From Spirochaetia bacterium (lineage in GTDB: Bacteria; Spirochaetota; Spirochaetia; CADAEX01): 55,383 nt of DNA. The translations under genes and the position numbers were made by a program. The DNA lies in NCBI GenBank assembly GCA_024402405.1, contig JAKSTW010000010.1, positions 1-55,383 of the forward strand. Direction: 5' to 3'. Under the pieces are notes generated by a model that did not search any database, was not told the DNA's origin, and worked only from the letters and a program-made list of their open reading frames with translations. Positions 1-55,383 of this stretch are shown here, piece after piece; the first letter of the stretch is position 1, and every line of letters begins with the position of its first letter.

Positions 1-124
1 CACATTTAATATCTTGATGAACTGTTTATAGGCTTACAGCAGCATCTATATGTTATATTACTGTCCCATTATGGCACGCCAGCCTGATGGCAAGATATCG
101 ACTCAGGGCTGCACCACACTGTGG
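1..124. repeat. Mosaic intergenic repeat, copy A
   Basis: Positions 1-76 match 41240-41315 almost base for base, sharing the stretch around TGAACTGTTTATAGGCTT and the block ending TGTCCCATTATGGCA. Positions 90-124 share GCAAGATATCGACTCAGGGC with 34072-34107 and partly with 21967-21994. In the other copies the last block forms a CAGGGC...GCCCTG hairpin; here the right arm is degenerate. It lies upstream of a lipoprotein gene, as copies B and C do. Confidence 0.8.
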
Positions 125-189
125 ATTATCTCCTGAAACAGCAGGGATAAACTTATCCAAAGTATATGTATTAATAATCTACACTAAAA

Positions 190-218
190 TTCACAAAATC
201 TTATAAAGCCGTTATGTT
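190..218 (+). promoter_or_regulatory. Possible sigma70-type promoter of the 268-1239 gene
   Basis: TTCACA (190-195) and TATGTT (213-218) are separated by 17 bases, about 50 bases before the start codon. The match to consensus is partial, so this is a suggestion only. Confidence 0.35.
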
Positions 219-267
219 TCGCATCCGATATATTTACTGGGTATTTACCAATTAAAAAGGACGGAAA

Positions 268-1239
268 ATGAAAAAGTATCTGATTATTTTGCTTGCATTG
301 ATCGTATGCTCTGTTTTCACAGCCTGTTCTGACGGAAGCGGCTACAAGGCACCGGAAATAACAGTTCCTGTGACACTGGGCGCTAACGGAGGAACTGCAG
401 CCGGAACGGCTGTGGCTGTGGTCGGAAAATCAGCTTTGAAAATAACTGCTGAGCCGGTGATGGAGAATTGTACTGTTGAGGGATATTACAGTTCAAAGGA
501 CTGTGATATCGAGGAAAAGATTGCTGATGGAGAGGGCAATCTGGAAAAGAACACCATTTATACAGATGGCAATGGAAACTGGACATTCAATACAGATAGT
601 CCTGTAACATTATATCCTAAATGGGAGATCGCCAAATTTGAGGTAGGCGGTCGTATCTTCTATATCGGTGCTGATAACGGAGCCACATATAAGTTCTATG
701 ACAAGGACAAAAAAGAGCTTGAAGTCGATCTTTCAAGTTATGTTATAGAAACCAGCAGAACTCTGGACAGTGCTGTTTATTACAGTGTTGAGAATAAAGG
801 AGCTGCTGACAGGATCTATGTCGCAAACCTGGACTTTGATGATTCTGTTTACCTGTGGGCTTCTAAAAACGAAGTAGTTGCCAATACTGATGGAATAGGT
901 ACCGGAAAGACAAATACAGAGACATTGGCTGCCAATGCTGATTACAATGTTGCGGGTACGATCTGGAAAGCCATAAATGATCTGAACGGAGATACCGGCG
1001 ACTGGTTCATTCCTGCAAACGAGGAATTGGAGATCCTTGCTGATCTGGTAGGAATCACATCTGCTCCTCTGAAAGAATCATGGGAAGATCTGGCAGGTTT
1101 TTTTGGGTATGATTTGTGGTCCAGTACAGGATTCGGTGAAAGTGAAAGTAAAGCACGATTCTGGGAAATCTCAAGCAAGGCTATGAATAATTGTGCTAAA
1201 AATTCATCTTTGCGTATGCTGCCTGTAAGGTCATTCTGA
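268..1239 (+). CDS. Surface lipoprotein with InlB-type repeat and lectin-like C-terminal domain
   Basis: A 323-residue predicted lipoprotein. The signal peptide ends in the lipobox FTAC, with the lipidated Cys at residue 20. Residues about 32-118 look like a bacterial InlB B-type (Flg_new / Listeria-Bacteroides) repeat, including DGNGNWTF and the closing LYPKW. The rest resembles the DUF1566 / Fibrobacter major paralogous (FISUMP) group: a GRIFYIGADNG strand, a DWFIPANEEL motif, and a final segment with LWSST and a closing RMLPVRSF. RBS AAAAGGACGG lies just before ATG. It stands alone between a repeat and a terminator. Its ligand is unknown; surface binding or adhesion is inference. Confidence 0.75.
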   Translation: MKKYLIILLALIVCSVFTACSDGSGYKAPEITVPVTLGANGGTAAGTAVAVVGKSALKITAEPVMENCTVEGYYSSKDCDIEEKIADGEGNLEKNTIYTDGNGNWTFNTDSPVTLYPKWEIAKFEVGGRIFYIGADNGATYKFYDKDKKELEVDLSSYVIETSRTLDSAVYYSVENKGAADRIYVANLDFDDSVYLWASKNEVVANTDGIGTGKTNTETLAANADYNVAGTIWKAINDLNGDTGDWFIPANEELEILADLVGITSAPLKESWEDLAGFFGYDLWSSTGFGESESKARFWEISSKAMNNCAKNSSLRMLPVRSF

Positions 1240-1257
1240 TCTTTTGGACATGATATT

Positions 1258-1290
1258 GCCTGTCTGATGCTTATGTCGGACAGGCTTTTT
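1258..1290 (+). terminator. Rho-independent terminator
   Basis: The arms GCCTGTC and GACAGGC are extended by partial pairing around TGATGCTTATGTCG and followed directly by six T. It ends the lipoprotein transcript before the division operon promoter. Confidence 0.85.
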
Positions 1291-1371
1291 TATCTTTTCC
1301 TCATCTTCATTTCTGTTTAGTGAAAATCCTCTTAAAAAAATATTTTCCCTTAATTATCTGGAATTTAAAGG

Positions 1372-1400
1372 TTGACAATTTTCTCTCCGGAACCTAATAA
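1372..1400 (+). promoter_or_regulatory. Sigma70-type promoter of the mra/fts operon
   Basis: TTGACA at 1372-1377, exactly 17 bases, then TAATAA at 1395-1400. This is the only strong promoter before the long rightward division block. Confidence 0.75.
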
Positions 1401-1408
1401 TAGATTAA

Positions 1409-1445
1409 GTGGTAAATTGTGGTAGATTTTGGTAGTTAAGTGGTA
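1409..1445 (+). promoter_or_regulatory. MraZ operator: four direct GTGGTA boxes
   Basis: GTGGTA (1409-1414), GTGGTA (1419-1424), TTGGTA (1429-1434) and GTGGTA (1440-1445) repeat with 10, 10 and 11 bp phasing between the -10 box and the mraZ start. MraZ proteins are known to bind direct G-rich repeats about one helical turn apart in their own promoters, so autoregulation of the division operon is likely. Confidence 0.75.
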
Positions 1446-1452
1446 ATAAGTA

Positions 1453-1881
1453 GTGATTTATTGGAATAACTTGGATGATAAAGGAAGAATAATGCTCCCG
1501 GCCGGACTTAGGTCCGAAATGGGAAATACTCTCTATATCACTCAGGGAATTGACCGCTGTTTATGGGTCTTCTCGGAAGAGCAGTGGAAAAAGATCTCTG
1601 ATGAAATAAGCCGTTCCACATCCATTTTCCAGTCAAAAGCCCGTATCCTCATGCGCCGTATTCTGGCGCCTGCTCAGGAGATCGAGATCGACAAGACCGG
1701 AAGGATCAATATTTCACCGGCACTTCGCCAATATGCAGGCCTTTCAAAGGAATGCGCAGTCTTAAGCATGAACACTTACGTGGAAATTTGGGATAAAGCT
1801 GTTTACGACAAATACTGGGAGGAGAACGAATCAGCTTTTCAGGATGCTGCGGAGGATCTTGGGAAATTGATTTCTATGTAG
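1453..1881 (+). CDS. mraZ: Transcriptional regulator MraZ
   Basis: 142 residues, the usual MraZ length, with two SpoVT/AbrB-like halves. The first carries LDDKGRIMLPAGLR and the second DKTGRINISPALR, the two swapped-hairpin signatures. It begins with GTG; no better start exists, and the RBS is weak. It is first in the mra/fts operon and sits directly behind four boxes that fit its binding pattern. It is expected to bind DNA as a ring-shaped oligomer and repress its own operon. The rsmH start lies one base past its stop. Confidence 0.95.
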   Translation: MIYWNNLDDKGRIMLPAGLRSEMGNTLYITQGIDRCLWVFSEEQWKKISDEISRSTSIFQSKARILMRRILAPAQEIEIDKTGRINISPALRQYAGLSKECAVLSMNTYVEIWDKAVYDKYWEENESAFQDAAEDLGKLISM

Positions 1882-1882
1882 A

Positions 1883-2827
1883 ATGGAAATAGTTCATTAT
1901 TCTGTTCTGAAAAATGAAGTTGTCTCTTTTTTGAAGCCTGACAGACCGGGTGAGCTCTTTGTGGACTGCACTACCGGTGAGGGAGGGCATTCTGAGGCAC
2001 TGCTGTCTGCATATCCTGATATTGAGCTGACATGTCTGGATACAGATGCCGGCATTCTTGGCATAGCACAGCAGCGGCTGGAACCTTTTCATGGCCGCGT
2101 CAGTTTCTGCAACACATGGTTCAACAATTATTTTGAGAATTATCCTGCCGACATGAGGCGTCCTGATAAGATCCTGTTCGACCTGGGCATATCCACATAT
2201 CATTATGAGAAGTCGGGCCGCGGATTCTCTTTCCGGAAGGATGAGCCGCTTTCAATGCAGTTAGGGAGCGGGATGGAAGTTTCTGCCGGTGATATGGTGA
2301 ACAACTATCCGGCCGATAAGCTGGCTGACATCATCTACGATTTCGGTGAGGAGCGGTATTCCAGGCGTATTGCCAGAGCTATTGAGGAATACCGTGAGAA
2401 TAAGACGATAGAGACATCGGCTGAACTGGCTGAAATAATCTATAAGGCTGTTCCGGAGGTTTACAGATATGGGAAGATCCATCCTGCCACCAGAACTTTC
2501 CAGGCATTGCGCATTGCTGTGAACGGAGAGCTGGCGCGTCTGCCAAAGGCTCTGGGAAAGGCTCTGGAAGTGCTGAATCCGGGTGGAGTGATCGCTGTCA
2601 TAACTTTCCATTCTCTGGAAGACCGTATAGTGAAACAGTTCTTCAAGGAGAAAAACAGAAACTGCATCTGCCCTGATAATGCTCCCAGATGTGTATGCGG
2701 CGGGAACAACCGGGTGGTCGATATTCTTACTAAAAAACCGGTATGTCCTTCGGAACAGGAAGTGGGAGAAAATTCTCCTTCCAGAAGTGCCAAGCTCAGA
2801 GTGGTGAGAAAGGTGGTCAGATCATGA
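1883..2827 (+). CDS. rsmH: 16S rRNA (cytosine1402-N4)-methyltransferase
   Basis: 314 residues, normal RsmH (MraW) length. It opens with the typical HYSVLKNEVV segment. The SAM-binding motif is DCTTGEGGHSEALL at about residue 28, and the catalytic-region segment FHSLEDRIVKQFF is near residue 240. Four Cys in the CICPDNAPRCVCGG region resemble the family's late Cys cluster. It methylates C1402 of 16S rRNA. The stop overlaps the ftsL start as ATGA, so translation is probably coupled. Confidence 0.96.
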   Translation: MEIVHYSVLKNEVVSFLKPDRPGELFVDCTTGEGGHSEALLSAYPDIELTCLDTDAGILGIAQQRLEPFHGRVSFCNTWFNNYFENYPADMRRPDKILFDLGISTYHYEKSGRGFSFRKDEPLSMQLGSGMEVSAGDMVNNYPADKLADIIYDFGEERYSRRIARAIEEYRENKTIETSAELAEIIYKAVPEVYRYGKIHPATRTFQALRIAVNGELARLPKALGKALEVLNPGGVIAVITFHSLEDRIVKQFFKEKNRNCICPDNAPRCVCGGNNRVVDILTKKPVCPSEQEVGENSPSRSAKLRVVRKVVRS

Positions 2828-3135
2828 GAATGAATAATATGATGAGGGTTGGAATTTTTCTGGCGATATGCGTTCTGATGGGATTGTTCTTTATGAATGT
2901 TTACCAGGGATACAGATATGAGCGGCTGGATGCTGAGGTGACTCAGTATGAGAAGCAGCAGAAAGATATTTATGAGGATAACAAACAGGTCGTTGATACT
3001 CTGTCTGTTCTGGAATCACCGGAGATGGTGAAGAAGGTGGCTGACAAAATGGGATTGCACAGTGCCTCACCGGATCAGACTATAATAATCGATACAAGGA
3101 GTCATGTAGGATCGGATGAAAACAGGAAAGAATGA
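2824..3135 (+). CDS. ftsL: FtsL-like septum protein
   Basis: 103 residues. The start at 2824 was chosen because it forms an ATGA overlap with rsmH and has AAGGTGG upstream. The layout is a short cytoplasmic tail, one membrane helix at about residues 8-25, then a coiled-coil-like periplasmic part with many E, K and Q. FtsL is poorly conserved in sequence, so the call rests on topology, size and position between rsmH and murF. Unlike in many bacteria, no ftsI (transpeptidase) gene follows. Confidence 0.75.
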   Translation: MRMNNMMRVGIFLAICVLMGLFFMNVYQGYRYERLDAEVTQYEKQQKDIYEDNKQVVDTLSVLESPEMVKKVADKMGLHSASPDQTIIIDTRSHVGSDENRKE

Positions 3136-4501
3136 AATAGCTCTTTCCATTGATGAAATAGTCAGGGCATTGAATGGAACCCTGATGTCTTCTGGGGAGG
3201 GGACAGAATTTACAGGTGTATATACAGACTCAAGAGAAGTGATGCCGGGAGGTATTTTTTTCGCATTGGAAGGGGAGAATACCGATGGTCATAAGTTCGT
3301 CTGCGGAGCTGCTGCCCGCGGTGCATCTCTGTGCATCATACATAAGTCTGCACCTGATATCGAGAAAGAGATAGATAAAGGCAGCTGTACCATTATCATG
3401 GTCGATGACACGCTTAAAGCGCTGCAGCAGCTGGCAGCATATTATAGAAATAAATTTCCTCAGCTTATCACTGTGGGTATCACAGGAAGCAGCGGAAAGA
3501 CCACCACAAAAGAACTTACAGGAAAAATTCTCTCCGGACTTGGTGCTACTGTCATGACCCGCGGAAACCTTAACTCAGAGATAGGGTTGCCTGTCTCCAT
3601 GTTCAGCATCCGGGATCATCACAGATACGGTGTGTTCGAGATGGGGATCAACCATGAGGGTGAGATGGATGTTCTTGTGAATATTCTCCATCCGCAGCTG
3701 GCGGTGGTGACAAATATCGGTACAGCCCATATCGGAATCCTGGGATCTCAGGACAATATAGCTGCGGAAAAGGGAAAGATCTTCAGCCGCAATCCAGATC
3801 TGCAGATGGGATTTGTATTTGAGAATGATGGCTACAGAGATTATCTGAAAGAGTTGGCAGGCGGAAAGATGACTTTCTATGGTGCTGACTCCATGGTGAC
3901 AGATCTGAGACTTGACGGTATATCCGGTTCCAGCTTCAGACTTGGGGACACTGACATCAGACTGCCTCTTGTGGGACGCTACAATGTGAACAATGCCATG
4001 GCTGCCATAGCTGTGGGACAGTATCTGAAGGCAGATGAGAAGCAGATAAAGGCTGCGCTGGAGAGTGCTGGAACCATGTTCGGACGTGGTGAGATATACG
4101 ATCTGAATGGGATCCGTGTGCTGTGTGACTGCTATAATGCTAATTTCGAGGCTGTAAAAGCTGTGATTTCCTTTGCAGGAGAGGTCTGCGGGAATGACCG
4201 GCTGGTGCTGGCATTGGGCTCACTGCTGGAACTGGGTGACTCATCCGACATGATCCACAGGAATATAGGAAGTCTGGTGAAAGAATCCGGAGCAGCCGGA
4301 GTTTTCCTTTTTGGAAAAGAGATGAGGGCTGCTTATGATGTGCTGAAAGATAATGCATCCGGAAAAGTTTTCTGGAGCGATGATTATAAGAAACTTGAGT
4401 GCTCTTTCCTGGAGTTTGTGAGACCTGGTGACTTTGCTGTGATAAAAGGTTCCAGGGGAATGGCTATGGAAAGACTTGTGGAAGGACTGAAAAATGCTTA
4501 A
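3116..4501 (+). CDS. murF: UDP-MurNAc-tripeptide:D-Ala-D-Ala ligase
   Basis: 461 residues. MurF adds the D-Ala-D-Ala dipeptide to UDP-MurNAc-tripeptide using ATP. The N-terminal domain carries TDSREVMPGGIFFAL. The P-loop GSSGKTTTKEL lies near residue 122, followed by RGNLNSEIGLP, FEMGINHEGEMD and the C-terminal-domain segment CDCYNANFEAV. It overlaps ftsL by 20 bases and mraY by 8. murE, often its neighbour, is absent here. Confidence 0.95.
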   Translation: MKTGKNEIALSIDEIVRALNGTLMSSGEGTEFTGVYTDSREVMPGGIFFALEGENTDGHKFVCGAAARGASLCIIHKSAPDIEKEIDKGSCTIIMVDDTLKALQQLAAYYRNKFPQLITVGITGSSGKTTTKELTGKILSGLGATVMTRGNLNSEIGLPVSMFSIRDHHRYGVFEMGINHEGEMDVLVNILHPQLAVVTNIGTAHIGILGSQDNIAAEKGKIFSRNPDLQMGFVFENDGYRDYLKELAGGKMTFYGADSMVTDLRLDGISGSSFRLGDTDIRLPLVGRYNVNNAMAAIAVGQYLKADEKQIKAALESAGTMFGRGEIYDLNGIRVLCDCYNANFEAVKAVISFAGEVCGNDRLVLALGSLLELGDSSDMIHRNIGSLVKESGAAGVFLFGKEMRAAYDVLKDNASGKVFWSDDYKKLECSFLEFVRPGDFAVIKGSRGMAMERLVEGLKNA

Positions 4502-5552
4502 GGATTTATTCTCACAGATAAATATTTTTAAATATATCACATTCAGAGCTGCCTATGCAGCAGTCACTGCGCTGGTGATATCACTGGTCATGGGACCGAA
4601 AGTCATTGATTTCCTGCGGAAAGAGAAGCTTGGTCAGGAAGTGCGTGATGACGGTCCTCAGACACACAAGGTGAAGAGCGGAACTCCTACCATGGGCGGC
4701 GTGCTTATAATCTTTGCCCTGGTGATTTCCATATTGCTTTGGCAGGATATGCACAACAGTTTCACATGGATCACACTTTTTGCCATTCTGGGATTTGGCG
4801 GTGTTGGCTTTGCTGATGATTACCTGAAGATCTACAGAAAGAATACTGAAGGACTGAAGCCAAGACTGAAGATCGCCGGTCAGCTGGGTGTGTCTCTTCT
4901 GATAGTCCTTTTTATTTATTTCAACAGAACTGAGAATACGACTCTCCTTTATTTACCGTTCTTCAAGAATGCGGTGCTGGATCTTTCATGGCTGTATATA
5001 CCTTTCGGTGTCATCATCCTTATTGGCGCATCAAATGCGGTGAATCTGACTGATGGTCTGGACGGTCTGGCCATAGGACTGGTTTTTCTGGTCAGCATAG
5101 CATTTGCAATTCTGGCGTATATCACCGGAAGAATTGATTATGCCGAATATCTGGCTGTTCCTTATGTGGCAGGTTCCGGTGAGCTGACAGTGCTGAGTCT
5201 GGCACTGGTGGGCGCTTCCATCGGGTTCCTGTGGTTCAACTGTCATCCGGCACAGGTATTCATGGGTGATACAGGAAGTCTGATGCTGGGCGGAATCATC
5301 GGTGTCATGGCTCTGCTCCTGAAGAAAGAGATCCTTCTTATTATAATTGGCGGTGTTTTTGTGATCGAAGCTCTGTCTGTCATAATTCAGGTAGCATCAT
5401 TCAAACTCCGCGGCAAAAGAGTGTTTAAAATGGCTCCTATCCATCATCATTTTGAGATGCTTGGATGGAAGGAAACCAAAGTGGTGATCCGTTTCTGGAT
5501 CATCGGAGGACTTTTTGTAATATTAAGTCTCTCCACATTGAAGATTCAGTGA
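4494..5552 (+). CDS. mraY: Phospho-MurNAc-pentapeptide translocase
   Basis: 352 residues with about ten membrane helices. MraY makes lipid I from UDP-MurNAc-pentapeptide and undecaprenyl phosphate at the inner face of the membrane. Diagnostic motifs are GTPTMGGVLII, the aspartates of FADDYLK, NLTDGLDGLA, FMGDTGSL and the histidine-rich MAPIHHHFE. The start overlaps the end of murF. Confidence 0.97.
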   Translation: MLKDLFSQINIFKYITFRAAYAAVTALVISLVMGPKVIDFLRKEKLGQEVRDDGPQTHKVKSGTPTMGGVLIIFALVISILLWQDMHNSFTWITLFAILGFGGVGFADDYLKIYRKNTEGLKPRLKIAGQLGVSLLIVLFIYFNRTENTTLLYLPFFKNAVLDLSWLYIPFGVIILIGASNAVNLTDGLDGLAIGLVFLVSIAFAILAYITGRIDYAEYLAVPYVAGSGELTVLSLALVGASIGFLWFNCHPAQVFMGDTGSLMLGGIIGVMALLLKKEILLIIIGGVFVIEALSVIIQVASFKLRGKRVFKMAPIHHHFEMLGWKETKVVIRFWIIGGLFVILSLSTLKIQ

Positions 5553-5567
5553 TTTATGGAAGGCAGA

Positions 5568-6713
5568 ATGAAAAATTTCATACTGGAAAGACAGCATAGA
5601 GAACCCATAGATATAATTCTCCTTATAACGATAGTTCTTCTGACAGGTATAGGACTGGCTATGCTGTTTTCTGCCTCATATATAAATGGCATTGCTCAGG
5701 ACGGGAATCCTGCCCATTTTCTGAAAACTCAGATAGTCACTGCCGTTGTCGGTATTATCGGTGGTCTTATTCTCTCAGCGCTTGGTCTGGAATTTCTGGC
5801 AGAAAAGAAGATCATACCGCTGGTGACTCTTGTCTGTGTCATTGTCTGTTTCATAACAGCTCTGATAGGACAGGAGATCAACGGAGCCAGAAGATGGCTT
5901 CTTATCGGAGGAATCTCTTTCCAGCCTTCAGAGTTGATGAAAATATGTCTGATCTTCTATATGGCTTTTGATTTTGTCAAACAGAATGATAGGAAAAACA
6001 GTGGAAATTACAGTCACAGTATCGTGATGATGATTCTGTGCTGTCTCAGTGTCATAGCAGAGAAAGACCTTTCCGGCACTATTTTCATAGGTGCTCTGGG
6101 AATGGCCATGCTGTGGGTCTCTCCTCTCAAAAAAGGTTGGCTGATACTCCTGGCGATTGCTGCTGTCGCACTTCTTGGACTGATGATCATACTGGAACCT
6201 TACAGAATGAAGAGAATGTTTGCATTTCTGAATCCTGACTGGGATCCTCAGGGAAACGGATTTCAGATAAGGATGGGACTGGCTACATTGGCCAGCGGCG
6301 GTTTCTGGGGAAAAGGAATAGGATGCAGCACTTTCAAGATGGGTGATCTGCCTGAAGCCATGTCTGACTATATTTTTGCCATTGTAGGTGAGGAACTGGG
6401 TTTTGTGGGAGTTTTCCTGATTCTGGCTCTTTTCTTATGCCTGGCATGGAGAGGATACAAGATGGCTATGGACTTTTATAAGGCTGGAGATAAATTCAGG
6501 TATTATCTGTCTTTTGGAATAACCACCAGCATTGTGTTCCAGGCACTTTCCAACATAGGTGTGGTAGGTTCTGTCCTTCCATGCACAGGAATTGCCATGC
6601 CGTTTTTCTCACAGGGTGGTTCATGCATGATGGTGACTATGATCATGAGTGTTTATCTGATAAATCTGTCCAGGGACAGAGGAAGTGACGGAGGAAATTA
6701 TGAGTACGATTGA
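5568..6713 (+). CDS. ftsW: FtsW, septal peptidoglycan glycosyltransferase (SEDS)
   Basis: About 381 residues and about ten membrane helices. SEDS proteins polymerise lipid II with a partner transpeptidase. Motifs are NGARRWL, FQPSELMKI, EKDLSGT in place of the common QPDLGT, and a final QGGSCMM region near the usual SYGGSS position. I chose ATG at 5568 over the in-frame ATG at 5556 because GGAAGGCAG sits correctly before it. The partner ftsI is not in this cluster, and murG, usual nearby, is also absent. Confidence 0.93.
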   Translation: MKNFILERQHREPIDIILLITIVLLTGIGLAMLFSASYINGIAQDGNPAHFLKTQIVTAVVGIIGGLILSALGLEFLAEKKIIPLVTLVCVIVCFITALIGQEINGARRWLLIGGISFQPSELMKICLIFYMAFDFVKQNDRKNSGNYSHSIVMMILCCLSVIAEKDLSGTIFIGALGMAMLWVSPLKKGWLILLAIAAVALLGLMIILEPYRMKRMFAFLNPDWDPQGNGFQIRMGLATLASGGFWGKGIGCSTFKMGDLPEAMSDYIFAIVGEELGFVGVFLILALFLCLAWRGYKMAMDFYKAGDKFRYYLSFGITTSIVFQALSNIGVVGSVLPCTGIAMPFFSQGGSCMMVTMIMSVYLINLSRDRGSDGGNYEYD

Positions 6714-7524
6714 TATATATTCAGATGGGTATTCTTCCGGTACCAGACACAGGAAGGTATTTTTCAGCGGAAAAGCAGTCATATTCATTTTACTGCTTCT
6801 GCTTGGAATAGTGGGGCTTGAGATATTCAGCCAGCTGGTTTTTGCTCCGGCTGTAAGCATAAAGAAAGTGGAGGTCGCTGTTTCTCCTGAGCTGGGTATG
6901 ACAGAGGCTGAGATTTCTGAACTGTCCGGTGTGAAAGGCGGAGAAAGTTTCTATGATGTGGATCCTGCTGAGATCGAGGACCGACTTATGAGCTTTGCCC
7001 CTATCAGCAAGGCTGTTGTCAGAAAGAAATTTCCTGCCACGATCGTCATGACTGTCACCGGTCGCCAGCCTTTTGCCCACAGTTTCATCATGTCCGGCGG
7101 CATATCTGTTCCTGTCACTATGGATAAAGAAGGTGTGATCTATCAGATCGGTAATACAAACTTTGACTCAAGGCTTCCTGTTGTTTCCGGATTTGATTTT
7201 GATGAGATCCAGCTTGGTGCCAGACTGCCCGAGACGATCATACCATATTTTTCCAGGCTGGAAGCAGTGCGTGAGGCAGTTCCTGTACTTTTCAACCAGA
7301 TATCAGAAATAAAATTTGACAGGAGAAAAGACGATCTTTTTGATGTTGTTCTTTATCCTGCCAATTCAAATATCAGAATAAGAACTAACCTGGATATGGA
7401 TGAGGCTCTGCTGCGCAAGATTTTTACTGTGCTGGATGTTGTTGAGAAGAATGGGATGCTTGGGAAGACAGATGAGCTGGATTTCAGAACAGGCAGAGTC
7501 ATATATAGGGTGAAGGAGAAATAA
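6700..7524 (+). CDS. ftsQ: FtsQ/DivIB-type division protein
   Basis: 274 residues from ATG 6700, preceded by GGAGGA; it overlaps the last 14 bases of ftsW. It has a cytoplasmic tail, one membrane helix at about residues 27-47, a POTRA-like domain beginning SIKKVEVAV, and the FtsQ/DivIB beta domain. It links FtsL and other divisome parts. Sequence conservation is low, as is usual for the family, and position between ftsW and ftsA supports the call. Confidence 0.88.
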   Translation: MSTIDIYSDGYSSGTRHRKVFFSGKAVIFILLLLLGIVGLEIFSQLVFAPAVSIKKVEVAVSPELGMTEAEISELSGVKGGESFYDVDPAEIEDRLMSFAPISKAVVRKKFPATIVMTVTGRQPFAHSFIMSGGISVPVTMDKEGVIYQIGNTNFDSRLPVVSGFDFDEIQLGARLPETIIPYFSRLEAVREAVPVLFNQISEIKFDRRKDDLFDVVLYPANSNIRIRTNLDMDEALLRKIFTVLDVVEKNGMLGKTDELDFRTGRVIYRVKEK

Positions 7525-7525
7525 T

Positions 7526-8815
7526 ATGGTTTCCGAAAAAATTGTTGTTGGTCTGGATATCGGTACAAGCAAGATCGCTGCTGTCATCGGTGAGTATGAA
7601 TACTCAGAGGACGGACGCCCAAGGCTGGAGATTATAGGAGCGGGAACCGCAGTTTCTGACGGAGTCCGCAATGGCGCTGTCATCAATATTGCCAAGACTG
7701 TGGATGGCATAACCAAGGCTGTGGAGGCTGCCCAGCAGATGTGCGGCAGGACTGTCACAGAGGTCATATGCGGACTGGGCGGTGATCATATAGAAGGATG
7801 CAATTCCAAAGGAAATATTGCCATTGGAGCAGGTACCAGACGGAAGACCCGGGAGGTGACTCCGGAGGACAAGGCCAGGGCCATTGAGTCTGCTTCTGCT
7901 GTGCCAGGTTCTGAGGACCGTATTACCGTTGCTCTGGATGACCGGGAATATATAGTGGACGGACACGGAAATATCAAGGATCCTGTCAATATGACCTGCA
8001 CCAGGCTGGAGGCTGAAGTTCATATAATCACAGGTTCCAGAACTGTGGTGAATAATATTGAGAGCTGCGGCGAAAAGGCCGGATATCATGTGGTCAGAAG
8101 TTTTCCTAACATCAAGGTCCTGACCCGTTCTGTGCTGACACCGGAGGAGAAGAATTCCTGTGTCATGATAATTGATATGGGTGCCGGGACAACTGATGTG
8201 ATGATCGCTGATGAGTGCAATGCATGTTTCACCAAGGTCATTCCTATGGGTGGAAATGATATCACAAAAGATCTGGCTTCTGTTCTCAAGCTTCCTGTGG
8301 AGATCGCAGAGAAGATAAAGATCAATCAGGTGGTATGCCATGAATCCAGTCTCGGTGCAGGAAACCAGCAGATCGTGCTTCCTATCTCTACCAACGGTTG
8401 GGCTGACAGAGTGATCTATACTCAGGATGCCTGTGAGATCGCAAAGGCCAGAGTATGGGAGATTTTCAATGAGATCTATAAGAGTCTGAAAGATACCGGA
8501 TATTATAAGATGATAACCAGCGGAATCGTCCTGACTGGCGGATGCGCTGATTTTCCAGGTATATGTGATTTTGCCAGTGAATTCTTCCAGCTGCCGGTGC
8601 GTGTCGGCAAACCTCTGGGACTGTCAGGAAAAGCTGTTGCCTTTGCTGAGCCGCGTTATGCTGCGGCAGTGGGACTGGCACGGCTGAAATTTGAGCTGGA
8701 TCTTGCCAGCGGAGAGAATGATGCCGGGCGCAGACATAAGACTGGATTTATTTCCCGGGGAGAAAAAGGAAAAAATATCAGCCGTGTTGGCTCATGGTTT
8801 AAGGATATATTCTGA
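7526..8815 (+). CDS. ftsA: Cell division protein FtsA
   Basis: 429 residues of the actin/Hsp70 ATPase fold. Phosphate-1 motif VGLDIGTSKIAAVIGE at the N-terminus, the MIIDMGAGTTDVMI phosphate-2 region, VLTGGCADFPGI adenosine motif, and a C-terminal amphipathic tail (SRVGSWFKDIF) of the kind that tethers FtsA to the membrane. FtsA anchors FtsZ. It follows ftsQ by one base and precedes ftsZ. Confidence 0.96.
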   Translation: MVSEKIVVGLDIGTSKIAAVIGEYEYSEDGRPRLEIIGAGTAVSDGVRNGAVINIAKTVDGITKAVEAAQQMCGRTVTEVICGLGGDHIEGCNSKGNIAIGAGTRRKTREVTPEDKARAIESASAVPGSEDRITVALDDREYIVDGHGNIKDPVNMTCTRLEAEVHIITGSRTVVNNIESCGEKAGYHVVRSFPNIKVLTRSVLTPEEKNSCVMIIDMGAGTTDVMIADECNACFTKVIPMGGNDITKDLASVLKLPVEIAEKIKINQVVCHESSLGAGNQQIVLPISTNGWADRVIYTQDACEIAKARVWEIFNEIYKSLKDTGYYKMITSGIVLTGGCADFPGICDFASEFFQLPVRVGKPLGLSGKAVAFAEPRYAAAVGLARLKFELDLASGENDAGRRHKTGFISRGEKGKNISRVGSWFKDIF

Positions 8816-8850
8816 AAAGAGGGTCTGCGGTTCATGCAGGGAGGGTGAAA

Positions 8851-10059
8851 ATGACTTTAGATGATGTTGATATTATTGATGAGGAAGATACAAATACAAT
8901 TATAAAAGGGGCTGATATAAGAATTATCGGTATTGGCGGAGGCGGCGGAAATGCTGTGAACCGTATGATGGAGCAGCATGTCTCTGAGGATATTATCTTC
9001 ATTGCTGCCAATACAGACCAGCAGGCACTGCAAAACTGCCATGCCACCAAAAAGCTTGTACTGGGACGCAATCTGACTCACGGTCTGGGGGCGGGCGGAA
9101 AGCCTGAGATAGGTGAGAAGGCTGCTCTTGAGGATAAGGATGCAATAACCAATGCCATTGGCGGTGCTGATATGGTTTTCATCACAGCAGGTATGGGCGG
9201 TGGTACAGGAACCGGCGGTGCTCCTGTTGTGGCTCAGATTTCCAAGAATCTGGGTATTCTCACTGTGGCTATTGTCACCACTCCTTTTGTTTTGGAAGGT
9301 AAGGTCAAAGCGAAATATGCCCAGGACGGAATTGCCAGACTCAGGGAGAATGTGGATGCCCTTATCATAGTTCCTAATGAGAACCTCCTGATAAATCTTG
9401 ATGCCGCAACTACAATGGTGGAGGCTTTCCTGAAGGCCGATGATGTGCTCCGCCAGGGAATTCTTGGTATTTCAACATTGATTACAGGACATGGCAGGGT
9501 GAACATTGATTTTGCCGATGTGGACACCATCATGAGAAACAAAGGTGTTGCCATCATGGGTGTGGGTGACGGTCACGGAGAGAGCAAGGCTGTGGATGCC
9601 ATCCAGAATGCCATTTATAACAAGGTGCTGGAGGATGCGGATATCAGCGGTGCCACAGGTATCCTTGTTGGAATCACCAGCGGTGAGGATCTTACCATCA
9701 ATGAGTTCCAGACTATCCTGAAAATGGCCAAAGAGACTGCTGATCCTGAAGTTCTGTTCACTTATGGCTGGAAAATTGATGAGGAAATGAAGGATAAGGT
9801 CAGTGTGACGATCATTGCCACCGGATTCAATCATGCAAAGAAGGAACAGGAACCAGAGACTGCCGAACCTGAAGTGAAGATGCCGAATGTGATTTCTGCT
9901 CAGGAATGGGACAAGCTCCAGCATGGCGGTGTCACAGAGATCAAGCCGGTGAAGGCTGAGCTTGTGCAGGAGGAAGATACTCCTGTTGATGTGAATAATA
10001 AGAATATACCTGCTCTGTTAAGATACAGAGGACAGATGAATTTTCCTAAATGGCGGTGA
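8851..10059 (+). CDS. ftsZ: Cell division GTPase FtsZ
   Basis: 402 residues from ATG 8851, which has GGAGGG upstream; the in-frame GTG six bases earlier is less likely. The nucleotide motif GGGGGNAVN is at about residues 29-37 and the tubulin signature [12 protein letters not shown] at about 115-126. NLDAATTM and the T7-loop region are present. A linker leads to the C-terminal peptide IPALLRYR, the FtsA-binding tail. It forms the Z-ring. Confidence 0.98.
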
Positions 10060-10065
10060 GCTGGA

Positions 10066-10953
10066 ATGTTTCTGGATGAACTTTCTGAGAATTTCAAGGA
10101 ATATCTTATAGGTGAGCTGAATCTTGCCGGATCTACTGTGGATGTATATTCCCGGGAGATCGGGCAGTTTGTCAGTTATCTTGAAGGTAGGAAAATAGAA
10201 ATAAATGAAATTTCATCCCTTGATGTGGAAAGTTATATCAATTACAGGACAGAGAAATGTCATCTGAGCGGCAAGACAGTGTCAAGAGTCATGAGTTCTC
10301 TGCGTTCATTCTTCAAGTTCCTTCAGATGGAGGACATAAGAGAAGATAATCCGGTCAAGATGCTGGATATGCCGAAGATCCACAGAAATTTTCCTAAGGT
10401 GTTCAATTACAGCGAGATGGAAATATTCTTTGACAGCATAACACTGAAAAAACCTTCCGGACTCAGAGACCGGGCTATGTTTGAGATGATCTATTCCTGC
10501 GGGCTCCGTATTTCTGAGGTGGCTGATCTGAAATGCTCTGATATTTCAGCTGAGGATGGCGTAGTCAGAATTTTTGGCAAGGGATCCAGGGAAAGGCTGG
10601 TTCCGATGGGTGAGATATCTCTTTTCTGGCTGGGTAAATACCTGGAGCTGGGCCGGCCTAAGCTTCTGAAAGATAAACAGTCAGAATATCTTTTTATAAA
10701 TTGTTTCGGTGATAAGATAGGCCGGAAAGGAATCTGGAAGAAATTCAAGGAGATTTCGAAGGTTGCCGATATTGACGGGAAAGTTCACACTTTGCGTCAT
10801 TCTTTTGCCACACATATGCTGAAGAATGGTGCTGACCTCAGATCGATCCAGGAAATGCTTGGTCATTCTGACATTTCCACCACCCAGATCTATACACATC
10901 TGGACAGGCGAGATCTGAAAAAATTTTATGAAGAGAATCATCCGGGAGGTTGA
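10066..10953 (+). CDS. Tyrosine recombinase XerC/XerD type (first copy)
   Basis: 295 residues, standard Xer length: N-terminal SAM-like core-binding domain, then the catalytic domain with Arg in SCGLRISEVADL, HTLRHSFATHML (His-X-X-Arg), GHSDIS (His) and the nucleophile Tyr in TTQIYTHL. Xer recombinases resolve chromosome dimers at dif. A second Xer lies at 14104, so the pair probably acts as XerC plus XerD; which is which cannot be told by eye. Its place inside the housekeeping block argues against a mobile integrase. Confidence 0.9.
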   Translation: MFLDELSENFKEYLIGELNLAGSTVDVYSREIGQFVSYLEGRKIEINEISSLDVESYINYRTEKCHLSGKTVSRVMSSLRSFFKFLQMEDIREDNPVKMLDMPKIHRNFPKVFNYSEMEIFFDSITLKKPSGLRDRAMFEMIYSCGLRISEVADLKCSDISAEDGVVRIFGKGSRERLVPMGEISLFWLGKYLELGRPKLLKDKQSEYLFINCFGDKIGRKGIWKKFKEISKVADIDGKVHTLRHSFATHMLKNGADLRSIQEMLGHSDISTTQIYTHLDRRDLKKFYEENHPGG

Positions 10954-10986
10954 AGTAAAATCTCTGTTACAGGGATTTATCTGGAT

Positions 10987-12003
10987 ATGGAAAATTTAGA
11001 TTATTTAGTTTTTGTCATTAAGAATTTGAGACATCTCAGTTACAGGGACAAAGGATCCCTGCTTCTTCTCATGAGCAAGGAGATAAGCAGAGATGCTTCC
11101 ATATCCGAAGTCCGCAGTATCATATCCGGTTTTTTCCAGAAGAGCCATAAGTCCATGGGGACAGCTTTTACGGCAGCCGAGGATGAGCTGCGTCTGGCAG
11201 AGAAGACCGGAACTTCTTTTATCACATTGGCCGACAGTCGTTATCCTGAACTGCTGAAAGAGATCTATGATCCTCCTTTTGTCCTTTATTACCGGGGCGA
11301 TCTCTCTTCTCTGAACAGAAGAAGAGTGGCAGTTGTTGGAACCAGACTGGCCAGAGGTGCCTCAAAAGAGGCTGCCTATGAGCTTGGCTTTACATTGGGA
11401 CGCAATGGAGTGGCTGCGGTCTCCGGGCTGGCCAGAGGAATTGATGCGGCGGCCCACAGGGGAAATCTTGATGGCGGTATGTCCACGATAGCAGTTTTGG
11501 GAACCGGTGTGGATGTTATATTTCCTGCTGAGAACCAGAGACTTGGATACCGGATCCTTGAAAATGGAGGGGTTATTGTCAGTGAGCTGATGCCTGGAAC
11601 TCATGGAACTAGATTTACATTTCCGCAGCGCAACAGGATAATCAGCGGACTTTCATCAGCGGTGGTCGTAGTCCAGGCTCCTGCCCGTTCAGGTGCACTG
11701 ATTACAGCTGAGTTTGCAGCGGAGCAGGGACGTGATGTGTTCATTCACAGTGCATGCATCGGTTCTTCTGAGGGAATAGGCGGTGAGAGTCTGATGCTGG
11801 ATGGTGCGATGTCTGTATCTTCCGGAGAAGATGTTCTTGAGAAGCTGGGATGGCCTGTGGAGAATCCGGGATGTTGTTTCAGAACAGACAGCGATGTGAA
11901 TCCATGCAGATTTCTGGAACTGGAGCTTGATGGAAAAATCATCAATCATTGTGGAATATATTATATAAAAGGTGAAAAATTGGGGGAGAAAGTTTATGCC
12001 TAA
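10987..12003 (+). CDS. dprA: DNA processing protein DprA (Smf)
   Basis: 338 residues. The Rossmann-like DprA core runs from about residue 75. It holds YPELLKEIYDPPFVLYYRG, VAVVGTRLA, the SGLARGIDAAAHRG signature, the VFPAEN-like segment FPAENQRL, and QRNRIISGLS. DprA loads RecA onto incoming single-stranded DNA in transformation, but it is also widespread in bacteria not known to be competent. No other competence gene is in the window. It overlaps topA by 8 bases. Confidence 0.93.
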   Translation: MENLDYLVFVIKNLRHLSYRDKGSLLLLMSKEISRDASISEVRSIISGFFQKSHKSMGTAFTAAEDELRLAEKTGTSFITLADSRYPELLKEIYDPPFVLYYRGDLSSLNRRRVAVVGTRLARGASKEAAYELGFTLGRNGVAAVSGLARGIDAAAHRGNLDGGMSTIAVLGTGVDVIFPAENQRLGYRILENGGVIVSELMPGTHGTRFTFPQRNRIISGLSSAVVVVQAPARSGALITAEFAAEQGRDVFIHSACIGSSEGIGGESLMLDGAMSVSSGEDVLEKLGWPVENPGCCFRTDSDVNPCRFLELELDGKIINHCGIYYIKGEKLGEKVYA

Positions 12004-14104
12004 AGCAACAAATACAACAGATAAGACAAAAAAGACAACTTTGCTGATAGTGGAATCACCGGCTAAGGCAAAAACCATAGAACATTATCTTGGCAGCAAA
12101 TATTCTGTTGCCGCATCCGTAGGACATCTTATTGACCTGCCGAAATCCAGGATGGCAATTGATGTGGAGCATGATTTTGAGCCTGAATATATAACGGTGA
12201 GGGGCAAGGCTGCCATACTGAAGGAACTTGAGAAGAAAGCTGCGGCCTCTAATGCAGTGCTGCTGGCTTCTGATAATGACCGTGAGGGAGAAGCCATTGC
12301 ATATCATATCAAGAGTGCTCTGGACAAAAAGAATCTGGATGTGAAGATAGAGAGGATCATTTTCAACGAGATAACTCCAGGTGCGATAAAAGAGGCTGTG
12401 AAATCTCCCCGTGATATTGATATGGGAAAGGTGAATGCCCAGAAAGCCAGAAGAGTGCTGGACCGTATTGTGGGATACAACCTGTCTCCGATCCTGTGGA
12501 AAAAAGTCAAAAGCGGTCTTTCCGCCGGAAGAGTTCAGTCTGTTGCCCTCAGACTTATATGCGACAGAGAGAAGGAGATGGAATCCTTTGTTCCTGAGGA
12601 ATACTGGACACTGGAGGCTCTTTTCAAGAAAGGAAAGACAGAGTTTGCCACATCTCTTGTAAGCTATGACAATGACAAGATCAGCCTGAAGAGCGAGGCA
12701 GACTGCAGATCTCTCATGGATAAGCTGGATGGTAAGGATTTCATCGTATCTGACATAAAATATCAGGAAAAGCATGTGGCACCTAAGCCTCCGTATATCA
12801 CTTCCAAGCTTCAGCAGGATGCTGCCAACCGTCTGGGATTCACTTCCAAGAAGACAATGCAGCTGGCACAGCAGCTGTATGAAGGCATCAGCCTGGGATC
12901 CAGCCGTGTGGGTCTCATCACTTACATGAGAACAGACTCCACCAGAATCTCAGCACAGGCCATTGCTGATGTAAGAAAATATATACAGGATAACTATCCT
13001 GAACAGTTGCCTGAGAAGTTCATAAATTACAGTATAGGCAAAAGAGCCCAGGATGCTCATGAGGCTATCCGTCCTACTTATGTGAAATATACTCCTGAAT
13101 ATGTCAGAAGTTATCTCAGCAAGGATCAGCTGAAACTTTATTCCATAATCTGGGAGCGGTTTGTATCATCCCAGATGAGAGATGAGATCGATGCTGTCAC
13201 TACCACTGATATTCTCTGTGAGAAGGCTCTTTTCAGATGTGTCTCCACAAAGGTAAAGGAGAAAGGATTCCAGCTGGCTCTGGATGTGCTTTCTTCCAAG
13301 GAAAAAAATGTCAGAATACCGTCTCTGGATAAAGGTGAGAAGCTTTCATTCCTGAAATACAGCACTGAGCAGCATTTCACCCAGGGACCTGCCAGATATA
13401 CAGATGCCAGCATAGTCAAGGTGCTGGAGGAGAAAGGAATAGGCCGTCCGTCTACTTATGCACCTATCATATCTCTTCTTATCGAGCGTTATTATGTCAG
13501 CCGCAAGAACCGTATGCTGATACCTACAGCCCTTGGTTCCACGATCAACAATATTCTTATGGGTTCTTTCCCTGAGATCCTGGATGTGAATTTTACTGCT
13601 GATATGGAGCGCAAGCTGGATGATGTGGAGGATGACAAAGGCGACTGGAACAGCATGATAAAGGAATTCTATGGTCCGTTCAAAACTCAGGTTGAACATG
13701 TGACAGAGACTCTGGAATCTGTCAGAGGTGTCATGGATGAGGAGAGCGGATATACTTGTGAGAAATGTGGCAAGCCTATGATGAAAAAGCTTGGCCGGTT
13801 CGGATTTTTCCTTGCCTGCTCAGGTTTCCCTGAGTGCAGGAACACAGAGTCCATACCTTTCTGCAACTGCCCGCGTCCAGGCTGCAACGGACATATTGTT
13901 GCCAGAAAAAAGAAAGGTGGCAAGGGAAAGGAATTCTATGGGTGCAGCAATTATCCGGACTGTGATTTTATAAGCAATTACAAGCCTACTGACCGGAAAT
14001 GCCCTGAGTGCGGTTATTTCATGGTTCAGAGATATGAGAAGGGAAAGGGAACTTATTATACCTGCAGTAATACAGAATGTAAGAATTCATCAGAGGAAAA
14101 ATAG
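11996..14104 (+). CDS. topA: DNA topoisomerase I
   Basis: 702 residues from ATG 11996, chosen for its upstream GGGAGA; a GTG at 11972 in frame is possible. TOPRIM domain LLIVESPAKAKTIEHYL near the start, DNDREGEAIA acidic motif, and the catalytic Tyr in LITYMRTDSTRIS. Cys-rich zinc-ribbon modules begin at CEKCGKPM, with further CxxC sets (CPECGYF, a final CSNTEC). It relaxes negative supercoils. Confidence 0.96.
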   Translation: MPKATNTTDKTKKTTLLIVESPAKAKTIEHYLGSKYSVAASVGHLIDLPKSRMAIDVEHDFEPEYITVRGKAAILKELEKKAAASNAVLLASDNDREGEAIAYHIKSALDKKNLDVKIERIIFNEITPGAIKEAVKSPRDIDMGKVNAQKARRVLDRIVGYNLSPILWKKVKSGLSAGRVQSVALRLICDREKEMESFVPEEYWTLEALFKKGKTEFATSLVSYDNDKISLKSEADCRSLMDKLDGKDFIVSDIKYQEKHVAPKPPYITSKLQQDAANRLGFTSKKTMQLAQQLYEGISLGSSRVGLITYMRTDSTRISAQAIADVRKYIQDNYPEQLPEKFINYSIGKRAQDAHEAIRPTYVKYTPEYVRSYLSKDQLKLYSIIWERFVSSQMRDEIDAVTTTDILCEKALFRCVSTKVKEKGFQLALDVLSSKEKNVRIPSLDKGEKLSFLKYSTEQHFTQGPARYTDASIVKVLEEKGIGRPSTYAPIISLLIERYYVSRKNRMLIPTALGSTINNILMGSFPEILDVNFTADMERKLDDVEDDKGDWNSMIKEFYGPFKTQVEHVTETLESVRGVMDEESGYTCEKCGKPMMKKLGRFGFFLACSGFPECRNTESIPFCNCPRPGCNGHIVARKKKGGKGKEFYGCSNYPDCDFISNYKPTDRKCPECGYFMVQRYEKGKGTYYTCSNTECKNSSEEK

Positions 14105-15021
14105 TGGATAATTATATTGCTTATCTTAAGAACATCAGACATCTGTCAAATGCCACTGTGATTGCATATACCAATGATATTTCCAAATATATGGAATATC
14201 TGGATGAAAATGGTGAGGACTGGAAGGAACCGGACAGAAAGGTGGGCAGGCGGTATATCGCTTACCTTTCAGAGAATGATTACGACTCAAGAAGCATCAA
14301 TCGCAAAGTTTCTGCCCTGAGAAAATTTTATGAGTATCAGCAGAAAGAAGGTTTTGTGGAGCTGAATCCATTTGACTATGTGAAAGCTATGAAAACAGTC
14401 AAGAAATTGCCTGTATATATGACAGCAAATGAGGTGCAGAAATTCATAAATCTTGGAGATGCCAGAAAAGATCAGGATATATTCCTGGGATACAGGGACA
14501 AGGCTTTTTTTCAGTTCATGTATGCATCCGGATGCCGTGTGTCAGAAGCTCTTTCAATAGATGTTGATGATCTTGATTTCTCTGATGATGAGATAATCAT
14601 TACAGGAAAAGGAGATAAACAGCGTATAGTCTTTTTTGGCCATTATGCGGAACAGGCCTTGAAAGAATATCTTCCTATGCGGATGGCCAGACTGCGGAGA
14701 TTTGGATCTGATTCAAAGGCTCTTTTCATTGATTACAGAGGTGAGCGTCTTACCAGTCACGGAGCATGGTGGATCATCCAGGAATATCTGAAGCACAGTG
14801 ATCTGAACAAAAAAGTGACACCACATACTTTCAGACATACTTTTGCCACACATATTCTGGAGCATGGAGCTGATATCCGGGTGGTGCAGGAACTGCTGGG
14901 ACATTCAGAGCTTTCAACCACACAGATCTATACTCATATCGGAATCGGAAGACTTAAGGACATACATAGGAAAACACATCCTCATGGCAGGATGAAAAGG
15001 AGAGTTCAACATGGAATTTAG
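14104..15021 (+). CDS. Tyrosine recombinase XerC/XerD type (second copy)
   Basis: 305 residues starting at GTG 14104, which shares one base with the topA stop (TAGTG). Catalytic residues are Arg in [29 protein letters not shown] and Tyr in TTQIYTHI. Its closeness to topA and hslVU follows the topA-xer(codV)-hslV-hslU order seen in many bacteria, which favours a XerC/CodV role. The end overlaps hslV by 11 bases. Confidence 0.9.
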
Positions 15022-15544
15022 GGGTACTACTATTCTGGCTGTGAAAAAGGATGGCAAAGTTGCCATGGCCGGAGATGGACAGGTCACTTTAGATAAGACA
15101 GTTATGAAAGGACATGCGCGGAAAGTGCGCAAGATATATGATGGGCGTATTCTGGTGGGATTTGCCGGAGCGACAGCTGATGCCTTCACTCTTTTTGAGA
15201 AATATGAGGGCAAGCTCAAGGAGTTCGGCGGTGATATGACCAGGGCTGCCGTGGAACTGGCCAAGGAATGGCGGACAGACAGGGCACTGCGGAAACTGGA
15301 GGCCATGCTGCTGACTGCTGATGGGGAGAAGATCCTTCTGATATCCGGAACCGGTGATGTAGTGGAGCCTGATGAGGATGCTCTGGCTATCGGTTCCGGC
15401 GGATGCTACGCTTATGCTGCCGCACTGGCTTTCTTCCGCTCAGGCGCTGGACTCAGTGCCGGTGAGATTGCCCGCAGATCTCTGGAAATTGCATCCCAGA
15501 TCTGTATTTACACTAATGATAATATTATTGTGGAGGAACTCTGA
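15011..15544 (+). CDS. hslV: ATP-dependent protease subunit HslV
   Basis: 177 residues, the peptidase of the HslUV (ClpQY) protease. The mature N-terminus is expected to be the Thr of GTTILAVKK, after removal of MEFRG, which leaves the catalytic Thr free. [11 protein letters not shown] and the late [11 protein letters not shown] segment are family marks. It overlaps hslU by one base (TGATG). Confidence 0.96.
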
Positions 15545-16911
15545 TGCTGGATTTTGATCAACTCACACCTAAGCAGATCGTTGAGGAACTGGATAAGTAT
15601 ATCATAGGTCAGGACAAGGCCAAGAGAGTGGTGGCCATGGCTTTGAGGAACAGGGTCAGAAGAAAACAGCTGCCTGATGATCTTCGGGAAGAGGTTATTC
15701 CTAAGAATATCATTATGATCGGTTCCACAGGTATCGGAAAGACAGAGATCGCAAGACGTCTCTCCAAACTTTCAGGTGCCCCTTTCGTAAAAGTGGAGGC
15801 TACCAAATATACTGAGGTCGGTTATGTGGGCCGTGATGTGGAGTCCATAATCCGTGATCTTATGTCTGTGGCTGTGAATATGGTCAAGAATGAGATGCGC
15901 AGCGGAGTCATTGCCGATGCCCAGGCCAGGACAGAGGAGCTGCTGCTGGATCTGCTTCTGCCAGGAACAGGTGACAAACCGGTGGAGACAAAGACAGAAA
16001 ATGGCGAGGTGAGGCTGCTCCCTCCTGGTGCCAATACGACTATAAGAGAGAAATTCAGGACCAAGCTGCGTAATGGCGAGCTGGAAGATAAACAGGTGGA
16101 GCTTTCTGTATCAAAGAAAGGATTCCAGCCTATGGAGATCTTCTCCGGAATGAATCTGGAGGATATGGGGATCTCACTGGGCGGAATTGCAGGAATGATG
16201 GGAGACTCCAAGAAACGGCGCAGAACTACTGTCAAAAATGCCAGAGAAATTCTGCTGGAAGAGGAGATCGACAAGCTTATTGACTCCGACAAAGTGGCTG
16301 ATATTGCCAGAAAAAGGACACAGGAGATGGGAATCGTCTTCATTGATGAGATAGACAAGGTGGCAGGCCGGCAGAATACCAGCGGTGCCGATGTCTCCAG
16401 AGAGGGTGTCCAGCGTGATATACTGCCTATAGTCGAGGGCTGCAAGGTCAACACAAAATATGGAATGGTCGATACCACACACATTCTTTTCATTGCGGCA
16501 GGAGCATTCCACATGAGTAAGCCTTCAGACCTGATTCCTGAACTTCAGGGACGTTTCCCGCTTCGCGTGGAGCTGGAACCTCTGACTGCCAGAGAGTTTG
16601 CACAGATCCTGACCAAACCTGAGAATGCACTTATAAAGCAGTATGCTGCTCTTATGGCTACAGAAGGAGTCGATCTGCAGTTCACTGATGAGGCTGTGGA
16701 ACGGATAGCCAAGACAGCAGAGGAACTTAATTCAGGCACGGAGAATATCGGTGCCAGAAGACTGCACACTATAATGGAGCAGCTGCTGGATGAAGTCTCT
16801 TTCTCTGCTCCTGAACTGAAGGGGCAGACCATAACCGTGACACCTCAGTATGTGGATGAGAAACTCCACAGTGCGCTGGGAGACAGAGATCTGGCAAAAT
16901 ATATTCTGTAA
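15544..16911 (+). CDS. hslU: HslU ATPase of the HslUV protease
   Basis: 455 residues, an AAA+ unfoldase that feeds HslV. It begins LTPKQIVEELDKYIIGQ, has Walker A GSTGIGKT at residues 60-67 (Ser where most have Pro), and YVGRDVESIIRDL pore region. A long I-domain follows, then Walker B VFIDEIDKV, and the C-terminal tail KYIL that docks into HslV. It is the last gene of the division/maintenance block; flagellar-type genes begin 38 bases later. Confidence 0.97.
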   Translation: MLDFDQLTPKQIVEELDKYIIGQDKAKRVVAMALRNRVRRKQLPDDLREEVIPKNIIMIGSTGIGKTEIARRLSKLSGAPFVKVEATKYTEVGYVGRDVESIIRDLMSVAVNMVKNEMRSGVIADAQARTEELLLDLLLPGTGDKPVETKTENGEVRLLPPGANTTIREKFRTKLRNGELEDKQVELSVSKKGFQPMEIFSGMNLEDMGISLGGIAGMMGDSKKRRRTTVKNAREILLEEEIDKLIDSDKVADIARKRTQEMGIVFIDEIDKVAGRQNTSGADVSREGVQRDILPIVEGCKVNTKYGMVDTTHILFIAAGAFHMSKPSDLIPELQGRFPLRVELEPLTAREFAQILTKPENALIKQYAALMATEGVDLQFTDEAVERIAKTAEELNSGTENIGARRLHTIMEQLLDEVSFSAPELKGQTITVTPQYVDEKLHSALGDRDLAKYIL

Positions 16912-16949
16912 ATAGAATTTTATATTTTTCATAACCATGGGAGGGGAGT

Positions 16950-18362
16950 ATGAAAAAAAGAATTTCTGAATGTTGGAAAAAACTTAAATTTGCTCATAAG
17001 ATAGGGATTGCTGCAATAACGGCAGTTATTGTCTGTGCATTTATATTTCTGGGGAGATCAGACTGTCCGTCCTGCATGACGCCGCTTTTCACTGCAGGCA
17101 TTGCAGACGGAACATTGCTGAACAGGATCTCACTGCGTCTTGATCAGGAAGGTGTGAAGCATCAGATCGGTCAGAACGGAATGATCTATGTCCGTGAGAA
17201 AGAAGATGCCAGACGTATGGTGACTGTACTTCTCCGGGAAGATCTGGTTCCTTCCACTGCCTCTCCATGGGATGTGTTCAAAATGGACAGATGGAACACT
17301 ACTGATTTTGAACGGAATGTGAATTTGCGCAGAGCTCTGACTGAAAATCTGGAGCAGCACATAGAATCTCTGGATGACATAGTGCGTGCCAGAGTCACAC
17401 TGGTGATTCCTGAGAAACAGCTTTTCACAGAGGATCAGAACAAAGTGTCCGCTTCCATCATCATCACACCTAGGGACGGCTCTGATATCACATCCGACAG
17501 GAAAAAAATTGACGGAATCGTAAAACTGGTGAAGTTTGCCGTTGAAGGTCTGGATGATGAGAATATCACTATTTCTGACAATACCGGTACATTGCTGAAT
17601 GACTGCTGCATGTTCGGAGGATTTGACAGGATAGAGCTGACACGCCAGGAGATGCAGATCAAGGCTATGCAGGAAAAAAAGCTGAGATCCCAGATCATCA
17701 CTGCCCTGAACACCATTTACGGTGGGGACAGAGTTCAGATAATAAATCTGGATCTTGATATGGATATTACATCCAGAACTGTGTCGACAGAGGAGAAGTC
17801 CAAGACCGCTTCTGCCGGTGGAGAGATCGAGAACAAGACTAATATTTATGAAGAGAAAAGTCCATGGACAATACGGAGAATATGTGCGGCAGTGGCTATA
17901 GACGGCACATGGAGATGTGAGTATGGCAAGGATGGCCGGATCCTCAGAAATCCTGACGGCAGTGCTGTAAGGACATATACACCTGTGTCTGATGCAGAGA
18001 TACAGCAGGCAAAGACTCTGGTGGAACATGCTGTGGGATTCAGCCAGAACCGCGGTGATTCTGTCACAGTCCAGTGCGTTAAGTTTGACCGTTCCAGACA
18101 GTTTGCGGAAGAAGATTTCCCGCAGGTCTCTGAAGAGAAAGATGATATGCTGCCATTCCTGTCTCTGGACAGAAACGACCTGTTCTTTTACTGCGCTGTG
18201 GGTTTTGCCCTGCTCTCATTGATCCTGGTGATTTTTCTCTGTGCCAGAGGAATTTCCGGCAGGAAAGGTTCCGGGGTCAGGATCGTGAATGCCAGGAATC
18301 TTGCCATGGAAAGACCTGAAGAAGTTGCCGACCTGATCAAGTCCATGCTGGCGGAGGAATGA
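16950..18362 (+). CDS. fliF: Flagellar MS-ring protein FliF, short form
   Basis: 470 residues, shorter than the usual 530-570. RBS GGGAGGGGAG precedes ATG. It has an N-terminal membrane helix (about 19-35), a well-kept YscJ/FliF ring domain (IYVREKEDARRM, the RARVTLVIPEKQLF segment, VKFAVEGLDDENITI), and a second ring-building region. A second membrane helix follows near 420-442, then the C-terminal FliG-binding helix (ERPEEVADLIKSML). flgB, flgC and fliE, which precede fliF in treponemes, are missing. Either a reduced flagellar system or a retained, repurposed ring is possible. Confidence 0.88.
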   Translation: MKKRISECWKKLKFAHKIGIAAITAVIVCAFIFLGRSDCPSCMTPLFTAGIADGTLLNRISLRLDQEGVKHQIGQNGMIYVREKEDARRMVTVLLREDLVPSTASPWDVFKMDRWNTTDFERNVNLRRALTENLEQHIESLDDIVRARVTLVIPEKQLFTEDQNKVSASIIITPRDGSDITSDRKKIDGIVKLVKFAVEGLDDENITISDNTGTLLNDCCMFGGFDRIELTRQEMQIKAMQEKKLRSQIITALNTIYGGDRVQIINLDLDMDITSRTVSTEEKSKTASAGGEIENKTNIYEEKSPWTIRRICAAVAIDGTWRCEYGKDGRILRNPDGSAVRTYTPVSDAEIQQAKTLVEHAVGFSQNRGDSVTVQCVKFDRSRQFAEEDFPQVSEEKDDMLPFLSLDRNDLFFYCAVGFALLSLILVIFLCARGISGRKGSGVRIVNARNLAMERPEEVADLIKSMLAEE

Positions 18363-18363
18363 T

Positions 18364-19029
18364 ATGGGGGATGCCCATTTTCTTTCAGGTAAGAAAAAGG
18401 CTGCTCTGTTCCTTCTGAGCCTTGGGAAGGATACATCCAGAAAAGTCATGGAATATCTGGACAAGGATTCAGCAGCTACGATCATGGAAGTGATGAAGAA
18501 TCTTGATGCTGAAGATATAAGCATGATGGATCATGTGTGTGATGATATTGTATGTGAGATCCAGGGATATGATCCAGAATTGCTTTCCGGACTGAAGGAT
18601 GATGATCCGGAGACAATAGCCCGAAAACTGTCTCACCTGCCTCCGGAGAAAGCCAGTCTGGTGATGAGAAAACTGCCTGAGCGTCTGAGGGCTGAAGTCT
18701 CCAGAAAAGTTGCATCCATGGACAGAGACGCTAATTCTGCTTTGAAAGTGAAGATAAAGAACCGTACTCTGACTTTTGATGAGATGAACATGCTGGATGA
18801 TGACAGTATCAGGCATATATTGTCTGAGGTTGAGTTCATGCAGCTGGATAAGGCTCTCAGAACAGCATCTGCGGAGACAAGGGAGAAATTTTTCAGAAAT
18901 ATGCATCCGCATCTGGCAGAAGAGCTGCGGGATATTCTGGAACAGGACAGAACTGTTTCTTTTATGGAATCAGAGCAGGCACAGAAAGAGATCCTTGATA
19001 TATTATTCATGATTTTAAGCAGAAAATGA
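18364..19029 (+). CDS. fliG: FliG-like rotor protein, internally shortened
   Basis: 221 residues against about 340 for FliG. The FliF-binding N-domain (KKAALFLLSLGKD), the ARM-M core (DDPETIARKLSHLPPEKA) and a C-terminal domain (MLDDDSIRHILSEVEF, ETREKFFRNM) are all recognisable but the segments between them are lost. Positions that carry torque-linked charges in E. coli FliG look altered: Arg for Lys in KALRTA, RDIL for RDDL, and no GPVR-type Arg. It starts 1 base after the fliF stop. It may be a rotor remnant or a second, divergent FliG. Confidence 0.8.
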   Translation: MGDAHFLSGKKKAALFLLSLGKDTSRKVMEYLDKDSAATIMEVMKNLDAEDISMMDHVCDDIVCEIQGYDPELLSGLKDDDPETIARKLSHLPPEKASLVMRKLPERLRAEVSRKVASMDRDANSALKVKIKNRTLTFDEMNMLDDDSIRHILSEVEFMQLDKALRTASAETREKFFRNMHPHLAEELRDILEQDRTVSFMESEQAQKEILDILFMILSRK

Positions 19030-19074
19030 TCCCGATCCACTAAACCTTATGTTTTATTTGTTCGAAAATAAAGT

Positions 19075-19398
19075 ATGGGTAAACGGAGTCTGGAAGTTAC
19101 GGTAAATACAGAGAATATGGGGATAGTTCATATCGATCTTCGGTTTAATGATAAGAATGCGGTCATGAGAATCGCAGTGGAGACTCCTGAGGCTCTGAGA
19201 TCATTCAGACTGAGGACAGAAAAATTTTTCAGCCACTTTGAGCACAATGGATATAAACTCTGCGGCCTTGATGTTTTCATGGTGGATCCGCCCTTCTCGA
19301 TGGAACGCAGATACTGGTCTGAAAACAGCATGCACAGTCCCTGGCTTAATTTTATCCATCCTCTTTTTTCTGATAATTCAGTCAGCCTTCTCGTCTGA
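19075..19398 (+). CDS. Small protein resembling the FliK C-terminal domain
   Basis: 107 residues, no clear RBS, with a stop two codons upstream. Residues 5-65 (SLEVTVNTENMGIVHIDLRF and on to FEHNGYKLCGLDV) have the strand-helix pattern of the flagellar hook-length control (Flg_hook) domain found at the FliK C-terminus. FliK itself is 350 or more residues, so this would be a stand-alone fragment. It follows fliG by 45 bases and its end overlaps thiI (opposite strand) by 17 bases. The family call is by pattern only. Confidence 0.45.
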   Translation: MGKRSLEVTVNTENMGIVHIDLRFNDKNAVMRIAVETPEALRSFRLRTEKFFSHFEHNGYKLCGLDVFMVDPPFSMERRYWSENSMHSPWLNFIHPLFSDNSVSLLV

Positions 19399-20616
19399 AA
19401 TCCTCGAAGAATTTCCTTGGCTCTGAGCTCTCACCTGCAATGACAGTGTATGTCTCAATGGAACGCACAGCCTCCGGTATCAGATCATCGATCTTCAGTA
19501 TCTCGTAAGATTCCTTTATTTTCTCGAACACAGGCTTGGTCAGCGGGAATTCAGGTGCGAACATGCTGCAGCAGTCATCGTATGGCAGTATGGAAGTCTC
19601 GTAAGTTCCTATCTTCTTGGCCAGTGCTGTGATCTCCTCTTTGTCCATGCCTATGAGCGGACGGAAGATCGGCAGGTCTGTGCTGGAACCTGTGAAACGC
19701 AGACTCTCGGCAGTCTGGCTGGCAACCTGGCTGAGGCTCTCACCTGTGATCAGAGAGTTGCATTCATGTTCCAATGCCACAAAATGGGAGATCTTCATCA
19801 TGGCTGCCCTGGAGAGAAGTGTGGATTCATTCTTTCTGCAGTTCTCTGATATGTGCAGCTGTATAGGTGTATAATTTACCACATGAAGATGGAGACTTGG
19901 CACATATGTGGAGAGGATCTCAGAAAGCTTCTTCACCTTGTTCAGTGATTTGTCTGAGGTATAAGGGTAGGTGTGGAAATATATGCATTCCAGTGCCAGT
20001 CCACGTTTTGCCATCATATATGCTGCCACAGGAGAGTCAATGCCCCCGGAAAGCAGCAGGATCCCTTTTCCTGCCACACCTGCAGGCAATCCGCAGAGCC
20101 CTTTTGTGTCAGGACCGTAGAGATATGCTCTGTCCCTGATCTCAGCAGTTATCTGGAATCCAGGATCTTTCAGGTCTACTTTCAGCTCAGGATATTTGTC
20201 AAGAACGACTCCGCCAAGTTCACAGGAAAGCTGATATGATGAAAGCGGAAAGCTCTTGTCTGCCCTCATGGACTGGATCTTGAAAGTCTTATATGGATGA
20301 GCGGTCATGAGTCTGTCAGCGATTTTGCCGCAGGCTTCCTTTACTTTATCAACATCCTTCTCCACTTTCTCTGCCTTGGAGAATGCCACCACGCCGAAGA
20401 CCCTTTCCAGCGTGCTTTCTATTTTTGCCTCTTCCACAGGATTATCACTGTGCCTGTATCATAGTGCAGGTAGAAACGGCCGGCACGTCCGAAGATCCTG
20501 ACATGGATATCACCAAGCTGTTTATGTATATTGGCAGTAAGTCTTTTCTCAAAGACTCTCCTGTTGCCGCCCTTCAGGTTGATCTCTCCGACCTTGATGA
20601 TGTAGATTTTTTCCAT
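19382..20616 (-). pseudogene. thiI: tRNA 4-thiouridine synthase ThiI, split by a frameshift
   Basis: The 5' part (from 20616) encodes the ferredoxin-like start (EKIYIIKVGEINLKGGNRR) and runs to LHYDTGT, then leaves frame and stops at 20419. The 3' part continues from about 20445 in another frame with VEEAKIESTLERVFGV, the exact next segment of ThiI. One missing base near 20445-20455 explains both. Downstream, the THUMP domain, the PP-loop SGGIDSPVA and YDDCCSMFAP are intact. No rhodanese domain is present. ThiI thiolates U8 of tRNA with sulfur from the neighbouring desulfurase. A sequencing or assembly error is as likely as a true mutation. Confidence 0.88.
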
Positions 20617-20634
20617 ATTAAATTAAACTCCTGA

Positions 20635-21801
20635 TTATTTCCTGTAAGTTTTCAGCATTATTCTGCTCTGTCTGTCCAGTGCTTCCATAAATGATTCCAG
20701 ATCTTCCTGCAAAGTGGTGTATCCGATGGAGACTCTGATTCTGGAGAATGAAGTCTCTTCCGGTACTTTCATGGCTTCCAGTGTTTTTGACAGGCTTTTC
20801 TTTCGGTTGGAACAGGCTGATCCTGTCCCTACGCAGAAACCGCTGTCATCCAGTACTCTGGCCATTATTTCTCCCGGTACCGGCACTGCTGCCAGTGAGA
20901 TTATATATGGTGAATATTTCTCCGGATGCTCTGGTCTGGACTGTGGTATTATGGTGTATGCCTGATCCTGTGACAGTCTGCTGATCAGACCATCCATCAA
21001 TGTATGTGCCTGGCTGATGTTCCGGTCCAGATTTGTCATTGCCTGCTCCAGTGCCAGTGACATTCCGAAGATCGCAGGTGTGTTCTCCGTTCCAGGTCTG
21101 ATGCCTGATTCCTGATGTCCTCCCTGAACGACACACTGTATCTGGTTCTTCAATACCAGTATGCCTATGCCTCTTGGTCCCCGCAGTTTGTGTCCGCTTA
21201 TGGAGAATGAGTGGATGTTGCTGTCGCTGAAATCTATCGGCACTTTGCCTGTTCCCTGAACTGCGTCACAGTGAAAGTGTATTTTTCTGCCGTGTTCGGC
21301 TGCATATCTGTGCACTGCATCAGCAAGCTGGCTCACGGGCTGAATGGCTCCTGTCTCGTTGTTGACTGCCATGACTGTTACCAGCCTGGTATCTTCTGTC
21401 AGGGCCTTTTCCAGTGTCTGCACCGTGATTATGCCATCCGGCTCTGGTTTTATGAACTTTATGCGGTACCCTGCTTCCCTCAGCACTTCTGCCGGCTCAA
21501 GGATGGCAGGATGCTCAATGGGGGAGAGGATGACTGTGCCCCTTGAAGGCTTGCGCAGGAAAGAGAGCAGCACCATGTTGTTGCTTTCTGTGCCGCCTGA
21601 TGTGAATATGATTTCGGAGGCTTTGACGCCCAGCGCTCTGGCGCACCGTTCTCTGGATTCTTCCAGCACTCTGCTGGCTTTCTGGCCTTCCTGATGCTGT
21701 GATGATGGATTGCCATAGAATTCTGTGGAACATTCTGATACTTTTCTGCAGATGTCAGGGTCCGGAACTGAGGTTGCGGCCCAGTCAAGGTAAACATTCA
21801 T
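20635..21801 (-). CDS. Cysteine desulfurase (NifS/IscS family)
   Basis: 388 residues from ATG 21801; longer in-frame upstream starts add no conserved sequence. PLP enzyme: YLDWAATS start, GGTESNN, the CDAVQGTGK segment, Lys of SGHKLRGPRG, and the active-site Cys in GSACSNRK. It takes sulfur from cysteine. It lies 18 bases before thiI on the same strand, so it most likely supplies sulfur for s4U, like the NifZ-ThiI pair of Gram-positives. A TATAAT at 21814-21809 only 7 bases before the ATG suggests a leaderless or nearly leaderless message. Confidence 0.93.
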   Translation of the reverse strand: MNVYLDWAATSVPDPDICRKVSECSTEFYGNPSSQHQEGQKASRVLEESRERCARALGVKASEIIFTSGGTESNNMVLLSFLRKPSRGTVILSPIEHPAILEPAEVLREAGYRIKFIKPEPDGIITVQTLEKALTEDTRLVTVMAVNNETGAIQPVSQLADAVHRYAAEHGRKIHFHCDAVQGTGKVPIDFSDSNIHSFSISGHKLRGPRGIGILVLKNQIQCVVQGGHQESGIRPGTENTPAIFGMSLALEQAMTNLDRNISQAHTLMDGLISRLSQDQAYTIIPQSRPEHPEKYSPYIISLAAVPVPGEIMARVLDDSGFCVGTGSACSNRKKSLSKTLEAMKVPEETSFSRIRVSIGYTTLQEDLESFMEALDRQSRIMLKTYRK

Positions 21802-21867
21802 AGCAAAGATTATAATGGATATTGGCAAAAAATAGAACTACTCAGAAACAGCAATTTATACTAAAAG

Positions 21868-22043
21868 AGGACAATAAGGGAAGGGACACCGCAGGAGAAA
21901 GAGGAAGGACACCCCCGCTTCGGCCGGTGGTTTCCTCCCTCTTTGGATCTCCCTTCTTCCTTCGGACGACTCAGGGCTGCACTGCCCTGGACCCAAGAAA
22001 AAGCAGCATCTGTATTTTATTTACTGACCCATTATGACATCAT
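21868..22043. repeat. Mosaic intergenic repeat, copy B
   Basis: It contains GGACAATAAGGGAAGGGACACC (shared with 41102-41124), a GGAAGGACAC...CCCGCTTCGG block (shared with 41084-41104), and CGACTCAGGGCTGC with a CAGGGC/GCCCTG hairpin (21972-21989, shared with 34082-34103). It ends with GCAGCATCT...CCCATTATGACATCAT (22002-22043, shared with copies A and D). Together with the promoter at 22076 it fills the 330-base gap before the lipoprotein gene; I see no gene here. Confidence 0.8.
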
Positions 22044-22075
22044 ATTGGTATCGGAGCTGTCAATACTGAATTTTG

Positions 22076-22104
22076 TTGACTTTGGGTTAGTGTGATAGTA
22101 AAAT
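22076..22104 (+). promoter_or_regulatory. Promoter of the 22132 lipoprotein gene
   Basis: TTGACT (22076-22081), 17 bases, TAAAAT (22099-22104). The stretch GTTGACTTT and the following AATGCCAAAA-like run recur before the broken paralogue at 34125, so the two genes share upstream DNA, not only coding sequence. Confidence 0.65.
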
Positions 22105-22131
22105 GCCAAAATGTATAAATTGAGGTGGAAT

Positions 22132-22968
22132 ATGAAAAAGATTTTATATATTGCAATTGCAGTATATGTACTGCTTTTGACTGGCTGTAAGTATGAATCG
22201 TATAATAATAATTATTATTACTATGGTAGCAAGGGTAACAATAATATAGGTGACAAAAAAATTGAGGGTGCATTGCCAGGAGTATTCAGCATAAGTGATG
22301 ATGAGAAAGTATGTTTCTCGAAAGGTAACCTGCAGGCCACATACAACGGCACCGGCTATGACTGGGGCTTTGCTGCGAATCAGTGGGATTATATAGGTGA
22401 TGCCCCTGGTAACACGACCATGAAAAACCAAAGCTCCGGAGATGTTGTGGACCTGTTTGGATGGACAGCCCGCGGAATGTATGATGACAAAGTCAAGGAG
22501 TATGGTATCAACATATCAACGGTTCCGGAAGCTTATGGCGTAGATCCTAATGATGAATGCTGTGACTGGGGAGAGACCATTGACAGTGAAGGGACATGGA
22601 GAATACTTACAATTGACGAGTGGAACTATCTGTTTAAAAATAATAAATATAGAAATGGGGGCTATGTATGCGGACATAGATGTGTGGTATTAGTGCCAGA
22701 TAGCTGGGATGCAGATATCCCTATTGCAGGTAGTTATGATGAAGAAAGTTGGGCAGTTGCAGAGGCCGCTGGAGCCGTATGTCTGCTTTCTGCTGAGTGG
22801 CGCGAGAGTTATGGTGTCCATGTCTGGAACCAAGGATACTACTGGTCTTCGTCTCCCAACGGTGTTTATGCATATTATCTGTTATTTGATAGTACTGGCG
22901 TCTACAGAGATTTGTTTTTTTCCCGAATCTATGGTCTGTCTGTGCGACTTGTGGCACCTTTGGAATGA
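22132..22968 (+). CDS. FISUMP-type surface lipoprotein with possible variable C-terminus
   Basis: 278 residues from ATG 22132, preceded by GAGGTGG. Lipobox LTGC, Cys 19, then an Asn/Tyr-rich linker. The main domain opens with PGVFSISDDEKVCFSKGNLQ, contains NQWDYIGD and DLFGWTARGMY, and ends with YYWSSSPNG...YGLSVRLV. That ending matches the C-type-lectin-like ends of FISUMP/DUF1566 proteins, a fold also used by targets of diversity-generating retroelements. Many codons in 22853-22940 end in T or C with differing first and second bases, as expected after adenine mutagenesis, but no template or reverse transcriptase is in the window. The gene is alone behind repeat copy B. Confidence 0.75.
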   Translation: MKKILYIAIAVYVLLLTGCKYESYNNNYYYYGSKGNNNIGDKKIEGALPGVFSISDDEKVCFSKGNLQATYNGTGYDWGFAANQWDYIGDAPGNTTMKNQSSGDVVDLFGWTARGMYDDKVKEYGINISTVPEAYGVDPNDECCDWGETIDSEGTWRILTIDEWNYLFKNNKYRNGGYVCGHRCVVLVPDSWDADIPIAGSYDEESWAVAEAAGAVCLLSAEWRESYGVHVWNQGYYWSSSPNGVYAYYLLFDSTGVYRDLFFSRIYGLSVRLVAPLE

Positions 22969-23021
22969 TTGCCAGGACTGTAAGGCTTTACCATTTTTCA
23001 ATTTAGTTTTATATTTAAGTC

Positions 23022-23828
23022 ATGAAGATCGGCTTTTATCAGTTTGTCCCGGAGTTCGGGAATACACAGAAGAACATAGCGACCATGGTGGATGCTGTCA
23101 GAAATGCGGATGCTGATCTGGTGGTGTTCCCTGAGCTGGCTACTTCCGGATATCTCTTTCTGAAGCAGGATGAGGTGGCTGCTGTGGCTGAAAGTGTTCC
23201 TGGACCTGCATCCAGGGCGTTCTCTGCTGTAGCAGTGGAGACAGATACCGCAGTGGTTGTCGGATTCCCTGAGAAATGCGGCGATGTTTATTATAACTCA
23301 GCCATGCTGGCCACTCCTGACGGTCGGGTCCAGGTTTACCGCAAGAACCATCTGTATAATGAGGAGAAGCTTTTCTTCCAGCCTGGCGATCTTGGCTTTC
23401 CTGTCTTTGAGGTGAAAGGGATAAAGATAGGGCTGCTGATCTGCTTTGACCATATGTTCCCTGAATCAGCCCGGTGTCTGGCGCTGCAGGGTGTGCAGAT
23501 AGTGTGTCATGCCGCCAATCTGGTACTGCCTGAGTATGCTCAGATAACTTCCCGCTCACGGGCTCTGGAGAACAAGATCTTCTGGATCCTGGCAAACCGC
23601 TGCGGCAGCGAGAGCAGGGGAGGAAAGTTCCTCTCTTATTCCGGCCGCGGTCAGATCGTGGATCCCAATGGGCAGGTCATGGTCAGCGCCGGTCCTGATG
23701 ACACAGGATTCTTCAGTGTGGACATTGATCCTGAAACAGCGAATAAAAAGCGTCTTGCGCCTCTCTGCGATGTCTTTGAGGACAGAAGACCTGAATTATA
23801 TAATCTTTTGACAGAAAAAAGGATGTGA
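23022..23828 (+). CDS. Carbon-nitrogen hydrolase (nitrilase family)
   Basis: 268 residues, complete CN-hydrolase fold. Catalytic triad visible: Glu in VVFPELATSGY (about 42), Lys in YRKNHLYNEEKLFF, Cys in GLLICFDHMFPESA. A second Glu-type helper is in the NEEKLF region. Members hydrolyse amides or nitriles; the substrate cannot be told. It is 3 bases upstream of a P-loop kinase and probably co-transcribed with it. No strong RBS precedes the ATG. Confidence 0.88.
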   Translation: MKIGFYQFVPEFGNTQKNIATMVDAVRNADADLVVFPELATSGYLFLKQDEVAAVAESVPGPASRAFSAVAVETDTAVVVGFPEKCGDVYYNSAMLATPDGRVQVYRKNHLYNEEKLFFQPGDLGFPVFEVKGIKIGLLICFDHMFPESARCLALQGVQIVCHAANLVLPEYAQITSRSRALENKIFWILANRCGSESRGGKFLSYSGRGQIVDPNGQVMVSAGPDDTGFFSVDIDPETANKKRLAPLCDVFEDRRPELYNLLTEKRM

Positions 23829-23831
23829 AAA

Positions 23832-24458
23832 ATGGCAAAATATAAGGCAATGCTTATCCTTGGCTCTACAGGGGCAGGAAAAACACCGCTGGGAAACCAG
23901 CTGGAGACACAGGATCTGTGGTATAATAACTACTTTCATTTCGATTTCGGACAGAATCTCAGGGACAGTATCAAGGATGACTGCACTGTTCTGACTCCTG
24001 AAGAGAAGGAGAAAGTGAAAAGGGTTCTTGAAAACAATGAGCTTCTGGAAGACTCAGATTTCCCTATTGCAGAGAAACTGCTGAAGAATTTCATCGAGAA
24101 AAGGGAGATCACTCCAGAGATGAATAATGTCATTGTCCTCAATGGACTTCCACGTCATCTTGGGCAGGCTACTGCTCTCAATAATATAGTTGACATCAAG
24201 TTTGTCCTTTTCCTCAACTGTCCGGGTGAGGTGGCTTATGAGCGCATCAAATATAACTGCGGCGGTGACAGGACAGACCGGACTGATGATTCTCTGGAAG
24301 AAGTCAAGAAGAAAGTCCAGATCTTGTATGATCAGACTTTCCCGCTTATTGAATATTACCGTTCCCAGAATGTGAATATCGTGGAGGTTGCAGTTGATAT
24401 AGATACTCTGCCTCTTTTCATAATCCAGGATCTTGGAGTTCTGGACAATATGTTCTGA
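23832..24458 (+). CDS. Adenylate kinase-like nucleotide kinase
   Basis: 208 residues. P-loop MLILGSTGAGKTPLGNQLE at residues 8-20, with Pro-Leu where adenylate kinase has Gly-Thr. An NGLPRH segment stands in the place of the GFPR motif, and RTDRTDDSLEEV resembles the RxDD lid signature. It belongs to the adenylate/nucleoside monophosphate kinase superfamily, but the changed P-loop and the RHLGQA segment make the substrate uncertain. It forms a pair with the nitrilase and ends before a strong terminator. Confidence 0.75.
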   Translation: MAKYKAMLILGSTGAGKTPLGNQLETQDLWYNNYFHFDFGQNLRDSIKDDCTVLTPEEKEKVKRVLENNELLEDSDFPIAEKLLKNFIEKREITPEMNNVIVLNGLPRHLGQATALNNIVDIKFVLFLNCPGEVAYERIKYNCGGDRTDRTDDSLEEVKKKVQILYDQTFPLIEYYRSQNVNIVEVAVDIDTLPLFIIQDLGVLDNMF

Positions 24459-24481
24459 TCGTGATCTGAGAATTGCATTAA

Positions 24482-24518
24482 AAAAGGGAAGTTCCGTGGG
24501 AGCTTCCCTTTTTTTTAT
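24482..24518. terminator. Rho-independent terminator, usable on both strands
   Basis: AAAGGGAAG and CTTCCCTTT arms around TTCCGTGGGAG, with a long T run on the right and an A run on the left. It can end both the kinase message and the leftward EF-G message. Confidence 0.85.
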
Positions 24519-24522
24519 CTGT

Positions 24523-24551
24523 AGCTCTGTGCCTCATATGGGGACAGAGCT
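24523..24551. repeat. Inverted repeat built on the 12-bp word
   Basis: AGCTCTGT (24523-24530) faces ACAGAGCT (24544-24551), with a CC/GG pair and TCATAT between. The right half is an exact copy of GGGGACAGAGCT (24540-24551). This is the only copy with an opposing near-copy close by, giving a REP-like hairpin just past the EF-G stop. Confidence 0.8.
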
Positions 24552-24558
24552 TTGTGTG

Positions 24559-26589
24559 TCAGTCGGCTTTGGCAAAGTGTGAGAATGCCAGTGAGAATGT
24601 GCCGCGGCCCTGTGTCAGACTTCTCAGTGTTGTTGAGTATCCGAACATCTTGGCCAGTGCAGCCTTTGCCTTGATATGCTCATTGCCAGGCTTGCTCTCC
24701 AGGCTCTCGACTATACCGCCACGGGCTGTCACATTGCTGATGACTTCGCCGATATATTCTTTAGGTGTGGCGATATCCACTGCCATTATAGGTTCCAGCT
24801 TTACAGGACCTGCATTGCGGCAGGCATTGTCAAATCCCATGGCACCTGCTGCCTCGTAAGCAAATTCAGATGCTGTCAGCTCATCATATGCAGCATCTTC
24901 CAGTGTCACATCCACCTCCACCAGAGGATATCCGAAAAGAGATCCAGATGTGAAGCTTCCTGTGACACCGCGCTTCACTGCATCCAGGAACTGCTGCGGC
25001 ACTTTCTTTTTCAGTGTCGGATTGATGCTGAACTTATTCTCCTGACCGCTTCCGGCAGGTTTCACCACCAGAGTTATCTCGGCATTGTTCTCTTTTCCTG
25101 CAATGACCTTGGAGAATGTTTCCCTGTGTGTGATCTCCTGGGTGATGGACTCTTTGTATGATACCTGAGGATTTCCTACATTGGCCTCAACTTTGAAGTC
25201 CTTTATTATTCTGGTGACCAGAATATCCAGATGGAGCTCTCCCATTCCAGAGATTATCAGCTGGCCTGTGTCCTCATTTTCCTTGGATACGAATGTAGGG
25301 TCTTCCTTTGAGAGTATTTCCAGTACGCTTTTCAGCTTGTCACGGTCTGACATGGTCTTTGGCTCTATGGCTACTGAAATCACAGGTTCCGGGAAATCTA
25401 TGTTCTCAAGCAGCACAGGGAATGACTCGTTTCCTATGGTGTCTCCTGTCTGTGCCAGCTTGAATCCGATGATGGCGCCGATATCTCCGGCAGAGAGCGT
25501 GTCTATGGCCTCAGGCTTGTTGGCATGCATCCTGAACAGTCTGTTGATCCTCTCCCTTTTGCCCTTGCTGATGTTGAACACAGCGGAACCATTGGTTATG
25601 GAACCTGAGTACATTCTGACAAAGGAGAAAGAACCTGCTTCACGGTCACTCTGGATCTTGAAGACCAGTCCCAGTGCTTTTCCGCTTTTATCACACGGGA
25701 TCTGCACCTCATCCCCTTTTTTATGGTGGATCCCGACAGCAGGCGGAAGCTCATCCGGTGCAGGCAGATAATCCACGATGCCGTCCAGAAGACACTGCAC
25801 GCCTATATTCTTCAGGGATGATCCTGTGAATACAGGCAGAATATTGTTGTTTATTGTCTCACGGCGGATCACTTCCTTTGACATCTCCACCGGAATTTCC
25901 TCCCCGTTGAGATACAGGTCTGTGATCTCATCAGAAAATGCTGATATGCTGTCCAGCAGGTTGTCGTGCCAGGTCTGTGCCAGTTCCAGATTCTTCTCTG
26001 CAATGTCAGTCACTGTCATGTCCACACCACGGGATTCCTGATCCCAGTGTATTTCTTTCATATTCAGCAGATCTATGACACCCTGGAACTCGCTTTCTGC
26101 TCCGATAGGGATGAACAGCGGCACCGGATTGCCTCCAAGTTTGGTCTTGATATCCTCCAGTACTGCAAAGAAGTCGGCTCCCATTCTGTCCATTTTGTTG
26201 ACGAATGCCACCCTTGGTATTTTATATTTCTCTGCCTGTTTCCAGACAGTCTCTGACTGAGGTTCCACACCTCCTACAGCACAGAACACAGCCACACCGC
26301 CGTCCAGAACTCTCAGTGAGCGCTCCACCTCAGCTGTGAAGTCCACATGGCCCGGAGTGTCGATGATGTTTATCTGGTGATCCTTCCAGTAGCATGTGGT
26401 GGCTGCGGAACAGATGGTTATACCTCTGTCCTGTTCCTGCTCCATCCAGTCCATGGTTGCCTCACCATTGTCCACCTCGCCGATTTTATGGTTCTCTCCT
26501 GTATAGAACAGGATTCGCTCTGTGGTTGTGGTCTTTCCGGCATCTATATGAGCCATGATGCCGATATTCCGCATATTTTTCAAAGACAT
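24559..26589 (-). CDS. fusA: Elongation factor G
   Basis: 676 residues. GTPase motifs [45 protein letters not shown] and [11 protein letters not shown], followed by the five-domain EF-G layout; [11 protein letters not shown] marks domain III. It moves tRNA and mRNA on the ribosome. It is not near rpsL, rpsG or tuf here. Since spirochaetes often carry two EF-G types, this could be the second, recycling or specialised one; I cannot decide by eye. Confidence 0.92.
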
Positions 26590-26612
26590 AAAATCTCCTG
26601 TTAAAATCTTTT

Positions 26613-27818
26613 TTATAAGTTAAGGTCTTTCTCGTGAAGCACCACGCCGCCAGCTACCAGCTTTTTCTGCAGGTCTTTCACATCGATTGCCGGTATGTCG
26701 TCATAGCATGCCGCAGCTATTCCTGCTGCCTCTCCGGTGACTGCACAGGAAGGGATGACCCTGGAGATATCCCACATCAGCTCTGTGACTGAGATATTTC
26801 TTCCGGCAGTGATGAGATTCTTCACATCCTTATTATAAAGGGTACGGAAAGGAACCTCATATATAGGTCCTCTTTTCTTCCAGTTGCTTATCATTCCGAT
26901 GCTGTCCTCGAAATATTTGTGTTCCTCGGCTGCATCCAGAGTATATTCTCCCACGATCTTCCTTGTCATCCTTATCTGCGGGATAGTGGCTATGGATGTA
27001 GGAATATGGGTCGGATCAGTCTTTCTCTTCAATACTATGTCACGCAGTGTCTGCTCATGGGAAAGCTGCATCATCTCGCTGAGCTCGAATCCGTCATTTC
27101 CTCCGAATCTTCTGCTGATGAGAGGAGCTTTCTCGTTTCCTGTCTTCTCCTCGTCAGGGATCTCAGCGGCACCCAGCTGGTTCAGTTTCAGACCTCCGTC
27201 CAGAATGGAATAGTACCATGCTGCCAGCACATTCCCTGCTTTGAAAGTCTCTGTCTTCATTCCTGCGAATCTGCATATGTCCGCATCTCCTGTGGCATCC
27301 ACTATATTTCTGAAAGTTATGGCGAATCTGCCGCTCTTGTTCTCTGCGATCACAGCATTGATCCTGTCATTATCCTTCTGTATGCTGCAGATGGAGGTTC
27401 CGTAAAGGATGCGTACGTTATTCTGTTTCAGGAGTTTCTCCGCCTCCAGTGCGAAAAGTGATGCATTGTACTGGACTTCAAACCTTTTTCCGTTTTTCTT
27501 TTCCTCAAAGGTTCCGTTTTCCAACCATGCTTTTGGATAACGGTTCTCTACCATATGTTTTATGGAAAGCATGAAAAGTTCATGGCAGATTCCGAAAGAG
27601 ACCTGATGACCCATTCCGTCACACAGAGGCAGATAGATGGCAATGAGTCCTGATGTTGCCAGTCCTCCCAGGATCCATGATTTTTCGATCATTGTGACTT
27701 TCGCACCTGCTCTGGCTGCTGCCAGTGATGCTGCTATTCCGGCAATTCCGCCGCCTGCCACCAGAACATCACAGTTTTCGACCACTCTGGTGGATAGATT
27801 TTCCTGAATAAATTCCAT
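26613..27818 (-). CDS. FAD-dependent oxidoreductase
   Basis: 401 residues from ATG 27818, which has GAGGTC upstream. Rossmann FAD motif [29 protein letters not shown] at about 17-44, then GGLATSG, an internal [16 protein letters not shown] and a closing [33 protein letters not shown]. That set belongs to the FAD_oxidored group (fumarate-reductase-like flavoproteins without a heme or Fe-S part). The substrate is unknown. It is 24 bases upstream of EF-G on the same strand. Confidence 0.85.
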
Positions 27819-28020
27819 AAAAGACCTCAAAAAATTCAAGAATCATAAAAAAAATTTATCAACATTATTTACAAAAAATAACTATCGACTACATAATTAT
27901 AATACAAAACCAGTTAAAAGAAATAGGGGAATCTACTACAAAAAAAATCTTTTTTAAGTATTTTTACCGTCTGTTAGTTAATGGTTTTGTGAATTATTAT
28001 AATTTCAACAGGAGGAAAAG

Positions 28021-29580
28021 TTGAAAAAGTTATTGTTGAGTTGTTTGATGCTGCTTATGGCATTGAACGTGTTTGCAACAGGTACTGGAGAAACTGCTCC
28101 GGCTGCCAGTGGCCCGAAAGAAATAACTGTAGCAATTCCTGCATTGCCTGCAACTATTGAACCGGGTAAGGAAGTTCTGGTGTCAATGTACCGTGTGTTC
28201 ATGAACATGTATGATACACTTATCACTACAGATTATCAGAACAACACAGGTATGGTTCCATGCCTTGCAGAATCCTGGGATCAGGTGGATTCACAGACTC
28301 TGATCGTTAAGCTCAGAAAAGGTGTGAAGTTCCACAATGGAAAGGATTTCACAGCAGATGATGTTCTGGTTACATTCAGCCAGGAAAGACTTTTCGGTGA
28401 GCATCCTGCGGTAGGTGTCAAAGACAAGAACTGGTCTGCATTCAAAGAAGTCCAGAAGATTGATGACTACACAGTTAAATTCATCACAAAGAAGCCGGAT
28501 CCTACAATGGTCCATATCCTGTCACTTCCTTGCTATTCTATCATCAGCGGAGATGATTTCAAGAACACAGAGTTCTCAAAATGGCAGTTCAAGCCTATCG
28601 GAACAGGTCCTTATAAAATCGTTGAATTCAATGATACAGAGCACCTTATCCTTGAGGCAAACAATGAATACTGGGGTGGAAAACCTGCATTTGACAAGAT
28701 CACATTCAAGGTTGTCCCTGAGATCGCAGCAAGGATCGCAGGTCTCCAGTCAGGAGACTTCCAGGTCGTCAGCGATGTATCACCTGACTTCCATTCAACT
28801 GTGACAGCAGACAAGAGACTTGAGATCGTTGGCGGACCTATTGCTGTTGCCAGAACGATTTATATGAACCAGCACAAGCCATATATGGATATCCATCTGA
28901 GAAAGGCACTGTGCTATGCCATCGACAGGGAGAGCCTGGTAAGAGATCTGTGGAATAACATGATCGATGTTCCTAACGGAATCCAGTACAAGAACTTCGG
29001 TGATATGTATGTTGCTGAGCATCCAAAACCAAAGTATGATCCTGAGCTGGCAAAGAAAGAGCTGGCACAGTCAAAGTATAATGGTGAGAAACTGGTCTTC
29101 AGGATCATGAGAGATTATTATCCTGGAGAGGTCGACACATCACAGGCATGTGTGGAGATGTGGAAGAAAGTCGGAATCAATGTGGAGATCCAGGTCTGCG
29201 AGAACCAGCAGCAGGTCAACGCTACAGATGCCAACGGAATCAGAACACTGGATATGAGAAACACTATCCACAACACACTGTTCCCGGATCCTGTAGGAGG
29301 TCTCTGGAGAACATTCAAACCTTCTTATGATGCCACAAGATATTATAACTGGGATTCAAGAAAGTTTGCTGAATACGGAGAGATCCTGACAACAAGCATT
29401 GATCCTGCAGAAAGAAAGGAAGCTGTAAAAAAGATGCTCATCGAATGGGATGAGAATCCACCGGCAATCCTTCTTTATAATACAGCCCTTTTCTATGGAA
29501 AGGTTAAGTCTATCGACTGGAAGCCTTATCCATGCTATTTCATGGATTTCGGTCCTAGAAATGTGAAGGCTGCTAACTGA
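28021..29580 (+). CDS. Peptide ABC transporter substrate-binding protein
   Basis: 519 residues starting at TTG 28021, with GGAGG seven bases upstream; no ATG fits. Signal peptide of about 21 residues ending VFATG, with no lipobox Cys at the cleavage site, so probably a soluble periplasmic protein. SBP family 5 (OppA/DppA) hallmarks: CLAESWDQVDSQTLIVKLRKGVKFHNGKDFTADDVL and ALCYAIDRESLV. It captures oligopeptides or similar ligands for the D-F-B-C genes that follow. A strong hairpin separates it from oppD. Confidence 0.9.
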   Translation: MKKLLLSCLMLLMALNVFATGTGETAPAASGPKEITVAIPALPATIEPGKEVLVSMYRVFMNMYDTLITTDYQNNTGMVPCLAESWDQVDSQTLIVKLRKGVKFHNGKDFTADDVLVTFSQERLFGEHPAVGVKDKNWSAFKEVQKIDDYTVKFITKKPDPTMVHILSLPCYSIISGDDFKNTEFSKWQFKPIGTGPYKIVEFNDTEHLILEANNEYWGGKPAFDKITFKVVPEIAARIAGLQSGDFQVVSDVSPDFHSTVTADKRLEIVGGPIAVARTIYMNQHKPYMDIHLRKALCYAIDRESLVRDLWNNMIDVPNGIQYKNFGDMYVAEHPKPKYDPELAKKELAQSKYNGEKLVFRIMRDYYPGEVDTSQACVEMWKKVGINVEIQVCENQQQVNATDANGIRTLDMRNTIHNTLFPDPVGGLWRTFKPSYDATRYYNWDSRKFAEYGEILTTSIDPAERKEAVKKMLIEWDENPPAILLYNTALFYGKVKSIDWKPYPCYFMDFGPRNVKAAN

Positions 29581-29592
29581 TAATGGGAATTT

Positions 29593-29625
29593 ACTGCAGG
29601 CTTCCTGTAACCGGAGGTCTGCAGT
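29593..29625 (+). terminator. Hairpin between the binding-protein gene and oppD
   Basis: The 13-bp arms ACTGCAGGCTTCC and GGAGGTCTGCAGT pair fully, with two G-U pairs, around TGTAACC, then TTATATTTTAA. This is more likely a partial terminator or 3' mRNA stabiliser than a full stop, since the permease genes lack another clear promoter. It would let the binding protein be made in excess. Confidence 0.65.
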
Positions 29626-29652
29626 TTATATTTTAATAAAAGGCGGAAAAAA

Positions 29653-30627
29653 GTGCTTCATGTAAGAAATTTAAAAGTTGACTTTGAAGTAGATGGCCGT
29701 AAGATCCGTATCCTGCACGGTGTTGACCTGGACCTTGAGGAAGGTGAGACACTGGGACTGGTGGGAGAGAGCGGCTGTGGAAAGAGCGTGACCTGTTCTT
29801 CCATTCTCCGTATCCTTGCTGATAATGCCACTGTGACAGGCGAGGTTATGTATGAGGGGACAGATCTTCTGAAACTCCCTGCTTCAAAAATGGAAACTAT
29901 AAGGGGAAAGGATATCACCATGATCTTCCAGGATCCTGTAGTTTATATGAACCCTGTAAAGACGATCGGCAACCAGATTACAGAAGTTATTCATCTGCAT
30001 GAGAAGTGTACTCAGGAGGAGGCTGACAGAAAAGCTGTCGCCCTGCTGAAACAGGTAGGAATACCTCATCCTGAATCAAGGTTGAAATACTATCCTCACC
30101 AGCTTTCAGGCGGTCTCTGCCAGAGAGTCATGATCGCAATGGCTCTGGCATGTAAACCTAAGCTGCTTATGGCTGATGAGCCGACCACTGCTCTGGATGT
30201 TACAGTCCAGGCCCAGATCCTTGATCTTCTGAGAAACCTGAACAAAGAGCTTGGTATGGCTACTATCCTGGTGACCCATGACCTTGGTGTAATTGCAGAG
30301 AATGTAAAGCGTGTTATGGTAATGTATGCCGGAGTTGTTGTAGAGGAAGGTCCTGTGGATATCATATTCAAGAAACCTTCCCATCCTTATACAGAAGGTC
30401 TTCTCAACTCACTTCCTAAGATGGACGGACAGGAGGGAGACCTGGTTCCTATCGAGGGTTCTGTTCCTGCACCTGACAAGCGTCCTGCCGGATGCTGCTT
30501 CGGTCCAAGATGTAAATATAAGACCGCAGAATGTGAGAAGGGACAGCCAAAACTTACAGTCATTAATGGAATACACAGATGTGCATGTTTCCATCCAGTG
30601 AATGGAACATTCGGAGGTGAGGCATGA
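29653..30627 (+). CDS. oppD: Oligopeptide ABC transporter ATPase, OppD type
   Basis: 324 residues, GTG start with AGGCGG upstream. Walker A GESGCGKSV, Q-loop MIFQDPVVYMNP, signature LSGGLCQRVMIAMAL (Leu-Cys where most have Met-Arg or Gln-Arg), and Walker B LLMADEPTTALD. The C-terminal oligo_HPY domain has a Cys-rich ending (PAGCCFGPRCKYKTAEC, then CACF), the pattern of an Fe-S or metal site in this subfamily. It overlaps oppF by ATGA. Confidence 0.93.
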   Translation: MLHVRNLKVDFEVDGRKIRILHGVDLDLEEGETLGLVGESGCGKSVTCSSILRILADNATVTGEVMYEGTDLLKLPASKMETIRGKDITMIFQDPVVYMNPVKTIGNQITEVIHLHEKCTQEEADRKAVALLKQVGIPHPESRLKYYPHQLSGGLCQRVMIAMALACKPKLLMADEPTTALDVTVQAQILDLLRNLNKELGMATILVTHDLGVIAENVKRVMVMYAGVVVEEGPVDIIFKKPSHPYTEGLLNSLPKMDGQEGDLVPIEGSVPAPDKRPAGCCFGPRCKYKTAECEKGQPKLTVINGIHRCACFHPVNGTFGGEA

Positions 30628-31616
30628 GCGATACAGCAGATACAAGAGAAAAGCTGGTTGAGGCCAAAGGACTCTACAAACATTATGCCCTTAAATCTGA
30701 TAAGCTTTTCGCCAAGAAACGTTATCTGAAGGCTGTTGACGGAGTCAGTTTCGATATCTATAAAGGTGAGTTTTTCGGTGTCGTAGGTGAGAGCGGATGC
30801 GGAAAGTCCACCACCGCCAAACTTGTCCTGGATATGGAGCATCCTACAAAAGGTTCTGTTCTTTTCAAGGGAAAAGAGGTGGGTAAGCTGAAGCCTAAGG
30901 AATGGCGTGCGATCCGTCTTGATATGCAGATGATCTTCCAGGATACTCTGGGTGCTTTGGATCCGTATATGTGTGTCGGAAAGCAGATTCAGGAGCCTCT
31001 TGAAATTCACAATATCGGTGATCCTAAGAAGAGAAAGCAGATGGTTCTTGATATTCTGGATGCTGTCAGTCTGAAGCCTATATTCTACGACAGATATCCG
31101 CATGAGCTCTCCGGTGGTCAGCGTCAGAGAATAGTACTGGCCAGAGCGCTTATTGTAAAGCCGCAGCTGCTGGTATGTGATGAGCCTATCTCTGCACTGG
31201 ATGTCTCCATCCAGGCTCAGGTCGTCAACCTGTTCAAACGGATTCATAAGGAGCTGAACCTTACTTTCATGTTCATCAGCCATGACCTCCGTATTGTCAA
31301 GCATGTGTGCAACAGGATCATTGTCATGTACCTTGGACGTGTGGTCGAGGAAGCTGAGAGCGATGAGCTTTTTGCCAACACTCTCCATCCTTATTCACAG
31401 GCGCTGATCTCTGCTGTACCGTCCCTTACACCTGATAGTCAGGCTAAGAGGATCATGCTGCATGGTGACCCGCCTAACCCGATTGACCTGCCTAAAGGAT
31501 GCCGCTTTGCATCCCGCTGTCCTAAGTGCACTCCTAGATGCCTTGAGGCTGAGCCGGAGCTGGTGGATATGGGCAATAACCATAAAGTCGCATGTTTTTT
31601 AGTAACAGATAAGTAA
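30624..31616 (+). CDS. oppF: Oligopeptide ABC transporter ATPase, OppF type
   Basis: 330 residues. Walker A GESGCGKSTTAKL, MIFQDTLGALDP Q-loop region, LSGGQRQRIVLARAL signature, LLVCDEPISALD Walker B, and the C-terminal PKGCRFASRCPKC region of the oligo_HPY domain. It works as a heterodimer with OppD to power the permease. The start is coupled to the oppD stop; oppB follows 10 bases after its end. Confidence 0.94.
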   Translation: MSDTADTREKLVEAKGLYKHYALKSDKLFAKKRYLKAVDGVSFDIYKGEFFGVVGESGCGKSTTAKLVLDMEHPTKGSVLFKGKEVGKLKPKEWRAIRLDMQMIFQDTLGALDPYMCVGKQIQEPLEIHNIGDPKKRKQMVLDILDAVSLKPIFYDRYPHELSGGQRQRIVLARALIVKPQLLVCDEPISALDVSIQAQVVNLFKRIHKELNLTFMFISHDLRIVKHVCNRIIVMYLGRVVEEAESDELFANTLHPYSQALISAVPSLTPDSQAKRIMLHGDPPNPIDLPKGCRFASRCPKCTPRCLEAEPELVDMGNNHKVACFLVTDK

Positions 31617-31626
31617 GGGTGATATT

Positions 31627-32559
31627 ATGCATTTGAAATATTTTTTGATGAAAACTCTGAGAGCTCTTCTGACCTCATTGCTTCTGGTTGTGTTCGTCTT
31701 CTTTGTTCTCGGAATAACTTGGGACCCTGCCCAGTCAATGCTTCCTGATGATGCTACCGAGGAAGATATGGTTGAGTTCAGGGCAATGTGGGGTCTGGAC
31801 AAGCCTCTCATTGAGCAGTTCTGGGTCTACTGCAAGAACTTTGTCCATGGTGACTTCGGTCAGTCCTACAAAGACGGCAGGGATGTGTTTGAGATAATCA
31901 GCCAGAGACTGCCAAAGACAGTATGGCTGATGGGTATGTCCATCATCTTTTCTATAATATTCGGTCTGCCGCTGGGTATATATGCGGCGCTGCACAGGAA
32001 TTCCTTCGGTGACCGTTTTGTGATGGGAGCCGCTGTTTTCGGTTTCTCAATGCCGAACTTCTTCCTGGGTATCATGTTCATATTGCTGTTCTCCATGAAA
32101 CTGCACTGGCTGCCTAGCGCCGGAAGTGACACATGGCTGCATCTGCTCATGCCTATGATCACCATTGGTCTTTCCAGAATGGGATCCTATGCCAGATACA
32201 CAAGATCTGCCATGCTGAACGTGCTTTCCAAGCAGTACTGCATTACAGCAAAAGCCAAGGGTGCCAGCAGGAAGAGAATGGTATATCTCCATGCACTGCC
32301 TAATGCTGCCATTCCTATCGTTACAGTCATCGGAACAAGTATCGGACATATGGTAGGTGGTGGTGTTGTAATCGAGAACGTATTTGCATGGCCTGGAATC
32401 GGAAGACTTCTGGTAACATCTGTTGCCGTAAGAGACCTTCCTGTAGTTCAGGCAATTGTTATCATCCTGGGTCTTTCCATGGTACTTGCCAACCTTCTGG
32501 TTGACTTCACATATGGACTTCTTGACCCTCGTATCAGAGTTACAGCAGGAGATAAATGA
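31627..32559 (+). CDS. oppB: Oligopeptide ABC transporter permease, OppB type
   Basis: 310 residues, about six membrane helices. N-terminal helix, then a periplasmic loop with RAMWGLDKPLIEQF, as in OppB/DppB. The coupling-helix region SAMLNVLSKQYCITAKAKGASRKRMV is the EAA loop that meets the ATPases. It forms the channel with OppC; ATGA overlap with oppC. Confidence 0.94.
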   Translation: MHLKYFLMKTLRALLTSLLLVVFVFFVLGITWDPAQSMLPDDATEEDMVEFRAMWGLDKPLIEQFWVYCKNFVHGDFGQSYKDGRDVFEIISQRLPKTVWLMGMSIIFSIIFGLPLGIYAALHRNSFGDRFVMGAAVFGFSMPNFFLGIMFILLFSMKLHWLPSAGSDTWLHLLMPMITIGLSRMGSYARYTRSAMLNVLSKQYCITAKAKGASRKRMVYLHALPNAAIPIVTVIGTSIGHMVGGGVVIENVFAWPGIGRLLVTSVAVRDLPVVQAIVIILGLSMVLANLLVDFTYGLLDPRIRVTAGDK

Positions 32560-33473
32560 TGAGTGACAATGTTAAGAACGAAAAAGTTCAATATGAAGTA
32601 TTGAGCGGTGTAGTCGGACAGGAAAGTAAGATAAGAAAGGTTTTCAGAAAAGTGCCTCCGCTGATCATGCTCTGCATGGCATGGCTTCTGTTCATGTTTA
32701 TCGTGGCTATTTTCTGGGAAAGCTTTGCACCTATGGATTATGAGGCTCAGGATCTTGGAAACAGACTTTCTGTCCCTGCTATTTTTGGCGGCAGTGATAC
32801 GACACATTTCTTGGGAACAGATTCCCTGGGAAGAGACTTTCTGAGCCGTCTTATCAGATCTATCAGGACATCTCTGCTTATCGCATTCTGCGGTACCCTG
32901 ATCACAGCTGTGCTGGGAACCACACTGGGATTCATAGCCGCACATTTCCGCGGCTGGGTGGATGAGGCCATAATGATGCTGGTCGACTTCCAGTACTCAC
33001 TGCCTTTCATGATCCTGGCTCTCCTGGTAATTGCATTCTTCGGAAATAATGTAGTGTTCTTCGTATTCCTTCTTGGTATAGAGGGATGGAATAAATATGC
33101 CAGAATGTCCAGAGGTATGGCACTTTCAGCACAGAACAACGGATATGCAGTAGCGATCCGCCAGCTGGGTGCATCACCTTTCAGACTCTACACAAAGCAT
33201 ATTCTTCCTAATGTATCGAATATTCTTATCGTAGAGCTTACACTGAACTTCCCGCAGAAGATTCTGGCTGAGACATCTCTCAGCTTCCTGGGACTGGGAG
33301 TTCAGCCACCTGACACAAGTCTTGGAAGCCTCCTTTCTTTCGGACGTGCCTACATGATGACCAACTGGTGGCTTGCAGTTATCCCGGGACTTACAATTTT
33401 CTTGACAACCTTGAGCATGTGTCTTCTCGGTGACTGGGTCCGTGATACCATTGACCCGACCATCCGCAAGTGA
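32556..33473 (+). CDS. oppC: Oligopeptide ABC transporter permease, OppC type
   Basis: 305 residues, about six membrane helices. The OppC_N segment, FLGTDSLGRDFLSRLI after the first helix, and the EAA loop AIRQLGASPFRLYTKHILPN are typical. The last gene of the transporter operon, it ends 29 bases before a strong terminator. The operon order (binding protein, D, F, B, C) differs from the textbook A-B-C-D-F. Confidence 0.94.
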   Translation: MMSDNVKNEKVQYEVLSGVVGQESKIRKVFRKVPPLIMLCMAWLLFMFIVAIFWESFAPMDYEAQDLGNRLSVPAIFGGSDTTHFLGTDSLGRDFLSRLIRSIRTSLLIAFCGTLITAVLGTTLGFIAAHFRGWVDEAIMMLVDFQYSLPFMILALLVIAFFGNNVVFFVFLLGIEGWNKYARMSRGMALSAQNNGYAVAIRQLGASPFRLYTKHILPNVSNILIVELTLNFPQKILAETSLSFLGLGVQPPDTSLGSLLSFGRAYMMTNWWLAVIPGLTIFLTTLSMCLLGDWVRDTIDPTIRK

Positions 33474-33502
33474 TTCTCAGGGAAGAACCTCCTTTTAAAT
33501 TT

Positions 33503-33537
33503 GCCGGATCTCAGTTTCTGAGGTCCGGCTTTTTTTT
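33503..33537 (+). terminator. Rho-independent terminator of the opp operon
   Basis: The 12-bp arms GCCGGATCTCAG and CTGAGGTCCGGC flank a TTT loop and are followed by eight T. Confidence 0.92.
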
Positions 33538-33548
33538 GCTCCTGATCG

Positions 33549-33971
33549 TCAGTGCTGGAGTGTGTGTACTTCAGGCGGAACAGGATTTCCGTTTTCATCT
33601 GCAATTTTCACAGCTATCATCTCGGCTGCCGGCTCATCCTTCTGATGCGGCCTGCCTTCCACATGTTCAGCTATAATTTTGATTTTTGTTCTGTTCTTTC
33701 CGTCAGCATCCTGCCATCTGTCCTGTTTCAGACGCCCTACTATCCGGACACCTGCTCCCTTTGTCAGCAGATTGCGGCAGCTCTCACATAATTTTCCCCA
33801 TACCTCCACATCGAAGAAAGATACCTCATGGGCCAGATCATCTCCCTGTTTGTAATACCTGTTGGACGCCAGCGAGAATGTGCAGAATTCTGTTCCTTTC
33901 GGACTTGAGCTGAATTCCGCGTCTTTTGTCAGATTGCCTTCTACAATGACTGAGTTTAAATTGTTGTTCAT
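33549..33971 (-). CDS. ssb: Single-stranded DNA-binding protein
   Basis: 140 residues from ATG 33971, which has GGAGGT upstream. OB-fold signatures: NSVIVEGNLTKDAEF, CTFSLASNRYYKQ, SFFDVEVWGKLCE, GAGVRIVGRLKQDRW. The C-terminus ends VPPEVHTLQH and lacks the acidic DDDIPF-like tip by which most SSBs recruit repair and replication proteins. It may therefore be a second SSB or a lineage-specific form. It is transcribed alone, toward the opp terminator. Confidence 0.92.
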   Translation of the reverse strand: MNNNLNSVIVEGNLTKDAEFSSSPKGTEFCTFSLASNRYYKQGDDLAHEVSFFDVEVWGKLCESCRNLLTKGAGVRIVGRLKQDRWQDADGKNRTKIKIIAEHVEGRPHQKDEPAAEMIAVKIADENGNPVPPEVHTLQH

Positions 33972-34057
33972 TTTGTACCTCCGTTTGGTTTGCTGCAATT
34001 AATAACTGTGAGAAATGAAGGAATGATTTAAATTTTTGGAAAAAAAGTGAAAATAAA

Positions 34058-34107
34058 ATAAGGGACACTCTGCAAGATATCGACTCAGGGCTGCGCCGCC
34101 CTGGACC
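34058..34107. repeat. Mosaic intergenic repeat, copy C
   Basis: AATAAGGGACAC, then GCAAGATATCGACTCAGGGC with a perfect CAGGGC/GCCCTG hairpin (34086-34103). The first 19 bases of the second block are identical to copy A, and the hairpin matches copy B. It lies before the broken FISUMP-type gene. Confidence 0.8.
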
Positions 34108-34124
34108 AAAATGATATTTTTTTG

Positions 34125-34150
34125 TTGACTTTTGGTTGGGGGGGTAGAAT
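34125..34150 (+). promoter_or_regulatory. Shortened copy of the 22076 promoter
   Basis: TTGACT (34125-34130) and TAGAAT (34145-34150) are only 14 bases apart. Compared with 22076-22104, about three bases (TAA) are lost in the -10 region, so promoter strength is probably reduced. Confidence 0.45.
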
Positions 34151-34162
34151 GGCAAAAAATTT

Positions 34163-34786
34163 ATGCTAAAAGAGGCAGACGATGAAGAATACCCACACGA
34201 AGGTGTGCAGCTCTGGGAAAATGGCCCTTGCTGGGCGACAACGAACATAGGTGCCTCAAAGCCGGAGGATTACGGCTATTACTTCGCATGGGGTGAGACC
34301 AAGGAAAAGGGCAACTATGACTGGTCAGAGGAGGGCGACTACAAGTGGGGTGTCTATGCTGAAAATGCCGAACCCAAGTATGGTATGACCAAGTACACGG
34401 CTGATGTCGAAGGTGGTGATGGCCTCAAGACCATACAGCCAGGAGATGATGCAGCGACAGCAAACTGGAGCAGCCAATGGCGCACACCTACCTATGATGA
34501 AATCTAGGAACTCATTGACAAGTGCGAATGGACCTGGGATGCAGCTAAGAATGGCTACACAGTAAAATGTCAGAACGGTAATTCGATTTTTCTGCCTTCT
34601 GCGGGCTATTTCGGTGGTTCGGATCTCAAGCGTGCCGGGACGGACGGCGACTATTGGTCATCGTCAGTGAACGAGTCAATGCCGTACGAGGTGCACTACT
34701 TATACTTGAATTCAGATCTATGTGCTTTGAAGCCTGACTCCCGCTACTACGGCCAATCGATCCGTGCCGTCACAGATGTGAAATGA
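34163..34786 (+). pseudogene. FISUMP-type protein gene, amber stop and lost signal peptide
   Basis: One frame runs from 34163 to a TGA at 34784-34786 (207 codons) with a single in-frame TAG at 34505-34507. Before it: VQLWENGPCWATTNIGAS, YYFAWGETKEKG, SQWRTPTYDEI. After it: ELIDKCEWTW, FLPSAGYFGGSD, YWSSSVNE and YYGQSIRAV. The protein reads smoothly across the stop, which replaces a likely Gln (CAG to TAG). There is no signal peptide; the RBS and ATGAAGAA at 34172-34187 are joined directly to the mature domain in another frame, suggesting a 5' deletion. TAG is a normal stop elsewhere here (for example mraZ), so recoding is unlikely. Confidence 0.8.
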
Positions 34787-34812
34787 GCTGTCTCTGATTT
34801 TTTCAGAACTAT

Positions 34813-34844
34813 GCCTCCGGTCTTATACTGCTGGAGGCTTTTTT
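34813..34844 (+). terminator. Rho-independent terminator
   Basis: GCCTCC and GGAGGC arms, with an extra pair inside, followed by six T. It lies 27 bases after the broken gene. Confidence 0.8.
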
Positions 34845-34875
34845 ATAGACTTGTATTTATGCTGAAAAATATTTA
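34836..34875 (+). repeat. Terminator-tail/promoter repeat, copy 1
   Basis: About 40 bases from the T run of the terminator through ATAGACTTGTATTTATGCTG and AAAAATATTTA are repeated at 44491-44531 with one T more in the run. Both copies follow a terminator and precede a new gene, so the unit may be a shared promoter region. Confidence 0.75.
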
Positions 34876-34918
34876 CAAAATGAAAAATAATCTGTAGACT
34901 GTAGATATGAGGATTTTT

Positions 34919-35527
34919 ATGAAAAAAATATTGCTTCTTTTTATTGTATGTCTGGCTTTTACAGGCTGTTTTTCAACTAAGAAATATCATGTGGCTCTGA
35001 ATGAGGATGTGAAGCAGGTTCAGACATTGGATGGAATCACTGTTTCATGCGAATTTCTGAATGAGGGACAGACGAATGCCATGTTCGGGCGTGATAACAA
35101 TCCGTTCTACTCAAAAGATTTTGCGGTGACACCTATCTATTTTTTTGTGTTTGAGGTGGAGATCAAGAATGAGACCAACATGCCTCTGAAATATGACTGC
35201 CGCGATACTGTTTTTTATATGGGTGAGAAAGATGCCATTGCATGTACTGTTACCGATCTTGAGACAATGTTTGAGGAGGACAGCGATACTCCTGGAACTA
35301 CAAAACTGAAAATGGAGAGAAATGCCAGGGCGACAATGTTCAAGAATGTCCATCGCATCATGCCGGGGGAGAGCATCAAGAGACTGATGGTTTTCAAGGA
35401 GAATTTCAGACAGCGTGGTGATGGAAGACTTGAATTGAATCTTCTGTATCAGAATGGAGAAATTGCTGATACATTCGCATTTGATTATTCTTTCCAGAAA
35501 TTGAAAGATACAAAGAAATATAAATAA
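34919..35527 (+). CDS. Lipoprotein of unknown function
   Basis: 202 residues from ATG 34919, with GAGG before it. Signal peptide with lipobox FTGC, Cys 17. The mature part is mostly beta: VSCEFLNEGQTNAMFG, YFFVFEVEIKNETNMPLKYD and a late RIMPGESIKRLMVF resemble small immunoglobulin-like accessory domains. I do not recognise the family. It stands between a terminator and the EIIA promoter. Confidence 0.75.
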   Translation: MKKILLLFIVCLAFTGCFSTKKYHVALNEDVKQVQTLDGITVSCEFLNEGQTNAMFGRDNNPFYSKDFAVTPIYFFVFEVEIKNETNMPLKYDCRDTVFYMGEKDAIACTVTDLETMFEEDSDTPGTTKLKMERNARATMFKNVHRIMPGESIKRLMVFKENFRQRGDGRLELNLLYQNGEIADTFAFDYSFQKLKDTKKYK

Positions 35528-35534
35528 AAAACAT

Positions 35535-35562
35535 TTGATTTTTATTTATTCTGTGCTATAAT
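35535..35562 (+). promoter_or_regulatory. Promoter of the PTS EIIA gene
   Basis: TTGATT (35535-35540), 16 bases, TATAAT (35557-35562), 39 bases before the start codon. Confidence 0.75.
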
Positions 35563-35601
35563 ATTTACTTGTTTCTGACATAGTGATTCATGGGGGCGTA
35601 A

Positions 35602-36051
35602 ATGGCAGTTATTAATTTGATTGAAGAAGATGTTATAAAGATTCCGCTGGAAGCAAAAAGCAAGCCAGAAGTTATAAGAGAACTGGTTGATCTTTTGAAG
35701 AGTGCCGGAAAAATTGAGGATGCTGACAGTGTCTTCAATGCTGTTATCACCAGGGAAAATATGGGAAGTACAGGACTGGAGAATGGTATAGCTGTTCCTC
35801 ATGCTAAGACCAATAAAGTTCCTTCACTGGTTCTTGCGATCGGTATTGCACCAGAGGGAGTAGATTTTGATTCTCTTGACGGAGAACCATCCAATCTTTT
35901 TTTCCTTCTTCTTGCGCCGCCAAGTCAGTCTGGTCCGCATATTGAGGCTCTTTCTGAGATTGCCAGACTCACAAGATCCAGCAGCTTCTGTAAAGTGCTT
36001 CTTAATGCAAAGTCAGCAAAGGAGATCGTCGAGGCTTTTGCCCGTCAGTGA
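35602..36051 (+). CDS. ptsN: PTS EIIA protein, Ntr/fructose type
   Basis: 149 residues, the size of PtsN. The phosphorylated His lies in NGIAVPHAKT at about residue 66, preceded by ITRENMGSTGLENG. With no EIIB or EIIC gene beside it, a regulatory role (nitrogen-type PTS) is more likely than sugar uptake. RBS-like GGGGGCG upstream. It is a single-gene transcript with its own promoter and terminator. Confidence 0.88.
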   Translation: MAVINLIEEDVIKIPLEAKSKPEVIRELVDLLKSAGKIEDADSVFNAVITRENMGSTGLENGIAVPHAKTNKVPSLVLAIGIAPEGVDFDSLDGEPSNLFFLLLAPPSQSGPHIEALSEIARLTRSSSFCKVLLNAKSAKEIVEAFARQ

Positions 36052-36075
36052 TCCTGACTATATTTTTTAGCGATG

Positions 36076-36104
36076 ACACCCTGTGTATGCAGGGTGTTTT
36101 TTTT
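36076..36104 (+). terminator. Rho-independent terminator of ptsN
   Basis: Perfect 8-bp arms ACACCCTG and CAGGGTGT around TGTATG, followed by a T run. Confidence 0.92.
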
Positions 36105-36129
36105 GTCTGGGGATTGCTGGCTACTGGCT

Positions 36130-36141
36130 GGGGACAGAGCT
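36130..36141 (+). repeat. GGGGACAGAGCT, left flank of the RAYT gene
   Basis: Exact copy of the 12-bp word 82 bases before the transposase start, same orientation as the gene. With 36727-36738 it brackets the transposase as a direct repeat. Confidence 0.9.
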
Positions 36142-36223
36142 TAAAAATTTTTAGATTTTGAATCAGACTGAGGATTTTAATGGTTATATGTATATTGAAT
36201 GAATCATTATAAGGAGACGATAT

Positions 36224-36697
36224 ATGGCCAGAAGAAATCGAATTATAAAAGATGGTGGAGCATATCATATAACGAACAGGATAAATACAAGAGAGAAATT
36301 GTTAGAACCTGCACATTTTAAACATCTGTTCTTGCATGTGCTTCTTGAGGTTAAGACAAAATATAGATTTCATATCAGAAACATCACTATAATGGACAAT
36401 CATGTTCATATTTTAATAAAAATGGAACATGGTCAAAGCCTGTCTAAGCTGATGCAATGGGTATTCTCTGTATTTGCAATGAGATATAACCATATATGCG
36501 GCAGGACTGGTCATCTGTGGGAAGGGCGTTTTAAAAGTGTGCTGTTGGAAGGAATTGCAGCATTTGCCAAGGTATTTGAGTATATATGTAATAATCCTGT
36601 AAAAGCTGGGATAACAGACACCGTGGAAACGTATGCATTTGGGTATTATAAACTTGTAACTAGCCCGGTGTATTACCGGCTGTTCTGTTTTGACTAG
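36224..36697 (+). CDS. REP-associated tyrosine transposase (RAYT, Y1 HUH family)
   Basis: 157 residues. Start of the type RRNRIIKDGGAYHITNRI. The HUH-like motif is His60-Val-His62 in MDNHVHILIK, and the catalytic Tyr120 lies in FEYICNNPVKAGI, the place of the YIHLNPVRAG motif. ATG has AAGGAG upstream. RAYTs are single-copy, usually non-mobile relatives of IS200/IS605 TnpA that act on short palindromic repeats scattered through the genome. Here the likely partner sequence is the 12-bp word found on both sides and ten times within about 16 kb. Confidence 0.92.
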   Translation: MARRNRIIKDGGAYHITNRINTREKLLEPAHFKHLFLHVLLEVKTKYRFHIRNITIMDNHVHILIKMEHGQSLSKLMQWVFSVFAMRYNHICGRTGHLWEGRFKSVLLEGIAAFAKVFEYICNNPVKAGITDTVETYAFGYYKLVTSPVYYRLFCFD

Positions 36698-36726
36698 ATA
36701 CTCACCGTGGATGCTGGATGTTAGAT

Positions 36727-36738
36727 GGGGACAGAGCT
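36727..36738 (+). repeat. GGGGACAGAGCT, right flank of the RAYT gene
   Basis: Exact copy 30 bases after the transposase stop. On the other strand its complement supplies the AG of the methylase stop codon TAG (36737-36739), so the methylase ends exactly where the word begins. Confidence 0.9.
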
Positions 36739-38578
36739 ATTCAGGCAGTACTATACCGTATAAAGCTGAGACTTCATTGTTCAGCAGGATGGTGTTGGCT
36801 GTTGTATTTATGCTGCTGATCAGATCATTCACTATTTTTATTATTCTTTCCTGTGTCGCAGAGTCAGCCGGTGGAATAGGCAGGTTTTCAATATGTTCCC
36901 TGAGCATTTTTATAGAGTTATATTTTTTTTGAAAGTAAAATGCTGCTGCTTTTGAATTAAGGATCCCAAGAATATATTTCATGCTGTAGCCAGGTACATC
37001 TGGTATCAGTATGTTGCAGCTGTTCAGTGTCAGCATCTGTTTATTATCATAAGCAAATGTTGGAATTTTAGAGATAAATCTATACACCAGCTTTTCAGGA
37101 GCACGATAATATTTTTCCTGTGCTACTTGCTGAAAATTGTCTGGTGTGAATCTGATGAATTTTTTACATTTTAGACATTTGAATGGCAATATTTCTGTTC
37201 CTGTTAGTACTGGCTCTGATTCTTGAAAGCTCTGTCCCCGTATCCATCTGCTGTTATTGCCGGTGACAATGCCTAATGCAAAGCAGCTCTGTCCCCGGAG
37301 CATGATTTTTCCAGAAAGATCGTCCATTTTTTCTATTATTTTTTTATCTTCATTGTTCAGAAAAATGAAATTTTCTGCAGAGAGATATGAGCTGTTGGAT
37401 TCAAATGACTGGTTTTGATTTTCAACATATATATGGCTTTCGGCAGACTGCCGCAGACTGTGACCACCATGTGATTTTCTCAATTGCAGTATTATTGCAG
37501 GGCAGTTGACTTTATGAAAGATATCTCCCAAAAAAATAATTTTTTTGATAATTGCATTCTCAAGTATAAATTTCCTTGTCGGACTATGTTTTCTTACATT
37601 CAGCAGTGACTGCGGAACTATCAGTGACAATGTTCCTCCATCTTTAAGGTTCTGGATTCCTTTTATCATAAACTGATCATAATCACCCTGAGTTCCCCAT
37701 GGCGGATTACCTATGATCAGACTGAAATCTGATGATGTATCTGTCAGTGAATTTTTTACTATGAAATGCGAATGCATCAGTTCGCTGTCTGGAATTTTCC
37801 ATCTCAGGGCTATGTTCAGCCTTGTGATCTTTATACTGAGGTCGTCCAGATCCATGCCATATAGCTGGTATGGGCTTATATCATGGGGAATATTCAGCAG
37901 AAAATTTCCAGTCCCGCAGCAGGGATCCAGTATTCTGCATTCCGGTGTGATGTTTTCCTGAAGCTGGTATATTAATTTTTTTACGACAGTTTCGGGGGTG
38001 AAGTATGATCCCGTGATTTTCCTGTCTCTGAGATTTCTGCATGATATATACAGCAGCCCAAGCACATCGTGATTTTCTTCATACTTTATATTGAAGTCAA
38101 ACAGCCATTGGTTTTCTTCCCTGAATCTTTTTTCCGAAGCTCTGTCCCCATTGGTCATTTCTTCAGCAAGAAATAAATATCTGTGTGCCTCATTGCCGGT
38201 TTCTTCCCTTATCAGTGCTGCTGCGTAGTGACTGCAGAGCAGGGCAATCTCGTTTTCGTTCAGTGCCATATTTTTTGCCTGCATTGCTGATATGAGTTTC
38301 TTTATTTCCAATGCTGAATCGGAAGTGCCGGATATATATGATGAGTAAATGTCATATCCTGAGACGAATTTCTTATTGCGCCGTGATTTGAGTGATGGAT
38401 TTATATTTCTTGCCAGTTCATCCTTTATATTCTCCACATATTCTGATGAGAACAAAGGAGGGCAGTCTGGTGTCAGTTTTCCAAGCCGGATCCAGTTTTT
38501 GCCTGTGGCTGTGGATATGGAGAGTTCCTGGCACAGCTCTTCAAGACTGTATGTCCTGTCAGTTTTTCTTCTTGTCAT
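36737..38578 (-). CDS. N6-adenine DNA methyltransferase, TaqI/type I M-like
   Basis: 613 residues from ATG 38578; the open frame extends upstream only in poor codons without ATG. Residues near 20-40 (YSLEELCQELSISTATGKNW) look like a helix-turn-helix. The methylase core has ITGSYFTPETVVKKL, SAM motif I DPCCGTGNFLL and catalytic NPPWG, the gamma-class N6-adenine signature. The final third, with CLKCKKFIRFT and a late YILGILNSKAAAFYF, resembles the TaqI-like target-recognition domain. No nuclease motif is obvious and no restriction gene is adjacent, so it is called an orphan methylase. Three copies of the 12-bp word lie inside it. Confidence 0.85.
   Translation of the reverse strand: MTRRKTDRTYSLEELCQELSISTATGKNWIRLGKLTPDCPPLFSSEYVENIKDELARNINPSLKSRRNKKFVSGYDIYSSYISGTSDSALEIKKLISAMQAKNMALNENEIALLCSHYAAALIREETGNEAHRYLFLAEEMTNGDRASEKRFREENQWLFDFNIKYEENHDVLGLLYISCRNLRDRKITGSYFTPETVVKKLIYQLQENITPECRILDPCCGTGNFLLNIPHDISPYQLYGMDLDDLSIKITRLNIALRWKIPDSELMHSHFIVKNSLTDTSSDFSLIIGNPPWGTQGDYDQFMIKGIQNLKDGGTLSLIVPQSLLNVRKHSPTRKFILENAIIKKIIFLGDIFHKVNCPAIILQLRKSHGGHSLRQSAESHIYVENQNQSFESNSSYLSAENFIFLNNEDKKIIEKMDDLSGKIMLRGQSCFALGIVTGNNSRWIRGQSFQESEPVLTGTEILPFKCLKCKKFIRFTPDNFQQVAQEKYYRAPEKLVYRFISKIPTFAYDNKQMLTLNSCNILIPDVPGYSMKYILGILNSKAAAFYFQKKYNSIKMLREHIENLPIPPADSATQERIIKIVNDLISSINTTANTILLNNEVSALYGIVLPE
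37228..37239 (-). repeat. GGGGACAGAGCT inside the methylase gene (copy 1)
   Basis: Exact word on the coding strand, read as part of Arg-Gly-Gln-Ser-Phe (RGQSF). Confidence 0.9.
37285..37296 (-). repeat. GGGGACAGAGCT inside the methylase gene (copy 2)
   Basis: Exact word on the coding strand, 57 bases from copy 1 and in the same frame (LRGQSC). Confidence 0.9.
38138..38149 (-). repeat. GGGGACAGAGCT inside the methylase gene (copy 3)
   Basis: Exact word on the coding strand but in a different frame from copies 1 and 2 (NGDRAS). Confidence 0.9.
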
Positions 38579-38717
38579 CTTTTGCAGAGCATGGTGAACC
38601 GCAGTCCGAACAGTTGCATCCGCAGTCACCGTTCTTTTTTTTAGATAATATCCTGCGTGCTGCAAAGGCAAATAAAAATCCTACCGCAAATATGATCAGT
38701 GCATCTTTTAAGTTCAA
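38559..38717 (-). CDS. FeoB-associated Cys-rich membrane protein
   Basis: A 52-residue gene starting at TTG 38717 with AAGGAGACGG just upstream. One membrane helix (ALIIFAVGFLFAFAARRIL, residues 6-24), then Lys-rich linker and a Cys cluster GDCGCNCSDCGSPC. This is the pattern of the small FeoB-associated proteins thought to help iron transfer. It follows feoB by 50 bases and its end overlaps the methylase start by 20 bases in another frame. Confidence 0.85.
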   Translation of the reverse strand: MNLKDALIIFAVGFLFAFAARRILSKKKNGDCGCNCSDCGSPCSAKDDKKKN

Positions 38718-38747
38718 TTCCGTCTCCTTAGTTTTCTTGGTTTTAAA

Positions 38748-38759
38748 AGCTCTGTCCCC
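38748..38759 (-). repeat. GGGGACAGAGCT just after feoB
   Basis: Exact word on the feoB strand, 8 bases past the feoB stop and before the RBS of the Cys-rich gene. Confidence 0.9.
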
Positions 38760-38767
38760 ATCGCTGC

Positions 38768-40774
38768 CTAAAAAATCAGCTTCAGTATATTATATACTGC
38801 AAATGCTGCCAGCCATGCCACAGAACACTGCATCAGAACTATTCCCATTGTAGCCATGACTGATCTCATTTCCTTCCGGATCGTGGCAACTGCTGCGGCA
38901 CATGGTGTGTACAGCAGTGTGAATACCAGGAAGCTCACTGCTGACAGCGGCGTGAAGAATGATGAAAGTGTTCCTGCCAGGTCTGCCATATCAATGTTCA
39001 GCAGTACTGCCAGTGTGCTGACCACAGCTTCTTTGGCTGTGAGACCGCTGATAAGGGCTGTGGCCACCCGCCAGTCTGCAAATCCGAGAGGTCTGAAGAT
39101 CGGTGCCATGTGCTGTCCTATATGAGCCAGCAGGCTGTCCGCACTGTTTTCCACCACATTCAATCGCATGTCAAAAGTCTGCAGGAACCAGATTATGACG
39201 GTAGCCATGAAAATTATAGTGAATGCCTTCTCAATGAAATCCCTGGCTTTTTCCCACAGCAGCAGATACACACTTTTGAAGGATGGCAGCCGGTAGTTAG
39301 GCAGTTCCATTACGAACGGCACAGGATTTCCCCTGAAGATCGTATGTCTGAGTATCGATGCCATAACTATAGCCAGTACGATTCCTGTCAGATACAGTCC
39401 TGTCATCACAAGAGCACTGTACTTTGCAAAGAATGCAGCGCAGAACACGGTATATATAGGGATTTTTGCACTGCAGCTCATAAATGGAGTCAGCATTATT
39501 GTGAGTTTTTTATCCCTGTTGGATGAAAGTGTCCTGGTAGCCATGATGGCGGGGACAGAGCATCCGAATCCTATCAGCATAGGTACAAAGCTTTTTCCTG
39601 ACAGTCCTATTTTTCTCAGCGGCTTGTCCATTATGAATGCTATTCTGGCCATATATCCTGTATCTTCCAGAATGGACAGAAAGAAAAACAGTGTGACTAT
39701 CAGAGGGAGAAAACTGAGCACACTGCCCACACCTGCGAAAATACCGTTGATTATCATGTCCTGTACGATAGGGTTGATGCCATAGGCTGTCAGTCCATGA
39801 TCTGCCAGATCAGTCAGCTGGTCAATGCCCATCATCAGCCAGTCACTGAGAGTTCTTCCGATGACGTTGAAAGTGAGGTAAAAAACAAGGATCATTACAG
39901 CCAAAAAAGCTGGCAGTGCTGTGTATTTACCTGTGAGTATCCGGTCGATCCTGACACTCCTGCTGTGTTCTCTGCTTTCCCTGCATTTTATGACAGCATC
40001 TGCCACTGCATTTTCTATGAATGCATAACGCATGTCAGCCAGAGCCTCATTGCGGTCAAAGTCTGTCTCATGCTCCATCTCCACGATGCTGTGCTCTATG
40101 AGATGCTGCTCGTTCTGATCCAGTTCTAGCCTGTCTGCAAAGTCACTGTCACCTTCGATAAGCTTGGTGGCACAGAATCTGGCTGATATTCCTATTCTCT
40201 GCGCATGGTCTTCTATGACATGGGCTACGGAGTGAATGCAGCGGTGCACTGCACCTTCAGGACAGAAGTCAAGTATTGCCGGCGTTATCCTGTTTTTTGC
40301 CGCATGTGTTATTCTGCTGACAAGTTCTGATATACCCTCGCCCTTGAGAGCGCATATAGGTATCACCGGAATTCCGAGTTTCTGGGAAAGAAGCTGAATA
40401 TTTATTGTGCCTCCGTTATTCCTCATCTCGTCCATCATGTTGAGCGCCAGAACCATGGGGATGTGAAGTTCCATAAGTTGCAGCGTCAGATAAAGGTTCC
40501 TTTCAATATTGGTGGCATCCACTATATTGATTATTCCGTCAGGTTTCTGGTTTATGATGAAGTCTCTTGTGACTATTTCCTCATTGGAGAAAGGGCGTAT
40601 TGAATAGATTCCTGGAAGATCCACCACTGAACAGTCTTTTGTCCCTTTTATGTCTCCCATCTTCTGGTCGACTGTGACTCCCGGAAAGTTCCCCACATGC
40701 TGATTCGAGCCGGTCAGGGCATTGAACAGTGTGGTCTTGCCGCAGTTCTGATTTCCGGCCAGGGCAAATATCAT
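38768..40774 (-). CDS. feoB: Ferrous iron transporter FeoB
   Basis: 668 residues. N-terminal G domain: ALAGNQNCGKTTLFNALTG (G1), NFPGVTVDQK (G2), DLPGIY (G3), NMMDE (G4). A linker leads to membrane gates with the conserved GCSVPAIMATR and later TPCAAAVATIRKE. It imports Fe(II) across the inner membrane. Start overlaps feoA as ATGA. It is the middle gene of feoA-feoB-Cys-rich protein. Confidence 0.95.
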   Translation of the reverse strand: MIFALAGNQNCGKTTLFNALTGSNQHVGNFPGVTVDQKMGDIKGTKDCSVVDLPGIYSIRPFSNEEIVTRDFIINQKPDGIINIVDATNIERNLYLTLQLMELHIPMVLALNMMDEMRNNGGTINIQLLSQKLGIPVIPICALKGEGISELVSRITHAAKNRITPAILDFCPEGAVHRCIHSVAHVIEDHAQRIGISARFCATKLIEGDSDFADRLELDQNEQHLIEHSIVEMEHETDFDRNEALADMRYAFIENAVADAVIKCRESREHSRSVRIDRILTGKYTALPAFLAVMILVFYLTFNVIGRTLSDWLMMGIDQLTDLADHGLTAYGINPIVQDMIINGIFAGVGSVLSFLPLIVTLFFFLSILEDTGYMARIAFIMDKPLRKIGLSGKSFVPMLIGFGCSVPAIMATRTLSSNRDKKLTIMLTPFMSCSAKIPIYTVFCAAFFAKYSALVMTGLYLTGIVLAIVMASILRHTIFRGNPVPFVMELPNYRLPSFKSVYLLLWEKARDFIEKAFTIIFMATVIIWFLQTFDMRLNVVENSADSLLAHIGQHMAPIFRPLGFADWRVATALISGLTAKEAVVSTLAVLLNIDMADLAGTLSSFFTPLSAVSFLVFTLLYTPCAAAVATIRKEMRSVMATMGIVLMQCSVAWLAAFAVYNILKLIF

Positions 40775-41004
40775 CTTTCCCCCTCCGGTTTTATGGTTAT
40801 ATTTTTAGCATCATCGATTCTCAGAGTCAGTTCATATCCTCTGATAAGAATTTCTATAGGATCGCCCATAGGGGCAATTTTGACCATCGTAACTTTTGTT
40901 TTGGGAATAAGTCCCATATCAAGGAATCTCAGCCGCAGGGAACCCTGTCCTCCGACTTTGCTGATGATTCCTGACTCTCCAGGTTTCAGCTGGTTCAGTG
41001 TCAT
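40771..41004 (-). CDS. feoA: Ferrous iron transport protein A
   Basis: 77 residues, a single SH3-like FeoA domain: LNQLKPGESGIISKV, LRLRFLDMGLIPKTKV, EILIRGYELTLR. It is needed for FeoB activity. It is first in the leftward feo operon, behind a palindrome that resembles DtxR-family operators. Confidence 0.93.
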   Translation of the reverse strand: MTLNQLKPGESGIISKVGGQGSLRLRFLDMGLIPKTKVTMVKIAPMGDPIEILIRGYELTLRIDDAKNITIKPEGER

Positions 41005-41029
41005 CTGTGAATTTCACCTCTTATGCGGG

Positions 41030-41060
41030 TAAGTTAGCATTAACTAACTTAATTTGTCAA
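41030..41060 (-). promoter_or_regulatory. feo promoter with DtxR-family-like operator
   Basis: On the minus strand TTGACA (41060-41055) is followed after 17 bases by CTAACT. Over the spacer and -10 lies a perfect inverted repeat TAAGTTAG-CATTAA-CTAACTTA (41030-41051). It resembles the DtxR/IdeR-type TTAGGTTAGC...TAACCTAA pattern more than a Fur box. Spirochaetes are known to use the DtxR-type TroR, so iron or manganese repression is inferred. Confidence 0.7.
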
Positions 41061-41080
41061 TAGCGTAATGCAATAACTAA

Positions 41081-41315
41081 AGCGGAAGGACACTCCCGTT
41101 TCGGACAATAAGGGAAGGGACACCGGTATAAAATCAGCAATCACAGAAGTGCTACGCACAAGAGGACAGTAATTTATAAAACATATCTGCTGTTGCCGCT
41201 GAAGAGCTTGCATACTTGCTGTGAAATATGATGATGTATCACATTTGACACCTTTATGAACTGTTTATAGGCTTGCAGCAGCATCTATATTTTATATTAC
41301 TGTCCCATTATGGCA
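41081..41315. repeat. Mosaic intergenic repeat, copy D
   Basis: It carries GGAAGGACACTCCCGTTTCGG, then GGACAATAAGGGAAGGGACACC (as in copy B). The 41240-41315 block has TGAACTGTTTATAGGCTT and GCAGCATCTATATTTTATAT, as in copy A. The hairpin module is missing. I see no gene in 41061-41374. Confidence 0.8.
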
Positions 41316-41374
41316 TCATAGTATTGAATTATTTCACTATCTGTTTTCGGAATATTATGTTAGAATTGAGTTAA

Positions 41375-41566
41375 AGAATCTATATAGAGAAAGGGGGACA
41401 GCTGGTGTGCGACGTGGTTGGGGCGGTGAACCCGGCGCTCGGGATGGTGTTCACGGCATTCGACAGCATGACGTTCGCAGCTCTTGACATGGGATTCATT
41501 GGGAAGAGCCTTGAGGAGGCGGCGCTGGACGTTGGGAAGCGGATGGCCATTTGGCAACTGGAGTAA
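41375..41566 (+). pseudogene. GC-rich gene fragment of unknown origin
   Basis: Open frame without a normal start, reading QLVCDVVGAVNPALG, MVFTAFDSMTFAALDMGF, IGKSLEEAALDVGKRMAIWQLE. From about 41399 to 41560 GC content is far above the flanks. The frame is broken at about 41553, where an unrelated tail (next entry) joins in another frame. It looks like the cut-off end of the core of a larger protein. I do not recognise the family; the core/tip style junction recalls polymorphic toxins, which is inference. Confidence 0.55.
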
Positions 41567-41645
41567 GGTGTTCAAAGACAAAAAATTGGGTGACAAGTTC
41601 CCGATGCCGAGCATAAGCAAGTATATACTGGGAGGCACAAGATAA
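41553..41645 (+). pseudogene. C-terminal tail fragment paralogous to the 41735 gene
   Basis: The frame reads GNWSKVFKDKKLGDKFPMPS and ends GGTR. The gene just downstream contains NWSKVFPDKKLGDKFPFQMK (42124-42180), so 17 of 20 aligned residues before the divergence are shared. This is a remnant of a second copy, joined to the GC-rich piece by recombination. Confidence 0.65.
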
Positions 41646-41734
41646 TCAGAAGAAAAGGTTGTTTAACTTTTATACTTACTTTTATTGGTGTTATACTTTT
41701 TGTTGCAAGCATTGACATATGGGGTAAAGGAATT

Positions 41735-42292
41735 GTGTATCCAGAATATTCTTATGTGTTTAAGCAGAAGGATGCACCACCATTGGATGAGAATATAAGA
41801 TTTGAGAACTGTTCAAAGTATAATCAAGAATTATATTTTTGGTATACTGGGGTTGATGAAGCTAATCCATTTAATTCAAAATTAATTCTGGAGCTATTCA
41901 CATCAAGACCATATAAAAAATTATATATAAAAGAATTTGGATATGAAAATAACGGTAAGAAAAAAGTTATAATAAAAAATAAAAATTATATACTACCAAT
42001 AAACGTCAAAGTTGATAAATTACCGATTTATGATTACTCTTGGCGTACTGCTAATGATTATTATATTATAGAGATTAGTCCGTGGAAAAAATATAGGGGA
42101 TTACGTCAGATGCCTTCTGTCAATTGGAGTAAAGTATTTCCTGATAAAAAACTCGGTGATAAATTTCCATTCCAAATGAAGGTTGTCTATCAGTTTGATG
42201 ATGAATCTGAGAAGACATTTATATTCGATTATGAAGTAGAAGTAAAGGAATACTATTGGATAAATCCACTAGTAAAGATGTTATTTTGGTAA
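41735..42292 (+). CDS. AT-rich protein of unknown function, probably membrane-anchored
   Basis: 185 residues from GTG 41735, but the same frame stays open upstream to 41642. That upstream part encodes a basic start and a membrane helix (RRKGCLTFILTFIGVILFVA). The best RBS, GGGAGG at 41630-41635, would serve an ATA codon at 41642. The true start is thus unsure. The mature part has NWSKVFPDKKLGDKFPF and many Tyr and Lys. No known family recognised. It heads a run of AT-rich small genes after the composition break. Confidence 0.6.
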   Translation: MYPEYSYVFKQKDAPPLDENIRFENCSKYNQELYFWYTGVDEANPFNSKLILELFTSRPYKKLYIKEFGYENNGKKKVIIKNKNYILPINVKVDKLPIYDYSWRTANDYYIIEISPWKKYRGLRQMPSVNWSKVFPDKKLGDKFPFQMKVVYQFDDESEKTFIFDYEVEVKEYYWINPLVKMLFW

Positions 42293-42381
42293 TGATAGTC
42301 GTTTCGTTGTTCTTTGAAAATGTTAATGTTGTAAAGAAATGTCTGAAAACACAAAACAGATTTGGATACTGGAGTGTAAAA

Positions 42382-42474
42382 ATGAAAAAATTGCTTGTTA
42401 AGTATTATGCCGTAATAAAGCATATAATTTTTATAATTATCTTTACGTATTTTTGTATTCGAACAATGTTTTGA
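42382..42474 (+). CDS. Small one-helix membrane protein, module part 1
   Basis: 30 residues, almost all one membrane helix after KKLLVKYYAVIKH. RBS GGAG eight bases before ATG. A decayed second copy lies at 43416-43514. Confidence 0.5.
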   Translation: MKKLLVKYYAVIKHIIFIIIFTYFCIRTMF

Positions 42475-42492
42475 TATTGAGGATTTTACTGT

Positions 42493-42813
42493 ATGATATA
42501 TACAATTTTTGCTTTACCATTGATTATATCCAGATTTATTTCTGAAAAGGATAAGAAAAAAGCAAAATATAATTTATTTTCCTGTTTCCCATTTCTGTTT
42601 TATATTACAATTGGCTTATATATTGGGATATATTCATTTAAATGGCCTTGGGGCTTTTACTTGCCAATTGCTTTTTATTCCATCTCCCGAATAGTTTGGG
42701 AGATTTTCACTATCAATTTAGGAATACGAGGAATAAAAATAGCATATGCTATCATGCTTTCAGGTCAGATTGTGTATTTTATGTTTTTCTTTTGGTATAC
42801 TTGTTTTGCATGA
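42493..42813 (+). CDS. Membrane protein of unknown function, module part 2
   Basis: 106 residues with about three or four membrane helices. Starts MIYTIFALPLIISRFISEKD and ends YAIMLSGQIVYFMFFFWYTC. The gene at 43529 has both ends but lacks the middle 60 or so residues. Family unknown. Confidence 0.6.
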   Translation: MIYTIFALPLIISRFISEKDKKKAKYNLFSCFPFLFYITIGLYIGIYSFKWPWGFYLPIAFYSISRIVWEIFTINLGIRGIKIAYAIMLSGQIVYFMFFFWYTCFA

Positions 42814-42882
42814 ATGGGCTAATATTGAGTTCTGGAAATCTAATTCTGAGAACTGGAAGAAAAAACATCAGGTTGGTAATAA

Positions 42883-43191
42883 ATGATACGTAAGTTTTTT
42901 CTGATATGTATGATGTTGCTTGGTATGCTTGCGTGTGTTTTGGTTTTATCAATATATGCTTCTTTTATGCCACATCTGCCCAAATATATTGTCAGACTCA
43001 TGGACTTTAAATTTATTATATTTGTTTCTGCAGTGGTGTTCTGGGCTATAGTCAGTGGTACTTTTGAAGAGAAATTTACAGGTGGAAAAGGCAAGAGATT
43101 TTTAGCGTATATGGTTTGTGTATTGATTGTATTAATTAGTTTGCTTACTATAGTTCATTTATTTGCTTTCGTATTTGTTTGGTTTGCATAG
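42883..43191 (+). CDS. Three-helix membrane protein of unknown function
   Basis: 102 residues with three predicted helices (LICMMLLGMLACVLVLSIYA; FIIFVSAVVFWAIVSG; LAYMVCVLIVLISLLTIV). The 43200 gene repeats its first helix in altered form. Family unknown. Confidence 0.6.
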   Translation: MIRKFFLICMMLLGMLACVLVLSIYASFMPHLPKYIVRLMDFKFIIFVSAVVFWAIVSGTFEEKFTGGKGKRFLAYMVCVLIVLISLLTIVHLFAFVFVWFA

Positions 43192-43199
43192 AGGAAAAA

Positions 43200-43304
43200 A
43201 TGATTTGGAATGTTTTTAGGCTTTGCATGGTTGTTGTTGGAACCTTTGCTTGTTTGTCTGCTATTTTTGTTAGTATAGTTACATTTTTAATGGGGTATTG
43301 GTGA
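43200..43304 (+). CDS. Short paralogue of the 42883 protein
   Basis: 34 residues with GAGG before ATG. MIWNVFRLCMVVVGTFACLS lines up with the start of the 42883 protein; the rest is gone. It may be a remnant or a real micro-protein. Confidence 0.45.
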   Translation: MIWNVFRLCMVVVGTFACLSAIFVSIVTFLMGYW

Positions 43305-43308
43305 AAAT

Positions 43309-43416
43309 ATGTGTACAAGAAAAGTATTTCAATATATTGTCTGCGGAGTTATTGTTGTGATTACAATTGGAACAATTTATTATTTTGGGCTTATTTTTAA
43401 AATGTTTATATTATAA
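43309..43416 (+). CDS. Possible 35-residue membrane micro-protein
   Basis: ATG 43309 to TAA 43416, one helix (FQYIVCGVIVVITIGTIYYF). No clear RBS. Listed because it fits the spacing and style of its neighbours. Confidence 0.35.
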   Translation: MCTRKVFQYIVCGVIVVITIGTIYYFGLIFKMFIL

Positions 43417-43514
43417 TAAAATTACTTTTTAAATATCCTGTAATAAAGCATATATTATTTCTGTTTATATTTTCGGTTTGGTACTATTTTTATTTCATAT
43501 TCCCTCATGTTTAA
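43416..43514 (+). pseudogene. Decayed second copy of module part 1
   Basis: In frame from an ATA where the 42382 copy has ATG: KLLFKYPVIKHILFLFIFSV, stop at 43512-43514. The stretch GTAATAAAGCATATA is identical in both copies. The lost start codon suggests it is no longer translated. Confidence 0.55.
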
Positions 43515-43528
43515 AGGATATTTGCTAT

Positions 43529-43681
43529 ATGATAATATATGCATTTTTTATTTTACCTTTTATTATATCAAAATTCATATCTGAGAAGAATATGAAAAAG
43601 GCTGTATATAATTATGCTATCATGCTTTCAGGTCAGGTTGTATATTTTATGTTTTTCTTTTGGTATACTTGTTTCGCATGA
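43529..43681 (+). CDS. Internally deleted second copy of module part 2
   Basis: 50 residues: MIIYAFFILPFIISKFISEK joined to YAIMLSGQVVYFMFFFWYTC. Compared with the 42493 gene about 60 residues are removed at a clean in-frame joint. The last 70 bases of both genes are nearly identical, so the duplication is recent. Confidence 0.55.
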   Translation: MIIYAFFILPFIISKFISEKNMKKAVYNYAIMLSGQVVYFMFFFWYTCFA

Positions 43682-43692
43682 AGGAGAATATT

Positions 43693-44376
43693 ATGAAGAA
43701 GCTGTTTATTATTATGTCATTATTTGTGGTTTCAAATCTATATGGAGAAACATCCATATTGAAGGCATTTCCAAAAGAAACACCAAATTTTGCAGAAGTG
43801 ATAAAAGAGTTAAATATAGATATCTCCAATGAAATTGAAGACGAAAAATTATCGGCACTGAATTATATTCTTAAAAACACTTTTGAAAACAATATCCATA
43901 AGATGCGCGGAGAAACAGGAAATAAGGTATATACAAAGGAAGACGGCCGTGAAGCAGTGTTTGACAAGAATGGCCAGCCAGTAGAAAATCCATGGAACAG
44001 AGGGAACTATAACTTTGCATCCTACAGCGAACCTGTACTTAAATTTACTTTAGATATCTGGCCATGGCTATATTATGGTAACAGTCCTGATGATCCGACG
44101 GACATAGAAGAAAGGTTCTATTACTATTTATTTGATCTTGATAATGGAATACAGTCGTATATTTTCTTAGAGGATAAAAGCATATTAGAAAAAATGAAAT
44201 ATTCTGAGCTGGTAGAAAATGAGAAAGTTGTTTATAAATTTTTTGAATATCTGATTTTCAATCCATCATATAAGCATAAGCTGGATGCCAAGGGTATAAA
44301 GTTATATCAGAAAAGTAAAGAGTCATATGTCAGATATTTCAAACAGTTGCTTGTCCTTGCAGGCTATAAGCTTTGA
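43693..44376 (+). CDS. Exported protein of unknown function
   Basis: 227 residues from ATG 43693, with AAGGAG upstream. Signal peptide of about 19 residues ending SNLYGE. Distinct central part: KVYTKEDGREAVFDKNGQPV, ENPWNRGNYNFASYSEP and WPWLYYGNSPDDPTD. From memory, the order Asp-Gly-x-Arg-Glu-Ala-Val-(Phe/Tyr)-Asp ... Asn-x-Gly-x-Tyr-Asn occurs in tails of secreted polymorphic toxins and effectors; I cannot confirm this here. It closes the AT-rich island before a terminator. Confidence 0.6.
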   Translation: MKKLFIIMSLFVVSNLYGETSILKAFPKETPNFAEVIKELNIDISNEIEDEKLSALNYILKNTFENNIHKMRGETGNKVYTKEDGREAVFDKNGQPVENPWNRGNYNFASYSEPVLKFTLDIWPWLYYGNSPDDPTDIEERFYYYLFDLDNGIQSYIFLEDKSILEKMKYSELVENEKVVYKFFEYLIFNPSYKHKLDAKGIKLYQKSKESYVRYFKQLLVLAGYKL

Positions 44377-44466
44377 ACTTATCTTCTTTCCATATTCCAG
44401 CGTGCCTTGGAAGAACAGGGTTCAAGGGAAGGGAAACCAGCGCTCCGCAAGTAGCAGCATGATATT

Positions 44467-44500
44467 GCCTCATCCGGTCTTGCCGGGTGGGGCTTTTTTT
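44467..44500 (+). terminator. Rho-independent terminator
   Basis: The 11-bp arms GCCTCATCCGG and CCGGGTGGGGC pair with G-U pairs around TCTTG and are followed by seven T. Confidence 0.88.
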
Positions 44501-44531
44501 ATAGACTTGTATTTATGCTGAAAAATATTTA
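44491..44531 (+). repeat. Terminator-tail/promoter repeat, copy 2
   Basis: Same sequence as 34836-34875, from the T run through ATAGACTTGTATTTATGCTG and AAAAATATTTA. Here it precedes cysS by 24 bases. Confidence 0.75.
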
Positions 44532-44555
44532 TTATGAAAAGAACTGGAGGAAATT

Positions 44556-45974
44556 ATGGGATTAAGATTATTCAACACTATGGGACGTTCCGTACAGGAT
44601 TTTATCCCTATCAATGAAGGCAAGGTGGGGTTCTACGGATGCGGACCTACTGTCTATAATTATGCCCACATTGGCAATCTTAAGACTTATATTTTTGAAG
44701 ATTTTCTGAAAAGGACACTGACATATCTTGGCTATAAGGTCAAGCATGTCATGAATATAACAGATGTGGGACATCTTACTGATGATGCTGACGATGGCGA
44801 GGATAAGATGGCTAAAAGTGCCAGAGAGAAGGGGCAGAGCGTATATGAGATCGCAGATTTCTATACCAAGGCTTTCTTCAATGATATCGACCGCCTTAAC
44901 ATCATCCGTCCTACCATCAGCTGCAAGGCTACAGAGCATATCGCAGATATGATCGCCCTGGTCAAGACACTTGAGGAACGGGGATATACATATGAGGCTG
45001 GCGGAAATATTTATTTCTCAATAGATAAATTTCCTGATTACGGCAAGCTGGCTCTGTTGGACAGGCAGAATCTTCAGGCTGGTGCCAGGATCGAAGTTGA
45101 TGGCAACAAGAGGAATCCTTACGATTTTGTCCTGTGGTTCACAAAGTCCAAGTTCGAGAATCATGCCATGATCTGGGATTCTCCATGGGGAAAAGGTTAT
45201 CCGGGATGGCATCTGGAGTGCAGTGCCATGAGCATGAAGTATCTTGGCAGGCATTTTGATATTCATTGCGGTGGAATCGACCATATCAATATCCATCATA
45301 CCAACGAGATTGCACAGTCAGAGGCAGCCACTGGAGAGAAGTGGGTCAACTACTGGCTCCACGGTGAGTTCCTGGTCATGAACAAAGCCAAGATGGCCAA
45401 GTCCGCAGGAAATTTCCTGACACTGGATACACTGGTGGAGAAGGGTTACGATCCTCTGGATTACCGTTATTTCTGTCTTGGCGGTCATTACAGATCACAG
45501 CTGAATTTCAGCTTTGAGTCTATGGATTCTGCAAAGAAGGCCAGGACTAACCTGAAGTCAAAAGTTCAGGAGCTCATGTCAAAGACAAAGTGCGCCGACA
45601 GGAATTCACTGTCCGATGCCGCAAAACAGTATATAGCATCATTCACTGCAGATATATCAGATGATCTCAACAGCCCAAGGGCTCTGGCAGAGGTATGGAC
45701 ACTTCTGAAAGACAATGGGATCTCAGACAGCGAGAAGCTCTATCTTCTTCTTGATTTTGACAAGGTTCTGGGACTCCGACTGGATGTGCCTGAGAAACCG
45801 GCTGAGACAGTTGCTGAGGATATTCCTGCAGAGGTACTGGAGCTGGTGGAGAGCAGAAAGGCTGCCCGCAAGAACAAAGATTTTGCTGAGGCTGACAGAT
45901 GCAGAGACCGGATAAAAGAACTGGGGTATGACATAAAAGACACACCGCAGGGAACAATCTGTAAAAAACTGTAA
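44556..45974 (+). CDS. cysS: Cysteinyl-tRNA synthetase
   Basis: 472 residues, class I synthetase. YGCGPTVYNYAHIGNLKTY holds the HIGH-like HIGN and the zinc Cys, NITDVGHLTDDADDGEDKM follows, and GWHLECSAMS and GGIDHINIHHTNEIAQSE give the other zinc ligands. The KMSKS loop reads KMAKS in NKAKMAKSAGNFLT. It charges tRNA-Cys. RBS TGGAGG upstream. Confidence 0.97.
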   Translation: MGLRLFNTMGRSVQDFIPINEGKVGFYGCGPTVYNYAHIGNLKTYIFEDFLKRTLTYLGYKVKHVMNITDVGHLTDDADDGEDKMAKSAREKGQSVYEIADFYTKAFFNDIDRLNIIRPTISCKATEHIADMIALVKTLEERGYTYEAGGNIYFSIDKFPDYGKLALLDRQNLQAGARIEVDGNKRNPYDFVLWFTKSKFENHAMIWDSPWGKGYPGWHLECSAMSMKYLGRHFDIHCGGIDHINIHHTNEIAQSEAATGEKWVNYWLHGEFLVMNKAKMAKSAGNFLTLDTLVEKGYDPLDYRYFCLGGHYRSQLNFSFESMDSAKKARTNLKSKVQELMSKTKCADRNSLSDAAKQYIASFTADISDDLNSPRALAEVWTLLKDNGISDSEKLYLLLDFDKVLGLRLDVPEKPAETVAEDIPAEVLELVESRKAARKNKDFAEADRCRDRIKELGYDIKDTPQGTICKKL

Positions 45975-46003
45975 CTATTTTGATCCAGGGTTGTTTTTAG
46001 ATA

Positions 46004-46528
46004 ATGAATGATAAAACTAAGGAAAGATTTTTCGAACAGGTTTATAAAGAAGTATTTCCTGTGGTGATGAAGGTGGCATACCATATCACCAAGAATCTTC
46101 CTGCTGCTGAGGATGTGTGTCAGGAGGCTTTCATCAAGTTTTATCATCGCCCTATGCTTTTTCCCAATATGGAAGAGGCCAAATACTGGCTTATAAGGGT
46201 AGTGAAGAACCTGGGGTTCAACTATCTGGAACATGAGAAGGTGAAGAGCAGGGCATTTGACAAGATTAAGTTTGAACCGTCTTTCACTGAGGAGACCGGG
46301 GAGAAGAACCTGATGAAGCAGGAGACTGTGGAGCAGGTGAGCAGAGCTTTGGAGCAGCTGCCTGAGAATCTCAGGGCTCCTATTATCCTCCGGGAATATG
46401 GAGGGATGAATTATAAGGAGATTTCCAAAGCCCTGGGTATCAGTGAGAGCAATGTGAAGATAAGGATCTTCAGGGGAAGGGAAGCCCTGGAGAAGCTTCT
46501 GCCTAGAGGAGAGGTATATGTGCCCTGA
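46004..46528 (+). CDS. ECF-type RNA polymerase sigma factor
   Basis: 174 residues. Region 2 with AAEDVCQEAFIKFYHR and YWLIRVVKNLGFNYLEH; region 4 with LPENLRAPIILREYGGMNYKEISKALGISESNVKIRIFRGRE, a classic helix-turn-helix for the -35 element. It directs stress- or envelope-related promoters. It overlaps the anti-sigma gene by 11 bases. Confidence 0.93.
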   Translation: MNDKTKERFFEQVYKEVFPVVMKVAYHITKNLPAAEDVCQEAFIKFYHRPMLFPNMEEAKYWLIRVVKNLGFNYLEHEKVKSRAFDKIKFEPSFTEETGEKNLMKQETVEQVSRALEQLPENLRAPIILREYGGMNYKEISKALGISESNVKIRIFRGREALEKLLPRGEVYVP

Positions 46529-47048
46529 TTTAGAGATATTGTCAACATATTATGATGATGAGATACCTGAGACTCATAGAAAGGAAATTGAGATCCATGT
46601 CAGCTCATGTCAGAAGTGTCAGAAGATATTGAAAGAATTTGAGAATATATCTGGATTTATGGAGCAGGTTCCTGAGCCTGACTTTACGGCTTCTGCCGGA
46701 AATGTGTGGGACAGGATCAGCGATTCACTGGAGAAAGATGATGTCAGACAGGATTTCTGGCACAGAAAAGTCTGGTTCTCCTTTCCTGCGGCTGCGGCTG
46801 TGGCTGCCGTTTTCATAGCAGTTTTTTCCATCAGTGTGCTGAGTTATTATATAGGTCGGAATTCAACATCTGCTCCTGTGGTCTCACAGGAACTGAACCT
46901 GACTGATGCCAAGGATTACAGTCAGAGCGTTGAGCAGCTTTTTGAGGATGATACACTGGATTTTGTCATTCCTGCCTCTGACAGCTTTGTTCATGCAGGT
47001 GAGCCATTGCTCATACGTGAAGTTGATTTCAAGGCAAGAAGGTACTGA
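46518..47048 (+). CDS. Membrane anti-sigma factor with zinc-finger domain
   Basis: 176 residues. N-terminal His27-x3-Cys31-x2-Cys34 (HVSSCQKC) after LSTYYDDEIPETHRK, the zf-HC2/ZAS anti-sigma domain. One membrane helix at about 87-112, then a periplasmic part of about 65 residues that could sense envelope state. Position after the sigma gene makes it the probable inhibitor. It overlaps the next gene by one base. Confidence 0.88.
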   Translation: MCPDLEILSTYYDDEIPETHRKEIEIHVSSCQKCQKILKEFENISGFMEQVPEPDFTASAGNVWDRISDSLEKDDVRQDFWHRKVWFSFPAAAAVAAVFIAVFSISVLSYYIGRNSTSAPVVSQELNLTDAKDYSQSVEQLFEDDTLDFVIPASDSFVHAGEPLLIREVDFKARRY

Positions 47049-47536
47049 TGCTCAGAAAATTCGCTTTTTTACCATTTCTGCTTCTCATTCCGGTGCTGGC
47101 TGCTTATTCCGAAGCTGAGACTGTGCAGAGTGAGGGCATATCTGAAGATACATCACTGTACAATATGAATATAGGTCTGAAAGTTACAGGCACTGAAAGT
47201 GGAGACAGTCTGGTCAACTCATATGCTGACAAGACTGTTTTCTCAGGTCGTCCGGTACATCTGAATCTGAAGGGCAGCAATTTCAAGGCTGCCATACAGC
47301 TGACATTGTTCAATACTGCTGCAGGCGGTATGGTTCTGCTGGCACAGAGCACTGTTTTCTGCAGGGGTGACCGGGACAGAGTGCTTTCGACCGTAAAGTC
47401 GATTCCTGTGAATATGGGGGAGAAGATATTATTTTTCCCACTTGGTGTGCTGAGTGCAGGTGAGCAGGATAAGTACGAATGTCTGCTGGAAATAAATATA
47501 ACCGATCACCAGCAGCCTGTCTCTGCAAGACCATGA
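47048..47536 (+). CDS. Exported protein in the sigma factor operon
   Basis: 162 residues with a Sec signal peptide (LRKFAFLPFLLLIPVLAAYS). The mature part is beta-rich (YNMNIGLKVTG, PVHLNLKGSNFKAAIQLTLF). Family not recognised. Starts at the last base of the anti-sigma stop; probably part of the same regulon or sensing path. Confidence 0.7.
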   Translation: MLRKFAFLPFLLLIPVLAAYSEAETVQSEGISEDTSLYNMNIGLKVTGTESGDSLVNSYADKTVFSGRPVHLNLKGSNFKAAIQLTLFNTAAGGMVLLAQSTVFCRGDRDRVLSTVKSIPVNMGEKILFFPLGVLSAGEQDKYECLLEINITDHQQPVSARP

Positions 47537-47940
47537 GACTCCGATCATCTGAGATCATAGGATTTGTACTTTTTATCATATTGCTGGGGGTGTATGTCTA
47601 TACCAGACATATCATAGGGCTTTCACCTGTCATTGATGGCATAAGTCCTGAGATTGCCATGCCTGGCGACATACTGGAGATTTCCGGAAAGCATTTCGGA
47701 GATACTGACGGAGACCTCAGGCATCCGTTCAACAGTGCTGTTTATATAGGTCACCGGCGCATGGTCCTGTCAGATTATATATCGTGGAATGATACCAAAA
47801 TACATATAATGATTCCATCTGACATTGATTCTGGATTTGTTGTGGTTGAGACTGAGAAGGGAATGAGCAACCGTGTCCTTTTCACTGACCGCCGGGATAT
47901 TCCGGTTATAATTGACAGAAAAGTTAATAAAGAGTCCTGA
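47533..47940 (+). CDS. Membrane-anchored IPT/TIG-domain protein
   Basis: 135 residues from ATG 47533 (ATGA overlap with the previous stop). One N-terminal helix (IIGFVLFIILLGVYVYT), then an immunoglobulin-like IPT/TIG domain: PVIDGISPEIAMPGDILEISGKHFG, followed by WNDTKIHIMIPSD and FVVVETEKGMSN. These domains usually bind proteins or glycans. Fourth gene of the sigma operon; its end overlaps the opposite-strand gene by 17 bases. Confidence 0.78.
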   Translation: MRLRSSEIIGFVLFIILLGVYVYTRHIIGLSPVIDGISPEIAMPGDILEISGKHFGDTDGDLRHPFNSAVYIGHRRMVLSDYISWNDTKIHIMIPSDIDSGFVVVETEKGMSNRVLFTDRRDIPVIIDRKVNKES

Positions 47941-48550
47941 AAAAAGTATTGCCTACTATAGATATTGTGGTTCCGCTGCCTGATTTTTTATATTTCACCA
48001 GCTGCTGTATTCCATCCTGGTTCAGCATGGGAGCCAGAAGCTCACTGTCCGGTTTCAGCATGTCTATGAAAAGGCTGGATAAAGTCCTGATGCCGCCCTG
48101 GATGAATATCACATCAAATGGACCTGCTGTCCTGAAATAATCATAGCTGTTGCCGTAGTAGACATTTACATTCCTTATATTGTCAGGTGTGAATATATTG
48201 CTGTAAGATTCCTGGCTGTGGCTTGTCTCCACCAGATACACACTGCTGAAGATCCTGGAGAACACAGCTGCACAGTAACCTGCATTGTTGCCTATTATCA
48301 GCACCCTGGCATTTTCCTTTATGGTGATGTTCTGAAGGATCAGTTCCAGATCAGCCTGGGATGGAATGCGTCCTCCGTCCTGAAGTGGTATGGATATATC
48401 AACATCAGCAAAATTTTTCAGCTGCTCTGGAAGAAATACAGATCTGTCTGTCTTTTTTATTGCCGAATCTATCCTCGCATTTTTTGATTCCTGCGCGAAT
48501 GGAGAGATAAGTATGAGTAAAGAAAAAATTATTGAAAATGCTGATTTCAT
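47924..48550 (-). CDS. Exported PCMT-like methyltransferase
   Basis: 208 residues. N-terminal signal peptide (MKSAFSIIFSLLILISPFAQ), so it should leave the cytoplasm. The rest follows protein-L-isoaspartate methyltransferase (PCMT): IPSQADLELILQNI like the substrate lid, then ARVLIIGNNAGYCAAVFSRIF in place of the GxGxGY SAM motif, then FDVIFIQGGI. The SAM loop is GNNAGY, not GTGSGY. Activity outside the cytoplasm would need SAM there, so it may bind something else or be non-catalytic. Confidence 0.75.
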   Translation of the reverse strand: MKSAFSIIFSLLILISPFAQESKNARIDSAIKKTDRSVFLPEQLKNFADVDISIPLQDGGRIPSQADLELILQNITIKENARVLIIGNNAGYCAAVFSRIFSSVYLVETSHSQESYSNIFTPDNIRNVNVYYGNSYDYFRTAGPFDVIFIQGGIRTLSSLFIDMLKPDSELLAPMLNQDGIQQLVKYKKSGSGTTISIVGNTFFRTLY

Positions 48551-48593
48551 TGAAATTAGTATATATTTTTCTCAGTACAAAGGAAAGATATTA

Positions 48594-48622
48594 TTGACTT
48601 ATTCTTTTAGGCAATGTTATCA
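48594..48622 (+). promoter_or_regulatory. Promoter of the HU gene
   Basis: TTGACT (48594-48599), 17 bases, TTATCA (48617-48622). Confidence 0.6.
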
Positions 48623-48676
48623 TGATTTCAGGCTTTATTTCTTTGAGCCTTACCTTATTTTTTTAGGAGAAAAGAA

Positions 48677-48949
48677 ATGTCAAAGACAGAATTGGTTGAT
48701 TTCATTGCAAAGGAGACAGGACTTACAAAAGTAGCTGCAGCCGGAGCACTCAAGGCAACACTGGAAGGAATTACAGATGGCCTTAAGAAAGACGGAAAGG
48801 TTGTTTTGATCGGATTCGGAACTTTTGCTGTAAAAGAAAGAACAGCAAGAAAAGGCATTAATCCTCTTACAAAGAAAACTCTTAACATCCCTGCAAAGAA
48901 GATCGCTTCTTTCAAGGCAGGAGCTGCATTAAAAACTGCTGTAAAATAA
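48677..48949 (+). CDS. HU-type DNA-binding protein
   Basis: 90 residues, standard HU size. SKTELVDFIAKETGLTK start, GFGTFAVKERTARKGINPLT beta-arm segment with the Pro that intercalates DNA, and a closing IPAKKIASFKAGAALKTAV. It bends and compacts DNA. RBS AGGAGA seven bases upstream, own promoter and terminator. Confidence 0.96.
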   Translation: MSKTELVDFIAKETGLTKVAAAGALKATLEGITDGLKKDGKVVLIGFGTFAVKERTARKGINPLTKKTLNIPAKKIASFKAGAALKTAVK

Positions 48950-48957
48950 CAGCAACG

Positions 48958-48982
48958 GCTGCCTGCAGAGGGCAGCTTTTTT
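48958..48982 (+). terminator. Rho-independent terminator of the HU gene
   Basis: GCTGCC and GGCAGC arms followed by six T. Confidence 0.85.
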
Positions 48983-49007
48983 ATTTTCTTTCCTGCCATC
49001 TTCCATT

Positions 49008-49937
49008 ATGTACGGAAAAGTTTTATTCGGAATCAATAATATTTATACAGTCAGACCTGAGACCGGCGCTGATATCCTTTGCCGCATAAAGGGAAAAGTT
49101 CTTAAAGGATGTGAGGATATGTATAATCCTCTGACTGCCGGTGATGTGGTGGAGATCGATCAGGGACTCATCACTTCTCTGGTTCCCAGGCGGAATGCTT
49201 TCACCAGATGGAATAGAAAAAGACTTACCAGCCAGGTCATAGCCGCAAATATTGATATGCTTTTCTGTGTGTCGGCACCGGAGGAACCGCCGTTCCGTCC
49301 CCGCTTTCTGGATAAAGTCATTGCTAATTCATGCTGCAAATATAAAGATGAATATGATATTGCCATTGTCCTGAACAAGTGTGATATGGGTGTGCCTTCA
49401 CATGTGCGTGAGCGGCTTGATCATTATGAGAAGATCGGTATCAGAACTTTTATGGTGTCAGCAAAGACAGGTGATGGCATAGATGAGCTCCGTGATCATG
49501 CGTCTGGAAAGACAGTGGCTTTCGCAGGACAGTCCGGAGTGGGAAAATCTTCCCTGCTGAATGCTTTCAGCGGAAATGTGGCCAGACGGGTAGGTGAGAT
49601 ATCAAAGAAATACAACCGCGGACGGCATGTGACCAATTATGCTGTTTTTGTTCCTGATGATAAGAATGGCGGCGGCGTGATAGATACCCCCGGGATCCGG
49701 GAGATCTTTGTTGATAATATAGAACCTCAGCAGCTGATACTTCACTTCCATGAGATTTCAGAATACTATGGGAAGTGTGCTTTTTCCACATGCTCGCATA
49801 CTGTTGAGAAGGGCTGCCGGGTGCTTGAGGCTCTGGAGAAGGGCCTTATCCTTCCTGACCGTTATGAGTCATATAAAAGAATCTACAGCGAGCTGACAGA
49901 ACAGGCAAAAGTGATCTATGGAAAAGAATATACTTGA
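49008..49937 (+). CDS. rsgA: Ribosome small-subunit GTPase RsgA
   Basis: 309 residues, circularly permuted GTPase. An N-terminal OB-like part is followed by G4 (VLNKCDMG), then G1 (AFAGQSGVGKSSLLNAF), then the switch T-rich region with GRHVTNYAV and G3 (DTPGIRE). C-terminal zinc motif with CAFSTCSHTVEKGC. It helps mature the 30S subunit. Its end overlaps mutS2 by 20 bases. Confidence 0.95.
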   Translation: MYGKVLFGINNIYTVRPETGADILCRIKGKVLKGCEDMYNPLTAGDVVEIDQGLITSLVPRRNAFTRWNRKRLTSQVIAANIDMLFCVSAPEEPPFRPRFLDKVIANSCCKYKDEYDIAIVLNKCDMGVPSHVRERLDHYEKIGIRTFMVSAKTGDGIDELRDHASGKTVAFAGQSGVGKSSLLNAFSGNVARRVGEISKKYNRGRHVTNYAVFVPDDKNGGGVIDTPGIREIFVDNIEPQQLILHFHEISEYYGKCAFSTCSHTVEKGCRVLEALEKGLILPDRYESYKRIYSELTEQAKVIYGKEYT

Positions 49938-52254
49938 AATCATGGGTTTCTCCTCCATAAAGGAGCAGCTCAAGCAATATACGATCTCGGATGCAGGCAA
50001 GAAGCTGATAGACAGCCAGGAGCCTGGGGACTCATTTCCTGTATGGCGTGAGAACAGCAGCATTTTCAGGATCCTGAAGAATGTCCTTTCTACCGGCGGT
50101 ACTTTCCCTGATGTGAGTTTTCCTGCCATTGAGCAGGATGTGGAGAAAGCTGCTGTGAACGGTGCGGTGCTGGAGGCTGTCTCCATAGCAGGCATCTATA
50201 CTTTTCTCCGTTCAGCCGCTGTGCTGAAGAAATTCCTTTTTTCTCTTGAAGGTATTGATGAAATAAGATTTCTGGCTGAGTTTGATGATTTCACAGATCT
50301 GCGGAATGAGATTTCCAAATATCTGAAGCCTGATGGGGAGCTGAAGGAGGACAGCATAAAAGAGCTGGTCTCCATAAAAAAGCGTATTGCTGCTGCGAAC
50401 CGTCAGATAGTGAAACTGGCTGATGATTATTTTCAGAGAGCTGAATACCATGGATTCTGGCAGGATGGCAGCATGACTATCAGGGACGGCCGTGCCGTGC
50501 TTCCGCTGAAGGCCAACTGCAAGGGACATATACAGGGAATCATCCACTCATCATCTGCCAGAGGAACCACCGTTTTTATTGAACCGGCAGGTATGGTTGA
50601 GAAAAATAATGAGCTGATGGAACTGGAGGATGAATACAGACGGGAGATCCTGAAGATCCTCAGAAACCTGACTTTCAAGATAGGATTCCGCAGCAGTGAG
50701 CTGATGGAACTTTCAGAGAAGATCGGGACTTTTGACAGCTTCTATGCCCGCATACGGTATACAGATTCTTATGGCGGCATTATTCCTGAGCATACTGAGC
50801 GGGGAATGCACCTGTATGAGGCCAGACATCTGCTGCTGGGGAAAAAGGCTGTTCCTGTTGATATTCTGATAGATGAGCATACCAATGTACTGCTTATAAG
50901 CGGTCCTAATACCGGCGGAAAAACTGTGGCTTTGAAGACTGCGGCGCTGCTGGTGCTGATGAATCAGTTCGGGCTGGGAATTCCTGCCAGGGAAGACAGC
51001 AGCATGGCTTTCTTTGACAATGTGCTGGCAGACATAGGCGACGGACAGTCCATAGAGAATTCTCTCTCGACTTTCTCTGCACACATGAAGAATGCATCAT
51101 ATATTCTGGAGAACTGCACTGAGAAGTCTCTTGTCCTGCTGGACGAGCCGGGTACCGGAACTGATCCTGATGAAGGTGCTGCTATTGCCATGGCAGTCCT
51201 GGATCAGATAATAGAGAAGAATGCACTGGCTATGGTGACTACCCATCAGTCAGTTGTAAAAAATTATGCATTTGCCAATCCGCACGCTGAGAATGTTTCA
51301 GTTAAATATGATCCTGAGACATTCACTCCGCTCTATAAACTGGTTTATGGTGTGCCGGGTGAGAGCTTCGGTATCGATATTGCCGGCAAGAACGGAATCC
51401 CTGCCGGTATAATTGATAAGGCTAGAGAGTATCTGGGCAGTGAGAAAATAAATATAAACCTGATGATGAAGCAGATCAGTGATAAAAGTACTGAGCTTTT
51501 TGAGCGGCAGGAGAAAATTGCTGCCAGAGAGCTGGAACTGAAGGAATCTTTCCGTGATATCAGTCTGAAAAAACTTCAGCTGCGGCAGAAAGAATACGAA
51601 CTGAAACGTGCTGAGAATGCAGAGTTCTCAAAGCTTGTCAGTCAGGCTGGCAGCCAGCTGGAAAATCTGATACGTGAACTCAGGGAAGGGGAGCTGACCA
51701 GGGATAAGATACAGAAATCCAGGGATTTTCTGGACAATATGCGTAAGGAAGGTGACCGGCTGGGGACAGAGCTTGAGACTCTGAAACAGGAGCCTGAGAA
51801 AGATGATGTTAAGTTCAAGGCTGATGATTTTGTCTATGTTGGACAGAGCAAAAAAGACGGTGTCATCATCCGGGAGATGAAAAAGGGCAAATATCTGGTG
51901 GCTGTCGGTCAAATGCGTATAGTTGTGGATCAGAAGGATCTGGTGCCTGGAAAACAGCGTGATGAGAAGAAAAGCATAGCATCATCATTTGCCGGAAATT
52001 ACAGAAAGCCTGAGTTTGAGCTGGATATCCGCGGCTGCCGTCTGGATGAGGCTATTTCACAGCTGGAAAGACAGATGGACAGTGCTCTGCTGTGTGGTCT
52101 GTCTGAGTTCTCCATCATTCATGGCACAGGGCAGGGAATACTGCAGAAAGGGGTCAGAGATTTCCTTTCGGCAAACAAAGATGTTGAGTCGTTTAAATTC
52201 GCCACCCCTGAGAACGGCGGTTTCGGAAAGACACTGGTGAAGCTTATCAAATAA
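49918..52254 (+). CDS. mutS2: MutS2 ATPase/endonuclease
   Basis: 778 residues. MutS core with LPLKANCKGHIQGIIHSSS, Walker A LISGPNTGGKTVALKTAAL, STFSAHMKNASYIL, LLDEPGTGTDPDEGAA Walker B and TTHQSVVKNYAF. A long coiled-coil stretch follows and a C-terminal Smr domain (ELDIRGCRLDEAI, IIHGTGQGILQKGVRDFL). In other bacteria it acts in recombination control or on collided ribosomes. One 12-bp word sits in the coiled-coil part (LGTEL). Confidence 0.95.
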   Translation: MEKNILEIMGFSSIKEQLKQYTISDAGKKLIDSQEPGDSFPVWRENSSIFRILKNVLSTGGTFPDVSFPAIEQDVEKAAVNGAVLEAVSIAGIYTFLRSAAVLKKFLFSLEGIDEIRFLAEFDDFTDLRNEISKYLKPDGELKEDSIKELVSIKKRIAAANRQIVKLADDYFQRAEYHGFWQDGSMTIRDGRAVLPLKANCKGHIQGIIHSSSARGTTVFIEPAGMVEKNNELMELEDEYRREILKILRNLTFKIGFRSSELMELSEKIGTFDSFYARIRYTDSYGGIIPEHTERGMHLYEARHLLLGKKAVPVDILIDEHTNVLLISGPNTGGKTVALKTAALLVLMNQFGLGIPAREDSSMAFFDNVLADIGDGQSIENSLSTFSAHMKNASYILENCTEKSLVLLDEPGTGTDPDEGAAIAMAVLDQIIEKNALAMVTTHQSVVKNYAFANPHAENVSVKYDPETFTPLYKLVYGVPGESFGIDIAGKNGIPAGIIDKAREYLGSEKININLMMKQISDKSTELFERQEKIAARELELKESFRDISLKKLQLRQKEYELKRAENAEFSKLVSQAGSQLENLIRELREGELTRDKIQKSRDFLDNMRKEGDRLGTELETLKQEPEKDDVKFKADDFVYVGQSKKDGVIIREMKKGKYLVAVGQMRIVVDQKDLVPGKQRDEKKSIASSFAGNYRKPEFELDIRGCRLDEAISQLERQMDSALLCGLSEFSIIHGTGQGILQKGVRDFLSANKDVESFKFATPENGGFGKTLVKLIK
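51762..51773 (+). repeat. GGGGACAGAGCT inside mutS2
   Basis: Exact word on the coding strand, read as Leu-Gly-Thr-Glu-Leu. Confidence 0.9.
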
Positions 52255-52266
52255 TGCTGGATTATC

Positions 52267-52833
52267 ATGGATATAAAAGAACGTAAGAAAATATTGCGGA
52301 AAGAGATGAAACTGAAATTCAAAGCTCTGTCCCCGGATGACTTTTTCAGAAAGTCTGCCGGTGTGCTGAAACAGCTCCGGAAAATAGATCAGTTCATGGG
52401 GACAGAGCTGGTGTTGGCCTTTGTATCCATGAAAGACGAGATACAGACTGATGGTATTCTGAGATATGTACTGTCAGAGGGCAAAAGACTGGCAGTGCCT
52501 CTGGTGGTCGGTGATGATCTGGAATTCTATGAGATCAGAGATCTGGGGACAGAGCTTGCACCCGGTGCTTTCGGGATTCTGGAGCCTGTATCCGGATCGC
52601 ATAAACTTGATATTAAGACACTTGCTGAGATCGACAGTGTGATTCTGGTTCCTGGACTGGCTTTTGACAGGGATAATTACAGACTGGGACGCGGTAAGGG
52701 ATTTTATGACAGATTTTTCTCTCGCCTGCCGGAAAATGTGCTGAAGATTGGTATCGGCTATGATTTTCAGAAAGTGGATACAGTACCCAGAGAACAGCAT
52801 GACTGTCCTCTGGATATGATCATAACCGGTTAG
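52267..52833 (+). CDS. 5-formyltetrahydrofolate cyclo-ligase
   Basis: 188 residues. Family marks: N-terminal KKILRKEMKLK, FVSMKDEIQTDGIL, then ILVPGLAFDRDNYRLGRGKGFYDRFF with the GRGKGYYD-like nucleotide loop, and a closing DCPLDMIITG. It converts 5-formyl-THF to 5,10-methenyl-THF with ATP. Three copies of the 12-bp word lie in its 567 bases: 52323-52334 (minus), 52398-52409 and 52545-52556 (plus). Despite this the frame and family motifs are kept. It overlaps pncB, convergent, by 4 bases. Confidence 0.93.
   Translation: MDIKERKKILRKEMKLKFKALSPDDFFRKSAGVLKQLRKIDQFMGTELVLAFVSMKDEIQTDGILRYVLSEGKRLAVPLVVGDDLEFYEIRDLGTELAPGAFGILEPVSGSHKLDIKTLAEIDSVILVPGLAFDRDNYRLGRGKGFYDRFFSRLPENVLKIGIGYDFQKVDTVPREQHDCPLDMIITG
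52323..52334 (-). repeat. GGGGACAGAGCT in the cyclo-ligase gene (copy 1, inverted)
   Basis: Exact word on the non-coding strand; the gene reads it as Lys-Ala-Leu-Ser-Pro. Confidence 0.9.
52398..52409 (+). repeat. GGGGACAGAGCT in the cyclo-ligase gene (copy 2)
   Basis: Exact word on the coding strand, read as Met-Gly-Thr-Glu-Leu. With copy 1 it forms an inverted pair 63 bases apart. Confidence 0.9.
52545..52556 (+). repeat. GGGGACAGAGCT in the cyclo-ligase gene (copy 3)
   Basis: Exact word on the coding strand, in the same frame as copy 2 (Leu-Gly-Thr-Glu-Leu). Confidence 0.9.
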
Positions 52834-54020
52834 TGCGACATCCTCCAGTCTATGCATCTTTTAAGATATTCGGAGTAATTTGCATCACGGCATATGCTTT
52901 TGCCAGGGTCATCAGACAACTTAGCTACAGGCTGACCATTCACTGCCACTACTTTCATTACTATATTGAGCGGATTTATAGGACAGCCGGAAAGGTATGT
53001 GCCGATTCCGAATGCAACTTTTGCCTTACCCTTGAAATACTTGTTTATGGCTGCTGCTTTCTCAAAGTCCAGTGAATCGCTGAAAAGCAGTGTCTTTGTC
53101 ATCGGGTCGATTCCCAGTTTCTTATAATGGGCAATCATTTTTTCACCCCAGATGATAGGGTCTCCTGAATCATGCCTTACACCGCTGAAAAGTGTGGCGA
53201 ATGTGAGCTGGAAGTCCCGGAGGAAACAGTCTGTTGTTATGGTGTCTGTCAGTGCTATTCCATTGAGGATACCGTATTCTTTCACCCAGCTGTCCAGTGC
53301 GAATTTGTTGCTGTATGCCGGGTTGTACTCGTGGTGTCCCTGTCCTACAGTCATGATATATTCATGTGCAAGAGTTCCGGTGGCCTTGATATCATATTTC
53401 TTTGCCAGATATACATTGCTGGTACCTATGAAACCAGGCATTTTTTCCTCTTTGAAAGTTCTGATGAGGTAATCCTGAGCTTCGAATGAAAGTCTGCGGC
53501 GTGCTCCGAACTCAGAGAAAGTGCCGATATCGTATATTCCGCTTTTTATCTGTTCTATAAGTATGGCTGTCTTTTCCTTGAACTTCCTGAAAAGCTCATC
53601 ATAATCAGATGACATGCGGTAATATACTTCGTTTACTATGGACAGAATAGGGATCTCATAAGGTGAGGTGTTGCCCCAGGTTCCCTTGGTCTCGATGTTC
53701 AGTCCGCATGGTGCATTGTCGTCGACGAAAATCTCCTCTTCCCTAGGATGCCAGAATCTCAGATAGTCACAGTAATTGTTGTGGATCCATATATTGGCTT
53801 TGGGAAGCCACTTAAGCTCATCCTCTGTGAAACGGAGACCGCAGTAGAGATGTATCTGCCTTTTTATCTCCTCTACCATTTCTGGTGTGAATTTTACTCC
53901 CTGGTTCCGGCATTTGAACGCCCAAGTTGCATGATCACCGCTGAATTGATGGAAAATAGCCTGGCCCATGGAAAACTTATACATATCTGTATCTAATAAA
54001 GATTTTATGATCTGTTCCAT
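52830..54020 (-). CDS. pncB: Nicotinate phosphoribosyltransferase
   Basis: 396 residues from ATG 54020; upstream in-frame codons add no conserved sequence. SLLDTDMYKFSMGQAIFHQF is the family start. EFGARRRLSFEAQ, GTSNVYLAKKYDIKATGTLAHE and FSGVRHDSGDPI form the phosphoribosyl site. It makes nicotinate mononucleotide for NAD salvage. It lies 71 bases downstream of the threonine dehydratase gene, on the same strand. Confidence 0.95.
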   Translation of the reverse strand: MEQIIKSLLDTDMYKFSMGQAIFHQFSGDHATWAFKCRNQGVKFTPEMVEEIKRQIHLYCGLRFTEDELKWLPKANIWIHNNYCDYLRFWHPREEEIFVDDNAPCGLNIETKGTWGNTSPYEIPILSIVNEVYYRMSSDYDELFRKFKEKTAILIEQIKSGIYDIGTFSEFGARRRLSFEAQDYLIRTFKEEKMPGFIGTSNVYLAKKYDIKATGTLAHEYIMTVGQGHHEYNPAYSNKFALDSWVKEYGILNGIALTDTITTDCFLRDFQLTFATLFSGVRHDSGDPIIWGEKMIAHYKKLGIDPMTKTLLFSDSLDFEKAAAINKYFKGKAKVAFGIGTYLSGCPINPLNIVMKVVAVNGQPVAKLSDDPGKSICRDANYSEYLKRCIDWRMSH

Positions 54021-54090
54021 TCTGATACCTGCTTGTTGATGTTTTTGATAATAAATATCGGCATAAAGGGGGCTGCCCTTTATGCTTGCA

Positions 54091-55149
54091 TTACTTTCTG
54101 CCAAGGATGCCGTTGAGTTTGTCAGGATCTATGTTTCCGCCGGAGATGACGCATACGATTTTCTGTCCGTTTCCTGCTATCTTGCCGTTCAGCACTGCTG
54201 CAGCAGAAAGTGCTCCAGCTCCTTCGGCGGTCACATTGCACTCATTGTAGAGACGGCGTATTGCATCTGCTATCTGGTCTTCAGTTACAGTCACCATCTC
54301 ATCCACATATTTCTGGCATATTTCAAATGTGATGTCGCCAGGTACGCTCACTGCAGTTCCGTCCGCAAGTGTTGAGATGTTATCGCGTTTTACGATTTTT
54401 CCTGCTGCTCTGGATCTGACCATGGCATCGGATGCATCTGACTGCACACCGATGATGCGGCATGAAGGATTGAGGGCCTTGATGGCAGAGGCTATTCCTG
54501 AGATAAGTCCGCCGCCACCCATAGGAACTACGACCACGTCAGCATCCGGCAGCTGGTGCATGATCTCCCATCCGATGGTTCCCTGGCCTGCGATCACATC
54601 CAGGTCATTGTATGGTGCGACATATACTGCGTCATGTTCTTTCTGATATGCCAGTGCTGCTTCCTGTGATGCATTGAAGTCACCGTCCACCAGAATTGCC
54701 TCAGCGTTTCTGTAAGAGCGGACAGCATTTACTTTTTTAGCAGGTGCTGATGCCGGCATGAAGATCTTGGCTGGAATGTTGAATTTTTCGGCTGAGTATG
54801 CCACGCCCTGGGCATGGTTTCCTGAAGAGCATGTCACCACTCCCTTCTGTGCCTGTTCCGGCGTGAGCTGGCTCATCTTGTAGTAGGCGCCGCGGATCTT
54901 GAAGGCACCTATTATCTGCTGTGTCTCAAGCTTCAGATAAACCTGATTCTCTCCTGAGAAAGATGGAGCCTCCACCAGATCTGAGCATTTTGCTACTCCG
55001 TCAAGAACCTGCACTGCATTGAATATTTTGTCAATTGTAACTTCATTCTGGCTGCTCTGGCATGTGGATGGCTGTGTTGAGCAGCATCCTGTGAGCATCA
55101 TGAATGACAGCATTAAGACAGACATGACTGTCATGATTTTTGTTTTCAT
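54091..55149 (-). CDS. Threonine/serine dehydratase with a lipoprotein signal peptide
   Basis: 352 residues. From about residue 38 on it is a normal fold-type II PLP enzyme: KLETQQIIGAFKIRGAYYKM with the PLP-binding Lys84, SSGNHAQGVAYSA, VVPMGGGGLISGIASA, and AEGAGALSAAA. There is no ACT-type regulatory domain, as in catabolic (TdcB-like) enzymes. In front sits a clear lipoprotein signal, MKTKIMTVMSVLMLSFMM then LTGC with Cys22, followed by a Ser/Gln-rich linker. RBS AAGGAAG lies before this ATG, and no other start fits better. Export of such an enzyme is very unusual; see findings. Confidence 0.85.
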   Translation of the reverse strand: MKTKIMTVMSVLMLSFMMLTGCCSTQPSTCQSSQNEVTIDKIFNAVQVLDGVAKCSDLVEAPSFSGENQVYLKLETQQIIGAFKIRGAYYKMSQLTPEQAQKGVVTCSSGNHAQGVAYSAEKFNIPAKIFMPASAPAKKVNAVRSYRNAEAILVDGDFNASQEAALAYQKEHDAVYVAPYNDLDVIAGQGTIGWEIMHQLPDADVVVVPMGGGGLISGIASAIKALNPSCRIIGVQSDASDAMVRSRAAGKIVKRDNISTLADGTAVSVPGDITFEICQKYVDEMVTVTEDQIADAIRRLYNECNVTAEGAGALSAAAVLNGKIAGNGQKIVCVISGGNIDPDKLNGILGRK

Positions 55150-55196
55150 ATTTTACTTCCTTAAATAAAGAATAAAGCCATTGAAATTTCCATCTA

Positions 55197-55225
55197 GGTA
55201 TATCACCAAAGAATTAATATTGCAA
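55197..55225 (-). promoter_or_regulatory. Possible promoter of the threonine dehydratase gene
   Basis: On the minus strand TTGCAA (55225-55220), 17 bases, TATACC (55202-55197). Partial match only. Confidence 0.4.
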
Positions 55226-55244
55226 TGGAAAAATATGTATGACG

Positions 55245-55383
55245 ATGTATTTGTTTTCTCTGATCCGGATAGCGGACTGGTTCATGCAGGTTTACGGCAG
55301 TCTCCGGGGGCATGACCTGCTAGACGACGGCATAGTGAGGGCTTTCGACTCCCTGATGGAGGAGAACCCGGAGCTGGCTGAGC
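55245..55383 (+). CDS. GC-rich gene fragment running off the window
   Basis: From ATG 55245 the frame is open to the edge (46 codons): SLIRIADWFMQVYGSLRG, LLDDGIVRAFDSLMEENPE. GC content jumps from about 55260 onward, like the 41399-41560 piece. No RBS is evident and the real start may be elsewhere. Family not recognised. Confidence 0.4.
   Translation, partial: MYLFSLIRIADWFMQVYGSLRGHDLLDDGIVRAFDSLMEENPELAE

Follow-up and report, generated by a model that had tools for sequence, protein, structure and literature searches.

Textbooks place both threonine dehydratase and RidA in the cytosol, where RidA protects PLP-dependent enzymes from damage. The enamine/imine that leaves threonine dehydratase is hydrolysed by RidA; a survey of the Rid family reported its clustering with threonine dehydratase but contains no mention of signal peptides or of the periplasm (PMC4433059). 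An active periplasmic PLP-dependent amino-acid enzyme is on record, the racemase Alr of P. putida (PMC6034422); the PLP cofactor is therefore obtainable in the periplasm. A search of the open-access PMC literature yielded no earlier description of a threonine dehydratase or RidA that is periplasmic or a lipoprotein. A publication on a RidA plus a signal peptide (PMC9537276) was considered as a precedent and rejected, its RidA belonging to a pathway described as cytoplasmic. The enzyme families treated here are known; as far as the open-access literature shows, their compartment and the exported RidA pairing are undescribed.

The dehydratase gene was found on the minus strand of the analyzed stretch of 55,383 nucleotides (hereafter, the window) at positions 54091–55149, as an uninterrupted frame of 352 codons that begins with the ATG at 55149; the opposite strand contains many stops over the same interval. 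The open reading frame, the profile and the comparison with relatives identify its 352-aa product as a putative lipoprotein threonine/serine dehydratase. An SD-like AAGGAAG (55156–55162, minus strand, by direct reading) was located 6 nt upstream of the ATG, in agreement with the first-pass annotation, which had reported one uninterrupted frame with its own RBS. A terminator-like hairpin (54061–54085, minus strand, from the sequence) immediately follows the stop codon, and thus the gene appears to terminate its own transcript. The downstream neighbour on the same strand (52830–54020) is a nicotinate phosphoribosyltransferase-like gene, named by eye. Upstream, the contig ends 234 bp from the dehydratase gene (55150–55383), inside a short ORF (MYLFSLIRIADWFMQVYGSLRG...), which is transposase-like by eye yet had no Pfam family match. 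Elsewhere in the window, ORF 36224–36697 (start MARRNRIIKDGGAYHITNRINTREKLL) resembles by eye a REP-associated (Y1) transposase, and the stretch 41735–44376, with genes at a G+C of 0.29–0.33 versus 0.45 for the window, was probably acquired.

The catalytic domain (residues 38–352; 54094–55038, minus strand) showed the PALP profile and the TdcB fold, without a C-terminal ACT domain. The Pfam PALP match covered residues 57–337 with E=3e-79 and a score of 266.9 bits, the cut-off being 35. The GAFKIRGA motif with Lys84, the PLP Schiff-base lysine (54898–54900, minus strand; direct reading, invariant column), SSGNHAQG (residues 108–115) and GGGGL, the glycine-rich PLP phosphate loop (residues 211–215; 54505–54519, minus strand; motif reading and alignment), were all present, which bears out the complete PLP-dependent threonine/serine dehydratase with Lys84 and a glycine loop described previously. 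The catalytic motif positions were invariant across 24 aligned sequences, except for position 109. The closest solved homologue by both sequence and fold was TdcB (2gn0, 43% identity), and the model agreed with the TdcB fold at TM values of 0.86–0.94. Judging from these matches, the protein is a member of the TdcB/IlvA threonine–serine ammonia-lyase superfamily (fold type II PLP). Its scores with the NCBIfam models TdcB (NF006389, 338.9 of 453 bits required) and ilvA_1Cterm (TIGR01127, 358.3 of 378.75 bits required) were below the curated cut-offs; by these scores, it is therefore a sister subfamily of TdcB/ilvA_1Cterm and no equivalog.

The same low scores, together with the long stem branch of its clade, would fit an exported protein which is no longer a catalyst or which acts on another substrate, such as threo-3-hydroxyaspartate or another beta-hydroxy amino acid; human serine racemase itself favours hydroxyaspartate in elimination (PMC6424897). 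However, the catalytic motifs are all intact, the closest solved homologue is TdcB, and models of hydroxyaspartate enzymes scored below the threonine ones, so that a lost or altered activity seems unlikely to us.

The N-terminus of the dehydratase consisted of a Lys-bearing n-region (MKTK), a hydrophobic stretch and the lipobox M-L-T-G^C22, and fitted both PS51257 and a stricter lipoprotein pattern. The predicted type II signal peptide MKTKIMTVMSVLMLSFMMLTG (residues 1–21; 55087–55149, minus strand) was delimited by pattern match and hydropathy. It is followed by the lipobox Cys22 (55084–55086, minus strand), the residue predicted by the pattern to be lipidated, and by a polar linker or tether CSTQPSTCQSSQNEV (residues 23–37; 55039–55083, minus strand) of low model confidence up to residue 33. 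In the AlphaFold2 model, residues 1–33 were disordered, as expected for a signal plus tether, and the structure was confident from residue ~38 onwards. A signal peptidase II (LspA) gene was found in the genome by a PF01252 match above the cut-off. Both the textbook LTGC lipobox and the linker preceding the enzyme, pointed out in the first-pass annotation, were thus confirmed. As for the enzyme being "fused to" a signal, the signal peptide is indeed present; it is better described as an acquisition that replaced the N-terminal Met. Of the 5369 start codons of the window, 4 fitted the stricter lipoprotein pattern. At least two of these 4 belong to plausible genes, namely the dehydratase and ORF 22111–22968 (MKKILYIAIAVYVLLLTGCKYES); the latter has the same LTGC lipobox and serves as a within-window control for the signal.

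No ATG, GTG or TTG start codons were found between residues 19 and 46 of the dehydratase. The next possible start, GTG47, lies inside the first helix, which starting there would remove, and the starting Met of cytosolic relatives aligns with residue ~36–37. Because of the absence of start codons between residues 19 and 46, a cytosolic form as in the relatives cannot be made from this gene. These data support the prediction of an exported lipoprotein, as it was originally read.

The four closest relatives found were 58–66% identical to the dehydratase, all with export signals. The closest homologue in the genome collection was L033 from a Lentisphaeria MAG (horse feces, 66% identity); L141, L142, L143 and L144 were found by searching around the genome of L033. 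L141 and L142 had 73% identity to L033, and no further clade members were found among 137 genomes from the order to which the L143 genome belongs. Among viral contigs, no relative of the dehydratase was found, and the dehydratases found on plasmids were all less than 60% identical to it. By reading, the Lentisphaeria-type proteins L033, L141 and L142 possess type I (Sec) signals (MKRFSFAVFSLVLWTFAALLPLEGAEN, MKRVACFFLLLQLWVFPAVPVLSGAEK and MKRFSWFALLGSLFLVFTLPLAARAEN, respectively), L143 has its own lipobox (MRFLNFFALVLLTLVFSGCRT), and L144, the basal fifth relative, has no signal. Relatives at ~45–50% identity were all ordinary cytosolic enzymes. The first-pass annotation had suggested looking for orthologues with the same signal and had held that export would be contradicted if all relatives began at a Met within that domain of the enzyme; the four closest ones carry signals, a lipobox in L143 and a Sec signal in the other three. 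Altogether, a signal-like N-terminus was present in 5 of the 154 dehydratases read (the window protein, L033, L141, L142 and L143), in addition to one spurious extension (L044), which was rejected as a chance in-frame upstream extension. The lipoprotein dehydratase of genome G541 (L173, 8591–9820) has a linker of ~65 residues from lipobox to enzyme, in a genome without a RidA match.

An idle signal, with the protein remaining in the cytosol or perhaps anchored to the membrane and facing inward, might be proposed since folding of a PLP enzyme in the cytosol might compete with its export by Sec. This would, however, require the two signal types of the relatives and the lipobox of the partner RidA to be idle as well, and it is at odds with the lack of an internal start codon; we consider it very unlikely, and export of the dehydratase remains the preferred reading.

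The sole RidA of the genome is encoded on contig 34, separate from the dehydratase contig, and is also a predicted lipoprotein (MKKAIIVLMCVSVLFILSG^CCTSAKEVIST..., lipobox LSG^C). It scored 167 bits with TIGR00004 against a cut-off of 106. By direct reading, the PARS arginine in YPARSAMEV, which we take to be the essential arginine, is kept. In both lipoproteins, a second Cys directly follows that of the lipobox. We read 134 RidA loci, including some duplicates; a believable signal was present only in the copy of the window genome and in fusions; the signal-like start of one more RidA (L247) was rejected as a chance in-frame upstream extension.

The fusions are L033, L141 and L142, in which the dehydratase is followed by an in-frame C-terminal RidA domain (PF01042, 6.9e-43 in L033), the only RidA match in each of the three genomes. 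Since RidA hydrolyses the enamine/imine of threonine dehydratase, having the two joined is in itself an argument for functional dehydratases in these proteins. The genomes of L143 (lipoprotein) and L144 (no signal) had no RidA match; therefore, the pair is not universal. Of 79 loci encoding close cytosolic dehydratases, 55 had RidA immediately downstream on the same strand; the partnership is thus of long standing, and the exported pair and the fusion continue it. With moderate support, the RidA tree grouped the copy of the window genome with RidAs from its own class and put the fused domains close to those of their own order. Because the tree splits the two, the exported pairing was probably assembled twice; descent of the genome's RidA from a fused one was rejected by the same moderately supported grouping. 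Directly downstream of an exported dehydratase–RidA fusion, a thioredoxin-like PF13899 protein with a signal-like N-terminus is encoded (L171:9633-10103, G515).

From the sequence data, we regard it as likely that the dehydratase and RidA lipoproteins constitute one extracytoplasmic Ser/Thr deamination module. The dehydratase would leave the cytoplasm through Sec, receive its lipid on Cys22 from Lgt and be cleaved by LspA; it would presumably fold and load PLP outside the inner membrane and act there on a tether of ~15 flexible residues. Its beta-elimination would convert Ser/Thr to the enamine/imine of pyruvate/2-oxobutyrate, and the lipoprotein RidA, probably residing on the same membrane, would hydrolyse the imine to the 2-oxo acid and ammonia. 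Export, lipidation, cleavage, beta-elimination and RidA hydrolysis are predicted from the known families. In the Lentisphaeria-type relatives, the same module would be represented by the single dehydratase–RidA polypeptide. A likely use would be the catabolism of peptide-released Ser/Thr in the gut, with uptake of oxo acids and local release of ammonia. On balance, we also lean towards a reading in which the beta-elimination of amino acids and the control of its damage were relocated together across the inner membrane on at least two occasions: as the Sec-exported fusion in the Lentisphaeria type, and as a pair of separate lipoproteins in the window genome, with Ser/Thr deaminated and free enamine stress managed in the envelope. 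The gene that lies 36 bp after the lipoprotein RidA (L170:1900-3048, G000:C34) encodes a C45 autoproteolytic acyltransferase/hydrolase (NF040521, PF03417), which has a hydrophobic segment at its N-terminus and had no match in the six congeners. Acting on N-acyl compounds outside the cell, this enzyme may liberate amino acids and thereby feed the module.

Position 109, the exception among the catalytic motif positions, deserves separate consideration. By alignment, Ser109 (54823–54825, minus strand) occupies the site of Ser84 in human serine racemase, the re-face base that this enzyme requires for racemisation (PMC6424897). Near relatives have nearly all Ala at this position, the exceptions within the clade being exactly the two lipoproteins, the window protein and L143. 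This makes racemisation to D-serine a rival reading to be taken seriously: the exported enzyme would be mainly a racemase, providing D-serine, e.g., for the cell wall or signalling, with dehydration as a side reaction, and periplasmic PLP racemases are a known kind of enzyme. However, the three RidA-fused sister proteins keep Ala, and RidA handles the products of a dehydratase; moreover, the best family, fold and sequence matches are all threonine ammonia-lyases. Ser at this site is necessary for racemisation, yet insufficient, and is also found in more distant dehydratase-like proteins of unassigned activity. A predominantly racemising enzyme thus appears improbable, and deamination of Ser/Thr is retained as its predicted role.

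In the trees of both the full proteins and the catalytic core, the window dehydratase formed a 100/100 clade with L033, L141, L142, L143 and L144, in which it was sister to the three fusions with type I signals (support of 99/96–97). The clade, devoid of ACT domains, branched off on a long stem, next to cytosolic enzymes with an ACT domain from Clostridia and other groups. The tree was rebuilt on the catalytic core because full-length alignment of RidA with ACT domains could bias it; the result was unchanged, and only the branch separating L143 and the other exported proteins from L144 was weakened, to 88/70. The cysteinyl-tRNA synthetase encoded in the window matched 3sp1, a Borrelia protein, with a score more than 100 bits above that of the next entry, and the window organism may accordingly be a spirochaete. 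Six congeners of this organism encoded neither a dehydratase of this family nor RidA. In these congeners, the block around the nicotinate phosphoribosyltransferase-like gene is kept, with a different gene in place of the dehydratase. The absence of the dehydratase and the different gene beside the same block indicate that the dehydratase gene probably came by transfer.

The absence from congeners, the occupation of another gene's place and the distance of 234 bp to the contig end could also point to an artefact of assembly or annotation, i.e., a chimeric contig end or a contaminant. Against this, the gene is a single frame with its own SD and terminator, its G+C content (0.49) and third-position G+C content (0.51) are like those of the neighbouring genes, and genome contamination is given as 0.06%. 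Furthermore, the second lipoprotein of the same pathway is encoded on another contig, and homologues of the same anatomy occur in independent assemblies. An artefact is hence extremely improbable, and we treat the gene as a genuine, probably transferred one.

As genomic evidence that a reaction has been relocated, linked export signals on a pair of enzymes from the same pathway are unusually good. The exported pair would put steps of amino-acid fermentation in the envelope, raising the questions of the source of PLP, the targets of 2-aminoacrylate there, and whether the gain lies in oxo acids, local ammonia or an edge over neighbours.

With TdcB (2gn0), the window protein shares the fold, the length of the catalytic domain, the PLP lysine, the SxGNHAQG and GGGGL motifs and the lack of an ACT domain. 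In contrast to cytosolic TdcB, it has a type II signal peptide, a lipobox and a tether, and Ser instead of Ala at the re-face position. The IlvA-type enzymes (TIGR01127) are its nearest cytosolic relatives, with 45–51% identity; they differ in being cytosolic and ~400 aa long and in possessing one C-terminal ACT domain, absent from the window protein. The broad-spectrum racemases Alr (P. putida) and BsrV (V. cholerae) are likewise PLP-dependent amino-acid enzymes of the periplasm; however, they are fold type III racemases, unrelated to the fold type II lyase described here, and neither is known to have a lipid anchor. Finally, the RidA of this genome passes the cut-offs of both family models (PF01042 and TIGR00004) and corresponds to the Rid family as the functional partner of threonine dehydratase; whereas the other RidA homologues read are cytosolic, this copy bears a lipobox, and in the sister fusions RidA forms an exported C-terminal domain.
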